Assembly: GCA_022826925.1 (NCBI GenBank)
Contig: JAJDTX010000033.1
Location: 1 to 64,000 of the forward strand
Direction: 5' to 3'
Source of the DNA: Bryobacterales bacterium
Lineage (GTDB): Bacteria > Acidobacteriota > Terriglobia > Bryobacterales > UBA6623
Length of the DNA stretch: 64,000 nucleotides
The notes under the pieces were generated by a model. That model saw only the letters and a program-made list of their open reading frames with translations. It did not search any database and was not told the origin of the DNA. How positions within the stretch are numbered: position 1 is the first letter of the stretch; every line of letters starts with the position of its first letter. The translations under genes were made by a program, and so were the position numbers. Shown here piece by piece: positions 1-64,000 of the stretch.

Positions 1-291
1 TCTTACCCCCGCCACCCCGACCTGGGGGCTCTCGGGATCGGCAAATGGGCGCAACGGGCTACTCTTGCCCCTTGCCCGACAGGCAATTCACGGCAAAACA
101 GCCGCCAGACCAACTAAGTTATTGTTGCGCCGCCCCTTAGCTGCCGTTTCGCGAAACCGTGCAGCGTCCCGCGATGGCCTCCGCGCCGTTCCGCTGGAGC
201 ACGCTCCGTTCGCCGATGCGGGGTTCGGCAATCGAAGCCGTGTCTGTCCTGCTCGACGGGTCACCGGGTGGCGACTGCCGGGCTTCCCACG
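1..291. other. no gene recognised at the left edge
   Basis: GC-rich sequence downstream of the first sulfatase, which reads away from it on the minus strand. The short open frames have no recognisable domain and overlap each other. I see no RNA gene or obvious terminator here. It could hold the end of a gene lying outside the window, but nothing supports that. Confidence 0.4.
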
Positions 292-1776
292 CTAGCCGTC
301 ATCTTCGCTATGCCATTGAATCTGCTGCATGTCCGTCTTCGGCGGCGGCGGCCAGTGATGCCCGCGCTGGCTTGACAGGCCCCGGTTCGGCCCCGGCCTG
401 AACTCCCGGTTGGGCAGGCCGACCAGCTCGCCGTCTCGCATCCATTCTTCGTCGCCGCCGTAGAGTTGCCCGATCAGCAGCCGCGTCAGCTCCTCCAGCA
501 CCGCTTCGTGTTCGGGCCTGCCGGAGAGGTCGGTGATCTCGGCAGGATCGGATTCGACGTCAAACAGCTGTCGCGTATTGCCGGCCGGGTAGTAGATCAG
601 CTTGTGCTGCCCCTTGCGAATCATGCGCGTGGCATGCTCGCGCTCGCCGACCTCGCCGTAGAGCCAGTCACGCTCGCGCTCGCCGACCATCGACAAGCCC
701 TCCACGCTCTCGGGCACGTCGATGCCGGCCAAATCTAGCAGGGTCGGCATCACGTCCTGCCAGCCGACCAGGCGGCCGTCGACGCGGTGGTGGCCTACGC
801 GCCGGTCTCCGTCCGGGCCCGTCAAGATCATCGGGATATTCGCCGACGGCTCGTAGAAGAGCCGCTTGGCCCACATGCCGTGCCGACCCAGCATGTCGCC
901 GTGATCGGACGTAAAGCAGATGGCCGTGTTCTCGAGCAGGTCCTCTTCGCGCAACGTCCCGACAACCACCCTGAGCTGGTGGTCGATGTGCGTGCACAGT
1001 GCGTAGAAGGCTTGCAGCGCCTCTTGGATCTGCCGCGGTCCCATGTGGGCCGCCCGTCCGCGAACCGCTTGGAGCAGGTACGGCAGCTCCTCGCGGCACC
1101 ACATCGCCTGCGTGGGCCAGCGCAGCTCGCTGTTCTGGTACATCTCCAGATACGTCTGTACCGGCACGATCGGCGGATGCGGGTGTCGGTACGAGAGGAA
1201 CCAGAACGCCGGCCGGCCCGGGTCTCTGCGCTTGATCGTGCGAACCATCTGCTGGGTCGCCCAATTCGTGGCGTGCAGCTCCTCCGGCAGGTGCCACGGT
1301 CGCGTGCCGTAGTCGTTGTTGCTCATGCCGTGGTCGAACTGTCGCCCCGCGTAGCCTTGATCGGCTAGGAATGCCTCGTAGTCGTCGACCACACCGTATT
1401 GCGTGCGGCCCTCTTCATCGAGGATTACGTCGTCAAAGCCGATCCGGCTCCGTTGCGGGTAGACGTGCAACTTGCCCACCGCATTGGCCTGGTAGCCAGC
1501 GTCGCGAAACGTCTGGGCCATGGTCGGCAGGTCCGGCATCGGCTTCGTCTCGCCGAAATCGCGATCGCCGTGCGTCCTCGGGCTGACTCCCGTCATCAGC
1601 GTGCGCCGGGCCGGGATGCACACGGGGCACTCTCCGTAGGCGTTGCGGAAGCGAACGCCGCTGCGCGCCAGCTCGTCTAAGGTGGGCGTCAGGATGTCGG
1701 GATGGCCCGCTTCGCCGAGCAGTTCGGCGGGCCAGTGGTCGGTTGAGACGAGCAGGACGTTGGGGCGGCTTGCCAT
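292..1776 (-). CDS. sulfatase (formylglycine-dependent, S1 type)
   Basis: Arylsulfatase-family hydrolase of 494 residues in the alkaline phosphatase superfamily, predicted to remove sulfate esters from sugars. The N-terminus starts at the metal-binding strand (RPNVLLVSTDHW), and the maturation motif CIPAR (CxPxR) places the formylglycine cysteine at residue 53. A second metal-site motif, FTSDHGDMLGRHGMW, lies in the middle. No signal peptide is visible, unlike the Tat-type sulfatase at 3070-4494, so this enzyme may be cytoplasmic. No clear ribosome binding site precedes the ATG, but the N-terminus aligns with the family. The substrate cannot be deduced. Its 5' end lies about 40 bp from the tRNA-Sec gene on the same strand. 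Confidence 0.93.
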   Translation of the reverse strand: MASRPNVLLVSTDHWPAELLGEAGHPDILTPTLDELARSGVRFRNAYGECPVCIPARRTLMTGVSPRTHGDRDFGETKPMPDLPTMAQTFRDAGYQANAVGKLHVYPQRSRIGFDDVILDEEGRTQYGVVDDYEAFLADQGYAGRQFDHGMSNNDYGTRPWHLPEELHATNWATQQMVRTIKRRDPGRPAFWFLSYRHPHPPIVPVQTYLEMYQNSELRWPTQAMWCREELPYLLQAVRGRAAHMGPRQIQEALQAFYALCTHIDHQLRVVVGTLREEDLLENTAICFTSDHGDMLGRHGMWAKRLFYEPSANIPMILTGPDGDRRVGHHRVDGRLVGWQDVMPTLLDLAGIDVPESVEGLSMVGERERDWLYGEVGEREHATRMIRKGQHKLIYYPAGNTRQLFDVESDPAEITDLSGRPEHEAVLEELTRLLIGQLYGGDEEWMRDGELVGLPNREFRPGPNRGLSSQRGHHWPPPPKTDMQQIQWHSEDDG

Positions 1777-1815
1777 GACAGGTTTGATCAGGCGGGCCGT
1801 CTGGGCCCGGGCTGG

Positions 1816-1910
1816 TGGCGGAAGCTAGTGGGAGTCGAACCCACCCTTGACGCGGAGCGCCAAACAGCGGTTTTGAAGACCGGGCCCGACACCGGCCGGG
1901 ATTAGCTTCC
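1816..1910 (-). tRNA. selC: tRNA-Sec (anticodon UCA), selC
   Basis: Selenocysteine tRNA of 95 nt including an encoded GCCA end, the same length as E. coli selC. The minus strand shows an 8-bp acceptor stem (GGAAGCTA/TAGCTTCC), a 6-bp D-stem (CCCGGC/GTCGGG, one G-U pair) with a 4-nt loop, and anticodon loop CTTCAAA giving UCA. A long variable arm (TTTGGCG-CTCC-CGTCAAG) follows, then a 5-bp T-stem (GTGGG/CCCAC) around TTCGACT. The 8+5 acceptor-T geometry, 6-bp D-stem and UCA anticodon are diagnostic of bacterial tRNA-Sec. The outermost anticodon-stem pair is a C-C mismatch. No selA, selB or selD is present in this window. Confidence 0.95.
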
Positions 1911-1941
1911 GTGGCCCGATTCTAGCAGTGCCGCCGCGGGA

Positions 1942-3003
1942 TCAAGAGATGTGCGCTCCCTGCGCCTCCACGTACACCGCATAGAGGCTCTGGCTGGCCG
2001 TCATGAACAAGCGGTTGCGCTTCACGCCGCCAAAGCACACGTTGGAGCAGATCTCCGGCAGCTTGATCTGGCCGATCCGGTCACCGTCAGGTGCGAACAC
2101 GTGAACGCCGTCGTAGCCGTCGCCGACCCAGCCGGCCGACGACCAGATGTTGCCGTCCGTGTCACAGCGGATGCCGTCCGCGTTACCCGCCTGCTCGAAG
2201 CCTTCCATCATCATGGACACGAAGCGCTTGCCGTTGCGGAGAGTCCGCCCGTTGTCGACGTCCCAGACCTTGATCTCGCGCTCGGCTTCCGGGTAGTGCG
2301 ATGCGCCCGTGTCGGCGACGTACAGCAGCTTGTAGTCGGGCGAGAAGCACAGTCCGTTCGGCTTGAAGATCTCGTCGGCCACCTTTTCCATCTTTCCGCT
2401 CTGACCGTCGATACGGTAGACCGCTTCCTTGATCTCCAGGGGGCCCTTGTTGCCCTCGTAGTGCATCAGGCTCCCGTAGCCCGGATCCGTGAACCAGATG
2501 TTGCCGTCAGGATCCACCACGACGTCATTCGGCGCGTTGAGCCGCTTGCCCTCCCAGCTGTCGGCCAGCACTGTCGTGCTTCCGTCGTACTCGTAGCGCA
2601 CCAGGCGGCGGTTGCCGTGCTCGCACGACAGCTGCCGCCCCTGCCAGTCGAACGTGTTGCCGTTCGAGTTGCCGGACGGATGGCGGAACACGCTCACGTG
2701 GCCGTCCTCGTCCAGCCAGCGCAGTTGCACGTTGTTGGGGATGTCAGAGTAGACCAAGTACTTGCCGACCGTGTTCCAAGCCGGTCCTTCGGCCCAAAGC
2801 GTCCCGACGTGCAGGCGTTGGATGGGCGTGTTGCCGAGCTTGTACTTGTCGAATCGCTTGTCGAGCGAGACGATATCGGGGTCGGGATACCGCGTCGGCG
2901 TGACGTTCGTCCAGTCACGCTGCGCGAGGCTGCGCACCGGGGATGCGAGGGCGCCGGCGGCTGTGGCGGCAAACGCCCTGCGGCTAAATTCTGGAACCTT
3001 CAT
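1942..3003 (-). CDS. SMP-30/gluconolactonase-like beta-propeller protein, Tat-exported
   Basis: Predicted calcium-dependent lactonase-type six-bladed propeller of about 353 residues. Characteristic blade motifs are visible: EGPAWN near the start, LNAPNDVVVDPDGNIWFTDP in the middle, FKPNGLCFSPD, and GNADGIRCDTDGNIW towards the end. Family members hydrolyse sugar lactones or related esters. I chose the ATG at 3003, which gives a Tat-like leader (SRRAF then an Ala-rich stretch ending SLAQ); a longer version would start at 3066 with no leader logic. It lies between two sulfatases on the same strand, which suggests it acts on oxidised sugars. The substrate is unknown. Confidence 0.85.
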   Translation of the reverse strand: MKVPEFSRRAFAATAAGALASPVRSLAQRDWTNVTPTRYPDPDIVSLDKRFDKYKLGNTPIQRLHVGTLWAEGPAWNTVGKYLVYSDIPNNVQLRWLDEDGHVSVFRHPSGNSNGNTFDWQGRQLSCEHGNRRLVRYEYDGSTTVLADSWEGKRLNAPNDVVVDPDGNIWFTDPGYGSLMHYEGNKGPLEIKEAVYRIDGQSGKMEKVADEIFKPNGLCFSPDYKLLYVADTGASHYPEAEREIKVWDVDNGRTLRNGKRFVSMMMEGFEQAGNADGIRCDTDGNIWSSAGWVGDGYDGVHVFAPDGDRIGQIKLPEICSNVCFGGVKRNRLFMTASQSLYAVYVEAQGAHIS

Positions 3004-3069
3004 AAGATAGGCAACTGTAGCAAAGCCGAGCTTGCGCTGAGCGTTGGATCTGCCTCTGGCCGGCAATCG

Positions 3070-4494
3070 CTAGCCTTCGCTGCCCTCGTATTGCTCCTTC
3101 GCAGGCTCCGGGGCGGCGGGGAAGGGATCGCCGGTCCTTTGCCCCCAGGCCTTGAGTTCGGCCAGCAGGTCGTCCTGCAAGCTGCGCGTTTCGACGGTGT
3201 TTGCTAGGTTGCGCAATTCCAGCGGGTCTTCTTGCAGATCGAACAATCTATCGACGATCGAGTGGTCGGCACGGACGTTCAGCTTGTAGCGTTGGGTCAC
3301 AAGCGACCGCCACGGGCGGGCATCGGGGCTGTTTGTGCCCGGCCTCATCTCGGGTGAGTTCAAGACCTTGCCCTCGCAGTAGACCGATTCGACGCTCGGA
3401 GCCGGTCCGCCCGGCGTCACCGCGCCGGACAGGTCAAAGCCGGCGCAGGTGTCCGGGGCCGGCATGTCGCACAGCGAGAGCAGCGTGGGCATCAGGTCCA
3501 CGGAATTGATCAGGGTCTCGGGCTCTGACCCGGCTGCGATGCGTCCCGGCAGCCGCATCACGAGCGGAACCTGGAGCGACTCGCTCTCGGGCTCCCCCTT
3601 GCGGTACTTGCCGTGCGAACCGGCCAGCTCTCCGTGGTCGGACGTGAAGATCAGCAGCGTGTTGTCGCGCAGACCGCTCTCGTCCAGGAATGCCATGAGC
3701 CGTCCCATCTCGTGGTCGAGCGACTCGCACAGGCCGTAGTAGCCGGCTAGATCCTTGCGCGCCTGAGCTTCGTGCTCGGCAGGCACGTTTCCGCGCAGGA
3801 CGATCTCGCCGGGCTCGTAGAGATCGTGCGCGTCCGGTGGCCGGAACGGCGTGTGTGGCGGCCCCCAGGAGAGAAAGCAAGCGAACGGCTGGTCCTGGTT
3901 TCGGCGCATGAAGTCGATCGCCAGGTTCGTCTGCAGCGTCGGTTCGTAGTACGGATCCATGTCAGCGGCGATCTCAGCCAGCGGCGTGCCGCTGTCGTCG
4001 AAGCCCCAGTGCCTGTGGTAGATGTGCCCGCGATTGAATCCTTCGAACGTTGCAAAACCCCTGCGCCGCCAGCCGGGCGGCACATAGCCCGGCTTGGGAG
4101 GCCCGTCCAGATGCCACTTGCCAACATAGTGGGTGGCGTAACCGGCGCTGTGCAGCAGCTGCGGCCAGCAGACCTCTTGCGGAGGCAGCTGGATGTCGTT
4201 GCGCACCATGCCGGTCTGATGGGAATGGCGCCCGGTTAGGATGCACGCTCGATTGGGCGTGCAAACGGGATTGGCGGCGTAAGCCCTTTGCCAGTTCGCG
4301 CCTTCAGCGGCGAGGCCGTCGATGTGCGGTGTGCGCACGAGCGCGTCGGAACCGAGGCCCAAGGCGCTGCTGCGCCATTGGTCCGCGAGGACGAACAGGA
4401 TGTTGGTCGGGGCGCTCGCCGTCTGGGCCCCGGCGCTGATCGTGGCAGCGCCTGATGCCGCTGCCAGAAACTCGCGGCGATCTATCGCAGGCAT
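3070..4494 (-). CDS. sulfatase with Tat signal
   Basis: Formylglycine sulfatase of about 474 residues. The ATG at 4494 gives a twin-arginine leader (DRREFLAAASGAA), followed by the metal-binding strand TNILFVLADQW and the maturation motif CTPNR with its cysteine near residue 78. KWHLDG and TSDHGELAGSHGKY supply further metal and substrate residues. The C-terminus has the usual YKLNVR...LFDLQEDPLELRNLAN region. It should act in the periplasm on a sulfated glycan fragment. It is 66 bp upstream of the SMP-30-like gene on the same strand, so the two could share a transcript. Confidence 0.93.
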   Translation of the reverse strand: MPAIDRREFLAAASGAATISAGAQTASAPTNILFVLADQWRSSALGLGSDALVRTPHIDGLAAEGANWQRAYAANPVCTPNRACILTGRHSHQTGMVRNDIQLPPQEVCWPQLLHSAGYATHYVGKWHLDGPPKPGYVPPGWRRRGFATFEGFNRGHIYHRHWGFDDSGTPLAEIAADMDPYYEPTLQTNLAIDFMRRNQDQPFACFLSWGPPHTPFRPPDAHDLYEPGEIVLRGNVPAEHEAQARKDLAGYYGLCESLDHEMGRLMAFLDESGLRDNTLLIFTSDHGELAGSHGKYRKGEPESESLQVPLVMRLPGRIAAGSEPETLINSVDLMPTLLSLCDMPAPDTCAGFDLSGAVTPGGPAPSVESVYCEGKVLNSPEMRPGTNSPDARPWRSLVTQRYKLNVRADHSIVDRLFDLQEDPLELRNLANTVETRSLQDDLLAELKAWGQRTGDPFPAAPEPAKEQYEGSEG

Positions 4495-4608
4495 GGGAGC
4501 GAGTCTAGCACCCGCAGTGCTCCTCCGAAAGGCCTGGGGAGCACGCTCTGCGTGCGAGCGCATCGCCGAAGCGGTTGCAGTTGGCGGGCTCGTCGACGCT
4601 CCGACCGT

Positions 4609-5898
4609 CTAGAGCAGCCGGAAGCTGACTTCGATCTGCGCTTGGACGCGCACCGGCTTGCCGTCCTTCTTGCCCGGGCTGAAGCGCCATTGCCGGACCG
4701 CCTCGACGGCCTTCTCGTCCAAGCCCAGTCCGAGGCTGCGCACCACGCGGATGTTGTGAGGGAGTCCGTCTTCCCAGATTTCAACCGAGAGCATGACCAC
4801 GCCCTGGTACTTCGCCTTGCGGGCCTCCTCGGAATACTCCGGCTCGATCTTGGACAGCAGGCGCGGGCTCGACACCCCGCCGCCAATCCGGAAGACTCCG
4901 CCTCCGATGCCGCCGCCGGATCCCGGTCCTACTCCAGATCCCCGGCCCGATCCGACGCCGGTGCCGCGGCCCGATCCGATACCCCCGCCCGTGCCCGGAC
5001 CCGCCGATGGCGGACCGTCCGCTCCGAACGGGTCTCCGAAGACCGAAAGGTCAACGTTCGGGACGCTGATGTCGGGCGGGACGCGGACCGTGGGCTCCAC
5101 GGACAGCTTCGGGTTGCGGTTGCGGATGATCGGGCTCGGCGGAGCGAGCTGGGGCTCGAGCGAGAATCGCGGCAGCTTGCCCCGGCTCGCCGGCATCGGC
5201 GAGTTCGCGCCGCCGCCGCCACCTCCGCCGCTCTCGCCGGGATCAGGCCTGGGGGGTGCCTGCAGCTGGGCCAGGTATGGCGAGACGTCGACTGGAACGA
5301 CCAGCGTGACGGTCCCCGAGCGGCTCGCGACGTACTCGTTGTCTTGGAAGCCGAACATTACCAGCACGACCAGCGCATGCATGCAGGCCGTGGCGATCAT
5401 GCCGTCCTTGCGGCGGCTGAAACTCCCCCAAATCTCCTTGACCTGAATCGGCTTCGATGTCACGACCAAGGGAGGTGCGTTGCGCATCTCCTGCTCGAGC
5501 CGGTAGCTCTCCAGCAATCCGGACCACCAAGGCAGCGCCAGCGTGCGGAGGGTGAGCGGCGGCAGGTCCGGCATCCCCGGCTGGGCGGGCGGGAATTCTG
5601 GCGGCGGCGGGAGCTTGGCGTATTCCCGCATCGCGCCCAAGGTGTCGAAGATCGCCAGCCACCACGGGCGGCTGAGCGAATACACGTTCGGGTCGCGGAA
5701 GTCGTACTCCCCGGGCTTTGCGGGGGGGTAGTCCGGGATCTGGACGGGCTCGGACGGGTTGGTCATCTCGGCAACCTCGTTGAGCAGGTTGCGCCACCAC
5801 CCGACGTGGAGGGAGTCGATGACTAACGGGCCGAATTCCGGAGTGCCTGGGCCTGGCTCTGAATGCGGGTCCTGATACTGCAGATTCGGCATTGCCAA
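4609..5898 (-). CDS. TonB-family protein with a repeated Trp-Trp cytoplasmic domain
   Basis: TonB-like energy transducer of 429 residues. One transmembrane segment lies near residues 166-184 (KDGMIATACMHALVVLVMF). It is followed by a Pro/Gly-rich periplasmic spacer containing a GGGGGGG run and GSGRG repeats. The C-terminal TonB domain (about 345-429) reads PRLLSKIEPEYSEEARKAKY, then GVVMLSVEIWEDG and VRQWRFSPGKKDGKPV. Unusually, about 165 residues precede the membrane segment and hold three copies of a motif with a central WW (GWWRNLL, PWWLAIF, PWWSGLL), each followed by a Pro-rich stretch. A second in-frame ATG lies two codons in. No exbB or exbD is adjacent. Confidence 0.88.
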   Translation of the reverse strand: MAMPNLQYQDPHSEPGPGTPEFGPLVIDSLHVGWWRNLLNEVAEMTNPSEPVQIPDYPPAKPGEYDFRDPNVYSLSRPWWLAIFDTLGAMREYAKLPPPPEFPPAQPGMPDLPPLTLRTLALPWWSGLLESYRLEQEMRNAPPLVVTSKPIQVKEIWGSFSRRKDGMIATACMHALVVLVMFGFQDNEYVASRSGTVTLVVPVDVSPYLAQLQAPPRPDPGESGGGGGGGANSPMPASRGKLPRFSLEPQLAPPSPIIRNRNPKLSVEPTVRVPPDISVPNVDLSVFGDPFGADGPPSAGPGTGGGIGSGRGTGVGSGRGSGVGPGSGGGIGGGVFRIGGGVSSPRLLSKIEPEYSEEARKAKYQGVVMLSVEIWEDGLPHNIRVVRSLGLGLDEKAVEAVRQWRFSPGKKDGKPVRVQAQIEVSFRLL

Positions 5899-6083
5899 CT
5901 ATCAACACTTGACGCACCGACCGGGGTTGCCGTTACATTCGGCGTCGCATTGCCGGTGGCTGCCGGACAAGTGCCGTGCGCCCTTTCGCCGACTCCCATC
6001 ATAGGCGCTAGCCCGTCTTCCTGCAATGCATGGAGCCCATATCCGGGCCGATTGGCCAAACCTGCAGCGAGTTGTCGCCAGAC

Positions 6084-6488
6084 TCAGTCGCCCACGTACG
6101 CTATACAGTCGATTTCGACCTTCAGCCCGGCCGCAGGCAGCACGGCCTGCACGGTCGTCCGGGCTGGCTTGGCCGCATCGAAATACTCCGCGTACACGGC
6201 GTTCATGGCAGCGAAGTCGCGGATGTCCGCCAAGAACACGCTGCACTTGACGACATCTTCCAGCGAGGCTCCGGCGGCCTCCAGGATTTCCATGAGGTTT
6301 TCGAGCGTGCGGCGGGTCTCTTCCGCCACCGTGCCGTGGATCGGCTTGCTAGTCGCCGGATCCAGCGCCGCCTGCCCGGACACGTAGACGAAGCCCCCCG
6401 CCTTGACCGCGTGGGAGTACGGCCCTTGGGGATTGGGCGCGCCCTGGGCGGTTACCCGTTGGATCGATCGCTGTTGGTTATTGCTCAC
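6084..6488 (-). CDS. RidA-family (YjgF/UK114) enamine/imine deaminase-like protein
   Basis: Small Rid-family protein of 134 residues with the hallmark features: GPYSHAVKAGGFVYVSGQ near the N-terminus, a central helix (LENLMEILEAAGASLEDVVK) and the C-terminal PARTTVQAVLP segment containing the conserved arginine. Family members hydrolyse reactive 2-aminoacrylate and similar enamines or imines released by PLP enzymes. It sits 38 bp downstream of a PLP-dependent D-amino-acid enzyme on the same strand, so a role in clearing that enzyme's product is a reasonable inference. The subfamily is not resolved. Confidence 0.92.
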   Translation of the reverse strand: MSNNQQRSIQRVTAQGAPNPQGPYSHAVKAGGFVYVSGQAALDPATSKPIHGTVAEETRRTLENLMEILEAAGASLEDVVKCSVFLADIRDFAAMNAVYAEYFDAAKPARTTVQAVLPAAGLKVEIDCIAYVGD

Positions 6489-6526
6489 GTTGCCGCTTCC
6501 TTCTCAAGTCTTGACTGCGCCGCGCC

Positions 6527-7624
6527 TCATTGGAGCTTGCCCCGTCCTGCCACCGGCCAGGATTGCTGCACGGTCTCTCCGCGCAAGCCGCGGGCCGTTT
6601 CGTGCATGTTCACGGTGACGCACACATGGTTGGGTATGATCCTGAGCCGCTGCCCAATGCGCGGCGGCGGCCCGGCATGCTCTCGCAAGTCCAGCAGGCC
6701 GTGCTCTTCGTTCATTTTATGGAACCGGGCCGAGGGCATCTCCACGACCCGGCCGAAGCAGCCGTCCCCGCCCGGGCGCAGCGGGTCCGACGTGAACGTC
6801 TTGGAGCCACCGTCGATGACCGCCGCGTCCGGTCGTGGAGTCGACACCACGGTGACCAGGACCGTCACGGCGCAGTCCTGCCACGTGCAGGCACCAGCCG
6901 CGACTTGCGTCCGGTCGTTGAACACATAGGTGCCCGGACGGATCTCCGTCATGCCCTCGATCGTGTGCGACTGAAACAGAGTCGGCGTGGATCCGCCGCT
7001 GACCACCTCGGTGGGCAGGCCCTTCGCCCGGAAGCTCTCCAGCACCGCCCGGAGTTCCCTGCGCAGGGTTTCGAGTTGCTGCTCGCCCGACTCGGCGGCG
7101 AGGTTGATATGGCCCGGGTAGAACATCAGCCCCTCAAGCCGCAGCCCGCCCATGGCGCTGATCGCCTGAGCCAGCCGGACCAGGCCTTCCCCCGGCGGCA
7201 GTCCGCAGCGTCGCATGCCCAGATCGGCTTCGACCAAGATCCCGAGGGTGGTTCCCGCCCGCTGCGCGTGGCGCGACAGGCCGCTTGCCGCCTCGGCACT
7301 ATCCAGCGCCACTGTGACCGGCAGTCTCTTGGCGACCTCGACCAGGCGGTGCCACTTGGTGTCGCCCCAGACCGGGTACGCCAGCAGTAGGTTGGGCACT
7401 CCCTCGCGAGCCATCACTTCGGCTTCGCCCACCTTGGCGACGGTCAGGCCGGCCGCGCCCCGGTCCAGCTGCATCCGTGCGATCAGCGGCGACTTGTGCG
7501 TCTTGGTGTGCGGGCGCAGGAGCAGGCCGTGACTCCGGGCGTAGCTGGCGGCCCGGTCCAGATTCGCCTCGGTCTTGTCGAGGTCGACCAGCAGGGCGGG
7601 GGTGTCGAGGCTCGAGATGTGCAT
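6527..7624 (-). CDS. D-threonine aldolase / D-serine dehydratase-like PLP enzyme
   Basis: Alanine-racemase-fold PLP enzyme of about 365 residues. The N-terminus reads LDTPALLVDLDKTEANL, followed by PHTKTHK, whose second lysine is the likely PLP Schiff-base residue. GGSTPTLFQS and TEIRPGTYVFNDR are typical of the D-threonine aldolase/DSD family, and the C-terminal PNHVC supplies the His and Cys metal ligands. Family enzymes cleave D-threonine to glycine and acetaldehyde, or dehydrate D-serine to pyruvate. The start at 7624 matches the family N-terminus better than one at 7696. The adjacent RidA gene favours the dehydratase reaction because it makes 2-aminoacrylate. It is transcribed divergently from the gene at 7705. 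Confidence 0.88.
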   Translation of the reverse strand: MHISSLDTPALLVDLDKTEANLDRAASYARSHGLLLRPHTKTHKSPLIARMQLDRGAAGLTVAKVGEAEVMAREGVPNLLLAYPVWGDTKWHRLVEVAKRLPVTVALDSAEAASGLSRHAQRAGTTLGILVEADLGMRRCGLPPGEGLVRLAQAISAMGGLRLEGLMFYPGHINLAAESGEQQLETLRRELRAVLESFRAKGLPTEVVSGGSTPTLFQSHTIEGMTEIRPGTYVFNDRTQVAAGACTWQDCAVTVLVTVVSTPRPDAAVIDGGSKTFTSDPLRPGGDGCFGRVVEMPSARFHKMNEEHGLLDLREHAGPPPRIGQRLRIIPNHVCVTVNMHETARGLRGETVQQSWPVAGRGKLQ

Positions 7625-7704
7625 GTCCCAGTCTCGATGTGCTCCGCGGCGAGTTCGCCGCGCTGCAGTTCCGGCGGGCCTGCCGCAGTCTATCATGGGA
7701 CCTC

Positions 7705-8451
7705 ATGCACGGGTGGGGGCTGTCGCGGCGGGCCGCCCTGTTGCTGGCCGCGCTGTTGGCCGGCGGGGCGGCGGTTGAAGCCCGGAGCCGGTTCGCGCCT
7801 TGGGCCGAATCCGGATTCGGCTCGGCTGAGGCGCGCCAACTCACCGAGCGCGAGCTGTACCCCAAGGGGCGCCCCAGCCTGCCTTTCAGCCTCGACGCGA
7901 CAGTGGCGTTCGACCAGCGAACCCCTTGGACGCAGGTGCGTGCCATCCGCCAGCTGCGCAAGACGGCTGCCATCTTCGCGACCTGCGGCGTGGCGATCCG
8001 CGATGTCACCTTGGTCCGGCTGGCCCTGCCGCCCGAGGACCGCCGCATCGATACCGGCCTGACCGACCCGGTGACAGGCGTGCCGCCGACGGTGGCTCGG
8101 CTGGCAGCGCAGCTCCCCGCCGCCGCGGCCTATCCCGCGGCATTCCTGATCGGCCGCGTGGCGGGCACTGCTTCGCTGGCCGTCTCGTACCGCCCCCGGC
8201 TCGAGCGCGGGACCACCGCTCCGTACTTCAACACGGCGTGGATCGCGTACCAGAGCCACTGGCTGCCGCGGCGCGATGACAGCTACTCCCCGCTGGCCCA
8301 TGAACTGGCGCACCTGCTCTGCCGTTGCGGACACACCGAGACCGCCCAACTCCACTTGCTGCACAGCGCCCGAAATTTCCTTTCCTCAGCGGTGCTTCCA
8401 GACGACTGCAAACGTATTCAAGATAGCCCACTATTGTATGTAAATGATTGA
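7705..8451 (+). CDS. small secreted protein with HExxH motif, putative metallopeptidase
   Basis: Protein of 248 residues with an N-terminal signal sequence (LSRRAALLLAALLAGGAAVEA). Near residue 200 it carries LAHELAHLLCRCGHT, a HELAH zinc-binding motif followed by two cysteines and a further histidine. The preceding region (ARLAAQLPAAAAYPAAFLIG, FNTAWIAYQ) looks like a folded domain but matches no family I can name. The ATG at 7705 is chosen because it begins the signal peptide. The gene is divergent from the D-amino-acid enzyme. An AT-rich hairpin with a T-run overlaps its stop codon. Peptidase activity is inferred from the motif only. Confidence 0.7.
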   Translation: MHGWGLSRRAALLLAALLAGGAAVEARSRFAPWAESGFGSAEARQLTERELYPKGRPSLPFSLDATVAFDQRTPWTQVRAIRQLRKTAAIFATCGVAIRDVTLVRLALPPEDRRIDTGLTDPVTGVPPTVARLAAQLPAAAAYPAAFLIGRVAGTASLAVSYRPRLERGTTAPYFNTAWIAYQSHWLPRRDDSYSPLAHELAHLLCRCGHTETAQLHLLHSARNFLSSAVLPDDCKRIQDSPLLYVND

Positions 8452-8474
8452 TATAAAATCATTTGCACTTTTTT
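8442..8474 (+). terminator. AT-rich hairpin plus T-run after the HExxH gene
   Basis: Perfect 8-bp inverted repeat AAATGATT/AATCATTT at 8442-8449 and 8457-8464 with a 7-nt loop, followed after 4 nt by six T residues. It overlaps the stop codon at 8449-8451. It resembles an intrinsic terminator, although the stem is AT-rich and therefore weak. Confidence 0.5.
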
Positions 8475-8485
8475 GAGTTCAAGTA

Positions 8486-8518
8486 AAGATTCTGAATTTA
8501 GCCCATAAAAAGAATCTT
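8486..8518. promoter_or_regulatory. inverted repeat in the AT-rich porin upstream region
   Basis: Perfect 8-bp inverted repeat AAGATTCT/AGAATCTT separated by 17 bp, within an AT-rich stretch of about 100 bp that stands out in this GC-rich sequence. It lies about 140 bp before the porin start. It could be an operator or part of the promoter region. No convincing -35/-10 pair could be assigned, so the function is a guess. Confidence 0.35.
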
Positions 8519-8659
8519 CTTGCCCATCCTAGGGCCGTTCCCTACAGTGGGGTTTCAAGCAGGTGCACAACCTTCGCTTGGACAAACGATACGAACCGGC
8601 CAAGGCATTCCACGCCGCCCTCGGGAGGGGGGAGGCGGGTTCGATCACAGGAGGACACC

Positions 8660-10060
8660 ATGAAAGATTTAATGCTCAAGTTACTGGCATTTGCCTTGCT
8701 CGCGGCCCCGCTGGTGGCGGGCCCCGCGTCGGAGACGGCAACTGCCGAGACCGCTGATGTCGAAGCGGAGCTTCGCGAGGAGCTGAGTTCGCTACGGGCA
8801 CGCCTGCTGAAACTCGAAGCGATGCTCGACTCGCTCAACGAGAGTGACGAGGTTGCCGCGGCGCCGGCAGCCGAGCCCGTCGAGGCGGCAGCCGAGGCCC
8901 CGGTGGACTTGGCCGCCCCGATGCTGCCCCAGCCGCCGCTCTTGGCGGCGACCCCGGAACAGCCGGAATGGAACGGGCCGGCGGCCGTTACCGACGCCGA
9001 GCCCAGCCAGGAGTCGCCCGTTGGCGTGGCGAGCAGCGGCGGCCAGCCGATCTCGTTCACGGGCTTGCTGGACACGTACTACACGTACAACACCAACGCT
9101 CCCGAAGATGGCTACAACACGCTGTACTACACCAACCCGAACTCCCGCGGCTTCGGCCTGAACCAGGCCAAGCTCGAGATCGACGCCAGCGGCGACGGAC
9201 CCATCGGCTTCCGCTCGGACCTCTGGTTCGGCTCCGGCGCCCGCCTGTTCCGCGACGGGCTCGAGCCCGGTCCGCTGGAAGACGTGATCTACATCCAGCA
9301 GGCCTACGGCTACTACCAGTTCGCCAACGGGGCCGAGTTCAATGTCGGCGCATTCGGCACGATCGCCGGACTGGAGGTCGCCGAGTCTCACCTGAACTGG
9401 AACTACACGCGCGGCATCCTGTGGGCGTGGAACGAGCCGTTCTCGCACTTCGGTGCCAAGATCAGCACCCCTCTCAACGACACGGTGACTGCGACGTTCA
9501 TGCTCGTCAACGGATTCGACAACGCCTGGGACCAGAACTCCGGCAAGTCGTACGGCGCTCAGATCTCGGCGGCCCCGAACGACCGCTTCAACACCACCGC
9601 CACTTGGATCTCGGGACCGGAAGGCGACCAGGGAGCGACTGGCTTGCTCAAGAACTTCAGCTGGAACATGTACGGCGGCCTGCACGAGCGGTTCGAGGTC
9701 ATGGTCAACTTGGACTACATCTCGGTTGCCGACCCGATGGGCATCTACGCGACGTCTTGGGGCATGGGCGGCTACGCCCGCGTGCATCTCTCGGACCAGG
9801 TCCGGCTGGCCTACCGAATCGAGTTCCTGGACGACTCGGACGCTCGCTCCACCGGCATGGTGCAGAACTTGCGCGAGAACACGCTCACCTTCGAGGTGCA
9901 GCCGGTCAAGGAGGACCCGCGCTTCCTGACGCGCATCGAGTACCGGCGTGACTGGTCCGACGTGGCGTTCTTCGGGTGCCCGTCCTGCGATGGCGGTCTT
10001 TCGATGGACCAAAACACCTTCACCGTCGGCTTCATGTGGGTCTTCGGGCCGAAGGAATAA
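8660..10060 (+). CDS. outer-membrane beta-barrel porin (bbp2/OmpL-like)
   Basis: Putative porin of 466 residues. An excellent ribosome binding site (AGGAGG, 6 nt before the ATG) fixes the start. The N-terminus is a signal peptide (LLAFALLAAPLVAGPAS). A short coiled-coil segment (ELREELSSLRARLLKLEAML) follows, then a Pro/Ala-rich linker. From about residue 130 it is a barrel with alternating aromatic strands, e.g. SFTGLLDTYYTYNTN, GFGLNQAKLEID, SYGAQISA, ending in FTVGFMWVFGPKE with a late aromatic residue. The layout matches the putative beta-barrel porin-2 family. The coiled coil may trimerise the protein or anchor it to the cell wall. A long AT-rich leader precedes it and two strong hairpins follow it. 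Confidence 0.85.
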   Translation: MKDLMLKLLAFALLAAPLVAGPASETATAETADVEAELREELSSLRARLLKLEAMLDSLNESDEVAAAPAAEPVEAAAEAPVDLAAPMLPQPPLLAATPEQPEWNGPAAVTDAEPSQESPVGVASSGGQPISFTGLLDTYYTYNTNAPEDGYNTLYYTNPNSRGFGLNQAKLEIDASGDGPIGFRSDLWFGSGARLFRDGLEPGPLEDVIYIQQAYGYYQFANGAEFNVGAFGTIAGLEVAESHLNWNYTRGILWAWNEPFSHFGAKISTPLNDTVTATFMLVNGFDNAWDQNSGKSYGAQISAAPNDRFNTTATWISGPEGDQGATGLLKNFSWNMYGGLHERFEVMVNLDYISVADPMGIYATSWGMGGYARVHLSDQVRLAYRIEFLDDSDARSTGMVQNLRENTLTFEVQPVKEDPRFLTRIEYRRDWSDVAFFGCPSCDGGLSMDQNTFTVGFMWVFGPKE

Positions 10061-10075
10061 CCCTACCCCCCGCCG

Positions 10076-10104
10076 GGGAGCGGCTGGCCCACCGCGCCGC
10101 TCCC
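10076..10104 (+). terminator. hairpin 1 downstream of the porin
   Basis: Perfect 9-bp inverted repeat GGGAGCGGC/GCCGCTCCC with an 11-nt loop, beginning 16 nt after the porin stop codon. There is no T-run. It may protect the mRNA 3' end or act together with the second hairpin. Confidence 0.45.
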
Positions 10105-10109
10105 GCACC

Positions 10110-10145
10110 GGCCGCGCCAACGGGCGAGCAGCTCTTGGCGCGGCC
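10110..10145 (+). terminator. hairpin 2 downstream of the porin, likely intrinsic terminator
   Basis: Perfect 11-bp inverted repeat GGCCGCGCCAA/TTGGCGCGGCC with a 14-nt loop, followed by CCCTTTCGTT. The strong GC stem after a highly expressed-looking gene supports a terminator separating the porin from the next gene. The T-tract is poor. Confidence 0.55.
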
Positions 10146-10281
10146 CCTTTCGTTGGCAAGGGCAGTTGTGCCTGCCAAGCGCCGAACGCTTCCGCTCGGC
10201 CGTCCGGAAGCGAGGATCGCTGCCCTTCCGCGCGTCCCGTCTAGTAGTACAATCAATGGCGGTCTTTCCGGAGAATCTGCC

Positions 10282-10827
10282 TTGGAACGTCGCGATTGGC
10301 TCAAGTCCGCCCTTGTCGGCACGGGTGCTGCGGCTGCTGGGCCGCTGGTTACCACGATCGCTCCCGCCCCGGGCGCGGCCGCCCAGGCTGCGGCCGAATC
10401 GCCGTGGCAGCCCCTGCTCTTCGATGAGCATCAGAACGAGACTGTCGTGGTGCTCAGCGAGTTGATCATCCCGACGACCGACACGCCCGGAGCGAAGGCG
10501 GCGAAAGTCAACGAATACATTGACCTGATGCTGCACGATGTCGACCCGGACCGAGGCCATACGTTCCTCAAGGGCCTGGGATGGCTTGACGGTCACGCGA
10601 TCAGCCTGCACGGAGCGCCCTTCGTGGCGCTCGAAGAGGCGCAGCAGGTCGCGATCCTCGAATCGCTAGACCGCAGCAAGGTCCCAGAGTTGAAGCCTGG
10701 CGCGGACTTCTTTGCCAGGCTCAAGCGCCTGACGGTAGAGGGCTACTACACCTCGCGCATTGGCATCGCCGAGCTGAACAAGCACGGTGTGCCCGCAAGC
10801 TTCGGCTGCGACGACGATAGCGCCTAA
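10282..10827 (+). CDS. gluconate 2-dehydrogenase subunit 3-like protein, Tat-exported
   Basis: Small-subunit (gamma) homologue of periplasmic GMC-type sugar dehydrogenases, about 181 residues. A TTG at 10282 preceded by GGAG gives a twin-arginine leader (ERRDWLKSALVGTGAAAAG). The mature part shows the family signature VVLSELIIPTTDTPGAKAAKV, then YIDLMLHD, LKGLGWLD and GYYTSRIGIAEL. In known systems this subunit escorts and exports a flavin (GMC) subunit that passes electrons to a cytochrome c. Neither partner is adjacent, so it is an orphan here. It converges with the ClC gene: the two stop codons overlap (CTAA at 10824-10827). Confidence 0.82.
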   Translation: MERRDWLKSALVGTGAAAAGPLVTTIAPAPGAAAQAAAESPWQPLLFDEHQNETVVVLSELIIPTTDTPGAKAAKVNEYIDLMLHDVDPDRGHTFLKGLGWLDGHAISLHGAPFVALEEAQQVAILESLDRSKVPELKPGADFFARLKRLTVEGYYTSRIGIAELNKHGVPASFGCDDDSA

Positions 10828-12587
10828 GCCGACGAGGGCCCGACGCTGCTCGCCTCGGCCTTGGGTTCCTGCCGCGTGATTCCGTAGGCCCGGTGCACGT
10901 CGGCCAGAGTCAGGGTGCCCAGCAGAAAGCTGGGGTTGACGCGGCTGGTGACCGGCAGCGCCGGGTAGATCGCCAGCTTGCGCAGGGCTTGGTCCAGCGG
11001 CAGGTCCGGATACGTGCGGACCACGGGCCACATCTTCATCGTCCTGTGCAGGCTGCTGCCCTCGTCCCCGTTGTCTTTCGCGCGCCGCAGTTCCCGCTTG
11101 CCGACCCAGCGCCATTGGCCGTAACGCACTTCAACCAGCAGAGCATCGGCGTTGGAGCTTTCGATCTTTTCCAGCGCCTCAGACACCGAGATCCGGTCCG
11201 AGACGACCAGGTCCCGCGTCCTCTGCATGGCATCCTCGACGGTCAAGGCCGGCGTTTCCCGCCGGTCTTCGATGGAGGGAAGGTCCAGGCCGTCCTGATG
11301 GGCGGCCATATGGAAGACGGAATCGTGCTCCATGCGTCGCGAAACCAGAATCGCGATCGTGTTGGCGATCATCACGGGCAGGATCACCACATAGCTGGCG
11401 CTGAGTTCGAACACCATGAACACGGAAGTCATCGGTGCCCGGAACACGCCGGCGAAGAAGACCCCGATCCCCACCAGCACGTAGGCTGCGACCGAACTGG
11501 TCGAGAGCGGCCAGACCAGCTGGGCGAGGCCGGCCAGCCCTCCTCCCAGCATCGCACCCACGAACAGCGTCGGCGCGAACAACCCGCCGGGCGTGCCGCA
11601 GCCGAAGCACAGCGCAGTGGAGAGCAACTTGAGCATTCCCAGCACCAGCAGCAGATTCCATGCGAAGCGGTCGTGCAGGGCGCCATCGATCACTTGGTAT
11701 CCGGCACCGAGCGTCTCCGGCGCATACATGCCGACGATCCCGACGGTGAGGCCGGCCACCGCCGGGAGCCACAGCCTGCGGCGCTCGCGGAGCTTGAGAA
11801 TCCGCCCGCGCAGCATGATGGAGTAGCGGCAGAACAGGGCGGAGAGCCACCCCCCGACCGCGCCGATCGCGGCGTAGAGCAGCAATTCGGAGTAGTCGCC
11901 GACCTCGATCTCCGGCACTTGGTACAGCACTTCGTCGCCCAGGAACCAGCGGCTGACTACCACGGCGGACACGGACGAGAGCACGATCGAGCCCAGCACG
12001 CCGGCGTTCCAGGCCGACATGACCTCTTCCATCACGAACAGGACGGCGGCGATGGGCGTGTTGAAGGCCGCCCCGATCCCTGCCGCGGCGCCAATCGGAG
12101 CGATGAGCCTCATGTGCTCGCGAGTGAGGTGAAAGATGCGCCCCAGCAGCGAGGCGATTCCCGCGCCCATCTGCAGGGCCGGGTCCTCCGGGCCCATCGG
12201 GTTGCCCGTTCCGATCGAGAGCGTGCAGGTGGCGAACTTTCCCAGCACGCTCCGGAACGGAATGTAGCCGTCCGAGGCGTAGACGGCGGTCTTGGTGTAG
12301 TTCACGCCTGTTCCGCGCGCCGTCGGCACGACGAAGAAGACCAATAGGTAGGCCGCCACGCCGCCCAAGGCTGGCCAGAGCGGCGCCAGGTACTTGGCAC
12401 CCGGTGCAAGCGAGTGGATCGTGATCCAGTTGAGGAGCTCGATCGAGATGTGGAAGCACACCACCACAAGGCCCGAGAAGATGCCGATGATGATCGACAG
12501 CAGGAGGAATCGCTGCGGCTCGTCCAGGACGGGGCCGGATTTCCCCATCGTGGAGAGCTTGGCGAAGATCTCTCGGATGGTGTTCAT
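10824..12587 (-). CDS. ClC-type chloride channel/transporter with C-terminal CBS region
   Basis: ClC-family membrane protein of about 587 residues. The selectivity motifs are GTGNPMGPEDPALQMGA, a variant of GSGxP and GxEGP that keeps the gating glutamate, and GCGTPGGLFAPTLFVGA. GAAAGIGAAFNTPIAAVLFVMEE follows the classical pattern. The last ~130 residues form a CBS-type pair (VEDAMQRTRDLVV, ISVSEALEKI, LLGTLTLADVHRAYG). The start at 12587 overlaps the stop of the upstream TPR gene as ATGA, implying translational coupling. It probably moves chloride or another anion in exchange for protons. GPEDP instead of GREGP is an unusual version of the central motif. Confidence 0.92.
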   Translation of the reverse strand: MNTIREIFAKLSTMGKSGPVLDEPQRFLLLSIIIGIFSGLVVVCFHISIELLNWITIHSLAPGAKYLAPLWPALGGVAAYLLVFFVVPTARGTGVNYTKTAVYASDGYIPFRSVLGKFATCTLSIGTGNPMGPEDPALQMGAGIASLLGRIFHLTREHMRLIAPIGAAAGIGAAFNTPIAAVLFVMEEVMSAWNAGVLGSIVLSSVSAVVVSRWFLGDEVLYQVPEIEVGDYSELLLYAAIGAVGGWLSALFCRYSIMLRGRILKLRERRRLWLPAVAGLTVGIVGMYAPETLGAGYQVIDGALHDRFAWNLLLVLGMLKLLSTALCFGCGTPGGLFAPTLFVGAMLGGGLAGLAQLVWPLSTSSVAAYVLVGIGVFFAGVFRAPMTSVFMVFELSASYVVILPVMIANTIAILVSRRMEHDSVFHMAAHQDGLDLPSIEDRRETPALTVEDAMQRTRDLVVSDRISVSEALEKIESSNADALLVEVRYGQWRWVGKRELRRAKDNGDEGSSLHRTMKMWPVVRTYPDLPLDQALRKLAIYPALPVTSRVNPSFLLGTLTLADVHRAYGITRQEPKAEASSVGPSSA

Positions 12588-13789
12588 CTCGACAGCTTGG
12601 CCATCACGTGCACGAGAGGCGGATCCGGCGGGCTTGACGCGCTGCACAGGGGCTTGGCTTGGTTCCAGAGCTCTTCCGCGATGAGGGTATTTGCTTCGAC
12701 CGCCTCGTCGGTGGCGCGCCCGGGCCGCCCTGCGAGCGCCTTGTCGGCGTTCTCCAAGGACGAGGCCAAGTCAGGGGGCAGCGCGGCGAGAGGGCCGACG
12801 AACGCGTCGCCGGAGGGGTTCTGACACATCAGCGTCGCGGACCGGGCGCGCTCGATCAGCACCCGGCTGCGGCGGAAGCGCTCTCGAAGGCTGATCCCGC
12901 GGCGCGTGGGATCGAGTTCGATGATCCGGTTGCAGAGCGCGATGCGCTCATTGATGGCGTCGTCGTCGCGCAGCAGCTTGGCGCGGTTGTACTGGGTCCT
13001 GGCGGTCAGGTAGTTGCCCAGTTGGAATTCGGCTTCGCCCCGACCGAGGAGCGCTTCGTGGTCCCGCGGGTTCGCTTCTAGCAGCGAATTGAACAGGGAC
13101 GATGCACGGTCGTACAGCTCTGTTCGCAACATGAGCGCTCCCAGCTTGTGCTGTATGCCGCGGTCGTCCGGCATGATCTCCCCGAGCGCGATGAGTTCTG
13201 CAGCCAGCTGCTCGTCGCGTCCGGAAGCTTCTAGCAAATCGACGAGTTCGAGGCGCAGGTTCAGGCGCCGCTCCTCGGTATCGCCATCCCACCTTCCGTG
13301 GATGGCCGTTCCGTAGTACGACACGGCCTCGTCCAGCCGTCCCTCCCTGGCAGCCAGCTGCGCCAGCAGATAGTTCAGGATCCCCGAGGTGGGATCCTGG
13401 CTTCGCAAGTCCACGAGGTGATTCTCGGTCTCCGCGTAGCGCTCGTTCTCGAACAGCGCGCGTGCGAGGCCCAGGCGGTAGTCGGGCTCTTCCTTGCCAT
13501 ACGAGAGAGCGTTGCGGTATTCCTTGATGGCGTTGGCGTGGTCGCCCTCGGCCAGCAGCTCCTCCGCCACGCCGAAGTGGTGCTGTCCCCGAGTGCTGCG
13601 CTCGGCCTTGAAGGACTTGGCATAGAAGCCTGTCACGGCGAAGACTCCGGCCATCACGCCGAACACCATGCCTAGGATGCGCGGCGAAGCGCCCTCTGCG
13701 ATGACCGAGCGCGCCTTGCAATAGGGGCATTCCGCATTGGGATGCGCGATCTCGTTGCGGCAGACTAAGCAGGTGTAGCGCTTGGCCAT
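12584..13789 (-). CDS. zinc-ribbon, membrane-anchored TPR protein
   Basis: Protein of 401 residues. Four N-terminal cysteines (C7, C10, C21, C24; CLVC and CPYC) form a zinc ribbon. A membrane segment follows at about 37-57 (RILGMVFGVMAGVFAVTGFYA). The rest is a set of tetratricopeptide-like helices, e.g. AEELLAEGDHANAIKEYRNAL and FNSLLEANPRDHEALLGRGEAEFQ. TPR arrays bind partner proteins. The gene is directly upstream of, and overlaps by 4 nt, the ClC gene, so the two products are probably made together; the functional link is unknown. No catalytic motif was found. Confidence 0.82.
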   Translation of the reverse strand: MAKRYTCLVCRNEIAHPNAECPYCKARSVIAEGASPRILGMVFGVMAGVFAVTGFYAKSFKAERSTRGQHHFGVAEELLAEGDHANAIKEYRNALSYGKEEPDYRLGLARALFENERYAETENHLVDLRSQDPTSGILNYLLAQLAAREGRLDEAVSYYGTAIHGRWDGDTEERRLNLRLELVDLLEASGRDEQLAAELIALGEIMPDDRGIQHKLGALMLRTELYDRASSLFNSLLEANPRDHEALLGRGEAEFQLGNYLTARTQYNRAKLLRDDDAINERIALCNRIIELDPTRRGISLRERFRRSRVLIERARSATLMCQNPSGDAFVGPLAALPPDLASSLENADKALAGRPGRATDEAVEANTLIAEELWNQAKPLCSASSPPDPPLVHVMAKLSR

Positions 13790-13927
13790 CGTGTGCGACC
13801 TACGTGCCTGTATTCAGCATAGGGAACCTAGCCGGCGATGCTTGGGAGCAGTGCCCCGAACGGCCAGCGCCCGCAAGATCAGTCTGGCAATCCCGGCGAT
13901 CGATTGGCTGTAACCGTTGGGTCGCGG

Positions 13928-16900
13928 TCAGCTCCCGATCGGCAATACGCGGACCGGGAAGTCCAGCGAGTCCTGCGCAAGTTTGGCCAGATGGTCGTGA
14001 TGCGTGAAGAAGATGACTTGGCAGCGCTGCGCGAGGCCTGCCAGCACCCGGAAGCCGGCCGCGGCCCGCGCGTCGTCGAAATTGATGAACAGATCATCCG
14101 CCACGAACGGCATCTGCGGCGACTGCTGGAGGTAGTCCTCCAAGGCTGCCACGCGGAGCGCAAGGTAGAGCTGGTCGGAGGAACCGTCGCTCATACCGCT
14201 GGTGGGGACTCGTTCGCCGGATTCGCGGCAGCCGACGATCTGGGCCTGGTCCTGCTCGTTGTAGTCGACCTCCAGATGTTGGAACGAGCCCAGCGTGAGC
14301 GCTGAGAACAACTCCCCTGCGCGTCGCAGCATGGGGCCCTGCCTTTCGCTGCGATAGCGTTCGATCGCCCACCGCAGCAGGCAGGCGGCAGACCGCATCT
14401 GGATGAACTGCTCGGCAATCTCTTGGATCTCCGCCAGCGCACTCTGCCGCGCGCTCTCCGCGATGGCGGCGGCGTCGCTGCCTCCTACGCTATCGAATGC
14501 CTCCCTCGCATCCCGCAGGCTGTCGCGCGCCGCTAGGAAGCTGCTGCGTGAGTCCTCGATGGCGGAGGCCAGGGATCGTTCGCGCTGCGCGATTTCGTCC
14601 ATGTCTGCGTCAGAGCATTCCTCTACCAAGCGCTCCATGGACAGCCCGTCGCCGTCCTGCAGGATGGTGTCGGTCACTTTCGCCAAGGACTCGCGCAGGG
14701 ACCTTTTCTGATCGGCTTTCTTGATTTCGGCCCAGAGTCCATCGATGTCGCTTGCCCCGGCTTGCGCCCTCAGGTCATCGATGGCTGCTTCCGAGACCTG
14801 CCGCTCGGTGTCGCGCTGCTGAATTTGCTGCTCGAGTTCTTGGATCTCCCGGTCCTTGACTTGGGCGGCGAACTGCTCCCGTTCCGCGCTCTCGAGTCGG
14901 CTCTTGAGTTCGTCCAAAGCCTTGCCCGGATCTTGTTCGCCAAGTTCCGGCGCGACGGCTCGGGCAAGCGCCTGGGCCTCGGCGCTGAGGCGGTGAATGT
15001 CCCGTTCGATCTTCTCGATGCGGTCCGAACGCAGATCGCGTATGCGGCTGGCGACTTCCCGCATCGCGTCGAGCGCGCCGAGCAGCCTGGTTGCCTCTCG
15101 AGGCGATACCTCCGGATCGATCGCGAGCTTGGCTGCCAAAGCGGCCCAGTCACGTTGTAGTTGCAGTAGCTGTGACCGCTCGCTCTGCAGCAGCGACTTC
15201 TTTGCTTCCTCCTCCTCGCTGGCAGTTCGGAGGTCGGATTCGAGCTTCCTTCTGGACTCAGCTACGTTGTCGTTCGCGGCCCGGACAGCGTTGGCCCGTT
15301 CCAACACCATTGCAAGCCGTTGATCGATCAGCCCATCACAGTCCTCGCCGAGTCTTCTCAGTTCGTCGGCCAGGGCCTGCACCGCCCGAGCCTCTTGGTC
15401 GCGCAAGGCCGCCAGCTTCCGCTCGGCTTTGGCCGAGCGCGTAACTGCGTCGCTCAGCTTGTCTCGCAAAGCTTGCCACGCGAGCATCCGGTCCGGCCCT
15501 GCCGGTTCGAACGGAACCCCCTTCCAGAGTTCCTTCCACTCCGCAGCCATCTGCTGCTCTTGCTGCTCGAGTCTGTCAACCTCCGTCTGGATTCCAGCCA
15601 GCTCCGACTCGACGACTGCGACCCGGCGTCTCGCCTCGGCTAGCTTGGCGGTGGACTCCGCCCTGTCGCTTCTAAGGTCACCGAGACGGTCTGCCTGCGC
15701 CACGGCGTCTTGATAGGATTCAGCGAGTTGCTGGGGATCTCCGACAGGGTCGCTTCCATCGGTGGCGAGACGGCCGCCCTCGTCTATGAAGCGCTTTCGC
15801 AGCGCGGACCATTGGGTGTCCCGGCTCTTGCGGGCGTTGAGCACCTCTTTGAGCGTGATCGGCTCGCCCTCGGCGGCCAAATGGCTCACGGACGCGGCGA
15901 TACTAGCACGTTCCTTGAGATGGGAGGCGAGCTGTTCGCGCTCGGCCCTCAGGCGCTGGTCCAGTTCGTGGTGCCTGTCGCGCCAGTCCTGTACTTCTTC
16001 CACGCCGGGCGGCACCAGTCTTACCGCGCCTTCGATCGAGTCGGGCAGGGGATCCATCCCGGCGAAGATGCGATCGACCTCGGCCCTCCCTTCGGTGGTC
16101 TCCGCGAGGGCACTCGCAACCAATGCGCCGATCCCTCCGTGCTCCTTCGTCGCGGCCGCAACCAAGGCTGCTAGGTCGCGCATGTCCCGCGGTGTGCCGA
16201 GTGCCTCCAGTGCTGCGCGGATCTTGTCTGGGTGCGAGGCCGCCTCCCGGGCCGCTGTCTGAGCGGACGCCACTCGTGCGCTCTTGTCACTCCAGTCCGC
16301 CAGCATGGTGCGCGTCGGCCCAAGTTGGGAGCGTTGTGGAATCCTCTCCACAATCGAATCGGCGTCCAGGCCCTCCCAGCCGCAATCCGGCGCCATGCCA
16401 ACCAGCTTCTGTTGCTCCTCCTCGAGTTTTCGTTTCAGCCCGGGCAAGTCCGCGATACCTTTCTTGACCTGAATTCGCTGTTGGTGCAGCGACTCGATCT
16501 CGCCCTTGCGGCCGAGCAGCACTTGGTCCCACTGAATGGAAGCCCGCTCGGCCTTCGCTTTGTCAAGCTTCGAGCGCTCCGCCTTCAAGAGCAGGCTGGC
16601 CCGGCGGCACTGCTCTTCGGCGTTGCGCAGTCTGTCGGCGGAGCCTTCCGGGAGATCGGCCACGCTGCCGAGACCTTCGATTTCCCGCTCCAAGCTCGAC
16701 TTCCGGGCGATATTCCGAGCGACTCGCCGGATCCGTGCGAGCTTCGTGAGTTCGCGCTCTGCCTGATCGATCTGGGCTTGGAGCTGGTCGTGCTCGCTCT
16801 GCCGGTCGGCGTAGGCTCGCTGCAGTTCACGCCAGCGATCCGCGCTGACCGTGTTCTCGCGCCGCTGGCTGTCTGCCGCTTTGAGCTTGTCTTCTGCTAC

Positions 16901-17458
16901 GTAGAACTTGCGGTCCTTGGAACGCCGGACCGTCCACAGCCCGGCCGCTTCGTCTTCCAGGTTCTTCAACCGGCGCTGCAGGCCTTGAATGCCGGAACCG
17001 GCCGCGAAGAGCTTCTGGCTGGCGTCGTCCCCGTCCCCTTGCAAGATGTCCCGGCCCCCGGCTCTCAGCAGCAGGTGGTCCAGGCTGAACATGCGCTCGA
17101 AAAAGCTCCGGTCCGCACCGTGAAGGAAGGGACTCAGCGCTTGTTCTCCGGACGGCAGCCGCGAATCGTCCGCTGCGAGGAGAGTGTCTCTGTTGCCCTT
17201 GCGACGGCGCACTTCCAGTTCCTCGCCGTCTCGCTCCAGGACCGCGCCGATCCGCATGCTGCCGTACTCGTGCACAAAATTGAGGGTGGATCGTGACGGT
17301 ATCCCGAATAGCAAGTCCCCCACGGCGCTTCGCACGGTCGACTTGCCAGCCTCGTTCGGCCCGACGATGATGTGGAGGTCGGGCTGGCCCCGCGGCAGTT
17401 CTAGCGAGGAGTCTGTGAAGCGCCCGTAGCGAATCAGATCCAAGCGTCGCAGGCGCAT
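13928..17458 (-). CDS. YhaN/SbcC-like SMC-type ATPase
   Basis: Long coiled-coil ATPase of 1176 residues. Walker A is GPNEAGKST at 33-41. A long heptad-rich middle region follows, rich in Glu, Arg, Leu and Gln. The C-terminal half-site carries an ABC signature-like segment (TSGMSDGSSDQLYLALR), Walker B (MPFVADDLFINFDD) and the switch histidine region (VIFFTHHDHL). This layout, with no hook cysteines noticed, fits YhaN-type partners of metallophosphoesterases rather than SMC. Together with the next gene it should form an SbcCD-like DNA end-processing complex in the cytoplasm. The stop of the partner gene lies 3 nt before its ATG. Confidence 0.9.
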   Translation of the reverse strand: MRLRRLDLIRYGRFTDSSLELPRGQPDLHIIVGPNEAGKSTVRSAVGDLLFGIPSRSTLNFVHEYGSMRIGAVLERDGEELEVRRRKGNRDTLLAADDSRLPSGEQALSPFLHGADRSFFERMFSLDHLLLRAGGRDILQGDGDDASQKLFAAGSGIQGLQRRLKNLEDEAAGLWTVRRSKDRKFYVAEDKLKAADSQRRENTVSADRWRELQRAYADRQSEHDQLQAQIDQAERELTKLARIRRVARNIARKSSLEREIEGLGSVADLPEGSADRLRNAEEQCRRASLLLKAERSKLDKAKAERASIQWDQVLLGRKGEIESLHQQRIQVKKGIADLPGLKRKLEEEQQKLVGMAPDCGWEGLDADSIVERIPQRSQLGPTRTMLADWSDKSARVASAQTAAREAASHPDKIRAALEALGTPRDMRDLAALVAAATKEHGGIGALVASALAETTEGRAEVDRIFAGMDPLPDSIEGAVRLVPPGVEEVQDWRDRHHELDQRLRAEREQLASHLKERASIAASVSHLAAEGEPITLKEVLNARKSRDTQWSALRKRFIDEGGRLATDGSDPVGDPQQLAESYQDAVAQADRLGDLRSDRAESTAKLAEARRRVAVVESELAGIQTEVDRLEQQEQQMAAEWKELWKGVPFEPAGPDRMLAWQALRDKLSDAVTRSAKAERKLAALRDQEARAVQALADELRRLGEDCDGLIDQRLAMVLERANAVRAANDNVAESRRKLESDLRTASEEEEAKKSLLQSERSQLLQLQRDWAALAAKLAIDPEVSPREATRLLGALDAMREVASRIRDLRSDRIEKIERDIHRLSAEAQALARAVAPELGEQDPGKALDELKSRLESAEREQFAAQVKDREIQELEQQIQQRDTERQVSEAAIDDLRAQAGASDIDGLWAEIKKADQKRSLRESLAKVTDTILQDGDGLSMERLVEECSDADMDEIAQRERSLASAIEDSRSSFLAARDSLRDAREAFDSVGGSDAAAIAESARQSALAEIQEIAEQFIQMRSAACLLRWAIERYRSERQGPMLRRAGELFSALTLGSFQHLEVDYNEQDQAQIVGCRESGERVPTSGMSDGSSDQLYLALRVAALEDYLQQSPQMPFVADDLFINFDDARAAAGFRVLAGLAQRCQVIFFTHHDHLAKLAQDSLDFPVRVLPIGS

Positions 17459-17461
17459 CGC

Positions 17462-18751
17462 TCAGCCTTCATGTCCCGTGAGTCGGGCCATGGCGTAAGG
17501 CCGCGCCAGTTCGATCAGTTCGCCGAAATCGTGGTCCATCGCCGCGCGCAGCAGCGGACTCTCGGCCGCGTCGCGCGCCTCGGCTGGCAGCTTGCCCACG
17601 AACGGTGCGATCTGCTCCTTCAGGTCGCGGAGCAAAGCCTCGTCTTGCCGTGCCAAGCCGATCTCGCCCAACGTCTCGGCCAACGCAGGGTCGGGAACCG
17701 TGTTGGCAGGCAGATCCGTATTGATAATCAGCTTTTCTACCCAAGCGACATCGTCGCCAAGTCCGGCCGCCGATGCCCGGGCCTCGGCCAGCAGGTCTTC
17801 ATGCGATGCCAGGAGCGCGCTGTGAGCCGGGGTGCGGCCGACGACCTCGATACGGCAAGCGAGCAGTCGACCGTCTGCGTTTTCCTCCACGGCCTGTTCG
17901 ATCGCAGTGCGGACCCTATCGTTCGCGTCGCTTACGGTCTCGATGCCGTCCGCGCCGACTTCGACAAGCGCCCAGCGGACCACGTCGACGTGCAGCGGCT
18001 CTAACGCGTTGACGGCGCCGTCCTCGACAGTCACCAGCATCGCTCCGCGCGGACCTGTTTCGCGGATGTGGCGCCCTTGCACGTTTCCGGAGAACACCAC
18101 GTAGGGATCTGTGCTGAGAATTTCAGGCTTGTGGATGTGGCCTAGCGCCCAGTAGTCATACCCCTTTTTGCGAAGCTCGTCGAGCGTGCACGGGGCGTAG
18201 GGTGCGTGTCCCTCCATGCCACCGAGGCCGGTGTGGAGTATCCCGATGTTGAATGCGCTTGGTATGGGAGAGGGGTACGACCGCGCTAGGTTCTCGTCAA
18301 TGTCGCGCTCCCGATAGCCCTGCCCGTGCAATGCGACGTCCAACTCCTCAATCCGGTGCGTCTCCGCAGAGCGCGTACGGAAAACAGTCACGTTGTCGGG
18401 CAGTGTCAGGCTGCGCGTGATCTTGCTCTGGGCGTCGTGGTTGCCATAGATCACATATGCGGGAATGCCCGCCTCTCGCAGGCGTCCCATCTGCCGCACG
18501 AAGAAGAGCCCTGTCTGGTAGTCGCGCCAGTCGCCGTCGTAGAGATCACCCGCGATGACCAAGAATGCCGCACGCTCTTCAACCGTGCGCGTGACCAGTC
18601 CCTCAAATGCCTTGCGCGTGGCCGAGCGAATCAACTCGGCCGCGCTCCCGTCTTGGCCGGCAAGCCCTTTTAGCGGGCTGTCCAAGTGGACGTCAGCGGC
18701 GTGAACGAAGCGAAATCGGGGCAAGCTCTGTGTCCCGACCGATTCTAACAA
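17462..18751 (-). CDS. YhaO/SbcD-like metallophosphoesterase
   Basis: Calcineurin-like phosphoesterase of 429 residues, the predicted nuclease partner of the YhaN-like ATPase. The metal-binding motifs appear in order: HAADVHLDSPLKG, GDLYDGDW, YGNHDAQSK, and later GLGGMEGHAPYAP and LGHIHKPE. The N-terminal half is catalytic and the C-terminal half probably contacts the ATPase. It is upstream of, and only 3 nt from, the ATPase gene on the same strand, an arrangement seen with yhaO-yhaN. DNA repair or end resection is the expected role. A defence role is possible but not shown. Confidence 0.9.
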   Translation of the reverse strand: MLESVGTQSLPRFRFVHAADVHLDSPLKGLAGQDGSAAELIRSATRKAFEGLVTRTVEERAAFLVIAGDLYDGDWRDYQTGLFFVRQMGRLREAGIPAYVIYGNHDAQSKITRSLTLPDNVTVFRTRSAETHRIEELDVALHGQGYRERDIDENLARSYPSPIPSAFNIGILHTGLGGMEGHAPYAPCTLDELRKKGYDYWALGHIHKPEILSTDPYVVFSGNVQGRHIRETGPRGAMLVTVEDGAVNALEPLHVDVVRWALVEVGADGIETVSDANDRVRTAIEQAVEENADGRLLACRIEVVGRTPAHSALLASHEDLLAEARASAAGLGDDVAWVEKLIINTDLPANTVPDPALAETLGEIGLARQDEALLRDLKEQIAPFVGKLPAEARDAAESPLLRAAMDHDFGELIELARPYAMARLTGHEG

Positions 18752-19070
18752 GTGTGCGAATCGCCCCTCGGGATTCGTGCGAATCGCCGCCCCATAGCTG
18801 CCGGAGGGCCACTTGAACCTAAAGGTCTGGCTCTCTGCGTCCTTGCTATCCGCCGTTGCCGTGGTCCGCAGAGCATCGAGTCAGTGCTGTCACACTTGGC
18901 TTCAAGCACTGCCATCGGACACCCGGATCGGTTGCGGAGGACCTGATCGGAGCTTGCTCCGACCGGTGGTGCGCATCAGAAGCGGATTTCGCCCGTTCAA
19001 GTGGATCCCCAATCGGAACGGGCCTCACACTCCAATATGCCTAGGAACGGAACGGGGCGAGAATGTCTCG
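18752..19070. other. intergenic region with a short palindrome
   Basis: About 320 bp between the nuclease pair and the HEPN-like gene. No supported gene. A palindrome TCGGAGCTTGCTCCGA lies at 18947-18962 and could form a short hairpin, with no T-run. It probably carries the promoter of the yhaO-yhaN pair, but no clear -35/-10 was seen. Confidence 0.4.
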
Positions 19071-19670
19071 TTACACTTCGGGAAAGGGATTTGGCGGTCC
19101 GACGGGCCGCCGAGACCGCGCGATACAATCACCGACCTTGCGAAAGAGTGAGTGAAACCGCTCGATGTGCTCGGGAAAGAGATGCGACTCGGACCCTTCG
19201 CTTGGACGAACTTGCTTAGGTTCATTCTTCAAGAGGGTCCAGTCGCCATCCCCATGAAGAAAAATATTGCGCAGCTCCCTTGCCACTTCGAAGCCTCTGA
19301 TCTCCTCCCGAGAGAACTCGCCCGAAGTCTCGATGATCGCCGATACTAAACTAACCTGAATCCCCAAGCGGTGGATAAGGGCTTCCAGGCACGATACGCA
19401 TCGAGTAAAGAATGCCCAGCCAAGTTCGACAAGCATCGATTCGGACTGAGAGAATTTCTCGAACTCAAATTCCCCTACCCGTACGGAACGACCAGCAGAG
19501 AAAAGAGTCTCGGTCGGAAGCGTCCGTGAGAAGAAGCGATAGGCCGCAATCACGTGCGCAATATCCTTGTCGAACTCACGTTTTGCTTGGACAGCTGTCA
19601 TCTGAATCGCTGACTCGGTGCAGGGATCACGATTGAGCAAATCGGGCCGCCCATGGGCTACCCTAGTCAT
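19071..19670 (-). CDS. HEPN-like hypothetical protein
   Basis: Protein of 199 residues, all helical by appearance. The segment VARELRNIFLHGDGDW contains R-N-I-F-L-H, the Rx4H motif of HEPN ribonucleases, preceded by a long helix (LGWAFFTRCVSCLEALIHRLG) as in HEPN folds. HEPN proteins are RNases or toxins in many defence and toxin-antitoxin modules. A shorter start at 19601 is also possible. Flanking sequence appears less GC-rich than neighbouring genes, which fits a transferred segment. The neighbours are an SbcCD-like pair and a PIN toxin pair. The HEPN assignment rests on motif and helix pattern only. Confidence 0.6.
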   Translation of the reverse strand: MTRVAHGRPDLLNRDPCTESAIQMTAVQAKREFDKDIAHVIAAYRFFSRTLPTETLFSAGRSVRVGEFEFEKFSQSESMLVELGWAFFTRCVSCLEALIHRLGIQVSLVSAIIETSGEFSREEIRGFEVARELRNIFLHGDGDWTLLKNEPKQVRPSEGSESHLFPEHIERFHSLFRKVGDCIARSRRPVGPPNPFPEV

Positions 19671-19902
19671 CCCGTAGCAGAGCAGTAGAGCCGCCGTATG
19701 ACTCTAAAAAGGTTCTGTGATACTGGCAGTCTTGTTCAATACGAGCACTCAACGGCGTCGGTCAGAGACCAAGGTCCATAGAGTCTTGATACCAGCAACA
19801 TTTTCGCCCGATTTCGTTTCAGAGCATGTCGGTATACAAGGCCCATCAGAATCGTTCGGCATGCGTTGATCTTGACACAGCAGAGATCCTTGGCTAATCG
19901 AC

Positions 19903-20325
19903 TCATGCGCCGTCCCATGGGTCGAGCACACCTATCCCCATGTCCTGAAAGTCCCGAATGTTGCGCGTCGCCACCGCCATGCGCCGCGAGCGAGCAATCG
20001 CCGCAATCTGGCCGTCGGCCAAAGAAACAGGACGCCCAAGCACACGGCGTACCGCAGCGATCTCCGCATAGGCGCGGGCCGCGTCGCTGTCAAACGGAAG
20101 CACCCGTCCGGCAAACAGGCTGCCGAACGCACGCTCGCAAGCCTCCGCAAGGCCACGACGGCGCCTGCCCTCGGGCAGCAACGCGATGCCAGTTCGCACC
20201 TCCGCTTCCGTGACCGCCGTCACGTATAGTTCGCGTGGCTGTCGGTCGTCCATCCAGTCCAGAACCTCCGCGCTGGGCTCGGCGCGCATCAATTCCGATA
20301 CGACATTGGTATCGATCACCACCAT
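19903..20325 (-). CDS. vapC: VapC/FitB-like PIN-domain toxin
   Basis: PIN-domain ribonuclease of about 140 residues. The acidic metal-binding residues are visible in order: VVIDTNVVSELMR (Asp), VTAVTEAEVRTG (Glu), SLADGQIAAIA (Asp) and ATRNIRDFQ (Asp). The pattern is closest to FitB-type VapC toxins, which cleave tRNA or rRNA. The ATG at 20325 is preceded by GAGGTGG; an upstream in-frame GTG at 20334 is less likely. The antitoxin gene ends 10 nt upstream, the usual antitoxin-first order. Confidence 0.92.
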   Translation of the reverse strand: MVVIDTNVVSELMRAEPSAEVLDWMDDRQPRELYVTAVTEAEVRTGIALLPEGRRRRGLAEACERAFGSLFAGRVLPFDSDAARAYAEIAAVRRVLGRPVSLADGQIAAIARSRRMAVATRNIRDFQDMGIGVLDPWDGA

Positions 20326-20335
20326 GGCCGCCACC

Positions 20336-20581
20336 TCAATCGAAGCGCGGCGGTTCGCGCATCGGTTCGCGCGCCGGCAGTTCCAGCTCGATGTCGCTGA
20401 AGGGCTGGAACAGTTTGTGGATCGCCGTCCCTAGGGCCTTCCCCGGGACGATTTCCCGCTCGACCGCCTCGGCTAGGACACGCCGTGCTTCTTCTTCCAT
20501 CGACCGGCCGTTGACGGATGCACGAACCCGTAGGCGGGCCTTTATGTCGTCGTCCAGATTTCGGATCGTGATGCTTGCCAT
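20336..20581 (-). CDS. FitA-like ribbon-helix-helix antitoxin
   Basis: Antitoxin of about 81 residues. The N-terminus MASITIRNLDDDIKARLRVR is the DNA-binding beta strand and first helix of an Arc-like ribbon-helix-helix fold, and GRSMEEEARRVLAEAV completes it. The C-terminus (ELPAREPMREPPRF) would wrap the toxin. It should neutralise the PIN toxin encoded next and repress the operon. AGAGGTGCG precedes the tandem ATGs at 20584 and 20581. Confidence 0.9.
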   Translation of the reverse strand: MASITIRNLDDDIKARLRVRASVNGRSMEEEARRVLAEAVEREIVPGKALGTAIHKLFQPFSDIELELPAREPMREPPRFD

Positions 20582-20715
20582 CATCGCACCTCTGTAGTAG
20601 AAGCTTATACGATGATTGCGTTGCAATCAAGGACTGGGCCGGAACTTCGAGAACGAAACCCGAGGGCGTGGGCTGGGGGTCGCGATAATAGCCAAGCCTC
20701 TCATCCCGGAGAGCG

Positions 20716-22998
20716 TCAAAACATCCGCTCCGCGGGGCGCAGCGTGCCAAACGAGCCCACGTTCGCGATCGCGAGGCTGATGCGGATCTGATTGTCGCTC
20801 CGGGCGTTGCCGATCGACAGCCGGCGCAGCTCGACGCTGAAGCCGCAGCAGTCCGTGTTGTAGGTCAGCTGCGAGACCGCGTAGAGGAATATGCCTTGGC
20901 GGTAGTCGTAGACGTTGTGGAGCGTCGCGTTCCAGCCGCGGCGATTGTAGTCGCCGTAGCGGACTCCCATCAGCAGCTGGTTGCTGGCGGGGGTCAGTTC
21001 CCTCGGCACGCGCACCGAACGGTGTCCCGCCATCGCGTAGATCTTGCGGTTCACCTGAACTGTCGCGTCTGCCATGGTGTTGAGGATCCTGTTGTGCAGT
21101 GGGTCGAGGTCGTTGCGCCAGCGGAGGGTCCAGCGGTTGGCCGGAGAAAGGTTGAGCGAGGTAGCGATGGGCGAATAGTTGCGGGCCTCTGACAAGAACG
21201 CGAACGAGGAGAAGTCCAGCGTCGAGCGCAGCACGTTGCGGTACCCCGGAACGATCGCACCCCCGAACTCCGGCTCGAAGTAACGCCTCTGCCACACCTC
21301 CAGGCTGGCGATTTCGCGCACCCTGCCGGTCGAGTCGTTCTTCGAGTACAGGCGATTCGTCACCGAAATCTCCGCTTCGTTGGTGTTGTGGATCAGGTCC
21401 TTGGCGTCGAAGCGGATCACGCTGTCAAAGTCTTCGATGCCGCGCGTGTAGCGGTAGCGCAGGCGCGGCTCGATCACGTGCTTGACGCGGTCGCCGAGCC
21501 ACTTGGGAGAGCGGTAGACGCGCTCCAACGCCGGCAGCGTGAGATCGACCGAAAACTCCCCGGTGCGCCTGTATAGGTTCTCGCCGGCCAGCCCCTCGCT
21601 GGTGCGGCGCTGGCCGTACGCCATCGCTCGGGCGCCGAGCGTCGGAGTGAGGGTGAAGCCCTTGTACGAGAGCCTGCTCGACACCCGCGGGAAGAACATG
21701 CCGCGCTGGACGAAGCGCCGCGTCTGGAAGCTGCGCTGCGTGCGGCTGATCAGGTCCAGCGACGAGTCGAAGCTAAACCAAAGCGGCACGGACTTCGGCC
21801 CGAAGGCCCTGGGCCGGCTGTTGAACTCGATGGCGGGCAACTTGCGGATGACGATGTTGTCGTCGCGAGCGACGCTCTGGAAGTGCTCGTTGCGCAGCAG
21901 GGAGACGTTGAAGGAGTACGTCGAGAAGTTCTTGGACACGAACCCGATGGAGCGGATCTGCGAAAAGACTGCCTCTTCGTAGGTCTGCGTGAAGGCCTGG
22001 CGGAATTCGAGCGAACTGAGGTAATGCAGGTCGGCGACTCCGCGCCAGCCGTCGCCGAACGTTACCTGGCCGCGCATGTCGAACGAGTTGCCGCCCTGCT
22101 TCAGCCTGCCCCCGTCGTCGAGTTCCCGGCCGCGGTCTCGCACGTCGAAGAACACAGCGTCAAAGCTCGAGTTCTTGGTCGGGCGGCCGCGCAGGCTGGC
22201 GTTGGTTGCGAGCCCGCGCGAGGTGTACACCGTTGCTCCCACGGTGGCGTCGTAGCTGCGGTTGATCGCCCAGTAGTAGGCCTGCCCGAGGATGCGACCG
22301 AAGCGAGAGCTGTTGCCGATCGTCGGCGTCAAGAAGCCGCTCTGCCGCGGCATGCGCTTGAGCGACTTTCTGTAGTACGGCAGGTACAGCAACGGAATTC
22401 CGCGCAAGCGCAGCAGCCCGTTTCGCACCGTTGCCGAGCCGCCCGGGGTAAGTTCCGATCGGGAAGCGCTGAGAGTCCACCACGGGCTCTCGGGATCGCA
22501 GTTTGTAAGGGTGCCGTTGTGGATCCTGTAATGCTCGCCCGCCTTGATAACCATCCGGGCTTCGAACTGAAACGGGTTGTCGGTCGTGAGCAGGCGGGGC
22601 CCTCCCTGGCTGGCAGAAGCAGCGCGGCCGCGCACTTCATAGAACGTGCCCAGCTCGGTGCGCAGGTTGTAGGCCAGCGTGTCGGCGCGCAGGTCTTGGT
22701 CCCCGTCCAGCGTGCGGTAGTGGATGTTGCCCTCTGCTTTCAGATCCCCGGTCGACTCGTTGTACTCGACGATATCTGCAGTTAGGACCACACTCTTGAA
22801 GCGCAGTTCGACGTCCCCAGTCGCGACTCTCACAGGGCCGTCGGAGCGTTGTTCGAGCGACCGGATTTCGACCGCGTGTCGGACGGACTGGGCTTGCGCG
22901 GTCGATGGCAAGCCTCCGGCCGGGTCCAGCAGCTGGCCGGACGCGGGAGCGGCCGAGGCAGCCATGATCGCCAGCGGAATCCAAAGGGCGCGGCTCAT
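20716..22998 (-). CDS. lptD: LPS-assembly protein LptD
   Basis: Outer-membrane LPS translocon protein of about 760 residues. It has a signal peptide (MSRALWIPLAIMAASAAPASG) and an N-terminal OstA/jellyroll domain (TGDVELRFKSVVLTADIVEY, GNIHYRTLDGDQDLRADTLAY). A long beta-barrel region follows, with LRGIPLLYLPYYRKSLK RMPRQSGFLTP as the typical domain junction. Cysteines are limited to one in TNCDPESPWW and a CC pair (DCCGF) near the C-terminus, so a disulfide network reduced relative to E. coli is likely. The start at 22998 begins the signal peptide. It implies an LPS-bearing outer membrane. Confidence 0.93.
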   Translation of the reverse strand: MSRALWIPLAIMAASAAPASGQLLDPAGGLPSTAQAQSVRHAVEIRSLEQRSDGPVRVATGDVELRFKSVVLTADIVEYNESTGDLKAEGNIHYRTLDGDQDLRADTLAYNLRTELGTFYEVRGRAASASQGGPRLLTTDNPFQFEARMVIKAGEHYRIHNGTLTNCDPESPWWTLSASRSELTPGGSATVRNGLLRLRGIPLLYLPYYRKSLKRMPRQSGFLTPTIGNSSRFGRILGQAYYWAINRSYDATVGATVYTSRGLATNASLRGRPTKNSSFDAVFFDVRDRGRELDDGGRLKQGGNSFDMRGQVTFGDGWRGVADLHYLSSLEFRQAFTQTYEEAVFSQIRSIGFVSKNFSTYSFNVSLLRNEHFQSVARDDNIVIRKLPAIEFNSRPRAFGPKSVPLWFSFDSSLDLISRTQRSFQTRRFVQRGMFFPRVSSRLSYKGFTLTPTLGARAMAYGQRRTSEGLAGENLYRRTGEFSVDLTLPALERVYRSPKWLGDRVKHVIEPRLRYRYTRGIEDFDSVIRFDAKDLIHNTNEAEISVTNRLYSKNDSTGRVREIASLEVWQRRYFEPEFGGAIVPGYRNVLRSTLDFSSFAFLSEARNYSPIATSLNLSPANRWTLRWRNDLDPLHNRILNTMADATVQVNRKIYAMAGHRSVRVPRELTPASNQLLMGVRYGDYNRRGWNATLHNVYDYRQGIFLYAVSQLTYNTDCCGFSVELRRLSIGNARSDNQIRISLAIANVGSFGTLRPAERMF

Positions 22999-23495
22999 CA
23001 GCTGTGCAGGACTGCGCCGCCTAGGGCGCACAACGTCGGCGGTTGAGACCCCTCGAGCGCTAGTGGCAGTTCCTTAGGCAAGTCTAGCTTGAACTGTGGC
23101 CGCGCTTAACGCGGCGCGGCTGTTCCGCGGGCGAACCCGCCTTCACGCGGCTACTTGAACTTACTCGCGCGAGGCCCGTGGTCTAGCCGCTCTCTGGAGC
23201 CGTCCCCCCCTCCGGTGTTTGATCCCGGCGCGCCTGCGCGCGATGATCGCACCAGGCTCTTGGCAGGCCAGCCGAATCTGGGTGCAGAAGGGACAAGGCG
23301 CTTGTCATGACGGCGACAGATAGCTTGGCAAAACTGCCCGATTCCAAAACCGATGACTCCGAAATACAAGCTGATTACTGGATTACGAAACCCGAACTGC
23401 TTGGCCTGCATCTATCATCAAGACGGGCTCGTTCCGGTTCAACGTGTAAGGTTTGTATGTTACGGTCATGCGTGGGGTCCGATAAGAGGAGCGGC
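22999..23495. other. divergent intergenic region
   Basis: About 500 bp between the minus-strand lptD and the plus-strand CxxCH gene. No supported gene. GC-rich near lptD, then more mixed. Both promoters must lie here, but I could not assign them reliably. AGGAG at 23487-23491 is the ribosome binding site of the next gene. Confidence 0.45.
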
Positions 23496-26400
23496 GTGAG
23501 CACGATGTGCGCATCCCTTGTGCGGTTGTTCGCATGGCCCTTGGTCTTGTTCCTGGGAGTCTCGGTTGGCGCAGCGGCGCCGGGCTACGACGAGTTCGAG
23601 CGCGAGCAGGCCGAGGAAGAGCGACTCCGGTCCGAGCATGAGCGCGAACTCTTTCTCCAAGGCATCCTAGAAGCGCGGCGCCAAGCGGCTCATGAACGCT
23701 TGGAGGAGGTCGGCCACGCGATGCAGCCGGAGGCCAGCTGCCCGGCCTTCGGTACCCAGAGTGCCGAGCCGCGCAGGTTCCAGAAGCGCATCTCGGGCCC
23801 TTTGCAGTCTAGGTTCGCGCCGGCGCGCCAGCCTTGGAGAGGCGTCGCGCCGCCGCAGGAGGCCCCGAGCACTCTGTTCAGCGACTACATCTCGACGCCG
23901 GTCGTGCAGTCGAAGTGCATCTACTGCCACGTCGAGGGCGGGGCGTCCGGCCATACGCGGCTGGTGCTGACGCCTCAGGACGTGGAGGGCCACGAGGCTA
24001 CGAACCTGGCGGTGTTCCAGAACTTCCTGGATTCCGTGGAGGGCGGGGCTGACCTGATCCTCAACAAAGTCCAGGGAGCCGAGGCGCACGGCGGGGGCGT
24101 CCAAGTGGTGGCCGGATCGACCGACTTCGCCAACATGGAGCGGTTCTTGCGCGCGCTGGGGGGCGAGACCACGTCCGGGGCGCTGTCCCCGGACTCTCTC
24201 TTCAACGGCGTCACCTTTGCCTCGGCGGCGAAGACGCTGCGTCGCGCTGCGCTGTTGTTCGCCGGGAGGCTTCCCACTCAAGCCGAACTGAACGCAGTGA
24301 TCTACGGCAACAAGTCCACGCTGCGGCAAACGATCAGGGGCTTGATGGCCGGCCAGGGATTTCACGACTTCCTGATCCGCTCGGCCAATGACCGCTTGCT
24401 GACCGACGCGGAGCGGTCCCGCGTGGTTCCGTTCAACGAGCCGCGGTTTGTCGATCTGACGAACAAGCGCTGGGAGCTCGCCGATCAAGCCGTCAAGAAC
24501 GGTCACAACCGTCTGAACCAATATCCGCCGTATAAGTTTCACGAGCAAGCCGCGCAATACGGCATGGCGCGCGCTCCGCTGGAGCTCATCGCTCACGTAG
24601 TCGAGAACGATCTTCCCTACACCGAGATCTTGACGGCGGACTACATCATGGCGAACCCCGTCGCTGCGGCCGCGTACGGCGCCGACACGGAGTTCGACAA
24701 TTCCGACGATCCGACCGAATTCCAGCCTTCAGAGATCCTCAGCTACTACAGAAGGAACAACAGCCAGATTGTGGAGCGAGACCCAATACGTGGGCGGCGA
24801 GTGATCAATCCGGGCAATCTCCGCACGGACTACCCCCATGCCGGAGTGCTCAACACGACGGTCTTCTTGAAACGCTACCCGACGACACCGACGAATCGCA
24901 ATCGGGCCCGGTCGCGCTGGACCTACTACCACTTCCTGGGCTTCGACATCGAGAAGTCCGCGGCGCGAACGACGGACCCGGACGCGCTGGCGGACACCAA
25001 CAACCCGACGATGAACAATCCCGCGTGCATCGTCTGCCATATTCCGATGGACCCGGTTGCTGGCACGTATCAGAACTACGGCAATGACGGGCTGTTCCGG
25101 GATCAGGGCGGAGGGTTCGACTCCCTGCCGGCGCTGTACAAGAGACCCAAGGACGGAACGACGTCCCCGTACCAGCGAGGGGACACTTGGTTCCGAGACG
25201 TGCGCCAGCCGGGCTTTGACGGGATGACAGCTCCCAGCGCGGACAACAGCCTGCAATGGCTGGCGGAGAGGATGGTTGCCGACGAGAGGTTCGCGAGCGC
25301 GGCCGTCAAGTTCTGGTGGCCTGCGGTCATGGGCGTCGAACTGGTCGAGCCTCCCACCGACCCCTCCGATTCCGATTTCAACGTGATGCTGGTCGCTTCC
25401 TCGGCGCAGGCCCTAGAGGTCGAGGCGCTGGCCCAGTCGTTCCGCGACGGGTTCGAAGGCAGGGATCCTTTCAACGCGAAGGACCTGCTCACTGAGATCG
25501 CCCTTTCCCCGTGGTTCCGGGCCGAGTCGGTGACAGGAGACAACGAGACTCGCATGGCCGCTCTCCGCGACGCCGGCGTCGCGAGGCTGCTGACGCCGGA
25601 AGAGCTCGTGGCGAAGACAGATGCCATCACCGGCTACGTCTGGGGCAGGCGCTTCCAGTTGCCCTTCGGGTTCGGAGAGCCCAGGAGCAAGCTCAACGGT
25701 CCGGGGTATGGCGGCTACCAGCTGCTCTACGGCGGGATCGATTCGAACGGGATCACCGAGCGCACCGGCGACATGACGGCCCTGATGGCATCCGTCGCCC
25801 AGAGCCACGCCGCCGAGGTGAGCTGTCCTATCGTCCGCCGGGAGCTCTTCTACTGGCCGGACGAGAGGCGCTTGCTCTTTGACGGGATCACTCGGCTAGA
25901 CACCCCGCTGTCCGAGGGGGGAGGCTTGTTCGAGATCACGGCCACGTCGTCGGATTCCCAGCAAACGGTCGCTTTGGAAGTTCCGCTCTCGGCAGGATCC
26001 CAGACCGTTCGCTTGGCGTTCACGAACAACGCTACTTTCGGGCAGAAGGACAGCGAGGGGAACAACCTTGATCGCAACCTCAACTTGGATCGGCTGGTCG
26101 TCCGCGATAGTGGCGGGACGATCGTGTCCGAGGTGGAACTCGAGACGCTCGACAGGCAGGGCTGCGGCCGGCCTAGGCAGGGATTCTACTTTATGTCGAG
26201 GGATTGCTCCCTGCAGGTTCCGGTACAGGTTGCGTCGCGCGGTGTCTACAGCGTAGAGATCCTGGCCTACCAAGAGCAGGCCGGCGAGCAGGCCGCTCGC
26301 TTGGAGGTCGACGTGCGATCGGAAGGCCGCCAAGCGCGAGGCGAGACGGCGATCCGCCGGAAGCTGGCCGACTTGCATAACAAGCTGTACGGCGTGACAG

Positions 26401-26714
26401 TGGGAGCCTATTCCCCTGACGTCAACGAGGCTTTCGACCTCTTTGTCGAGGTATGGAACCGCCGGCGGACCTCGGGCGACAAGGGGTTCTTCAACGGGCA
26501 GCTTGTGTGTAGCGACGGTGGAGACCATGGCTACTTCGAGGGCCTTGCCAACGACGCTTTGTTCTTCCAGCCCGGCGGAGCCAGCAACCTTGACTACGAT
26601 CCCGTGCGAGCGTTCCGGAGAGAGGCGAACATCAACGACTCGAACCACGTCGCCGAGGCTTGGGTCGTGACCCTGGCGTATTTGTTGACCGACTATCGGT
26701 ACCTGTACTTTTAG
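23496..26714 (+). CDS. large secreted protein with two CxxCH motifs and a CBM-like module
   Basis: Exported protein of about 1072 residues. A GTG at 23496, 4 nt after AGGAG, gives the signal sequence LVRLFAWPLVLFLGVSVGAAA. Two haem-c-type motifs, CIYCH (near residue 141) and CIVCH (near residue 511), resemble planctomycete-type cytochrome modules. LRRAALLFAGRLPTQAELN recalls DUF1549/DUF1592-type proteins. Near residues 800-890, SQTVRLAFTNNA and NNLDRNLNLDRLVVRD resemble a calcium-dependent xylan-binding (CBM36/60-like) module. Such proteins occur beside DUF1501 genes, as here (9 nt apart), and are thought to work in polysaccharide breakdown. The reaction is unknown. Confidence 0.75.
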   Translation: MSTMCASLVRLFAWPLVLFLGVSVGAAAPGYDEFEREQAEEERLRSEHERELFLQGILEARRQAAHERLEEVGHAMQPEASCPAFGTQSAEPRRFQKRISGPLQSRFAPARQPWRGVAPPQEAPSTLFSDYISTPVVQSKCIYCHVEGGASGHTRLVLTPQDVEGHEATNLAVFQNFLDSVEGGADLILNKVQGAEAHGGGVQVVAGSTDFANMERFLRALGGETTSGALSPDSLFNGVTFASAAKTLRRAALLFAGRLPTQAELNAVIYGNKSTLRQTIRGLMAGQGFHDFLIRSANDRLLTDAERSRVVPFNEPRFVDLTNKRWELADQAVKNGHNRLNQYPPYKFHEQAAQYGMARAPLELIAHVVENDLPYTEILTADYIMANPVAAAAYGADTEFDNSDDPTEFQPSEILSYYRRNNSQIVERDPIRGRRVINPGNLRTDYPHAGVLNTTVFLKRYPTTPTNRNRARSRWTYYHFLGFDIEKSAARTTDPDALADTNNPTMNNPACIVCHIPMDPVAGTYQNYGNDGLFRDQGGGFDSLPALYKRPKDGTTSPYQRGDTWFRDVRQPGFDGMTAPSADNSLQWLAERMVADERFASAAVKFWWPAVMGVELVEPPTDPSDSDFNVMLVASSAQALEVEALAQSFRDGFEGRDPFNAKDLLTEIALSPWFRAESVTGDNETRMAALRDAGVARLLTPEELVAKTDAITGYVWGRRFQLPFGFGEPRSKLNGPGYGGYQLLYGGIDSNGITERTGDMTALMASVAQSHAAEVSCPIVRRELFYWPDERRLLFDGITRLDTPLSEGGGLFEITATSSDSQQTVALEVPLSAGSQTVRLAFTNNATFGQKDSEGNNLDRNLNLDRLVVRDSGGTIVSEVELETLDRQGCGRPRQGFYFMSRDCSLQVPVQVASRGVYSVEILAYQEQAGEQAARLEVDVRSEGRQARGETAIRRKLADLHNKLYGVTVGAYSPDVNEAFDLFVEVWNRRRTSGDKGFFNGQLVCSDGGDHGYFEGLANDALFFQPGGASNLDYDPVRAFRREANINDSNHVAEAWVVTLAYLLTDYRYLYF

Positions 26715-26723
26715 GAGGACTTG

Positions 26724-28010
26724 ATGAATCGGCGTAGCTTCATGCAGGTGATGGCCGGCGTCGGGGCCGTGACTGGCTTCCGCGTCCCGCTCGCGAACGC
26801 CGCGAACTACCACGGCAAGCTGTTCGTGTTCGTCCAAGCCAGCGGCGGCTGGGACCCGACCAGCTTGTGCGACCCGAAGACGAACGTCGCCGGCGAGCCG
26901 ATCATCAACAACTGGGCAGCAGCCGGCGAGGTCCGCCAAGCGGGCAACATTCGCTACGCTCCGTTCGCGAAGAACCAAGCGTTCTTTGACAAGTACTACC
27001 AGCGCATCTTGGTCGTGAACGGCGTGGACGCCCAGACGAATTCCCACTCGGCCGGCGTCACCCACAACTGGAGCGGGCGGATCTCGGAAGGCTACCCAAC
27101 CACGACCGCCCTGCTCGCCGCTCACAAGGGCGCAGGCCTGTCGATGCCCTACCTGAGCTTCGGCGGGTTCTCGAACACGGCCGGGGTCGCCGTCTTCACG
27201 CGGCTGAACAATCCAAGCGAAGTCCGCAACATCGCCAAGCCGGAACTGTTGGCCGGGGACCCGAATCGGACGCCATTTTTCAGTTCCGACGATTGGGCTT
27301 CAGTCACGCGCCACCGCGACAAGCGAATGGCTCGCTTGGCGGCAGCTCCCAATCTCATGCCCAGAGACGCCCGCAACAGGGAACTGTACGCCGCGGCCTT
27401 GGACGCGGACGCGGCCGAGGGGCTCAGGGCGTTCGCCGACATCATTCCTAGCAACGCCGACCTGAAGCCGGTGGAGGAGTTCGATGTGTATCGGAGTTCT
27501 CTCAAGCGGCAAGCGCAGCTAACAGTGCTGGCCTTCAAGGCGGGCGTTGCGGTCAGCGCAGACCTGCGCTTGGGCAGCTTCGACACGCACGACAATCACG
27601 ACCCGGACCAGGGCTGGTTGCTGGGAAATCTCACGGACTCGGTCGACTACCTGTGGGACTATGCAGAACTCCACGGAGTGGCGGATCGCATGGTGGTGGT
27701 GATGGGGTCGGACTTCGGCCGGACCAACAAGTACAACTCCGACCTGGGGAAGGATCACTGGCCGATCGGCAGCTTCATCATCATGGAGAAGAACCAGGGC
27801 TGGACGAACCGCGTGATCGGGGAGACGGACGAGCGGCACTTCGCTTACAAGGTCGATCCGGTGACCCTGCAGCGGAACGACGCGGCCGGAACGCGGATCC
27901 ACCCCAAGCATATCCACAAGGCCCTGCGGAAGTACTTGGGCGTCGGGGACACCGCAGACAGTCTGCGGTTCCCGTTCAACAACACGGAAGAGCTGCCGCT
28001 CTTTTCCTAG
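26724..28010 (+). CDS. DUF1501 family protein, Tat-exported
   Basis: Protein of 428 residues from the DUF1501 family, which has an alkaline phosphatase/sulfatase-like fold. A strong AGGAGG lies 5 nt before the ATG at 26724, and the leader NRRSFMQVMAGVGAVTGF has twin arginines. Metal-site-like segments include DTHDNHDPDQG and VMGSDFGRTNKYN. It follows the CxxCH protein by 9 nt, a pairing known in Planctomycetes and Acidobacteria. The molecular role is undefined. The last ~430 bp plus about 75 bp of 3' sequence recur at 33329-33834. Confidence 0.88.
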   Translation: MNRRSFMQVMAGVGAVTGFRVPLANAANYHGKLFVFVQASGGWDPTSLCDPKTNVAGEPIINNWAAAGEVRQAGNIRYAPFAKNQAFFDKYYQRILVVNGVDAQTNSHSAGVTHNWSGRISEGYPTTTALLAAHKGAGLSMPYLSFGGFSNTAGVAVFTRLNNPSEVRNIAKPELLAGDPNRTPFFSSDDWASVTRHRDKRMARLAAAPNLMPRDARNRELYAAALDADAAEGLRAFADIIPSNADLKPVEEFDVYRSSLKRQAQLTVLAFKAGVAVSADLRLGSFDTHDNHDPDQGWLLGNLTDSVDYLWDYAELHGVADRMVVVMGSDFGRTNKYNSDLGKDHWPIGSFIIMEKNQGWTNRVIGETDERHFAYKVDPVTLQRNDAAGTRIHPKHIHKALRKYLGVGDTADSLRFPFNNTEELPLFS

Positions 28011-28086
28011 GCGGCACTGACCCGCAACCACTGGCAGCGCGAGAACCGCCTGCACGTCGGTCGCTCCGCTCCGTCCGCCGGCCGCC
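27581..28086 (+). repeat. segmental duplication, copy 1 (DUF1501 3' end)
   Basis: Matches 33329-33834 on the same strand at a constant offset of 5748 bp with no gaps through the stop codon. I hand-counted about 31 mismatches in 440 bp (about 93% identity). Many changes look synonymous. Homology stops where the MscS-like remnant begins. Confidence 0.9.
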
Positions 28087-28087
28087 T

Positions 28088-28623
28088 CACCCTTCCAGGT
28101 AGGCGACCGAATCGAACTGTGGAAGGCGCCCCGCGAGACCGGAAGTTGGGGCGACGTGATCGAAATCGGCCTGCGCGCGACGAAGATCCGCAATCCAGAC
28201 AACCTTGTTGTGGTTGTCCCCAACAACGAAATCATGCAGCGCGACATCATCAACTACACGATGTCGGGTGAGCACATCCGGCTGCGAATCCCCTTCTCGT
28301 GCGCCTACGACTCAGATATCGAAAAAGCGGAGTTGCTCCTTAGGGAGGCTGCCGCGGAAGTACTTGGCGTGCAGATGGACCCCGAGCCAATCGTTCTCGT
28401 GAGGGGATTCGGACCCTCGGAAGTGAATCTGTGACTGCGTGTGTGGGTCGAAGAGGCAAGGAATCGGCGCCGAATCGCGGACGAGGTCACCGAGAGGGCA
28501 ATGCTGAAGTTCAACGCACCCGGTGTCGAGATCCCGTATCCAAAGCGCGAGCTCTACATCAAGACCAAGGTGCCCGGAGGGGAATCCGAGCTTGAACGGG
28601 CCGGGCCAACCGAGAGGCGGTGA
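28088..28623 (+). pseudogene. MscS-type mechanosensitive channel, C-terminal remnant with in-frame TGA
   Basis: One reading frame encodes the soluble beta domain and C-terminal domain of an MscS channel: PFQVGDRIEL, GLRATKIRNPDNLVVVVPN, NYTMSGEHIRLRIPF, FGPSEVNL, then after an in-frame TGA at 28432-28434, LRVWVEEARNRRRIADEV and GVEIPYPKRELYIK. The transmembrane half is absent: the sequence joins abruptly to the 3' flank of the DUF1501 gene. A 5' truncation plus a nonsense codon in a conserved strand indicate a dead gene. Reading the TGA as selenocysteine is unlikely (see rejected items). Confidence 0.8.
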
Positions 28624-28736
28624 GGCTTCTGCGAGCACACGAACCGCGTCGACCAACTCTCGACGCGAGGGAACGAACGTGGAATGGTCCTGATATCTCC
28701 GGACCGGCACGGGTCGCACCAGGTCGCAAGGCCCTG

Positions 28737-30098
28737 CTAGCCACTAGAAGCGCGCAGAAGGAGTTCAAGCTCGGCCCGGAGTTCGGTCTTCGTCTCGTCC
28801 AGGCCTGTCTCGTTGATCAGGTTGCGCATTTCATACGGGTCCATCTCGAGATCGTACAGTTCGTCCATCCCAGCGAGTTCGGTGTAGCGTATATATTTCC
28901 AGCGCTCCGTTCGCACCGCGTGATAGCCCATGTTCGCCATGCGCGGCCAGACGGCGTCCGAAAAGTACTCGATGAGCGCGGAACGTCGCCAGTCTGACGG
29001 AACCCATCCCTCCAGCAGCGGCAGAAGCGAGCGCCCGTCCATTCCTGGAAGGGGCTCCGCCCCGGCCAGTTCCAGCAGCGTTGGTGCAATGTCAACGCTG
29101 AGCGCGAATGCGTTCGCTTCAGAACCGGTAGTCACTCGGGCCGGCCACCGGACTGCGAGAGGGACGCGGATGCTCTCTTCATAGGCGAGCCGGCGCTCCT
29201 CATTCAGGCCGTGCTCTCCGTAGAAGTATCCGTGATCGCTGGTCAGGACGATCACCGTGTTCTCCGCCTGTCCGGCTTCCTCGACTGCTCCCAAGACACT
29301 TGCAAAGGACTGGTCGGCCGCGGTCAGGATTCGGAGGCGGTTTCTTACAACGTGATCGGGCGTGCCGGTAGTGGGGCCCAGCGGAGGAACGCCCTCGATT
29401 CGACGTTCCAAGGCTCGCTTTCCATTGCCGTACGACCTGGCGTTCGGGCGCCTCGGGATGCGTTCCCGCTCGTACAGGCGGGAAAGCCGGGGTGGCGGCG
29501 TGAATCCGCCGTCCTCCGGAATCTGACGAATGCTGCCGTCGGCATCTTGGACCAGATTCGGGTGGACCGCCTTGTGAGAGAGGCAAGCGAGAAACGGCTG
29601 ATCGCGTCTCCGGCGGATGAATTCGGCGATGCGCTCGGAAAATAGATCCGTGGCGTACCCGGTCAACTGGCGCGGCTTCCCGTTGTCGTTGACTTCCGGA
29701 TCGAAATAATCGCCCTGGCCGCGGAAGCTGAGCCATTCGTCGAAGCCCGGCCGCGGGGAGTCGTCCAGGCCCATATGCCACTTGCCGACGAATGCGGTCT
29801 CGTAACCGGCCCTTTGGAGCGCCGTCGGGAACGTGACGAGCTGATGCGACCGCGGTCCCCGGTCCGAGTTGTCGACGATACCGTGCGAATGAGCGTACTG
29901 GCCTGTCAGGATGCAGGCGCGGTTCGGGGAACAGAGGGGGATCGGTGCGAACGCATTCGCAAACCGCATTCCCTCGTTCGCTACACGATCGAAGTTCGGC
30001 GTTTGAACGAAGGGATGCCCAGAGAACCCGAGGTCGTCAAACCGGACGTCGTCCAGAACCACGACAAGAACGTTAGGGCGCTCGATTGGGGAGTTCAT
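28737..30098 (-). CDS. sulfatase without signal peptide
   Basis: Formylglycine sulfatase of about 453 residues. RPNVLVVVLDDVRFDDLGFSG binds the metal, CSPNR (cysteine near residue 56) is the maturation motif, and GKWHMG and TSDHGYFYGEHGL complete the site. The C-terminus ends WKYIRYTELAGMDELYDLEMD. The ATG at 30098 aligns with family N-termini; alternatives lie at 30134 and 30182, and none has a good ribosome binding site. With no leader it may be cytoplasmic. It is the only intact gene with a clear role in the otherwise decayed 28.1-33.8 kb stretch. Confidence 0.9.
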   Translation of the reverse strand: MNSPIERPNVLVVVLDDVRFDDLGFSGHPFVQTPNFDRVANEGMRFANAFAPIPLCSPNRACILTGQYAHSHGIVDNSDRGPRSHQLVTFPTALQRAGYETAFVGKWHMGLDDSPRPGFDEWLSFRGQGDYFDPEVNDNGKPRQLTGYATDLFSERIAEFIRRRRDQPFLACLSHKAVHPNLVQDADGSIRQIPEDGGFTPPPRLSRLYERERIPRRPNARSYGNGKRALERRIEGVPPLGPTTGTPDHVVRNRLRILTAADQSFASVLGAVEEAGQAENTVIVLTSDHGYFYGEHGLNEERRLAYEESIRVPLAVRWPARVTTGSEANAFALSVDIAPTLLELAGAEPLPGMDGRSLLPLLEGWVPSDWRRSALIEYFSDAVWPRMANMGYHAVRTERWKYIRYTELAGMDELYDLEMDPYEMRNLINETGLDETKTELRAELELLLRASSG

Positions 30099-30268
30099 GG
30101 CCGACAAATCGCTTGAAGAATGAAGGCCGTGCATCTGACCCAAGGGACGGCAAGCCAAGTCCGGTTCCCTACCCTCAGCCACAAGGACCGCTACGGGACG
30201 GAATCCCGCGCTGGCCGGAGGAACCGGACCAGAAGAAAGAACAGGCGGCGTGCGCTAGACTCGCTCGC

Positions 30269-30424
30269 ATGATGATAGCCCGGCTCCTTCTACTTGTCGC
30301 GGCGTTGGCTTGGCAAGGCGAGCAACGCGCCCGACTTCGTGGCGGCGTCCGTGGAATGGTTTGATCGTCATCTGAAGAATCGAGGCAGGACGAAGCCCGG
30401 CAGTCGTGTCGCCGGTTGCGGTCG
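30269..30424 (+). pseudogene. possible alpha/beta-hydrolase remnant
   Basis: A signal-peptide-like start (MMIARLLLLVAALAWQG, from tandem ATGs at 30269 and 30272) runs out of frame into a stretch reading NAPDFVAASVEWFDRHLKN. That stretch resembles the C-terminal helix of CocE-type or related hydrolases. Start and end sit directly together in different frames, as if the interior was deleted. Too short to be certain. Confidence 0.3.
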
Positions 30425-31284
30425 CCGTTCGGAGAAGGGGCGAAGCTCGCCCGACTCCCATATTTGGACGGGGGCACCCGGTACCCCTTTGTGCCCGAAA
30501 CGCCGGGCTCTAAGGGGATCCGGCGGGCACCTCGTTCCTGGGCCTTATGACCTGCAGGGCCTGCCACTCTAACAGCAGCCTCGTGACCTTGGCCGCGCGC
30601 GCCGGGTCCGAAGCGACCTCCAGGAATGACTCGTATTCCGTTGCCGCCTGCTCGAACTGCGCCCGCCCCTCGTGGACCATTGCCATGACGACTCGAGTCA
30701 GAGGCCATCGATCGGCCTCTCCGTGGTCTCTCATCTTCAGCACGAGTGATTCGGCGCGATCCAGATTCCCCGTCTGGGCGGCCGATGTAGCGGCCAGGTA
30801 CTGCGCGTAGACGGAACTGGGAGCGAGCTTTAAGTAGCGTTCAGAAAGTGCGTTCAAGACACCCCACTCTCCATGCAAGTAGGCCATTTGCATGAGCGGC
30901 TCGTAGGGCCCAAGGTATTTGGGGTCGGCATCGATCGACGCAGTCAGGGCATCCGTTGCGCCGGGGAGATTTTCCAGGCCCAGCCGGGCCTCGCCCAAGG
31001 CTGCCCACGCTTCCGCGTACTCGGGATAGGCCTCGACGGCAGCCTCGAGATGGGCGGCACTCTTCTGGTAGTTCGGAGACATCCTCCGAAGCATGCGGGC
31101 TCCCTTGTCGTAGGCCTTCGTCGCGTCGCGTGGCGCCTTCAGTGACGTCAAGCTCACCGTGTGTCCCTCAACTCCCTTGAGTCTGTGCAGGACGATGGTC
31201 CCGACATTGTTCCGCTCGAGGCTGCCAGCCGACCCCAACGGCAGGCGATCCGACCGATAACCAGTCAAGTGGGCCGTTAGGCGG

Positions 31285-31292
31285 CAATGAAA
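31285..31292. repeat. 8-bp target-site duplication, left copy
   Basis: CAATGAAA immediately left of the element; identical to 32574-32581. One copy is needed to restore the interrupted reading frame. Confidence 0.8.
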
Positions 31293-31307
31293 GGGAATTA
31301 TATACGA
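31293..31307 (+). repeat. left terminal inverted repeat
   Basis: GGGAATTATATACGA. Ten contiguous bases (TTATATACGA, 31298-31307) are the exact reverse complement of 32559-32568. Confidence 0.8.
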
Positions 31308-31344
31308 AAATAACACGCTCAAAAATATGCTATTATGACAACAG

Positions 31345-32550
31345 GTGACGCTATATACCACCTATTCCCTGAGGTGCTCCCTCTCTCCAGCGGGCTACCG
31401 GCAGATGGACAACATCCTTGTCCGGCTGAACCGGCTGTACAACCAAGCACTGGAGGAACGCAAGACGGCCTACGCCGAGCGCAAGCAAACGCTGAGCCTG
31501 TACGAGCAACACAAGTGGCTGACCGGGTTGCGTGCTCGCAATGAGCATGGACTGGGCGAGATCGCGCTCGGTCCGGCGCGCGGAATGCTCAAGCGCCTGG
31601 ACGAGGCGTTCCGGTCGTTCTTCCGGCGCGTCAAGGCTGGCCAAGCCCCGGGGTTCCCGCGCTTCCGGCCGCTCAGCCGTTGCGTCACGATTGACTTGGC
31701 GCAGATTAGTGGCGGAACTGTCAAGCCGCGGGGCAGCCACTACGACCTGCAGGTCAAAGGCTTTCCTCGCATCCGGCTGTACGGTTCGCGCGAGTTGCCG
31801 GACGCGGTGGCGAAGTCCGTCCGGCTGACCAAGCGCGGGCGGCACTGGGCAGCCTCGCTGGTGTATGCGGTCGAACGGGCAGCCCTGCCCGCCAGCGTCG
31901 AGGCGGTGGGGATCGATCTGGGCGTCCGCAAGCGCATGACGCTCTCGAACGGCAAGCGCTACCCGCGGGCAACCCGCGACTGGAAGCGCAAGCGCCGGAT
32001 GCAGCGTGCGGTCGCGCGCTGCCGCAAGGGCAGCCGGAGGCGGAGGAAGCGAGTGCAGGCGCTGGCGCGCTTGCAGCGCCGGGAGTTCGTGCGGGAGAGG
32101 AACGCCTGCCATCGGGCCACGACAGAGATCATCCGCGACCACGGACTGGTCGCGGTGGAGCGGCTGCAGGTGCGGAAGATGACGCGCTCAGCGCGAGGAA
32201 GGGAGGGACAACCGGGGAAAAACGTCGCGGCGAAGGCCGGGCTCAACCGGGAGATACTGTCACAGAATTGGGCGCTTCTACGGAGCCAACTACACGCCAA
32301 GGCAGCATGGGCCGGGCGCGAGTACGTGCAGGTTGATCCGAAGTACACTTCACGGGATTGCAGCAGGTGCCACGCGCGGAACAACCCGCACGCAGGGGAG
32401 ACGTACCGTTGCGGCGCCTGCGGACTGGTGGAGGATCGCGACGTCAATGCTGCGATCAACATCTTGGCGGCGGGGGTTATTGCCGCCGGAGCGTCAACGT
32501 GGGCCGCTGGGCCGTGCGTCGCTCCAGAATCGTATGCGAGGGCTGCATGA
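31345..32550 (+). CDS. tnpB: TnpB RNA-guided endonuclease
   Basis: TnpB protein of 401 residues, starting at a GTG (31345) that gives the family N-terminus TLYTTYSLRCSLSPAGYRQM. The RuvC active site appears intact: GIDLG with D191, LVAVERL with E272, and EDRDVNAAINIL with the final Asp near 364-366. The zinc ribbon is CSRC (C339, C342) plus CGAC (C356, C359). An Arg/Lys-rich segment (near 211-237) fits the RNA-binding bridge region. TnpB uses an RNA derived from the element's right end to cut DNA, helping the element persist. No frameshift is present, so the gene could be active although its host gene is dead. Confidence 0.95.
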   Translation: MTLYTTYSLRCSLSPAGYRQMDNILVRLNRLYNQALEERKTAYAERKQTLSLYEQHKWLTGLRARNEHGLGEIALGPARGMLKRLDEAFRSFFRRVKAGQAPGFPRFRPLSRCVTIDLAQISGGTVKPRGSHYDLQVKGFPRIRLYGSRELPDAVAKSVRLTKRGRHWAASLVYAVERAALPASVEAVGIDLGVRKRMTLSNGKRYPRATRDWKRKRRMQRAVARCRKGSRRRRKRVQALARLQRREFVRERNACHRATTEIIRDHGLVAVERLQVRKMTRSARGREGQPGKNVAAKAGLNREILSQNWALLRSQLHAKAAWAGREYVQVDPKYTSRDCSRCHARNNPHAGETYRCGACGLVEDRDVNAAINILAAGVIAAGASTWAAGPCVAPESYARAA

Positions 32551-32565
32551 CGTTACCCTCGTATA
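32533..32565 (+). ncRNA. right-end hairpin, candidate part of the omega (guide) RNA
   Basis: TATGCGAGGG (32533-32542) pairs with CCCTCGTATA (32556-32565) with one G-U pair and a 13-nt loop. It overlaps the end of tnpB and the right inverted repeat. In known TnpB systems the guide RNA covers the 3' end of tnpB and the element's right end, then continues into flanking DNA as the guide. The guide here would start at or just after 32574. RNA production is inferred by analogy. Confidence 0.45.
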
Positions 32566-32573
32566 TAAGCCCC
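32559..32573 (-). repeat. right terminal inverted repeat
   Basis: Reads GGGGCTTATATACGA on the minus strand, 13 of 15 identical to the left end. It overlaps the 3' arm of the right-end hairpin. Confidence 0.8.
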
Positions 32574-32581
32574 CAATGAAA
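32574..32581. repeat. 8-bp target-site duplication, right copy
   Basis: CAATGAAA immediately right of the element; identical to 31285-31292. Confidence 0.8.
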
Positions 32582-33328
32582 CAGGTTGATCCTGCCCGTT
32601 CGTGCCCGGATCGGGCCACGCTCCAGGGCTCGTGAAGGGACGCTGGCGTCGCTTGCCAGCACAGTGCGGTCCCCGTTCGGCTCGAAACTGAACCGGCCCT
32701 TCGCATCTGTGTATCCTTGGGGCCGAGCGCCGCCACCGCAATCCATCCCCACGAGGACCCGGTCGGGTGGAGGCTGGCCGCTATCCGTGAGGACTCTTCC
32801 CACCAGCACTACCGGTCGCCGCAAGGAGCGCCGATTCCAATCGGACTCGATCTTGCTCCTTTGGTTCGGATCGTTGCGCTGACGTGTTGTATCGGTGCGG
32901 TCGCGCGTTGGAGTCTGCGTGCCAGTGGGCGGACTTGGCGAGATTCCACCCGACGGACCCCTCGGCGCGGACGTTCCGAGGCTGTCGCCCCCGGGGCGGT
33001 GGGTGGTGCTGTCGGCTTCCGCGGCTCCGTCCTGCGGAGCCTAGGCGAACGTCGCTGGGGCTGCAAGGAAGGCGAAAGCCGTTAGCGACGCTCCCAACGC
33101 CGCCAGTCTGAAGTCCTGCATGGCATCAGACATGTGAGCCGACCGTGGCCATTCGAGCGGATGATCATAGCACAACAGGCAACCCAGATTTCCGGGACGT
33201 CGGCGAGGCGATCGACCGAATCTTGGCGGTGCCAACGTTCAGCGACGACTCGCATTGCCCGTGTTGTAAGCGCACTCGGCCTCGATAGGTCCCGTCCCTT
33301 GACGCGCCTAGCGCTTCAAGAGCGTATT

Positions 33329-33758
33329 CGACACGCATGACAATCACGACCCGGACCAGAACTGGCTGCTGGGAAATCTCACCGACTCGATCGACTACCT
33401 GTGGGACTATGCAGAACTCCACGGAGTGGCGGATCGCATGGTGGTGGTGATGGGGTCGGACTTCGGTCGGACCAATAAGTACAACGCCGACCTAGGGAAG
33501 GATCACTGGCCGATCGGTAGCTTCATCATCATGGAGAAGAACCAGGGATGGACGAACCGCGTGGTCGGAGAGACGGACGAGCGGCACTTTGCGTAGAAGG
33601 TCGATCCAAGCACCCTGCAGCGGAACGACGCGGCGGGAAGGCGGATCCATCCCAAGCACATCCACAAGGCCCTGCGGCAGTACTTGGGCGTCGGGGACAC
33701 TACAGACAGTCTGCGGTTCCCGTTCAACAACACCGAAGAGCTGCCGCTGTTTTCCTAG
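33329..33758 (+). pseudogene. DUF1501 family, C-terminal fragment with TAG nonsense codon
   Basis: Second copy of the last ~143 codons of the DUF1501 gene at 26724-28010, about 93% identical, same strand, no gaps. The N-terminal two thirds are missing, and a conserved TAC codon has become TAG at 33594-33596 (HFAY to HFA-stop). The original stop codon remains at 33756-33758. It is a remnant of a second DUF1501 gene rather than a working protein. Confidence 0.9.
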
Positions 33759-33834
33759 GCGGCGCTGATCCGCGACCACTGGCAGAGCGAGAACTGCCTG
33801 CACTCCGGTCGTCCCGCTCCGTTTGCCTGCCGGC
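33329..33834 (+). repeat. segmental duplication, copy 2
   Basis: Counterpart of 27581-28086. It includes about 75 bp of shared sequence beyond the stop codon, so the two loci were once similar outside the gene too. Confidence 0.85.
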
Positions 33835-33932
33835 TCGGGTCCCGTCGCAACGAAGAGGAGAGTCCGCGAAATATGCGGCGGATCTCCCAGATCGGAGTTG
33901 TTACTGCTCATTTACATGATTGGTCAGAGAAC

Positions 33933-33955
33933 TTGCAAGATTTGCAAGATTTGCG
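33933..33955. repeat. 9-bp tandem repeat upstream of the Oar receptor gene
   Basis: TTGCAAGAT repeated twice (33933-33941, 33942-33950), followed by TTGCG, the start of a third unit. It directly abuts a candidate promoter, so it may be a regulator binding site. Confidence 0.45.
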
Positions 33956-33984
33956 TTGATCGGAAGGCCTGTCGGGCCTACACT
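33956..33984 (+). promoter_or_regulatory. candidate sigma-70-type promoter for the Oar receptor gene
   Basis: TTGATC (33956-33961), a 17-bp spacer, then TACACT (33979-33984). Each hexamer matches 4 of 6 consensus positions. The predicted start of transcription is about 130 bp before the ATG at 34125. Nothing else gene-like lies between 33835 and 34124. Confidence 0.35.
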
Positions 33985-34124
33985 GTGGTCGGCCGAACGG
34001 GCTGAGTGCCGAATCGGCGAAAGGGGTACCGGCCTACACGATCACCACGCGGAGCCCTTGGTTGCATCAACTCGGACCTCTCCGGTGACCGAAACGGTTC
34101 CGGAAGCCTGCCGGAGGGAACGAA

Positions 34125-37100
34125 ATGCAACACAAGACCAGACCGTACGTGATCCTAGCTGCGTTGTTCGCTTGCGCCGCAACGCTGAGTGCACAAGTCG
34201 ACACGGGGGTGCTGAGCGGAACTGTTTCCGACGCCTCGGGAGCGGTCATTCCGGGTGCGAGCGTGGAGGTCCTCAACACCGCCACGAACTACCTGTTGAC
34301 GCGGGAGACGAATGCTTCCGGATTGTACGTTTCCCCTCCGTTGCCACCAGGACCCTACCGAATCACGATTTCCAGCGAGGGCTTTCGGACAGTGGCGAAA
34401 GAAGTCGCGCTGAACCTTTCGGAGAGAATCGCGGTCGACTTCGAACTCGAAATCGGTGCCGTGGCCGAGTCGGTCGACGTGGAAGCCATCGGCGCGGTCC
34501 TACAGACCGAGACCGCCACACTGAGCACGTTGCGCTCCGAGGAGGAGGTCAAGGAACTCCCGAACATCTCCCGGAACTTCGTGGACCTGATGCGCTACAG
34601 CGCAGGAGTCGTCTTGGCCCAACCTCACAACTCCGGCCTGCCGCTGTCTCAGATTCGCGGTAGCACGGTGTCGTCTGTGAACGGCGGACACATGACGGAC
34701 AACAACTTCATGATCGACGGCCTTCAGAACAACAGCAACCATCAGGGCCAAGGCGTGATGGTCTTCCCTGAGATCGAAGCACTCGAGCAATACCGCGTGG
34801 AGACTTCCGCGCCCGACGCACGCTATGGACGAACGGGCGGGACGCTGAACATGGGCTACAAGTCCGGCACCAACGAATTCCACGGATCGGCCTTTTGGTT
34901 CCTGCGCAACGATGCCCTTGACGCGAGGAATTTCTTCAATACCGGCGATAAGACCCCGCTGCAGAGGAACATGGTGGGTGGCACGGTCGGCGGGCCACTC
35001 GGTCGCAAGGACAGCTCGACATTCTTCTTCCTCTCGTACGAGGGGACGCGAACACGTCAGAGCACTACGAACATCGCAAGCGTCCCAACGGAGCTGATGA
35101 GGACTGGAGACTTCAGCGAGGTGGCCGGCAGGAACCGCATATTCGATCCGCTCACATCGACTCGGAACGAGGCGAACAGGCTCGTCCGCGAGCCGTTCGC
35201 GAACAATTCGATTCCGGATGCACGCTTCAGCCAACAGGGGCTGGCGGTCCTTCGGCACTTTCCAGATCCGACGGATCCTGGCCTGGCAGCCAACTTCACC
35301 ACGGCGGCCCGCAACACCCAAGATACCGACCAAGGCACGGTCAAGATCGATCGGGACTTCAGCGGAGGATCGCGCGGATTCTTCCGCCTTACGAGAGGCC
35401 GGGCCGACTTCGTCAACGGGTTCTCCAACATCCTGGGCCCCGTAGCAACGCCTTTTGTCCAAGTCCAGGCACCCGCGACACAGATCGTGGTCAGCCACAC
35501 GCAGATCATCAGCCCCAGAACCATCAATCAAGTCCGCGTCGGATTCACGCGCGAGGACTTGAGAGGCACTTCTCTGAACGGCGACCGCAATACTGCAGAG
35601 GAGTTTGGGATTCCAAACGTAAACGTGGACGAGTACACGACCGGGCTGTCCGGCATTACCGCCGCCGGGTACCCACGTCTGGGAGACAACTTTTGGAACC
35701 CGGCAATCCTGCCAATGAACAACATTCAGTTCAGCGACAACTTCGAGATGACGCGCGGCAACCACAGCTTCCGGTTCGGGTTCGATGCGGTGCGTCGCCA
35801 CACCAACGGCTTCCAGACTTCTAGGCCTCGAGGAGACTTCGGATTCTCTCTCAGATACACGAACAATCCGGCCAACGCAAGGAACACGGGATTCGGCCCT
35901 TCTGAGCTGCTGCTAGGGAAACCCGCGACGGTCCTGCTCGTGTACATGCAAGGCACTCGCGGAATGCGTAGGACCGACTACGCGAGCTACTTCCAGGATG
36001 ACTGGAAAGTTACCCAGCGATTCACGCTCAACATCGGGCTCCGCTGGGAGCTTCTGGCGGACTACCCGCAAACCGAAGTTGGCGACCGGCTGATTCAGTT
36101 CGATATAGAGTCCGGGAATCCTGCTCCGGTCAACGAAGGCCCGTTCCCGTGGAGGAGTGGCATTGCGAATGATCTGAATAACTGGGCGCCCCGCGTAGGG
36201 ATGGCCTACCGCATCGGGAACAGCACAGTCATTCGCGCCGCGTACGGCATCTACTACAACGGCCAGCCGATTCACCTCAATGCGGGCCTACTCTCGCAAG
36301 CACCCTTCTTCACGAACACGCGAGTGGTCAACTCCCAAGGCGATTTCGAGGGTGCCCGAAGCTTGGCCGACGGTCCCCTACGGACCAGGGAACTCCTCTC
36401 TCCGGGGCAGAGCCGGCGGGGCTACGATCCCAACAGCTACGCCATTCCGTACATGCAGCAATGGAACATTGCGATCCAGCAGCAGCTTCCGGCCCAGCAG
36501 CAGCTGACCGTTGCTTACGTTGGATCGAAGGCAACTGCGCTGCGCCAGGGGATCAACTTCAACCAGGCCGTGCCGGGAGCCGGGCCCGTTGCCAGCCGCC
36601 GACGCTGGCCGAGTCACGCGAATGTCCTCATCGTGCAGACCCGGGGAAATTCCAACTATCACAGCCTCCAAACCACCCTCCGCAAGCACTTTTCCAGAGG
36701 CTTGCAGTACCAACTCAACCACACTTGGGCGCACAACATCGGGGAAACAACCGGTGGCTTGCCGATCACGGACTTCTCCGGGAATCGGGCCAACAGCGCC
36801 CTGGACCTTCGCCATTCGGTCAACGCGACCGTTGGATATGATCTGCCGATCGGCAGCGGCAAGGCGCTGCTCGGCGACGCATCCGGCGTTCTCGACCAGA
36901 TTGTCGGCGGATGGAAGATCAACGGGGTGATGACTCTCACGGACGGCTATTGGTTCAGCCCAGCCGGGCCGAATACGCTGAACATCGGCGAAGGAACCAG
37001 GCCGGACCGGATTGCTGACGGAAATCTGCCTGACAGCCAGCAGACGATTCAGCGCTGGTTCGACACCGATGCGTTCGTGGCACCGGGCTTCCGGCAGTGG

Positions 37101-37361
37101 GGCAACTCGGGACGCAACGTGCTCCATGGCCCGGGAACGAAGCTGGCGAACGTGTCGGTCCACAAGAACTTCAGCGTCGGCGAGGGGAAACGACTCCAGT
37201 TCCGGGCGGAGTTCTTCAACGTGACGAACACTCCGCACTTTAACAACCCGGCTTCGAACATCAGATCGCCTGCCGTGGGGCGGATCACCAGGGCGGGCAG
37301 CGAGAACCGGTTCCAACGCACGCAGCGCCTCTTGCAGTTCGGATTGAGGTTCGTGTTCTGA
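34125..37361 (+). CDS. Oar-like TonB-dependent receptor with carboxypeptidase-regulatory domain
   Basis: Outer-membrane receptor of 1078 residues. GGAGGG about 6 nt upstream supports the ATG. A signal peptide (YVILAALFACAATLSAQ) is followed by a carboxypeptidase-regulatory beta domain (GVLSGTVSDASGAVIPGASV, ASGLYVSPPLPPGPYRI). A plug region (LPNISRNFVDLMRYSAGV, NNFMIDGLQNN) and a large barrel follow, ending LQFGLRFVF with a terminal Phe. Acidobacteriota carry many of these, thought to import glycan fragments or other large substrates using TonB energy. It lies upstream of a Gfo/Idh oxidoreductase, a sulfatase and a DUF1080 protein, which suggests a sugar-derived substrate. Confidence 0.93.
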   Translation: MQHKTRPYVILAALFACAATLSAQVDTGVLSGTVSDASGAVIPGASVEVLNTATNYLLTRETNASGLYVSPPLPPGPYRITISSEGFRTVAKEVALNLSERIAVDFELEIGAVAESVDVEAIGAVLQTETATLSTLRSEEEVKELPNISRNFVDLMRYSAGVVLAQPHNSGLPLSQIRGSTVSSVNGGHMTDNNFMIDGLQNNSNHQGQGVMVFPEIEALEQYRVETSAPDARYGRTGGTLNMGYKSGTNEFHGSAFWFLRNDALDARNFFNTGDKTPLQRNMVGGTVGGPLGRKDSSTFFFLSYEGTRTRQSTTNIASVPTELMRTGDFSEVAGRNRIFDPLTSTRNEANRLVREPFANNSIPDARFSQQGLAVLRHFPDPTDPGLAANFTTAARNTQDTDQGTVKIDRDFSGGSRGFFRLTRGRADFVNGFSNILGPVATPFVQVQAPATQIVVSHTQIISPRTINQVRVGFTREDLRGTSLNGDRNTAEEFGIPNVNVDEYTTGLSGITAAGYPRLGDNFWNPAILPMNNIQFSDNFEMTRGNHSFRFGFDAVRRHTNGFQTSRPRGDFGFSLRYTNNPANARNTGFGPSELLLGKPATVLLVYMQGTRGMRRTDYASYFQDDWKVTQRFTLNIGLRWELLADYPQTEVGDRLIQFDIESGNPAPVNEGPFPWRSGIANDLNNWAPRVGMAYRIGNSTVIRAAYGIYYNGQPIHLNAGLLSQAPFFTNTRVVNSQGDFEGARSLADGPLRTRELLSPGQSRRGYDPNSYAIPYMQQWNIAIQQQLPAQQQLTVAYVGSKATALRQGINFNQAVPGAGPVASRRRWPSHANVLIVQTRGNSNYHSLQTTLRKHFSRGLQYQLNHTWAHNIGETTGGLPITDFSGNRANSALDLRHSVNATVGYDLPIGSGKALLGDASGVLDQIVGGWKINGVMTLTDGYWFSPAGPNTLNIGEGTRPDRIADGNLPDSQQTIQRWFDTDAFVAPGFRQWGNSGRNVLHGPGTKLANVSVHKNFSVGEGKRLQFRAEFFNVTNTPHFNNPASNIRSPAVGRITRAGSENRFQRTQRLLQFGLRFVF

Positions 37362-37654
37362 TCGCGTCGACCGAGCCCGTTGCCGGAGCGGAGGGAGGCG
37401 GCTGCGCAACGGTCGCCCCCTTCGTAGCCAGGCTGTGAGGGCGGGCCGAGACGAGCGCAAACGTACCCATCGTTCGAAGCCCCCCTAGCATCGCTTCTGT
37501 TTCCGAAACCGGCCTCCACAATGCGTGTGGATTGGTGGCAGACCGTGAGGTCGATGCTGCCATCGACAGTCTTGGGAAGCCAGCTACATGTATAGTGCAA
37601 TGTGTCGACGGGGTTTCGGCATCGGGCCGAGCCCTCTTCGCAAGGAGTACCGCT

Positions 37655-39004
37655 ATGGACACCAAGACCGCTTCTAGACGTTCGTTTCTAGCGCATGCCG
37701 CTGCCGCTCCGGCCGTTGCCGCTGCGCCTGCGGCTTCGCGTGTGCTTGGGGCCAATGACCGCATCAACATCGGCATGATCGGCACGGGCTCGAAGGGCCG
37801 CTCGCATCTCCGCCGGCTGGTGGCTCGGGCCAGCGACCAGGACGACGTCCGCGTCACCGCAATCAGCGACATCTACCGCAAGCGGCGCGAGGAGGCGCTG
37901 GATCTCGCGCAACTCGGCGGAGAGCGAGGCTACGTCGACTACCGCGAGGTGCTCGCGCAGCCGGACATCGACGCGGTCTGGATCTCGACCCCTGACCACT
38001 GGCACGCCACCATGACCTTGGACGCTTTCGCCGCGGGCAAGGATGTCTACTTGGAAAAGCCGATGACCTATACCATCGAGGAGGCGCGCCGCATTGCCGA
38101 GGCGGTCGAGAGCACTGGACGGGTCCTTCAGGTAGGCAGCCAGCATGTTTCGGACCAGCGCTATCACGAAGCCCGCAAGGTCATTGATGAAGGCTGGATC
38201 GGACCAGTGCTCTGGGCGCAGAACACGTACTGTCGAAACTCGCTGTATGGCGAGTGGAACTACACGGTCGATCCTGAAGGCACGCCCGAAAATATCGACT
38301 GGGAGAAGTTCTTGGGCAACGCGCCGTCACGGCCGTTCAGCCCCGAGCGCTTCTTCCGCTGGCGCAAGTACTGGGACTACTCTGGCGGGATCGCGACCGA
38401 CCTCTTCTACCACCGTCTGGCTCCTCTGATGTTGATGATGGGCAAGAAATTCCCCAGCCGCGTGAGCGGACACGGCGGGATCTATGTGCATCGCGAACGC
38501 GAAGTCCCCGACACCTACGCCACCGTCATCGAGTACGGAAGCCATTACGTCAACCTGTCTGCCTCGATGGCGTCGTCGGCGGGCAATGTCGGCATGCCCA
38601 CCGTGGTGTACGGGCACGAGGGAGCGATTACGTTTCTGCCGGATGCGATCGAAGTCAGGCCCGAGTACCAGTTCGCCTCCAAGTTCCGCGAATCCACCGG
38701 TCAAGATGTCCTGCGCATCGAAGTCGAGCAGGCGGACGTCAGCAACGCTCACATCGGCAACTTCCTCGATTGCATGCGCGACCGTTCCAAGCCGGTCTTC
38801 GATGCGCAGTTCGGCTATCAGGCGATGGCGGCGATTCGCCTCGGCGTGGACTCCTACCGCAGCGGTCGCATGATGGCCTTCGATCCGCACGGTCAGCGCG
38901 TGCTTCCGTTCGCCGGGCCGAGGCCGGGCTACGAGGGTTCCGGCAAGAACTTTGAGGAGCCGCCGCGGCGGCCGCCTCGCAACCAGGGCCGCACGAGCGG
39001 ATAA
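37655..39004 (+). CDS. Gfo/Idh/MocA-family oxidoreductase, Tat-exported
   Basis: NAD(P)-dependent sugar oxidoreductase of about 449 residues. The ATG at 37655 with AAGGAG upstream gives a twin-arginine leader (TASRRSFLAHAAAAPAVAA). The Rossmann motif is IGMIGTGSKGRSH and the cofactor-binding EKP motif is in DVYLEKPMTYT. GSQHVSDQRYHEARKVI and the C-terminal FLDCMRDRSKPVFD are also typical. Exported members of this family carry a bound cofactor. The sulfatase follows 42 bp downstream, so both probably act on the same periplasmic glycan products. Confidence 0.9.
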   Translation: MDTKTASRRSFLAHAAAAPAVAAAPAASRVLGANDRINIGMIGTGSKGRSHLRRLVARASDQDDVRVTAISDIYRKRREEALDLAQLGGERGYVDYREVLAQPDIDAVWISTPDHWHATMTLDAFAAGKDVYLEKPMTYTIEEARRIAEAVESTGRVLQVGSQHVSDQRYHEARKVIDEGWIGPVLWAQNTYCRNSLYGEWNYTVDPEGTPENIDWEKFLGNAPSRPFSPERFFRWRKYWDYSGGIATDLFYHRLAPLMLMMGKKFPSRVSGHGGIYVHREREVPDTYATVIEYGSHYVNLSASMASSAGNVGMPTVVYGHEGAITFLPDAIEVRPEYQFASKFRESTGQDVLRIEVEQADVSNAHIGNFLDCMRDRSKPVFDAQFGYQAMAAIRLGVDSYRSGRMMAFDPHGQRVLPFAGPRPGYEGSGKNFEEPPRRPPRNQGRTSG

Positions 39005-39046
39005 GGCCGCACGGCACGGCGCCGGCGGCTTTGCTACCGTTTTTTC

Positions 39047-40486
39047 ATGCTCTACCGCTGTATCGCGGCGTTGTTGCTGGTCTGGGCCTCGGCTTCGGCC
39101 CAGGACAAGCTCAACGTCTTGTTCATCGCCACCGATGACATGAACAACGACTTGGGGACCTACGGGCACCCCGTGGTCAAGACGCCGAACTTCGACCGGC
39201 TCGCCCGCCTCGGCATTCGCTTCGACCAGGCCTACTGCAACTACCCGGTGTGCAATCCGAGCCGCGCGTCGCTGCTGACGGGCCTCTACCCCGACCAGAC
39301 CAAGGTCCGCAACAACGCGGTCTACTTCCGGAACACGATCCCGAGCGTCAAGACGCTGCCGCAGATGTTCCGCGACAACGGCTACTTCGTTGCCCGCGTG
39401 GGCAAGATCTATCACTACGGCGTCCCCACGCAGATCGGCGAGAACGGCCTAGACGACCCAGCGTCTTGGGAGGAACGGGTCAACCCCCGCGGCCGTGACA
39501 AGTGGGAAGAGGATCAGATCTATTCGATCGATCCCGTGACCGGCAACATGGGCGGCACCCTGAGCTGGATGGCCCAGGACGGAACTGACGAGGAGCAGAC
39601 CGACGGGATCGGCACGACCGCGGCGATCGAACTGCTGGAGCGGGAGCGCGACCGGCCGATCTTCTTGGCAATGGGCTTCTACCGCCCCCACACGCCGTAC
39701 GTTGCGCCGAAGAAGTACTTCTTTCAATATCCCCTGCACTTGGTGCGCCTGCCCGCCGAGCCCCTTGACGACCTCGTCGACGTTCCTCCGGCAGCGTGGG
39801 TGGATCGCCCTTTCCAGCTCAACCTTTCGAGGCAGAAGCAGCGGGAGGCCATACAGGCCTACTATGCCTCGATCAGCTTCGTCGACACCCAGCTCGGCCG
39901 GCTGCTCGATGCCTTGGAACGGCTCGACATGATGGATGAAACGCTGATCGTGTTCTGGTCCGATCACGGCTACCACATGGGCGAGCACAAGCTCTGGCAG
40001 AAGACGACCTTGTTTGAGAATTCGGCGCGCGTGCCCTTCTTCGTCGCCTCGCCCGCGCACCGCAAGACCGCCGGCCTGAGCACGCGCGCGCTGGCCGAGC
40101 TGGTGGATGTCTACCCCACCTTGGCCGAGCTGTGCGGTCTGGACCCTCCCAAGCACTTGGCCGGAGAGAGCCTGGTGCCGATTCTTGAAGATCCCACGGG
40201 GTCCGTCCGCGAATCCGCTCTCACCACGTTCGACACGAGCGATCGCGTGAATCCTCGTCGGCCGTTGCGTCCCAGAGCCGTCGGCTATACCGTGCGCACG
40301 GATCGCTGGCGCTACACCGAGTGGGGTCCGGACGGGGCAGAGGGGGTTGAGTTGTACGACCACTGGAACGATCCGAAGGAGTATGTGAACCTCGCCCGCG
40401 CGCCGAGCGAGCAGGAAACCGTCTTGCGGCTGAAGAGGCTCCTCAAGCGGCGTGTTGCGGATGCCACGGCGCCGCCCGACCTGTAG
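39047..40486 (+). CDS. iduronate-2-sulfatase-like sulfatase
   Basis: Formylglycine sulfatase of 479 residues with a Sec signal peptide (MLYRCIAALLLVWASASAQ). LNVLFIATDDMNNDLGTYG is the metal strand, CNPSR (cysteine near residue 69) the maturation motif, and RVGKIYH and WSDHGYHMGEHKLW complete the centre. The DDMNNDLG and YPVCNPSRAS variants are typical of the iduronate-2-sulfatase-like group, which acts on 2-O-sulfated sugars. The true substrate is unknown. It lies in the cluster Oar receptor, Gfo/Idh, sulfatase, DUF1080. Confidence 0.93.
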   Translation: MLYRCIAALLLVWASASAQDKLNVLFIATDDMNNDLGTYGHPVVKTPNFDRLARLGIRFDQAYCNYPVCNPSRASLLTGLYPDQTKVRNNAVYFRNTIPSVKTLPQMFRDNGYFVARVGKIYHYGVPTQIGENGLDDPASWEERVNPRGRDKWEEDQIYSIDPVTGNMGGTLSWMAQDGTDEEQTDGIGTTAAIELLERERDRPIFLAMGFYRPHTPYVAPKKYFFQYPLHLVRLPAEPLDDLVDVPPAAWVDRPFQLNLSRQKQREAIQAYYASISFVDTQLGRLLDALERLDMMDETLIVFWSDHGYHMGEHKLWQKTTLFENSARVPFFVASPAHRKTAGLSTRALAELVDVYPTLAELCGLDPPKHLAGESLVPILEDPTGSVRESALTTFDTSDRVNPRRPLRPRAVGYTVRTDRWRYTEWGPDGAEGVELYDHWNDPKEYVNLARAPSEQETVLRLKRLLKRRVADATAPPDL

Positions 40487-40585
40487 GCCTTAGCTGGCTC
40501 GGCCTCTTGGAGTAACATTGGGGGGCGCGGCATGCGGTGCGCCAATCACGAGCCCGATCCACACTGCCGCCGAGGGGTTAGACCG

Positions 40586-41224
40586 ATGCAACCAAGGCCG
40601 AATGCAATTGACCGTCGCGGATTCTTGGCCGCTGTCGCCGCGGGCCTGGCGGTTCCCGCCGCCAGCGGCGCCGAGGAGGGGTTCGAACCGCTGTTCAATG
40701 GCAAGGATCTCACCGGCTGGGAGGGCGACCCGTTCTTATGGAAGGTCGAAGACGGCATGGTGGTTGGTCGCTCCCCGGGCATTGCCTACAATGACTTCCT
40801 CACTACTGTCGAGGAGTACTCGGATTTCATCCTGCGGTTCCAGATCCAACTCGTTGACAACGTCGGCAATAGCGGCGTGCAGATCCGCAGCCGCCGGGTC
40901 TCGGGCTCGATGGAGATGATCGGCTACCAGGTCGACGTTGGCCCGAGCTGGTGGGGCAGCTTGTACGACGAGTCGCGGCGCAGGGTCACCTTGGCGGCTC
41001 CGTCCGAGGCCACGATCAAGAAGGCGCTCAAGCCGACAGACTGGAATGACTACGAGGTGCAGGCGAGCGGCAAGCACATTGTGCTCAAGCTGAACGGGGT
41101 GGTCACGGTGGACTACACCGAGGAAGACGAAAGCATTGAGCAAACAGGGCTTATCGGACTGCAAGTGCACTCCGGGCCGCCGCTGGAAGCGAGATTCCGC
41201 AATATCCGCATCAAGCGACAGTAG
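40586..41224 (+). CDS. DUF1080 (3-keto-disaccharide hydrolase-like) protein
   Basis: Exported concanavalin-fold protein of about 212 residues. The ATG at 40586 begins a twin-arginine leader (AIDRRGFLAAVAAGLAVPAASG), with GAGGGG upstream. The DUF1080 signature is clear: FEPLFNGKDLTGWEG, WKVEDGMVVG, YSDFILRFQIQLVDN, NSGVQIRS, WNDYEVQASGKHIVLKLNG and GLIGLQVHSGPPLEARFRNI. Some members hydrolyse 3-keto-glycosides made by Gfo/Idh-type enzymes, which fits the oxidoreductase two genes upstream. Confidence 0.92.
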   Translation: MQPRPNAIDRRGFLAAVAAGLAVPAASGAEEGFEPLFNGKDLTGWEGDPFLWKVEDGMVVGRSPGIAYNDFLTTVEEYSDFILRFQIQLVDNVGNSGVQIRSRRVSGSMEMIGYQVDVGPSWWGSLYDESRRRVTLAAPSEATIKKALKPTDWNDYEVQASGKHIVLKLNGVVTVDYTEEDESIEQTGLIGLQVHSGPPLEARFRNIRIKRQ

Positions 41225-41281
41225 GCCCGGTGTGGGCCGGGCGGTTCAAAGCCCCCAGGCTTGAAGCGCGAGGCCTTGCGG

Positions 41282-41740
41282 CTAGTCGGGCCGCATCGCC
41301 TTGCGACTCGCCAACTCGCCGATGATCGGCACTTTCCACTCCTGTCCTTGCCACGCCATGTAGGCTGCCCAAGCCCAGCCTGCCGCCAGCACGAGGTGCA
41401 TCAGATTCGACAGCAAGCCCTCGAGGAAGATGAAGGAGAGTGTCCAAGTCAGGCCCGCCAGAACGATGGATGACAGCGTCAGCAGCAAGCATTGGTAGCT
41501 GTGGAACCGTACGAACCTGTTGCGGCTGTATGGCTCGATGATCAGTAGCGCCAGCGCCGGAACTGGCGTGAAGTAAGCGAGCAGCCCGATCTGCCTCTCG
41601 TCAAAGCCGTCCAGTTCCGATCCCGCGTCCGTTCCAGCCTCGTTCCAGGCGGTACCGCTCCCGTGGTCGGTGCGAGCTCCGCACTGCCCACAGTAGCGGG
41701 TGCCGGCCAGCTCGGCGCCACACTGCGTGCAGTACTTCAT
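41282..41740 (-). CDS. zinc-ribbon membrane protein (DUF4870-like)
   Basis: Protein of about 152 residues. The N-terminal zinc ribbon CTQCGAELAGTRYCGQCG is followed by a flexible linker and three or four hydrophobic segments (QIGLLAYFTPVPALALLIIE, FHSYQCLLLTLSSIVLAGLT, LMHLVLAAGWAWAAYMAW). FVRFHSYQC is typical of DUF4870/YIP1-like small membrane proteins of unknown role. The ATG at 41740 is preceded by GAGGG. It is divergent from the GDPD gene by 35 bp. Confidence 0.78.
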   Translation of the reverse strand: MKYCTQCGAELAGTRYCGQCGARTDHGSGTAWNEAGTDAGSELDGFDERQIGLLAYFTPVPALALLIIEPYSRNRFVRFHSYQCLLLTLSSIVLAGLTWTLSFIFLEGLLSNLMHLVLAAGWAWAAYMAWQGQEWKVPIIGELASRKAMRPD

Positions 41741-41775
41741 TTCCACCCTCTGACAGACTGGTAGTATAGCCGCTG

Positions 41776-42609
41776 ATGAAGCGTTCGCTCGCTGCGCAGG
41801 CTGGGCGTCGGGTTCGGCCGGCTGTCTTGGCCGGGGCGCTTGCCTGGCTGCCCCTCAGCGCGGCCGCAGTTGAAATCGTGGCCCATCGCGGCGCCTCGTA
41901 CGACGCCCCCGAGAACACCCTGCCGGCGGTAGACCTGGGCTGGCAGCAAGGTGCGGATGCGGTGGAGGTCGATATCCACCAGACGAGCGACGGGAAAATC
42001 GTCGCGATCCATGACAGCGACACCAAGCGGGTGACCGGCCACCAAGGCGTTGTGGCTGACATGCGGTTGGATGAGCTCAACCTGTTGGACGCCGGATCTT
42101 GGAAGGGCGCGGCCTGGTCGGGCACCCGGATCCCGACGTTGGAGCAGGTGCTTGAAACAGTGCCGCCCGGCAAGACGCTAGTGGTAGAGATCAAGTGCTC
42201 CAGAGACGTTCTGCCGGAGCTGGAGAGCGTGCTGGATGCGTCCGGCAAGCGGGAGCAAGTCATGCTGATCGCGTTTGACTACGACACGATCAGCGAGGCG
42301 AAGCGACGCATGCCGGATCGGCGCTGTTATTGGCTGTACGGATTCTCGGGGCGAGAGGCGGAAGCCTATCGCGTGCGGTCGCAGGCCGACCTGCTGCAGC
42401 GGGTTCAGCAGGCCTCGCTCGACGGACTCGACGTCAGGTACAGCGGCGAGTGGACGGCCGACCTGGCGGGTGCGTTGCGCGAGCTGGGTAAGGCCCTCTA
42501 TGTCTACACCGTCAATGATGCCGAACAGGCGCGCCGGCTGCGGGATCTGGGCGTGGCCGGCATCACGACTGACCGGCCCGCGTACATCCGCAAGGCGGTG
42601 GCGGAATGA
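41776..42609 (+). CDS. glycerophosphodiester phosphodiesterase
   Basis: GDPD-family TIM-barrel phosphodiesterase of 277 residues, hydrolysing glycerophosphodiesters to an alcohol and glycerol-3-phosphate. VEIVAHRGASYDAPENTLPA contains the catalytic His-Arg and Glu; ADAVEVDIHQTSDGKIVAIHD supplies the Glu-x-Asp and second His; VVEIKCS and VYTVNDAEQARRLRDLGVAGITTDRP complete the barrel. An N-terminal hydrophobic stretch (PAVLAGALAWLPLSAAA) suggests export. Its stop overlaps the start of the next gene. Confidence 0.93.
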   Translation: MKRSLAAQAGRRVRPAVLAGALAWLPLSAAAVEIVAHRGASYDAPENTLPAVDLGWQQGADAVEVDIHQTSDGKIVAIHDSDTKRVTGHQGVVADMRLDELNLLDAGSWKGAAWSGTRIPTLEQVLETVPPGKTLVVEIKCSRDVLPELESVLDASGKREQVMLIAFDYDTISEAKRRMPDRRCYWLYGFSGREAEAYRVRSQADLLQRVQQASLDGLDVRYSGEWTADLAGALRELGKALYVYTVNDAEQARRLRDLGVAGITTDRPAYIRKAVAE

Positions 42610-42965
42610 TGTCCCGGAAGCTGCTGGTCAGACTCGCCGTGCTCGGCGCGGCAGCTGGCGTCGCGCACGTGTTCTTCATTCAGTTCTGCGATCTGTTGTA
42701 CCGTTGCGGCTGCGAAGCTCTCTGGGCGGGAGCGGCAGAGCATTGCAATATTCACAATGCCGCGCCGCCCCACTGCCCGTGGTGCTTGGACGAGGGGTTG
42801 CTCGGCCAGCTGTCATTTGGTGCCATCGTTGTGTCGCAGTGCGCCTTGACGCTTTGGCCGGGCAGGTTCGGGGTGGTCCGGGCAATCGCGACCTTCTTGG
42901 CGTTTCCCGTCGTCGGCGCGATTGGCGGCCTGCTCGCCGGCCTTGGCACGCAGTATTGGCGCTAA
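42606..42965 (+). CDS. small Cys/His-rich membrane protein of unknown function
   Basis: Protein of 119 residues with about three membrane segments (VRLAVLGAAAGVAHVFFIQF; GQLSFGAIVVSQCALTLW; AIATFLAFPVVGAIGGLLAG). Between the first two lies a compact metal-site-like stretch: C28, C34, C36, H46, C47, H50, H56, C57 and C60 (YRCGCEALWAG, EHCNIHN, PPHCPWC). The spacing C-x-C, H-C-x2-H, H-C-x2-C suggests binding of metal, Fe-S or haem. I do not recognise the family. It overlaps the GDPD stop codon (ATGATG), so the two are co-translated. Confidence 0.75.
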   Translation: MMSRKLLVRLAVLGAAAGVAHVFFIQFCDLLYRCGCEALWAGAAEHCNIHNAAPPHCPWCLDEGLLGQLSFGAIVVSQCALTLWPGRFGVVRAIATFLAFPVVGAIGGLLAGLGTQYWR

Positions 42966-42998
42966 GGGCGCTGTTCAGCCGCGCTTTGCGGGCCTGGC

Positions 42999-44309
42999 TC
43001 AGACCGTTTCGGGCACCACGTAAGGGAGTCGGTAGCGGCGCGAGAGCATCTCGTTCGCCATTCCGTTGCCGACGAATCGTCCGGTCTCTCGATCTGTGTG
43101 CAGCTGCTGCCCGCAGCGGTAGCTGATATTCGCAAGGTGGCAGAGCTCTGCTGCGGCCGCTCCGATCTGCACGTCGGCGTTCAGCGCGTAGTGATTCCGC
43201 GAGCGCACTGCCTCCACGAAGTTGGCCATGTGCGGGCGGGGGTCCCAAATCTTGTCTTCGTGAGGCTCTTCCTCGTGGGTCTTCTGCCGCTCGTCCCCCA
43301 TGAAGACGCGAAATCCGTAGGGATCCACGACCATGTAGCCTTGGTCTCCGAAGAAGATGTTGCCCACGTAGTTGCTGCCGCGCAAGGGCGCGCCGCCCTC
43401 GTTGGGGCTGGGCAGGTTGCGCACGTCGAAGACGATCTCGGACTTGTCGAAGCGAAAGTGCGCCTGCTGCGTGTTGGGCGTCTCTTGGTCGTCCTTCCAG
43501 ACGAACTTGCCGCCGCTTGAGGAGATCGCCCTGGGCCTGCCGTACTCGGCCAGTCCCCAGCGGCAAATGTCCATCTCATGCACGCCCTGGTTGCCGATAT
43601 CGCCGTTGCCGGTGTCCCAGAACCAGTGCCAGTTGTAAGCGAAGCGGTTCTCGCTGTAGGGCCGCATGGGGGCTGGCCCCAGGAATAGGTCCCAGTCTAG
43701 GCCGGCAGGAACCGGTTCCTCGGGCGTGTGACCGATCGACTTCCTGCGGCGGAAGCACAGTCCGCGAGCCATGTACACCTCGCCGATCGCGCCCTCGCGG
43801 AGCATGGCCATCGCCTTGCGCTTGTGCCCGATAGAGCGGCTCTGGGAGCCGACCTGCACCATGCGCTTGTACTTGCGGGCGGCCTTGACCATCTGCTCGC
43901 CCTCGAATGCGTTGTGGCTGGCCGGTTTTTCCACATATACGTCCTTGCCAGCTTGGCAGGCCCAGATGGTGGTCAGCGCGTGCCAGTGATTGGGCGTTGC
44001 CACCGACACGGCGTCGATGTCCGTGTCCTCGAACAGCTTGCGCATGTCCGCGTATTCCTTGGGGGCGCTGTCTTGAAGCTTGCGGACCATGGCCGATGCG
44101 CGCTCGCGCGCGGCTTGGTTGACGTCGCAGATCGCGGCGATTCTGGCCCCTGGCACTTCGGAGAAGAATCCGAGATGGCCGCGCCCGCGCCCGCCCGTGC
44201 CGACGACGGCCAAGTTCACGGTGTCGTTGGCTCCAAGCACCGGAAACGCACGGCTCGCCGCGACCGCTCCGGCCCCGCGAAGGAACGTCCGGCGAGTGGC
44301 TGGGCTCAT
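42999..44309 (-). CDS. Gfo/Idh/MocA-family oxidoreductase, Tat-exported
   Basis: Oxidoreductase of 436 residues. The ATG at 44309 gives the leader SPATRRTFLRGAGAVAASRA with twin arginines. The Rossmann fold reads LAVVGTGGRGRGHLGFF, with DVYVEKPASHNAFEGEQM as the EKP motif and WHWFWDTGNGDIGNQGVHEMD as the conserved substrate-site segment. This last motif (GNQGVHEMD) marks the large periplasmic Gfo/Idh group abundant in Acidobacteriota and Planctomycetes. It is divergent from the M28 peptidase: the two possible ATGs even overlap at 44308-44309. Confidence 0.92.
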   Translation of the reverse strand: MSPATRRTFLRGAGAVAASRAFPVLGANDTVNLAVVGTGGRGRGHLGFFSEVPGARIAAICDVNQAARERASAMVRKLQDSAPKEYADMRKLFEDTDIDAVSVATPNHWHALTTIWACQAGKDVYVEKPASHNAFEGEQMVKAARKYKRMVQVGSQSRSIGHKRKAMAMLREGAIGEVYMARGLCFRRRKSIGHTPEEPVPAGLDWDLFLGPAPMRPYSENRFAYNWHWFWDTGNGDIGNQGVHEMDICRWGLAEYGRPRAISSSGGKFVWKDDQETPNTQQAHFRFDKSEIVFDVRNLPSPNEGGAPLRGSNYVGNIFFGDQGYMVVDPYGFRVFMGDERQKTHEEEPHEDKIWDPRPHMANFVEAVRSRNHYALNADVQIGAAAAELCHLANISYRCGQQLHTDRETGRFVGNGMANEMLSRRYRLPYVVPETV

Positions 44310-45846
44310 GGCGTACAGCGTACTACAGCGACTTTGCGCCCCGGCCTGTGGTACCTTCACTTGCTTGTTGCCCTTCCGTCCTCCCATCCGCGCCTTGTTG
44401 CTGGCGAGCTTGGCAGCCGAGCTGGCCGTCCCGGCGGTCGTCGGACAGGTCGAGACATCCGTGCGCACGTCGCGAGGCCTCGAGGCCGACTTGCGGACCC
44501 TGTGCGACTCGATCGGCCCGCGCATGGCCGGCACTGCGGCCATGCAGGACGCCCTGCAGTGGGGCCTGCGGTCGTTTCGAGAAGCTGGCTTGCAGAACGT
44601 GAGGCTGGAGCCGGTTCCGATCCCGCTGGCATGGCGCGAGGGGGAGACCAGAGTCGAGGTGACACAGCCGCGCCCCATCCGATTGCGTGCCGCCGCTTCG
44701 GCGTTCTCCCCCAGTGTCCGCGAATCGATAGAGGGGGAATTGGCGCTAGCAGGGGGCGGCCAGCGGGGGACAGTTCTCGAGGCTGGCGAGAGCGTGCGCG
44801 GCAAGATCGTCCTTGTGGAACTGCAAGAGGCCACCTCGCTGGACAGCCTGGGGCTGTCCCAGCGTGATTCGATGGTGGCCGTCCGCGAGGCTGCCGATGT
44901 GGGCGCGTTCGCCGTGCTGATCGTTTCGACCCGCCCGCGGCAACTCCTCTACCGGCACGTCAACAACCTCTCGGCAGAATTGGATCCGATTCCATCGGCG
45001 CTGGTAGCTCGCGAGGACGGCCTGCGAATCGCGCGGCTGCTTGAACAGGGCGAGCGCGTGCGGGTCCGACTGGAAATGCCCAATCAGATCGGACCTTCGT
45101 TCGAGACGGCCAACGTCGTGGCAGAGATTCCCGGCGATGGCCTGCCGGACGAGTTCGTGCTGCTGGGAGCGCACCTCGATTCATGGGACATGGGCACTGG
45201 GTGCTTGGACAATGCCGTGAACGTCGCCTTGGTCCTGCATGTCGCGCGCGCGATCGCCGCAACGGGAGCTCGTCCGCAGCGCACGTTGCGTTTCGTGCTC
45301 TTCGGCGGCGAGGAATTCGGCCTGTTCGGATCGCTGGCGTATGTCGATTCCCATCGCGCGGAGCTCGACCGCCACGTGGCGACTATCGTGCACGACATGG
45401 GAGGCGGACCGTTGAGCGGGTACTCGACCGGGGGCCGCCGGGATCTGTTGCGCCAGGTCGAGCTGCTGCTCGGCGGCGCGGAAGGACCCGGGCGCTTCCG
45501 CCACACCGCCAAGGCTTACTTCATGAGCGACAACTTCACGTTCATGCTGCAGGGCGTGCCGTCCCTGTTCGCGGTGCAGGAGACTTCCGATTACTACTCC
45601 GCCTACCACTCCGAGGCCGACACGTTCGACAAGGTCGACATCGACAGCGTGAGGAGTTCGGCGGTGGTCGCCGCACGGACGCTGGTCGGGATCGCGCAAG
45701 AGAGCGAGCGCATCGCTGAGAGGTGGTCGGCGGCCGAGGTTTCGAGCTGGCTTCGCGGCCAAGGGCTGATCCGGCACTTGCGCTTCCTGGGCGTCTGGGA
45801 TGAATGGCGGCCGCAACGGGACGGCGCCGCCCCGGATTCGAACTGA
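44308..45846 (+). CDS. M28-family zinc aminopeptidase with PA-domain insert
   Basis: Secreted metallopeptidase of about 512 residues. The zinc ligands appear in LLGAHLDSWDMGTGCLDNAVN (His, Asp), LFGGEEFGLFGS (paired Glu), VHDMGGG (Asp) and YHSEADTFDKVD (His). A PA-like domain (RGKIVLVELQEA, GAFAVLIVSTRP) is inserted before the catalytic part. A signal-like stretch IRALLLASLAAELAVPAVVG lies near the N-terminus; the start may be the ATG at 44308 or a TTG at 44365, which gives a more compact leader. GTGCLDNA, where an Ala follows the Asn, is an unusual version of the DNG motif. Confidence 0.88.
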   Translation: MAYSVLQRLCAPACGTFTCLLPFRPPIRALLLASLAAELAVPAVVGQVETSVRTSRGLEADLRTLCDSIGPRMAGTAAMQDALQWGLRSFREAGLQNVRLEPVPIPLAWREGETRVEVTQPRPIRLRAAASAFSPSVRESIEGELALAGGGQRGTVLEAGESVRGKIVLVELQEATSLDSLGLSQRDSMVAVREAADVGAFAVLIVSTRPRQLLYRHVNNLSAELDPIPSALVAREDGLRIARLLEQGERVRVRLEMPNQIGPSFETANVVAEIPGDGLPDEFVLLGAHLDSWDMGTGCLDNAVNVALVLHVARAIAATGARPQRTLRFVLFGGEEFGLFGSLAYVDSHRAELDRHVATIVHDMGGGPLSGYSTGGRRDLLRQVELLLGGAEGPGRFRHTAKAYFMSDNFTFMLQGVPSLFAVQETSDYYSAYHSEADTFDKVDIDSVRSSAVVAARTLVGIAQESERIAERWSAAEVSSWLRGQGLIRHLRFLGVWDEWRPQRDGAAPDSN

Positions 45847-45881
45847 GCGATGCGTCGATGGTCGATTGGTAGGGTAGGGCG

Positions 45882-47516
45882 ATGGCGTTTCCTCTTGGCC
45901 CGCAGTCCGGCCTGACGGCTCCGGATGCCGAAGAGCGCGGTGCGAGGCGCGCCTACATGCATGCGCTGATCGCCGAATTGCGGGAACTGGAGGACGCAGT
46001 CCGGCTTGGCGGCGGCCCCGAGCGGATCGAGCGGCAGCGCAAGGCGGGGAAGCTGCTGGCGCGGGAGCGCATCGCGGCCCTGCTCGACGAAGGCGAGGAA
46101 CTGTTGGAACTGGGCCTGCTCATGGCCCACGACGCCCACGGCGGCAAGGCTCCGGCGGCCGGCGTCGTGACCGGGATCGGCCGCGTGGACGGCCGGCAGG
46201 TCGCCGTGATGGCCAACGATGCCACCGTGAAGGCGGGCAGTTGGTTCCCCGAGACTGTCTCGAAGGTGCTGCGCATCCAAGAGGCGGCGATGCGCTGCAG
46301 CATCCCGATCGTGTACCTGGTCGATTCTGCGGGAGTGTTCCTGCCCGAGCAGCACGGAACGTTTCCGGGCAAGTATGGCGGCGCGCGGATCTTCCACAAT
46401 TGCGCCCGCATGCGCCGCCAATTGAGGATTCCGCAGATCTCCGCCGTGATGGGGCAGTGCATCGCCGGCGGCGCGTACCTGCCCGCGTTGAGCGATGTGA
46501 TCCTCATGGTGGAGGGCACGAGCTTCATGGGCCTGGGGGGGCCGAACCTGGTCCAAGGCGCGATTGGCCAACAAGTCGAGGCGGAGGCCCTCGGCGGAGC
46601 CACCATGCATACCGGGAAAAGCGGTGTCGCGCACTACCGCGTGGCTGACGACGAGGAGTGCATCGCCCGCATCCGGGCGCTATTGCTCGGGCTTCCGCGC
46701 TCTCCTTCGGCACCGCTGAACCGCTCGGACCCCGAGTCCAGCGGAGGGCTTGACGAGATCCTGCCGAGCGACCGCCGCCTGCCCTACGACATGCATGCGG
46801 TCGTCCGGCGCATCGTGGATCGGGACGGGTGTCTGGAGTTCATGGCCGAGCGCGCTCCGGAGCTGCTGTGCGCGAATGTCCAGATCGGGGGGTGGCCCGT
46901 CGGCTTGATTGCTAACCGGCGGGGCTTGTTCCGCGATGGGGGGAGTACCCGCATCGGAGCGATCATCTATGCCGAGACAGCCCGCAAGGCCGCTGAGTTC
47001 GTGCAGAAGTGCGACCGCCAGGGCCACGCGCTGGTCTACTTCCAAGACGTCACCGGCTTCATGGTCGGGCCCGAGGCCGAGCGAAGCGGCATCATTCGCG
47101 CCGGTGCCGAGATGGTCGAATCGATGGCGACGACGCGGGTGCCCAAGATCGTGGTGACCGTGCGGCACGCTAGCGGGGCGGGGTACTACGCGATGGCCGG
47201 CCAGGGGTTCGATCCGGAGTTCATTTTCAGCTGGCCAACGGCCCGGGTCGGCGTCATGGAAGGCGAATCGGCCGTCCAGGCGATGTTCGCGAGCGAGTTG
47301 CGGGCCTTGGATGGAGATGAGTCCGGCCCGCCGGAAGACTTGCTGCGCGAAATCGAGCTCACTCGCGAGCGCTATGACCGGACACTTGACGCCAAGTGGT
47401 GCGCGTCCAACGGGCACGTGGATGCCATCATCCGCCCGAGGGCCACGCGAGACGTATTGATCAGCTGCTTGGAGGCCGTTCACGGCCACGGGTATGCGCC
47501 GGAGTCGAAGGGCTGA
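45882..47516 (+). CDS. acyl-CoA carboxylase carboxyltransferase subunit (MCC/PCC beta-like)
   Basis: Biotin-dependent carboxyltransferase beta subunit of 544 residues with two crotonase-fold halves. RQRKAGKLLARERIAALLDEG opens the N-terminal half; YLVDSAGVFLPEQ, CIAGGAYLPALSD and GGPNLVQGAIG are typical. The second half has QDVTGFMVGPEAERSGIIR, HASGAGYYAMAG and WPTARVGVMEGESA. The pattern is closest to methylcrotonyl-CoA carboxylase beta (leucine breakdown) but other acyl-CoAs are possible. No biotin carboxylase subunit is nearby. It acts in the cytoplasm. Confidence 0.92.
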   Translation: MAFPLGPQSGLTAPDAEERGARRAYMHALIAELRELEDAVRLGGGPERIERQRKAGKLLARERIAALLDEGEELLELGLLMAHDAHGGKAPAAGVVTGIGRVDGRQVAVMANDATVKAGSWFPETVSKVLRIQEAAMRCSIPIVYLVDSAGVFLPEQHGTFPGKYGGARIFHNCARMRRQLRIPQISAVMGQCIAGGAYLPALSDVILMVEGTSFMGLGGPNLVQGAIGQQVEAEALGGATMHTGKSGVAHYRVADDEECIARIRALLLGLPRSPSAPLNRSDPESSGGLDEILPSDRRLPYDMHAVVRRIVDRDGCLEFMAERAPELLCANVQIGGWPVGLIANRRGLFRDGGSTRIGAIIYAETARKAAEFVQKCDRQGHALVYFQDVTGFMVGPEAERSGIIRAGAEMVESMATTRVPKIVVTVRHASGAGYYAMAGQGFDPEFIFSWPTARVGVMEGESAVQAMFASELRALDGDESGPPEDLLREIELTRERYDRTLDAKWCASNGHVDAIIRPRATRDVLISCLEAVHGHGYAPESKG

Positions 47517-47603
47517 TCGCCGCCGCGTCGGCCGTCGAGAAACGGGAGCCAGAACGCGAACGTCCAAATTCAGGGGCCTGTGCAAGAATCAAGAACTGGC
47601 GCG

Positions 47604-50600
47604 ATGAGAGGGGTGGGCATCTTCGCAGCCGTCGGCGCTCTTGCCTTGGCGCCCGTCGCCGCCGGCCCAGCAGTCGCGGCGCCCGCGCACTTCGACAAGG
47701 TCGCCTGCGGGACTCCGCGCACTGCTCAGGAAGCTATCTTCTTGGCCCAGCAGCGGGGGCTGTCCGAGGAAAAGGAGCGCTTCAGTGCTCGTGCCCAGGC
47801 CCCACCGTCAGTGCCGACCAGCGTGGATGGCATCGCGATCGTCGAAGCCACGCATGAAGTGCTCTCGCCGCCACACCCGTTCGACCTGGCCAACTCCTCG
47901 ATCACGATCACGCCCGAGCAGGACAGTTTCCGAGTCGCAGTGTCTACGTTTCCGGACGGCGCGCCGCTGCCGGAAGAGGGGACGCCGTTGGACCTGGAGG
48001 ATGACGACTTCAAGCTCGTCGAGTTGCCGTTTGAGTTTCCCTACTACGGCTCTTCCCATGACAGTCTCTTCGTCAATTCCGACGGCAATCTCACCTTCGT
48101 GTACCCAGAGGCGAGTTCTCGGCCCAGAAACTACTCGCGGGCTGCCTACGGCCCCGCGCGGATCGCCCCCCTGTTTCGCGATCTAGATCCGAGCCGCGGA
48201 GGAAGCGTGCGCGTCGCGGCGACATCCGAAGCGCTGACCGTGGCGTGGCACGCCGTGCCGCTGTTTACCGAGGGCCCCGTGGGAGACCCGCAGACCTTTC
48301 AAGTGACAATCCATCGAGATGGCGGCATCGAGTTCCGCTACGGGTCCCTAACCCTCCTCGATGCAGTGGTCGGCTTGTTTAGCGGCGAGGCCTTGAGCGG
48401 TGTCGCAGCGGTCGATTGGAGCTCGGTCGAGTCCGAGCTTTTCGACGCGGACAGCATTCTTGCCGAGGTTTTTGTGAGCGATCCTGAGATCGACGAGTTT
48501 GCCGTGGTGCATTCGTTTTATCGCAACCACGAGGATGCTTACGACACGGTGATCGTTTTCAACGATCTCGACATGGATGCCAGCGACTTTTCGCTCGCCC
48601 ACGCTTACACCGTGCGGAACGAGATCCGCGGAATCGGCGAGTTCATCTACGATAGCGGCCGCGTGTTCGGCTCTCCGCGGCGGCTCTCGTCGTTCGTCAA
48701 CATGGGAGCGCTGTCCGGCTACCCTACCAGCCCGGCCGCGCCAATCCGGGGGCTGCCGCATTCTTCGATGCTGACGATCCTGGCGCACGAGATCGGACAC
48801 CGGTTCCTGGCTTACACGCCGTTCAAGGATCCGGAGACCGGCGAGCTGTCCGATGCACTGCTCGGGCGCCAGTTCGCCCACTGGAGCTTTTTCTTGAACT
48901 CTAGCGCTTCCGTGCTCGAGGGCAATGCCATCCGGGACAACGGCGACGGCGCCAGTCCCCGTTTCGAGACCACTGCTGCCACGCAGACCTACAGTCTCCT
49001 GGACCAGTACTTGATGGGACTGCTGGACCCGTCGGAGGTGCCGCCTACATTCTTGGTCACGAATCCCACGTCGACGACCGGGTCGCTCGGCAATGCGTCG
49101 CGCACGCCGGAAGTCGGCGTGGAGTTCGACGGGGTCCGCAAGGAGATCCGCGTCGAGGACATCATCGAGGCAGTGGGTCCCCGCCGGCCGGACACTTCCG
49201 TGTCTCAGAGACAGTTCCGCCAGGCGTTCATCCTGTTGGTGGACGAGGGCGCCCAGCCCAAGCCGGAATCGCTGCGCACGTTGAGACAACTCAGGAGGTG
49301 GTGGCTCTCCTTCTTCGATTTGCATTCCGAATCCAGGGCTTCAAGCTCGGCCGACCTCGCGCGAATGCTCCATTTGTCAACGTGGCCCGCAGGTGGGCTG
49401 CTGATCGGCTGTACCGGCTCGGCACAGGTCATGATTGCCGAGTCCCGCGACACGGACCTCGTCGTGAACCTCCGGCTTGATAGCGCCATCGCGGAAGTCC
49501 CTGCCACGGTGACGATCCCCGCGGGAGAAGTATTGGTCGAGTTCGACGCTCGCGGACTGGAATCTGGCACGGCGACCTTGACCGCCGAGGCGGCCGAGGC
49601 TGGATACGACCGCTTGGAGACCCGTTTAGTGGTGCGTGCTGACGCCACGGAGCTCAGCTTGGAGCAGCTGCACTTTCCGGAGCGGTACGGCATTGCGGGG
49701 TCGACGCTGAGCGAGCCGCTGGACTACCGGGTTCGCGATGAGAACTTGGTGCCCTACAGCGGTGTCGAGCTTGCGTTTACAGTGACTGGCGCGGATGCCG
49801 CCGAACTCCAGGCCAGTCAGACCGACGCGTTCGGACGAGCCGAGATCGAGTGGCCATTGGCGTCTTCAGCGGGCAGCCAGACACTGACGGCAACCATCAG
49901 CGGCGTGCCCGATAGCGCCGTGGAGACCCAAGCGGTCGTGTCGGAGAATCCACCCGCGGTGATGGCCGCTCTCACGGCCAATGCCGCCAGTGGCGAGACC
50001 GCGGATGCAGGTCGGGGATTCGCCCGCGGAAGCTTGGTGACGATCTACGGAAGTGCCTTGGCGACCGAACCGTTCGAAGCCGACACGATCCTGACCTTCG
50101 ACAATCCGGCTCTTCCCGTGCATCTGGGCCTGACCAGCGTGCATGTCGCTGGAGTGGCGGTTCCGTTGGTGAAGGTGTCCGAGACAGAGATTACCTTTCA
50201 GTTGCCATTCCAGATCCCCGCGGATGCGGCGGATATCGTGGTGTCGTCCGCGTTTGGGCGGACAGATCCCGTGTCGATCCCCTTGGGGCCCGCACAGCCG
50301 GGTATCTTCCCGGATCGCGTGAGCGCCGGGGCGCGTGCTGCTGTGGAAGATCCGAACAATCCGGGAGGCGGCGTGCTGCCGCGCGCGGGGGGCTTGCTGG
50401 AAATTTATGGCACCGGATTCGGAGCGGTCAGCCCCCCTGGGCGCACCGGTCGGCCCGGACTCTCCATGCCGAGGCAGAACGTAGTTGCAGAAACGGAAGC
50501 GTGGGTGGACGAGCAGCCCGTCGAGGTCACCATGAGCGCTCTGGCATCATTCGAAGCAGGCGTCTACGTGGTCACGCTAGACCTACCGGCAGATCTCGAA

Positions 50601-50672
50601 CCTGGCGATCACACGGTCAAGATCGCAGTGGGCGGGCACGAGAGCAATTCCGTCGCGTTCGAGTCAGAATAG
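47604..50672 (+). CDS. large secreted protein with HExxH motif and C-terminal TIGR03437-type domain
   Basis: Exported protein of about 1022 residues. An ATG at 47604 starts a signal peptide (GIFAAVGALALAPVAAGPAVAA); a GTG at 47580 is an alternative. Residues ~140-260 resemble a beta-propeller/nidogen-like segment (FEFPYYGSSHDSLFVNSDGN). MLTILAHEIGHRFLAY near residue 400 is a zinc-protease-type HExxH motif with downstream DQYLMGL. Ig-like beta domains follow. The last ~240 residues match the TIGR03437 pattern (GRGFARGSLVTIYGSAL, VHVAGVAVPL, GLLEIYGTGFGAV), a family first described from Solibacter. The function is unknown; surface proteolysis is plausible. Confidence 0.82.
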   Translation: MRGVGIFAAVGALALAPVAAGPAVAAPAHFDKVACGTPRTAQEAIFLAQQRGLSEEKERFSARAQAPPSVPTSVDGIAIVEATHEVLSPPHPFDLANSSITITPEQDSFRVAVSTFPDGAPLPEEGTPLDLEDDDFKLVELPFEFPYYGSSHDSLFVNSDGNLTFVYPEASSRPRNYSRAAYGPARIAPLFRDLDPSRGGSVRVAATSEALTVAWHAVPLFTEGPVGDPQTFQVTIHRDGGIEFRYGSLTLLDAVVGLFSGEALSGVAAVDWSSVESELFDADSILAEVFVSDPEIDEFAVVHSFYRNHEDAYDTVIVFNDLDMDASDFSLAHAYTVRNEIRGIGEFIYDSGRVFGSPRRLSSFVNMGALSGYPTSPAAPIRGLPHSSMLTILAHEIGHRFLAYTPFKDPETGELSDALLGRQFAHWSFFLNSSASVLEGNAIRDNGDGASPRFETTAATQTYSLLDQYLMGLLDPSEVPPTFLVTNPTSTTGSLGNASRTPEVGVEFDGVRKEIRVEDIIEAVGPRRPDTSVSQRQFRQAFILLVDEGAQPKPESLRTLRQLRRWWLSFFDLHSESRASSSADLARMLHLSTWPAGGLLIGCTGSAQVMIAESRDTDLVVNLRLDSAIAEVPATVTIPAGEVLVEFDARGLESGTATLTAEAAEAGYDRLETRLVVRADATELSLEQLHFPERYGIAGSTLSEPLDYRVRDENLVPYSGVELAFTVTGADAAELQASQTDAFGRAEIEWPLASSAGSQTLTATISGVPDSAVETQAVVSENPPAVMAALTANAASGETADAGRGFARGSLVTIYGSALATEPFEADTILTFDNPALPVHLGLTSVHVAGVAVPLVKVSETEITFQLPFQIPADAADIVVSSAFGRTDPVSIPLGPAQPGIFPDRVSAGARAAVEDPNNPGGGVLPRAGGLLEIYGTGFGAVSPPGRTGRPGLSMPRQNVVAETEAWVDEQPVEVTMSALASFEAGVYVVTLDLPADLEPGDHTVKIAVGGHESNSVAFESE

Positions 50673-50702
50673 GACGAAACGCCATGTCGTTAGACTCTTA
50701 GG

Positions 50703-51380
50703 ATGCTGGGCGCGGTGCTTCGCTGGAGCCTCTTCACAAGTATCGTCCTCGCGCTGGTCTTGGTGCCGTTCTGGCTCTTCGAGGAGAGCATCGCGCGTCT
50801 CTCGGAAGCGTTGCTGCAAGACTCCTCGGGCGGGGTGTCGGTTGGCGTGGCCGTCGTGTTGCTACTGGCCTCCGACTTGGTCGTGCCCGTTCCCTCGAGT
50901 TTAGTGGCGACAGCTTCGGGGCTATTGTTGGGTCTGGTGCCGGGCATGGCTGCCACTTGGGTCGGGATGCAATCCGGGGCGCTCGCCGGTTACGGCGTCG
51001 GCCGCTGGGCCGGCAGGCGGGTTGCGGCCCGCATAGTGGGCGAATCCGAGCTTCAGCGCGCCGCCAGCGCTTATGCCCGTTGGGGCGGCCTTTTCCTGAT
51101 TGCGTCACGGGCCGTGCCGGTCTTGGCCGAGGGTTCCGTTGTGATCGCGGGGGTGGCAAGCATGCCGCTTCTGCGCTTCTTTGGTTGTGTCGGCATGTCC
51201 AATCTCGCGATTGCGGCGGTCTATGCGGGTGTGGGAGCATACGTCCGCGACGTCAACACGTTCTTGATGGCGTTTGCCGCTTCTATCCTGCTTCCCGGGT
51301 CTCTGATGCTGGTGCACCGGGCGCTTGCGGCGCGAGCGGCTCGCCGCTCCGCGGCCACGCAATGGGGACGGACCGTCTGA
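50703..51380 (+). CDS. VTT/DedA-like membrane protein
   Basis: Membrane protein of 225 residues with five or six hydrophobic segments and a VTT (SNARE-associated) domain core: LLASDLVVPVPSSLVATASG, a re-entrant Pro-containing motif, then GMQSGALAGYGVGRWAG and GGLFLIASRAVPVLAEGSVV with the conserved arginine region. DedA/VTT proteins act as lipid scramblases or undecaprenyl-phosphate flippases in the inner membrane. Its exact substrate is unknown. It is 22 bp upstream of the SAM hydrolase gene. Confidence 0.85.
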   Translation: MLGAVLRWSLFTSIVLALVLVPFWLFEESIARLSEALLQDSSGGVSVGVAVVLLLASDLVVPVPSSLVATASGLLLGLVPGMAATWVGMQSGALAGYGVGRWAGRRVAARIVGESELQRAASAYARWGGLFLIASRAVPVLAEGSVVIAGVASMPLLRFFGCVGMSNLAIAAVYAGVGAYVRDVNTFLMAFAASILLPGSLMLVHRALAARAARRSAATQWGRTV

Positions 51381-51402
51381 TCGCCGGGCACGGAGAGCGA
51401 GC

Positions 51403-52182
51403 ATGTCCAAAGTGTTGCCCGGCGTGATGACGCTCACAACCGACTTTGGCTACCGCGACCACTATGTCGGGGCGATGAAGGGCGTCGTGGCCAGTCTCGC
51501 TCCCGGCGTTCAGGTCTTTGACATCACCCACGACGTGCCGAGCTTCGACGTTGCCGAGGGCGCGTTCGCGATCGCGCAGGCGTGGCGGAGCTACCCCGAC
51601 GGCACTGTGCACGTGGTGGTCGTGGACCCCGGGGTCGGCTCGTCGCGAGCGCCCATAGCAGCCGCGGCGGGCCGGCACTTTTTCGTCGCGCCGGACAACG
51701 GAGTGCTGTCGCAGGTGTTGGAGTCGGTCGCGACGTCCAGCGTCCGACGGGTCGAAACCCGGCACGGGCTGGCGGAGATCAGCCGCACGTTTCACGGGCG
51801 CGACCTGTTTGCCCCGGTTGCGGCGAGGTTGGCAGCCGGCCTGAAGTTCGAGGACGTCGGCCCTAGCATGGCCGAACCGGTCCGGCTTTCCCCGGTCGCT
51901 GTCGCCGCCGGCATCGGGGCCGTGCTCCACGTGGACCGGTTCGGGAACGTCGTGACTAGCTTCCGTCCGGAGGACCTAGCCGACGGTTCAGGGCTGGAGG
52001 TCGGCGGAAGGGTGGTTGGCTTGCGAGCCGATTCTTATGCCGATGTTCCCGAAGGTGAGCCGTTCCTGATCTTGGGTAGTTGTGGATATGTGGAGATTTC
52101 GTTGAACCGGGGCAGCGCGGCAGCTTGGTTGCAAGCGCGGGCGGGAGCGCGCGTGGCGCTGGCGCGCCTTCGGTCTGGCTAG
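51403..52182 (+). CDS. SAM hydrolase (SAM hydroxide adenosyltransferase, DUF62 family)
   Basis: Enzyme of 259 residues that cleaves S-adenosylmethionine to adenosine and methionine using water; the family also contains chlorinase and fluorinase. GGAG lies 7 nt before the ATG. Conserved segments: MTLTTDFGYRDHYVGAMKG (substrate Asp), ITHDVPSFDVAEGAFAI, VHVVVVDPGVGSSR, FVAPDNGVLS, FHGRDLFAPVAARLA and VDRFGNVVTS. The Asp-Arg-His type of set fits a hydroxide-using rather than halogenating enzyme. Cytoplasmic. Confidence 0.9.
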   Translation: MSKVLPGVMTLTTDFGYRDHYVGAMKGVVASLAPGVQVFDITHDVPSFDVAEGAFAIAQAWRSYPDGTVHVVVVDPGVGSSRAPIAAAAGRHFFVAPDNGVLSQVLESVATSSVRRVETRHGLAEISRTFHGRDLFAPVAARLAAGLKFEDVGPSMAEPVRLSPVAVAAGIGAVLHVDRFGNVVTSFRPEDLADGSGLEVGGRVVGLRADSYADVPEGEPFLILGSCGYVEISLNRGSAAAWLQARAGARVALARLRSG

Positions 52183-52268
52183 GGAGCGTAGCCCTTCCAA
52201 CGCCGAAGCGAGACCGCTTCCTAGCCGCCGCTGCGACCCTTGCCTGTCCGGCTGGACTCGCTGCAGAA

Positions 52269-53948
52269 CTAGCCCAGGCCTTCCACCAAGCCGTCGTCCG
52301 TGACACGGATGGATTCCGCGGCGGGCACCCTAGGGAGCCCGGGCATTGTCATGATCTCGCCGCAGATCGCCACGACGAAACCGGCCCCGGAGGCCAGGCG
52401 AACCTCCCGGACGGGCACGGAATGCCCGCTCGGCGAACCTAGCAGCTTGGGATCGGCAGAGAAGCTGTACTGTGTTTTGGCCATGCATACCGGAAGCTTG
52501 CCGTAGCCAGCCTCGTCCCAGCGACTCAGCTGGCCGCGAACCTTCTTGCCCGCCTCAATGCCTTCAGCATGGTAAATCCGCCTCGCCACGGCTTGCATTT
52601 TCTCTAGCAGGGGCATTTCGTCCGGATATAGCGGTGCGAATCGGCTGTTGCGCTTCTGCAGCATTGCGATGACGTGACGAGCAAGCGCCTCCGCTCCCGC
52701 CGAACCGTCTGCCCAGTGAGTGCAAGGTATCGCTTCGATGCCGCGGGCGCTCACGTAGGACTGGATGGCGGCAACCTCGTCATCAGTATCCGTAGGGAAA
52801 CGGTTGATCGCCACGGCGGTCGGCACGCCGAACTGCCGGAGGTTGTCGATGTGGCGCCCTAGGTTGGCGCAGCCCTTCTCGACTGCGGCGGCGTTCTCGG
52901 TAGCGAGGTCGTTCTTGTCGACCCCGCCGTTCCACTTCAGAGCGCGCACCGTGGCGACAATTACCGCTGCCTCGGGATTCAGCCCAGCGCTGCGGCACTT
53001 GATATCGAAGAACTTCTCGGCTCCCAGGTCCGCGCCGAACCCTGCCTCGGTGACGACGTAGTCCGCAAGCTTCAGCGCTGTCTTGGTTGCGATGACGGAA
53101 TTGCAGCCGTGGGCGATGTTTGCGAACGGGCCGCCATGGATGAACGCGGGGGTGTTCTCGATGGTCTGCACGAGATTCGGTTGCATCGCGTCCTGCAACA
53201 GCACGCTCATGGCGCCATCCGCGCGAAGGTCGCGGCAGTGCACCGGGGAGCGGTCGCGGCGGTAGCCGACGATGATCTCGCCAAGCCTTCGCCTCAGGTC
53301 GCGCAGGTCGCTGGCCAGGCACAAGATGGCCATGATCTCGGAGGCGGCCGTGATATCGAATCCGGTCTCGCGGGGGAACCCGTTGCGGACGCCTCCCAGC
53401 GAGCTGACGATCTGGCGCAATGCGCGGTCGTTCGTGTCGAGAACGCGCCGCCAGACCACGCGCCGGGTGTCGATACCTGCCTTGCCATGCCAGTGGATGC
53501 TGTTGTCAACCATTGCGGCGAGCAAGTTGTGAGCGGCGGCGATCGCGTGAAAGTCTCCGGTGAAGTGGAGGTTTATGTCCTCCATCGGGACGACTTGAGC
53601 ACGCCCTCCGCCGGTGGCCCCTCCCTTCATCCCGAAACATGGGCCTAGCGAAGGCTCGCGCAAGCAGATTGCAGTCGTATTGCCTAGCTGGCTCAGGGCA
53701 TCGCCTAGGCCGACAGTGGTCGTAGTCTTGCCCTCGCCGGGAGGAGTCGGGTTCACTCCGGTAACCAAGATCAGCTTTCCGTCCGGCCGCCCTCCCAGCG
53801 AGTCCGTGAACTGCCGGGACAGTTTCGCCTTGTCGCGACCGAACGCGAGGACATGCTCGCTTGGGATTCCAAGCTTGGCCCCAACCTCGTGTATCGGCCT
53901 AAGTCTTGCCGCGCGCGCTATTTCGATGTCGGTGTTGAAAGAAGCCAT
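52269..53948 (-). CDS. fhs: formate-tetrahydrofolate ligase
   Basis: ATP-dependent enzyme of 559 residues joining formate to tetrahydrofolate, giving 10-formyl-THF for one-carbon metabolism. The P-loop is [18 protein letters not shown], followed by [31 protein letters not shown] and [52 protein letters not shown] and the C-terminal [15 protein letters not shown] are all hallmark segments. Length is normal and nothing is missing. It is not obviously in an operon. Confidence 0.96.
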
Positions 53949-54374
53949 AAGAAGCAGTCCGCTCTAGATCGACGAGGAATATCGGATGGCGCGCTGTCAG
54001 GTTCGGCCCCAGCGAGGGTCGCGGCTTTGCGCGCCATCGGCTGTCCGCCGAGGACCGCCAGGGCGGGACAGGTGTGGCGAACCATCTCGGGGAAAGCAGG
54101 CCTGCCGTCCAGCGGATGTCATTGCACGAGAGCGTCCTTGATATTTCGGATTGTAGCCGACAGGTTGGAATCTCGAAATTCGGAGCCGGTTGGCGTGCCG
54201 CACTGGGCCGTTCCTGCTGCGTCACGTCAGCGCTCGAGTTTAGCTCCGCGATGCGTTGGCCGGGGAGCACCTGGAGAATACGCCCGTTGGGGTGGTTCTC
54301 ATCAGCGCCGAAAGTAGCGCTTCGGCCGACGCTACAAGATTGGCCGGGCTACTGCGCCGGACTTCGCTCTGAGG
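53949..54374. other. intergenic region upstream of fhs
   Basis: 426 bp between the M23 peptidase end and the fhs start, both on the minus strand. No supported gene, RNA or riboswitch structure noticed. It should contain the fhs promoter. Confidence 0.4.
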
Positions 54375-55238
54375 CTAGTCGGCGCGAACAACGGGGTATG
54401 CGCTTGGCTTGCTCTTGAGGTAGCGGTAAGGATTGACGGTCAGACCTCTGGAACTCACTTCGTAGTGGACGTGTGCGCCCGTGGTGCGCCCAGTCGACCC
54501 CACGAGTCCGATCAGCTCGCCACGCTGGACCGGCTGGCCCGGTCGAACAAGGTACTCCTTGAGATGTCCGTAGGTCGTGCTGAAGCCATTCCTGCCGTGA
54601 AGTATCTTCACGCAGTTTCCAAGTCCGGCATCCCAGCCCGTCATCGAGACGAATCCGTCCGCCGTCGCTAGAACCGCGGAACCATATGGCGCGCTAATGT
54701 CTATCCCGCGGTGAAAGGTGCCCTTGCCGTGGAATGGGTCTAGGCGCCTTCCATAGGTGCTCGTGATGTGGCCCTTCACCGGCCAGATCGACGGAGTGCT
54801 GTTCGCCAGCAGCGCCGAGCCGCCGACCGAGGAGCGGTCCAGCGCGCCCTGAAGGCGGTCATATTGGTTCAGCGACGCATAGTAGGCCGGGGCTAGATCC
54901 GAACCGAAGGCATCTTCTGCCCCAAGGGAGTCGCGTTGAATGCCGTAGGCGATCGAGACTTGGTAGGCCAAGCCACTCAGCGAAGCCAGATGTTCCTCGC
55001 GCTCTTGCGAGGTCAGCACTAGGCTTTCGTACTCCTCGCGCATCGCCTCGCTCTGGGAAAGCAGCTGCTCTGCCTCTTGCGCCTTCTTGAAGTATCCGGC
55101 CGCCAGGCCGATGGTTGCCAGCAGCGCGGCCACAACAAGGCTAGCGACGGCCTGCAATCCTAGGTGCGAGACCTCGAAGCGCGCGAGACGGCCCAGCCTA
55201 GGGTGGGCAATAATGACTAGGAATCGTTTGTCTCGCAT
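54375..55238 (-). CDS. M23 family (LytM-like) peptidase, membrane anchored
   Basis: Cell-wall hydrolase or divisome regulator of 287 residues. One membrane segment lies near 28-48 (LQAVASLVVAALLATIGLAAG), followed by a coiled coil (EAEQLLSQSEAMREEYESLV). The C-terminal LytM domain has STYGRRLDPFHG, FHRGIDISAPYGS with the zinc His and Asp, TYGHLKEYLVRPGQPVQRGELIG and GAHVHYEV with the catalytic histidines. All zinc residues are present, so it could cut peptidoglycan cross-links in the periplasm. Encoded divergently from thiL. Confidence 0.93.
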   Translation of the reverse strand: MRDKRFLVIIAHPRLGRLARFEVSHLGLQAVASLVVAALLATIGLAAGYFKKAQEAEQLLSQSEAMREEYESLVLTSQEREEHLASLSGLAYQVSIAYGIQRDSLGAEDAFGSDLAPAYYASLNQYDRLQGALDRSSVGGSALLANSTPSIWPVKGHITSTYGRRLDPFHGKGTFHRGIDISAPYGSAVLATADGFVSMTGWDAGLGNCVKILHGRNGFSTTYGHLKEYLVRPGQPVQRGELIGLVGSTGRTTGAHVHYEVSSRGLTVNPYRYLKSKPSAYPVVRAD

Positions 55239-55408
55239 GCGGAACCTAGTGCTGGCTCAGTGAACTGACCGATGCGCACGACCGACATTGCGCGATTTGG
55301 GCCCCAAACCCCCAAATTACACGAGGATGGACAGCATTGTCAAGTGACAACTCGGTCAACAAAGCCTTGGCGATGCGCGATTTAGATCGAATCGATTCGC
55401 GCTATGCC

Positions 55409-56341
55409 ATGGAAGATCAGGTCATCCGGGCGATTCAGGCCCTCTGGGCCGGCCACGGCAACTCCCGCATTGCGGTCGGCGGAGGGGACGACTGCGGCGT
55501 GCTGCGCGTGTCCGACGGCCGGATTGATTGGCTGGTGACTTCGGACCAACTGATCCAAGGCCGCCACTTCGTTCGAGATAGGCATCCGCCGCGGGACCTA
55601 GGCCGCAAGGCGCTTGTCCGATCACTCAGCGATATAGCCGCGATGGGGGGCAGGCCGCTGTGCTTCTTGCAGACTGTCTGCCTGCCCGACTGGGCGGCGC
55701 GTTCGGAGTGGCACGAGGAATTTCAGCAGGGAATGCGGGCAGCAGCCGACGACCTCGATCTACCCGACCTGGCGCTGCTGGGAGGGGATGTCGCTGCCGG
55801 CGATATGTTCGTCGCGACGGTGACGGCGATCGGGCAGGTCGCCGCGGGAACTGCTGTGCTGCGCAGCGGCGCTCGCGCGGGCGACCAGCTCTGCGTCTCG
55901 GGCAGTTTGGGTGGATCCGCGCAGGGACTGAAACTGCTCCTCGGCGAATCGCCTCCTCCGCTAGACCACCCCGCCGTGCGTCGGCACTGCGCGCCCGGCT
56001 CAAGGCTGCCTTTGGGGTGGTCGTTGCGGGAGCTCCCCGCAACCTCGGCCTTGGACCTCAGCGACGGACTAGCGATCGATGCCAACCGCCTGGCCGACGC
56101 CAGCAGCGTGGCGCTCGTGATCGAAGCGTCCCGCGTACCTCTATTTCCCGGTTCGGCGCTAGCCGATGCGCTGGTCTCGGGCGAAGAGTACGAACTACTG
56201 TTCACCTGTGCGGCCGGATGCACCGGATTGAGCGGGCTGGATGTGACTCCGATCGGCTGGGTGGAAAGCGGGTCGGGCGTTTGGCTTCAGACCGATCAAG
56301 GCCGGCAACGGCTCGTCCCGCGGGGATTCAGCCACTTCTAG
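55409..56341 (+). CDS. thiL: thiamine-monophosphate kinase
   Basis: AIR-synthase-fold kinase making thiamine diphosphate from thiamine monophosphate, about 310 residues. GGGDDCGVLR near the N-terminus and SDQLIQGRHFVRD bind metal and ATP. KALVRSLSDIAAMGGRP, LLGGDVAAGDMFVATVTAIG, ALDLSDGLAIDANRLADAS and SGEEYELLFTC are ThiL hallmarks. The ATG at 55409 gives the family-like N-terminus MEDQVIRAI; in-frame starts at 55373 and at a TTG (55337) also exist and none has a strong ribosome binding site. The missing UGA/Cys loop of SelD separates it from selenophosphate synthetase. Confidence 0.93.
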   Translation: MEDQVIRAIQALWAGHGNSRIAVGGGDDCGVLRVSDGRIDWLVTSDQLIQGRHFVRDRHPPRDLGRKALVRSLSDIAAMGGRPLCFLQTVCLPDWAARSEWHEEFQQGMRAAADDLDLPDLALLGGDVAAGDMFVATVTAIGQVAAGTAVLRSGARAGDQLCVSGSLGGSAQGLKLLLGESPPPLDHPAVRRHCAPGSRLPLGWSLRELPATSALDLSDGLAIDANRLADASSVALVIEASRVPLFPGSALADALVSGEEYELLFTCAAGCTGLSGLDVTPIGWVESGSGVWLQTDQGRQRLVPRGFSHF

Positions 56342-56357
56342 GTCTGTGGTGAGTCCC

Positions 56358-57830
56358 CTATACGTCAAGTAGCGCATCGATCTCGCGGCTGAGCCGGGGC
56401 CGCGGAGTGGCCAGCGAGACTAGGACGAATACGACGGTCGATGCCAGCAGAGCGACCGCGCCGACCGCTAGGCCGGGTGGCAGAAGCGCGTAGCCGTGGC
56501 GCGCCGACATCTCCAAGATGAAATTCAGCGCGATGCTGGTGCTGATCGAGGCCACGCAAGCTTGTCCTGTGGCTCGCTTCCAGTTCATGCCGATGCATAT
56601 GCTGGGAACGATCGCGGCCGCGAACGTTCCCCAGCCAAACGTTCCGAGCAGGGCGATCAGGCTTTCCATGTAGAGCGCAAACACCGCTGACACGACCAGC
56701 AGCGCCCCTGTCACGATCCTGGACCACAGCAGCTCGCGCTCCAATGGCCTGCCCCGGAGCGCGATGGGAATGTCGCGCACGACCGCGGCCGCGCCTAGGT
56801 TGAGGAACGAGTCCGCCGTCGACATGATTGCCGCGAGCAGGCCTGCGAAGACGATGCCTGCCAGCAGTTCCGGTGTGTACTGGAGCAGGAACGTGGGCGC
56901 CGCTAGGTCGGGATTCTCCAGCTCCGGGTGGTCGCCTCTGGCAACCAGCGTGCGCATGGCGAGACCGATCCCCATCCACAGCATGGCCAGCACGAGGTAG
57001 CTCGCGCCGGTCGCGAGGGCGCTCCACTTCAGCTGCCGGATATCCTTGAGCATCATCAGCTTGGTGACAGCGTGAGGCTGCCCGGACGCCCCGATCCCGA
57101 ACAGCAGCATCCAGCTCAGGGCGGCCATGTCGCCCCGCGAGCCCCACGGCCCGAAGTAGTCCGGTTCCATGGCCCACAGCGTCTGGCTGATGGACTGCAT
57201 GCCCCCGCCCACCTTGAGGCACTGCAGCAGCACCGCGATGGCCGCGCCCAGCATCAGCAGGCCTTGGAACAGATCCGTATAGACGCCTGCTACGATCCCG
57301 CCCGCGATGGAATAGAAGGCAAGCACCCCCAGCCCGATGCTCAGGGCTACCAGCAGATCGATGCCCAAGACGGCCTGCAGCACGGTACCGATGGCAAGGA
57401 TTTGCGTGCCGAGGTATCCGATGACGCCCAAGAAGATAGCCGCGCTCATCGCTAGCGCCGGCCACATGCCCCCGTAGCGAGCCGCGACGGCTTCCGGCAA
57501 CGTCAGGATGTCGCGCACTTCGACGAGCAGGCGCAAGCGCTTGCCTGTCAGCAGGAAGACCACAGGCAGGCTGAAGGCGGAGACAAACACCATCCAAAGC
57601 GAGCTCGAGCCGGACTCGTAGACTAGGCCGGGGCCGCCGACGAAGCCGAACCCGCTCATCACGCTCGAGATCGTGGCCATGACCACGACGACCGGTCCCA
57701 GAGACTTGCCGGCGAGGAAGAAGTCGGCCGCCGAAGAGGTGCGGCGCATCGCCCACACGCCGATCACCGCGCAACTCGCCAGATAGACGACGACACAGGT
57801 GATGATGAGTTGCGAATCGGCGGTCGGCAT
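56358..57830 (-). CDS. sodium:solute symporter (SSS family)
   Basis: Membrane transporter of 490 residues with about 13 hydrophobic segments. The SSS pattern is clear: SAADFFLAGKSLGPVVVVMATISSVMSG near the N-terminus, LPEAVAARYGG, FYSIAGGIVAGVYTDLFQG, FGIGASGQPHAVTKLM, and IVFAGLLAAIMSTADSFLN with sodium-site Ser/Thr residues. It would take up a small solute (sugar, sialic acid, proline or similar) with sodium. It ends the cluster sulfatase, small membrane protein, SSS on one strand, with 15 nt to the preceding gene, so it may import the sulfatase product. Confidence 0.93.
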   Translation of the reverse strand: MPTADSQLIITCVVVYLASCAVIGVWAMRRTSSAADFFLAGKSLGPVVVVMATISSVMSGFGFVGGPGLVYESGSSSLWMVFVSAFSLPVVFLLTGKRLRLLVEVRDILTLPEAVAARYGGMWPALAMSAAIFLGVIGYLGTQILAIGTVLQAVLGIDLLVALSIGLGVLAFYSIAGGIVAGVYTDLFQGLLMLGAAIAVLLQCLKVGGGMQSISQTLWAMEPDYFGPWGSRGDMAALSWMLLFGIGASGQPHAVTKLMMLKDIRQLKWSALATGASYLVLAMLWMGIGLAMRTLVARGDHPELENPDLAAPTFLLQYTPELLAGIVFAGLLAAIMSTADSFLNLGAAAVVRDIPIALRGRPLERELLWSRIVTGALLVVSAVFALYMESLIALLGTFGWGTFAAAIVPSICIGMNWKRATGQACVASISTSIALNFILEMSARHGYALLPPGLAVGAVALLASTVVFVLVSLATPRPRLSREIDALLDV

Positions 57831-57845
57831 GAGTCGCTCGGGTGC

Positions 57846-58256
57846 CTACGGCTTGGAGGAATGGCGCTCAATGAACGCGCGCTGCCGGTCAGGCGGAAGG
57901 ACTTCGCGATCGAAGATCAGGCCGTAGAGCACGCCGAGCATCAATCCCAGCGGAGCGATGCCGTACACGAGCAGAGCCGTTCCGGCAGGGAACCCGCCGA
58001 TGGTCCTGAGCGGCCCGGCCGGATCGTGCAGGTGGAACTGAAGCGCCAGCAGGCAGCAGAATCCGATCCCGAACGCCAGCACGGCCGCAATGGTGAGCCT
58101 AGACGGCCGCCCGGGCGAGCGCAGGCCGATCAGGCACAGCACCACGATTAGCGCCACCGAGGCCATGCCGAGCAGCGCCGCGTTCCCGGCGAATCCGCCG
58201 GCCAGCGCGATCAAGCAAATGACGGCGGCCAGAGCCGCCAGCGGGGAGTTATTCAC
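57846..58256 (-). CDS. small membrane protein between sulfatase and symporter
   Basis: Protein of about 136 residues with four hydrophobic segments (PLAALAAVICLIALAGGFAG; LLGMASVALIVVLCLIGL; LTIAAVLAFGIGFCCLLALQ; ALLVYGIAPLGLMLGVLYGL) and a charged tail (DREVLPPDRQRAFIERH). The GTG start at 58256 overlaps the sulfatase stop as GTGA, so translation is coupled. It precedes the SSS gene by 15 nt. It could be an accessory subunit of that transporter, as with small SSS partners, but I recognise no family. Confidence 0.7.
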   Translation of the reverse strand: MNNSPLAALAAVICLIALAGGFAGNAALLGMASVALIVVLCLIGLRSPGRPSRLTIAAVLAFGIGFCCLLALQFHLHDPAGPLRTIGGFPAGTALLVYGIAPLGLMLGVLYGLIFDREVLPPDRQRAFIERHSSKP

Positions 58257-59689
58257 TTCCAAGGGGACTCTCGGTCCTCCAAGATCGAATATGCCTCGGT
58301 GTATACCTCCGCCATGCGCTCGTCCCACGCCGCCGCGATAGACGGATCCTCTTGCTGTTCGCCCATGTCGCCCGTGTGTTGCACCCACAGGTCGAGCGCG
58401 GATGCCATGCGAGTGAGGATCTGCTGGTGTTCCGGCGACTCTGCAAGGTTGTGCAGTTCGTCCGGATCAGTCTCGGTGTCGTAGAGCTCTTCTTCGGGAC
58501 GGCTGCGGGCGAGAAACGGATTCTCGCTGGCGCTGAGCTGCCCCTCCTTCTCCAGCCTGAGCATCTGGCGCCAGATGGGATAGGAGGTTTCCTTGTACCG
58601 GTTCAGCTGCATGTAGGGCCGATCGGGGTAGTAGTTGCGGATGTACTTGTAGCGCTTGTCGCGGACCGCGCGAATGCGGTCAACTGTCTCGTCGCAGCGA
58701 TCGCGCGCTGCGAACACGTACTCCCGCGAAGCCGTCTTGTGCTGGCCAAGGAGGACTCGCCCCTCGAAGTGGGAGGGCACGTCGATGCCGGCGATCGCCA
58801 GCGACGTCGCTGACAGGTCGATGCTGCTCACCAGTTCGTCGCGCACGCTGCCCGGCTCGAGTTGCCCCGGCCAGCGGATCACCAGGGGCACGCGAATGCC
58901 GCCGTCGTAGAGAAATTGCTTGTCGCGGGGCATCGGCCGCCCGTGGTCTCCGAAGAACATCACGACCGTCCGGTCCGCGATGCCGTCCTCCTCCAGACGG
59001 TCGAGCACGCGGCCGACCTTCTCGTCGAGCATGCGCACGGCGTCCAGGTACCCCGCCCAGTCTTTCTTGGCGACATCGTCCTGCGGATAGTACGCCGGGG
59101 GCTCCACGGCCGATGGGTCTGTCGGCGAGTCGATGTCGGCGGCGAAACCCCATGGCTCAGTCGCCTCGCCCCGGTGCGGTTCGAAGATGTTGACTTGGGC
59201 GTAGAACGGCTGCCCTGCTGCGCGGTCACGCCAGTTGTTGCCGTCGAACGGCTTTTTGTACTGGAAATTGAAGTCGGTCTTGTTGCGCCCGCCCAGGCCG
59301 CTCTGGTGGTCGTTGACGGTGTAGTAGCCTGCTTCGCGGAAGTAGTCAGTAATCAGTCGCACAGGCTCCGGCAGGGCGTAGCCATCGTTGCGATGGCTCC
59401 GGTGCGCGTGCGCGCCGATGGTTGTCTGGTACATGCCGGTGATGAGCGCGGACCGCGACGGCGAGCAAACCGGGCACGTCACGTAGGCATTCGTGAAGCG
59501 GGCGCCCTCAGCGGCGAGGCGGTCGATGTTGGGCGTGCTGACCTCGGTGCTGCCATAGCACGACAAGTCCGGCGATAGGTCGTCGGCGATGATCCAGACG
59601 ATGTTCCACGGTTCGGGCGATGAAACGCCGCATCCGATTGCGCCCGCGGCGGCCATGCCGCCGAGGAACTGCCTGCGTGTCGTGATCAT
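58253..59689 (-). CDS. sulfatase, Tat-exported, heparan-N-sulfatase-like
   Basis: Formylglycine sulfatase of about 478 residues. The ATG at 59689 gives a twin-arginine leader (MITTRRQFLGGMAAAGAIGC) that ends in a lipobox-like AIGC, so it may be a lipoprotein. WNIVWIIADDLSPDLSCYG binds the metal, CSPSR (cysteine near residue 75) is matured to formylglycine, and FFGDHGRPMPRDKQFLYDGG is the second site. NDHQSGLGGRNKTDFNF and DRPYMQLNRYKETSY recall the heparan N-sulfatase-like group. Coupled translationally to the next membrane protein. Confidence 0.93.
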   Translation of the reverse strand: MITTRRQFLGGMAAAGAIGCGVSSPEPWNIVWIIADDLSPDLSCYGSTEVSTPNIDRLAAEGARFTNAYVTCPVCSPSRSALITGMYQTTIGAHAHRSHRNDGYALPEPVRLITDYFREAGYYTVNDHQSGLGGRNKTDFNFQYKKPFDGNNWRDRAAGQPFYAQVNIFEPHRGEATEPWGFAADIDSPTDPSAVEPPAYYPQDDVAKKDWAGYLDAVRMLDEKVGRVLDRLEEDGIADRTVVMFFGDHGRPMPRDKQFLYDGGIRVPLVIRWPGQLEPGSVRDELVSSIDLSATSLAIAGIDVPSHFEGRVLLGQHKTASREYVFAARDRCDETVDRIRAVRDKRYKYIRNYYPDRPYMQLNRYKETSYPIWRQMLRLEKEGQLSASENPFLARSRPEEELYDTETDPDELHNLAESPEHQQILTRMASALDLWVQHTGDMGEQQEDPSIAAAWDERMAEVYTEAYSILEDRESPWK

Positions 59690-59765
59690 GGTTGCCTCTG
59701 GGGACCGCGCGCTGGGGCGGCCGAGCGGGATGCTGGCTGCAGGGCCGGAAATCCGGGCATGCGCC

Positions 59766-61154
59766 TCAACGATTTCGGATATTGTACAGGAACGTGAACT
59801 GCAGGCGAATGTCCCCGCCGAGGTATTCCTTCGGCAGAGGAGGGAAGGGATTCGAAGCACTCACGCCGGCAACGGCCGCGCGATCCAGCGGCGGCGCCCC
59901 GGAACTCTTGGCGATCACCAGCTTGGGCACGCTGCCGTTGCGTGCGACGGAGAACTGGATCAGCGTGCGCCCGCGACTCATGCCGAGCCGTGCGCTCTCG
60001 GGGATCACGGCGAACCAGTTCCGCCTTACCGCTGCCAGCACCTGGGTCAGATAGGGCCTGAAGTCGACACCGCGCGGGTCGCTCAGCAGTTCTACGAGGC
60101 TGCCTGATTCGGCCGGGCTGTTGGGCAGCGTCACCCTGGAATTGGAACCGCCGACGCTATCGCCGACCGCCTGTCTCGGAGGCCCGCTGCGCTTCATCTG
60201 TTCGATCGCACCGGAGATGACCTCTCCGGGTCTGGGAGTTAGTTGCAGCGTTCCCAACTGGGCGCTGCCCTGGCGGCTGGGCATGCGCGCCGGGGGATTT
60301 TCCAGCTTCAGCACGGCCCGCTTGCGAGTGGGTGCCGCGGGCATGGGCAACAGCCTTGGGTCGCGGGCCTGCGCGAGTTCAAGGCCCTTGCGAAACTCTC
60401 CCGGATCGGGGCTTTGCGCCGGCGGCGGCTCTGCTTCTGGGGGGTCCTCCTTTTCCTCGAGTGCCGGATTCTCGGGTTCAGGTTCCGGTTCCTCGACCTC
60501 GACCGGCTGGGGCACCTCGGCGACCTCCTCGGGTTCCGGCTCGGGCGTGGGCTCGGGCTCGGCCTCGGGTCCGGGGCCCGGATCCGGCGCGGGCGCGGGC
60601 AGGCCGCGGAACCCGTCTTGGCCCTCGCCTGCGATGTCAACTTGTCTCTCGAGCGGCGGCAGGTCATCCAGCGACGGGGTCATCAGAGTGATCTGAACTG
60701 TGTTCCAATCCGCCGGCTCGTTGAGCTCCAGTTGCATCGTTCCCGGTATGACCAAGATCATCAAGCCGACCGCATGGAGCACCACCGCGGCCGCTTTCGT
60801 CACAGTGGCGCGCGATTGCAGCCCCCGCGGCTCCCATACAACCTCCAGATCGAGGTTGGTCCCAGTGTCGGGCGGCCACACGCCGCTTCCATCGGCGTCG
60901 TCATATCGACGCCGGGGATCGAAGCGTTCCGCCAGGAATTCCAGGGCTGGGCCATCTGGGCTTAGCCGATGCGGATTCACTGCACCGTGCGCCTGCTGCC
61001 AGGCGAGCCGCCGTTCGAATTCGGCGATCTGCAGGTACAGAGGATGGTCGCTGGGCCGCAGCGCCGCCCCGTGCGCAACCGAGGCCCGGGCGGCCAAGCT
61101 CTCGGAATAGTCTTCGAGCAGGAAGTGAAGTCGGAATTTGTCCGGGCCCGGCAA
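59766..61154 (-). CDS. TonB-type energy transducer
   Basis: TonB-family protein of 462 residues. A membrane segment near 119-140 (TKAAAVVLHAVGLMILVIP) follows about 115 N-terminal residues with no recognisable domain. The periplasmic spacer is extremely Pro/Glu-rich (EPEPTPEPEPEEVAEVPQ). The C-terminal domain (about 375-462) has VLAAVRRNWFAVIPESARL, RTLIQFSVARNGSVPKLVI and GDIRLQFTFLYN, the TonB-C fold. The start is a TTG directly after the stop of the upstream Gfo/Idh gene. It would energise TonB-dependent receptors such as the Oar protein; no ExbB/ExbD is near. Confidence 0.87.
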   Translation of the reverse strand: MPGPDKFRLHFLLEDYSESLAARASVAHGAALRPSDHPLYLQIAEFERRLAWQQAHGAVNPHRLSPDGPALEFLAERFDPRRRYDDADGSGVWPPDTGTNLDLEVVWEPRGLQSRATVTKAAAVVLHAVGLMILVIPGTMQLELNEPADWNTVQITLMTPSLDDLPPLERQVDIAGEGQDGFRGLPAPAPDPGPGPEAEPEPTPEPEPEEVAEVPQPVEVEEPEPEPENPALEEKEDPPEAEPPPAQSPDPGEFRKGLELAQARDPRLLPMPAAPTRKRAVLKLENPPARMPSRQGSAQLGTLQLTPRPGEVISGAIEQMKRSGPPRQAVGDSVGGSNSRVTLPNSPAESGSLVELLSDPRGVDFRPYLTQVLAAVRRNWFAVIPESARLGMSRGRTLIQFSVARNGSVPKLVIAKSSGAPPLDRAAVAGVSASNPFPPLPKEYLGGDIRLQFTFLYNIRNR

Positions 61155-62120
61155 TTATCTGTGGGCGGCCAAGGTCCTTGTGACCAAGTGCGAATGCGCT
61201 TCGATCGCCTCTCTTATTCTAAGTGCGAGTTGTAGCGCTCCGAGGGCGTCTTGCCCCGTTACGCGGGGCTGCGAGCGATCCCGCACGCAGCGCAAGAAGG
61301 ATTCCAGCTGCCGTCGCAGCGGTTCGTCGTCGTCCGGGGCCAGAGGTAGGATGCGCAAACCTGCCGAGCTTTCAAGTCCAATGCGAACCCCCTCGCGCTT
61401 GATGTAGTCCACCGAGATGTATTCGCGCGGTTGGAAGAAGCGCAGCTTGCGAATCCTCTCGGTGGAAACCCTGCTGGCTGTGAGGTTTGCAACGCAGCCG
61501 TTCTCGAACTGGATGCGCGCGTTCGCGATGTCGGTCGTGTTGGAAATCACGGAAAGGCCGCTGGCAGACACGTCGCGCACCGGCGAATCGACGAGCTTCA
61601 GCACGATATCAAGGTCGTGGATCATCAGATCGAGCACGACGTCTATATCCAGGCTTCGCGGGCTGAACGGGCTCATCCGGTGGATCTCAAAAAACAGGGG
61701 CAGCGTGGCCGCGTCCGCCGCTTGCTCGACGGCCGGGTTGAATCGCTCTAGGTGCCCGACCTGCAGGACACGGCCGGCATTTCGAGCTGCCGTCACCAGA
61801 TCTCTCGCCGACTCGACATCCGGGGCGATGGGCTTCTCGACCAGCAAGTCCACGCCCTGCGCCAGCAGCGCCAGCCCGACGCGGGCATGGTGCTGCGTCG
61901 GCACCGCGAGGCTCGCGGCCCGCACTCCGCGGGGCAGGGCCGCTGGGTCCGGCAGGGCCTCGCCGCCGTACTCGTCGGCGACCTGTCGGGCGCGCGCCAT
62001 GTCGCGATCGACCACGGCGAGGAGGTTCGCCTCGGGCAGGGCGGCGTAGACGCGGGCGTGCTGTCGCCCGAAGTTGCCGGCGCCAACGACCGCAACCGGG
62101 ATTGGTTCGCCCGCGCTCAC
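61155..62120 (-). CDS. Gfo/Idh/MocA-family oxidoreductase (GnnA-like)
   Basis: Cytoplasmic dehydrogenase of 321 residues. PVAVVGAGNFGRQHARVYA is the Rossmann motif, LLVEKPIAPDVESARDL holds EKP, and VGHLERFNPAVEQA is the segment found in UDP-GlcNAc 3-dehydrogenase-like (GnnA) enzymes. It has no leader, unlike the other two Gfo/Idh proteins in this window. GnnA oxidises the 3-OH of UDP-GlcNAc for lipid A amide-linked sugars, but assignment beyond the family is tentative. Stop and start codons of this gene and the following TonB gene abut. Confidence 0.85.
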   Translation of the reverse strand: MSAGEPIPVAVVGAGNFGRQHARVYAALPEANLLAVVDRDMARARQVADEYGGEALPDPAALPRGVRAASLAVPTQHHARVGLALLAQGVDLLVEKPIAPDVESARDLVTAARNAGRVLQVGHLERFNPAVEQAADAATLPLFFEIHRMSPFSPRSLDIDVVLDLMIHDLDIVLKLVDSPVRDVSASGLSVISNTTDIANARIQFENGCVANLTASRVSTERIRKLRFFQPREYISVDYIKREGVRIGLESSAGLRILPLAPDDDEPLRRQLESFLRCVRDRSQPRVTGQDALGALQLALRIREAIEAHSHLVTRTLAAHR

Positions 62121-62154
62121 TTGCGTTCCGTCTGCCTAGGCCGATCCGATCCGG

Positions 62155-63612
62155 CTAGCGCAGGTCGTAGGCCACCAGCTCCGTTTGGTTGCGGACGAAC
62201 AACAGGCCGTCCGCCATGGCCGGGACGTTCCAGGTCTTGCCCGGGATGGAATCGAAGCGAACGAGCTCCCGGTACTCGGTAGGCGTGGCTTCCACCAGGG
62301 CCAGCTCTCCGTCCTCGCTGATGATCACCAAGTGACCGGACGCATACAGGAGTTGTCCGTAGCGGTAGCGGCCTTTCTTCCAGAGACGCTCGCCGCTGCG
62401 CACGTCAACCGCTGCAAGGATCCCCTCGTCCAGCCCGTAGACAACCCCGTCGACCAGCACCGAAGGATTGAACTTGTTCTTCATGTTGAGGTTGAACCAG
62501 ACCTCTTCGACAGAGAAGCCGCTATCGCCCTGGGAGATCTGCAGCAGCGTCGCCCCGTGGCCGTAGCCGGACGAGACGAACACATGGCTGGCATCCACGA
62601 CCAGAGGCTGGGCGCAATTGGCGTCGTAGCTCGTCTTCCAGGGGTGGCTCCAGAGCTCGGAGCCGTCGTCCAATGACGCGCCGAGCACCCGCGTCCCGCT
62701 CACGATCAGCAGTTGCCGCTGCCCGGCGAGCGTCGCCACCTGCGGGGAGACGTATCCGGCCTTGTCGTCGAGGTTCGACCAGAGAACGTCGCCGGTAAGC
62801 TTGTCGTAGGCGAAGATCGACTTCCCGCCCCTCCCGCCGGGCAGGGCGATGACCATGTCGTCAACCACCAGAGGGGCCGCCGCCATGCCCCAGGTCAGGT
62901 TGGAGGCGTTGGCGTCCCTGAGGATGTTCCGCTGCCAGAGCACGTCCCCATTGCCGGCAGCCAGGCACAGCAGGTCGCCGTTCGCGCCCTGCGCGTAGAT
63001 CTTGCCGTCTGACCAGGTCGGCGTGGCGCGAGGCCCGTCGCCTCCCATCGATTCGCTGAACCGAGACTTCCACGAGTGCTCCCAAGCTTGGCGGCCGTCC
63101 TCAATCCTGTAAGCTGCTACGACTTCGCGATCGCGTCGCTGCTCGATCGTGAACAGCAGCCCGTCGGCCACGACCATCGAGGCGTAGCCGCCGCCGATCT
63201 GCTCGCGCCAGAGTTCCCGCGGGCCGTCGGGCGGCCAGTCGGTTCTGATGGGCGATTGATCATAAATTCCGGCGCGTCCCGGGCCGCGGTACTCGGTCCA
63301 GTAGTTCGCCGTCGCGGAAGCGTCGTCGGGGGGGCTTGCGGCGGCAGGCCTAGCCATGACAGGGGCCGCGGCCTGGGACGCGTCTCCTTCCGCTCGGGCC
63401 AATGAAACAGTGTCTAGGCGCCGGCCTGCCTCCAGATCCTCCATGCGCGACTCGGAGTCGACGTGCTCGACCACCAAGCCCCGGCCGGAACCGGAAAGAC
63501 CGATCGTCGCTCCTGACCAGTGCACGTACAGCCCGCCCGCCACGGCCACGGCGCAGATCGCTCCGAGAACGTACAGGGCAGTACGAATTAGGCTCTTGGC
63601 AAGCAACGGCAT
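62155..63612 (-). CDS. membrane-anchored PQQ-type beta-propeller protein
   Basis: Protein of 485 residues. An N-terminal signal anchor (LIRTALYVLGAICAVAVAGGLYV) is followed by a linker and a propeller of repeated PQQ-like blades, with TEYRGPGRAGIYDQ at the start, then repeats such as NGDLLCLAAGNGDVLWQRN, FAYDKLTGDVLWSNL, LGASLDDGSELWSH and LAAVDVRSGERLWKKG. The W-containing blade ends are typical. It may be an assembly scaffold or a dehydrogenase-like sensor; no PQQ catalytic residues can be asserted. It lies between nadE and the Gfo/Idh gene on the same strand. Confidence 0.87.
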   Translation of the reverse strand: MPLLAKSLIRTALYVLGAICAVAVAGGLYVHWSGATIGLSGSGRGLVVEHVDSESRMEDLEAGRRLDTVSLARAEGDASQAAAPVMARPAAASPPDDASATANYWTEYRGPGRAGIYDQSPIRTDWPPDGPRELWREQIGGGYASMVVADGLLFTIEQRRDREVVAAYRIEDGRQAWEHSWKSRFSESMGGDGPRATPTWSDGKIYAQGANGDLLCLAAGNGDVLWQRNILRDANASNLTWGMAAAPLVVDDMVIALPGGRGGKSIFAYDKLTGDVLWSNLDDKAGYVSPQVATLAGQRQLLIVSGTRVLGASLDDGSELWSHPWKTSYDANCAQPLVVDASHVFVSSGYGHGATLLQISQGDSGFSVEEVWFNLNMKNKFNPSVLVDGVVYGLDEGILAAVDVRSGERLWKKGRYRYGQLLYASGHLVIISEDGELALVEATPTEYRELVRFDSIPGKTWNVPAMADGLLFVRNQTELVAYDLR

Positions 63613-63654
63613 CGATCTCCCTCACCTACGACCGCGAGGATCGCTGCTCTTAGC

Positions 63655-64000
63655 CTAGCGGACATGGCGCTGCGCGATCGGGAATCGGCGGCCCATCCCG
63701 AATGCCTTCGATGTCACGCGCAGGCCCGGAGCGGCTTGCTGGCGCTTGTATTCGTTGCGGTCCACCATGCGGGCGATTTCCCGCACCATTTCGAGCGGAT
63801 GGCCCAAGCGCTCGGCGATTTCCGGCGCGGACAGGCACTCTTCGACGTATAGCCGCAGGATCGGATCCAGCACCTCGTAGGGCGGCAGGGAATCGGAATC
63901 CTTTTGATCGGGCCTCAGCTCCGCCGACGGCGGCTTGTCCAGCACCGATTGAGGGATGCCGCCGGGATGCCGCTCGTTGGCCACTCGCGCCAGCTCGTAG
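63655..64000 (-). CDS. nadE: glutamine-dependent NAD+ synthetase, C-terminal part (cut by window edge)
   Basis: Final ~114 residues of NadE, continuing off the right end. Characteristic C-terminal motifs: [70 protein letters not shown] and [11 protein letters not shown]. The last step of NAD biosynthesis, amidation of deamido-NAD with ATP. It is the first visible gene of a minus-strand run of seven genes. Confidence 0.95.

What the first reader, a model, noticed from the sequence alone, without database searches (positions are those of the whole stretch)
31293..32573. TnpB gene inside an element with terminal inverted repeats and an 8-bp target duplication
Seen: tnpB with intact RuvC and zinc residues, 15-bp inverted repeats (13/15), and perfect CAATGAAA on both sides; removing 1289 bp restores the host gene frame. 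Established: tnpB usually travels in IS200/IS605 (HUH) or IS607 (serine) elements, which leave no duplication; 8-bp duplications come from DDE transposases. Inference: this is a non-autonomous, DDE-mobilised TnpB carrier, which would be a different lifestyle for the nuclease.
Basis: partly seen in the sequence, partly recalled or inferred. Interest (0 to 1): 0.85.

Follow-up and report, generated by a model that had tools for sequence, protein, structure and literature searches.

The report
TnpB carried by an IS1595-type transposon
A small bacterial gene for an RNA-guided DNA-cutting enzyme (TnpB, the ancestor of Cas12) rides here inside a mobile element moved by a completely different kind of transposase than usual, and the element's end sequence also appears to serve as part of the enzyme's guide RNA.

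Summary
A 1281-bp element (31293-32573) with terminal inverted repeats (TIRs) matching at 13 of 15 positions is flanked by CAATGAAA. Removing 1289 bp restores the host frame, and a genus-mate carries the uninterrupted site.

Across seven genomes of one Bryobacterales genus, complete tnpB-type copies carry different 8-bp duplications at each site. Their TIRs match (up to 20/20) autonomous IS1595-family DDE elements in the same genus, which make 8-bp duplications with the same A/T preference. Two of these genomes have no detectable Y1 or serine recombinase domain.

The right-end ~110 nt is a three-hairpin omegaRNA-like structure with strong covariation. Its terminal hairpin is built from the right TIR. 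About 100 such ends occur in 10 of 11 genus genomes, including 182-bp elements without tnpB. TnpB is under purifying selection.

The base 5' of the duplication is G in 16/16 omegaRNA-bearing insertions, against 13/28 sides of autonomous copies; this may be a nuclease motif (TAM) or transposase preference.

Eukaryotic Fanzors in DDE transposons are a precedent. I found no published bacterial case. RNA expression, nuclease activity and transposition are untested.

The parts
31285..31292 (.). left copy of the 8-bp target duplication, CAATGAAA
   Evidence: sequence; single copy in the uninterrupted site of G015
31293..31307 (+). left terminal inverted repeat GGGAATTATATACGA, IS1595 type
   Evidence: 13/15 to the right TIR; 17/20 to the autonomous IS1595 TIR of L245
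31345..32550 (+). tnpB, 401 aa, RuvC and zinc-ribbon motifs intact
   Evidence: Pfam, PDB match to ISDra2 TnpB, dN/dS 0.17-0.46 between copies
32465..32573 (+). omegaRNA-like structured RNA of three hairpins, overlapping the 3' end of tnpB
   Evidence: folds and covariation; fourfold-site identity 0.82 against about 0.5 elsewhere
32532..32566 (+). terminal hairpin of the omegaRNA; its 3' arm is the inner part of the right TIR
   Evidence: fold; helix 3 has 5 of 8 pairs with double-sided changes
32559..32573 (-). right terminal inverted repeat (GGGGCTTATATACGA when reverse-complemented)
   Evidence: 17/20 to the autonomous IS1595 TIR of L243
32574..32581 (.). right copy of the duplication CAATGAAA; also the predicted first 8 nt of the guide (guide start inferred)
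   Evidence: sequence; guide role inferred from the position of IS605 and Fanzor guides
31284..31284 (+). G immediately 5' of the duplication, present in all omegaRNA-bearing insertions; possible TAM or transposase preference
   Evidence: 16/16 against 13/28 sides of autonomous copies
30510..33040 (-). interrupted host gene (TPR-like protein); upper limit approximate, start codon not determined
   Evidence: 413-aa frame restored on removal of 31285-32573; intact orthologue in G015

Best explanation
A non-autonomous IS1595-type (DDE) transposon carries tnpB and its omegaRNA. An IS1595 transposase supplied in trans by autonomous IS1595 elements moves it by recognising its TIRs and makes the 8-bp duplications (supported by comparison; the movement itself is not shown). 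The TnpB transcript most likely ends in an omegaRNA whose last hairpin is the right TIR itself, so the guide is the duplication plus the right host flank (structure shown by covariation; expression and exact boundaries inferred). TnpB would then cut the unoccupied allele, where the guide match is preceded by host sequence (G at 16 of 16 sites), and spare the occupied one, where it is preceded by the TIR end ...CCC (inferred). Cutting the empty allele would favour copies that keep or recopy the element, as proposed for IS605 TnpB. Short omegaRNA-only elements would depend on both the transposase and TnpB in trans (inferred).
For: 11 of 12 complete copies have 8-bp duplications, all different; 16 omegaRNA-bearing insertions with duplications in all held loci. 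Empty site with single-copy target. Autonomous IS1595 elements with TIRs up to 20/20 identical, and 8-bp duplications with the same A/T at positions 2 and 7. No Y1 or serine recombinase domain in G009 and G013, which carry the element. Covarying RNA at the right end, including elements with no tnpB, and raised synonymous-site constraint there. TnpB dN/dS 0.17-0.46.
Against: No element with both an IS1595 transposase and tnpB was found, so trans-mobilisation is inferred. The own genome, a MAG of 93% completeness, has a transposase frame of the right subgroup (L025) but no complete element with matching ends on both sides. The omegaRNA-like RNA has no Rfam match and no expression data. The G bias may come partly from the transposase (9/14 on one side of autonomous copies). 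One copy (L049) has no duplication.
Confidence: 0.85

Rival explanations
1. tnpB is passive cargo: the element moves by IS1595 transposition, but TnpB and its RNA do nothing for it.
For: IS1595 elements in this genus carry other passengers such as a DNA methyltransferase. Mobility needs only the TIRs.
Against: dN/dS 0.17-0.46 between copies, covarying RNA kept in elements without tnpB, and synonymous constraint in the RNA overlap show that protein and RNA are maintained.
Confidence: 0.15
2. The G before the duplication is only the target preference of the IS1595 transposase, with no role for TnpB.
For: Autonomous IS1595 copies have C on the far side in 9 of 14, so part of the bias belongs to the transposase. 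The left and right TIRs of the tnpB elements differ, so the transposase could insert them in a preferred orientation.
Against: 16/16 against 13/28 sides, Fisher p = 1.9e-4; against the better side only (9/14), p = 0.014. The base after the duplication in tnpB-type copies is not biased to C.
Confidence: 0.55
3. An ordinary IS605- or IS607-type TnpB-only element that happened to land between IS1595-like ends or beside a chance repeat.
For: TnpB normally travels in those families (established knowledge; PMC3627910, PMC9956272).
Against: Duplications and TIRs recur at many independent sites; 0.05 expected by chance in the window; no Y1 or serine recombinase domain in two carrier genomes; 0 of 19 more distant TnpB loci show the pattern.
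Confidence: 0.02

Closest known systems
Fanzor1 and Fanzor2* nucleases in eukaryotic DDE transposons (PMC3627910, PMC10711439)
   Same: TnpB homologue inside TIR elements with target duplications, including non-autonomous ones; TIR predicted to be part of the guide-RNA scaffold.
   Different: Eukaryotic and viral hosts and other transposase families. There the duplication is also described as part of the scaffold; here the duplication varies freely and more likely begins the guide. The protein here is a bacterial TnpB.
IS1595-family insertion sequences and their short derivatives
   Same: GGG... TIRs, 8-bp duplications, A/T-rich targets, passenger genes, non-autonomous copies.
   Different: The only gene here is tnpB, there is no transposase, and the right end doubles as an omegaRNA.
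TnpB-only elements of the IS200/IS605 and IS607 group
   Same: tnpB is the only gene; a structured RNA overlaps the tnpB 3' end and right end; the guide is the right flank.
   Different: Those are described as lacking TIRs and duplications (PMC3627910); these have both.
ISDra2 TnpB (PDB 8bf8, 8h1j, 8exa)
   Same: Closest natural solved relative; same catalytic and zinc motifs.
   Different: Carried by an IS605-type HUH element with a TTGAT motif (own knowledge); no conserved pentamer is seen upstream of the insertions here.

Membership tests
TnpB (OrfB_IS605 / Cas12f-like RNA-guided nuclease) | OrfB_IS605 and TNB domains with RuvC D-E-D and zinc ribbon | tested here: met
TnpB (OrfB_IS605 / Cas12f-like RNA-guided nuclease) | structured omegaRNA overlapping the tnpB 3' end and ending at the element's right end | tested here: met
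   covariation and synonymous constraint; expression not tested
TnpB (OrfB_IS605 / Cas12f-like RNA-guided nuclease) | guided DNA cleavage next to a TAM | not testable with these tools
   needs an assay
IS1595-mobilised (DDE) transposon, non-autonomous | TIRs matching an autonomous IS1595 element | tested here: met
   13-20 of 20 for every end, shuffled mean 7.8
IS1595-mobilised (DDE) transposon, non-autonomous | 8-bp target duplications at independent sites | tested here: met
   empty site
IS1595-mobilised (DDE) transposon, non-autonomous | IS1595 transposase present in the same genome | tested here: met
   PF12762 in all 11 genus genomes; own-genome L025 is 83/76/70% identical to transposases of L094, L234 and L082
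IS1595-mobilised (DDE) transposon, non-autonomous | movement by that transposase in trans | not testable with these tools
   needs a transposition assay
IS200/IS605 (HUH) element | no target duplication and no TIRs | tested here: not met
   TIRs and duplications recur
IS200/IS605 (HUH) element | dependence on a Y1 transposase in the cell | tested here: not met
   no PF01797 match in G008, G009, G010, G013, G014
IS607 element | serine recombinase and no target duplication | tested here: not met
   no PF00239 match in G009 and G013; duplications present
Fanzor | eukaryotic or viral TnpB homologue of the Fanzor clades | tested here: not met
   host is a bacterial genus and the best solved natural match is ISDra2 TnpB; no Fanzor tree was built

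The most novel reading that the evidence does not exclude
TnpB selects which DDE insertions survive. Only insertions with G just before the duplication, acting as a minimal TAM, give a cleavable empty allele and a protected occupied one (which ends in C), so TnpB-omegaRNA drives retention of a DDE transposon. Tiny omegaRNA-only elements hitch-hike on both the IS1595 transposase and TnpB in trans.
Probability: 0.35. Interest if true: 0.9.

Novelty: new variant of a known kind. Interest (0 to 1): 0.8.

Why it matters
TnpB is usually explained by the needs of HUH (IS605) elements, whose scarless excision loses copies. Finding it selectively maintained in a DDE element in bacteria separates the nuclease's role from that transposase. 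It shows a bacterial counterpart of the step Fanzors took in eukaryotes. It also gives natural copies in which a transposase binding site and a guide-RNA stem are the same sequence and covary, so the TAM, the guide start and copy retention can be tested directly.

Tried and rejected
Chance origin of the repeats: rejected. IS605/IS607 membership: rejected. A known Rfam RNA: none matched. Duplication as part of the structured scaffold, as in Fanzors: not supported, because the duplication differs between copies. Similar carriers outside the genus: none among 19 more distant loci from the class sample and no omegaRNA hits in seven genomes of other genera of the family. The motif-based look at those distant loci failed for most of them and was replaced; several of the 19 are truncated at contig ends, so they are weak tests. 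Paper searches found no bacterial TnpB-in-DDE report, but subscription journals and ISfinder were not searchable.

Full report
Observation. The element is exactly as described: target duplications CAATGAAA at 31285-31292 and 32574-32581, TIRs matching at 13 of 15 positions, tnpB at 31345-32550. It is the only such combination in the window, and shuffled windows give 0.05 on average. Removing 31285-32573 restores one 413-aa frame. Genome G015 of the same genus has the uninterrupted site with one CAATGGAA and an intact 493-aa frame.

Other copies. The own genome holds two further full-length tnpB copies plus short remnants. The C86 copy has a perfect duplication (TAAAATTC in tnpB orientation) when the correct outer end is used. 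In the genus, complete copies at 65-97% protein identity have 8-bp duplications in 11 of 12 cases, 10 perfect and all different; L049 lacks one. A scan of about 80 omegaRNA-type ends and then of all held loci gives 16 omegaRNA-bearing insertions with duplications; most of the other ends are short, old or cut by contig ends and gave no left partner. Close copies found in a named collection lie in Bryobacterales and Terriglobia MAGs.

The mobiliser. IS1595-type (PF12762) transposases occur in all 11 genomes of the genus. Complete autonomous elements with 8-bp duplications have TIRs such as GGGGATTATATACGAGAGTG (L243), GGGGATTATATACGAGATTA (L082, L092) and GGGGATTATATACGAAACTC (L245). Each end of the tnpB-type elements matches an autonomous TIR at 13-20 of 20, against a shuffled mean of 7.8. 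Duplications in both sets prefer A/T at positions 2 and 7. The own genome has an IS1595 transposase frame 83/76/70% identical to transposases of the complete elements L094, L234 and L082, but no complete copy with matching ends on both sides. Y1 transposases were not found in G008, G009, G010, G013 and G014, nor serine recombinases in G009 and G013, although all carry tnpB elements. More distant TnpBs in the class (about 28-38% identity) show no TIR plus duplication in 19 loci.

The guide RNA. The right-end ~110 nt folds into three hairpins. On 25 ends, 94.7% of cells pair, 11 of 22 pairs show double-sided changes, and there are 40 such cells against 9.7 +/- 2.4 in shuffles. Those shuffles do not correct for relatedness, but versions with the partners slid by a few columns fall far below. 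The alignment includes 182-bp and other short elements with no tnpB, so coding constraint cannot explain it. Fourfold-degenerate identity in the overlapping codons is 0.82 against 0.48-0.53 elsewhere. The last hairpin uses the right TIR. A covariance model finds about 100 ends in 10 of 11 genus genomes, none in seven genomes of other genera in the family, and none in G017, which also lacks TnpB but has 34 IS1595 hits.

TnpB. The nearest solved structures are ISDra2 TnpB and a designed relative. dN/dS between copies is 0.17-0.46, mostly 0.2-0.3, so the protein is maintained.

The flank. In tnpB orientation, the base before the duplication is G in 16 of 16 omegaRNA-bearing insertions (two are short elements sharing nearly one target). 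Autonomous IS1595 copies have G, or C on the other side, at 13 of 28 sides: 4/14 on one, 9/14 on the other. Fisher p is 1.9e-4 against all sides and 0.014 against the better side. In the occupied site the same position is always C, from the TIR. This would fit a TAM that tells empty from occupied, but a transposase preference is not excluded. This pattern was noticed in the data and then tested on largely the same copies, so the p values are optimistic.

Known background. TnpB-only elements are described as lacking TIRs and duplications (PMC3627910). Fanzors in eukaryotic DDE transposons have both, with the TIR, and there also the duplication, in the guide-RNA scaffold (PMC10711439). TnpB as a drive for IS605-type elements is discussed in PMC11870625. 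No report of a bacterial TnpB in a DDE element was found in the searchable papers. I therefore call it a new variant of a known kind: bacterial, IS1595-mobilised, with the TIR doubling as omegaRNA stem and with omegaRNA-only derivatives.

Shown: multi-copy duplications, matching DDE ends, empty site, RNA covariation, protein maintenance. Inferred: trans-mobilisation, guide boundary, cleavage of the empty allele, TAM.

Noticed in passing
L044:10635-10816 (G000:C156), L020:1501-1682, L176:1901-2082, L189:102-283: 182-bp omegaRNA-only elements share nearly one target, tagcgATAAGATG, as if inserted into a repeated sequence.
   Followed up: partly
G017 (single-contig genus genome): 34 IS1595-domain hits but no TnpB and no omegaRNA hits; a natural control for TnpB loss or absence.
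   Followed up: no
L031:3006-5795, L033:3211-6040, L082:946-2676: IS1595 elements carry a DNA methyltransferase with an HNH-like tail as passenger (truncated in L082).
   Followed up: no
L061:1475-2766 (G014:C242): A tnpB-type element with TIRs of another IS1595 subtype (16/20 to L033), suggesting TIR switching; its TIR hairpin folds less well.
   Followed up: partly
L003:2767 and 2809 (G000:C86): Two TIR-like sequences in tandem upstream of tnpB; only the outer one borders the duplication.
   Followed up: no
window 28737-30182 (-): Sulfatase-like gene next to the interrupted TPR-like host gene (named from sequence, not searched).
   Followed up: no
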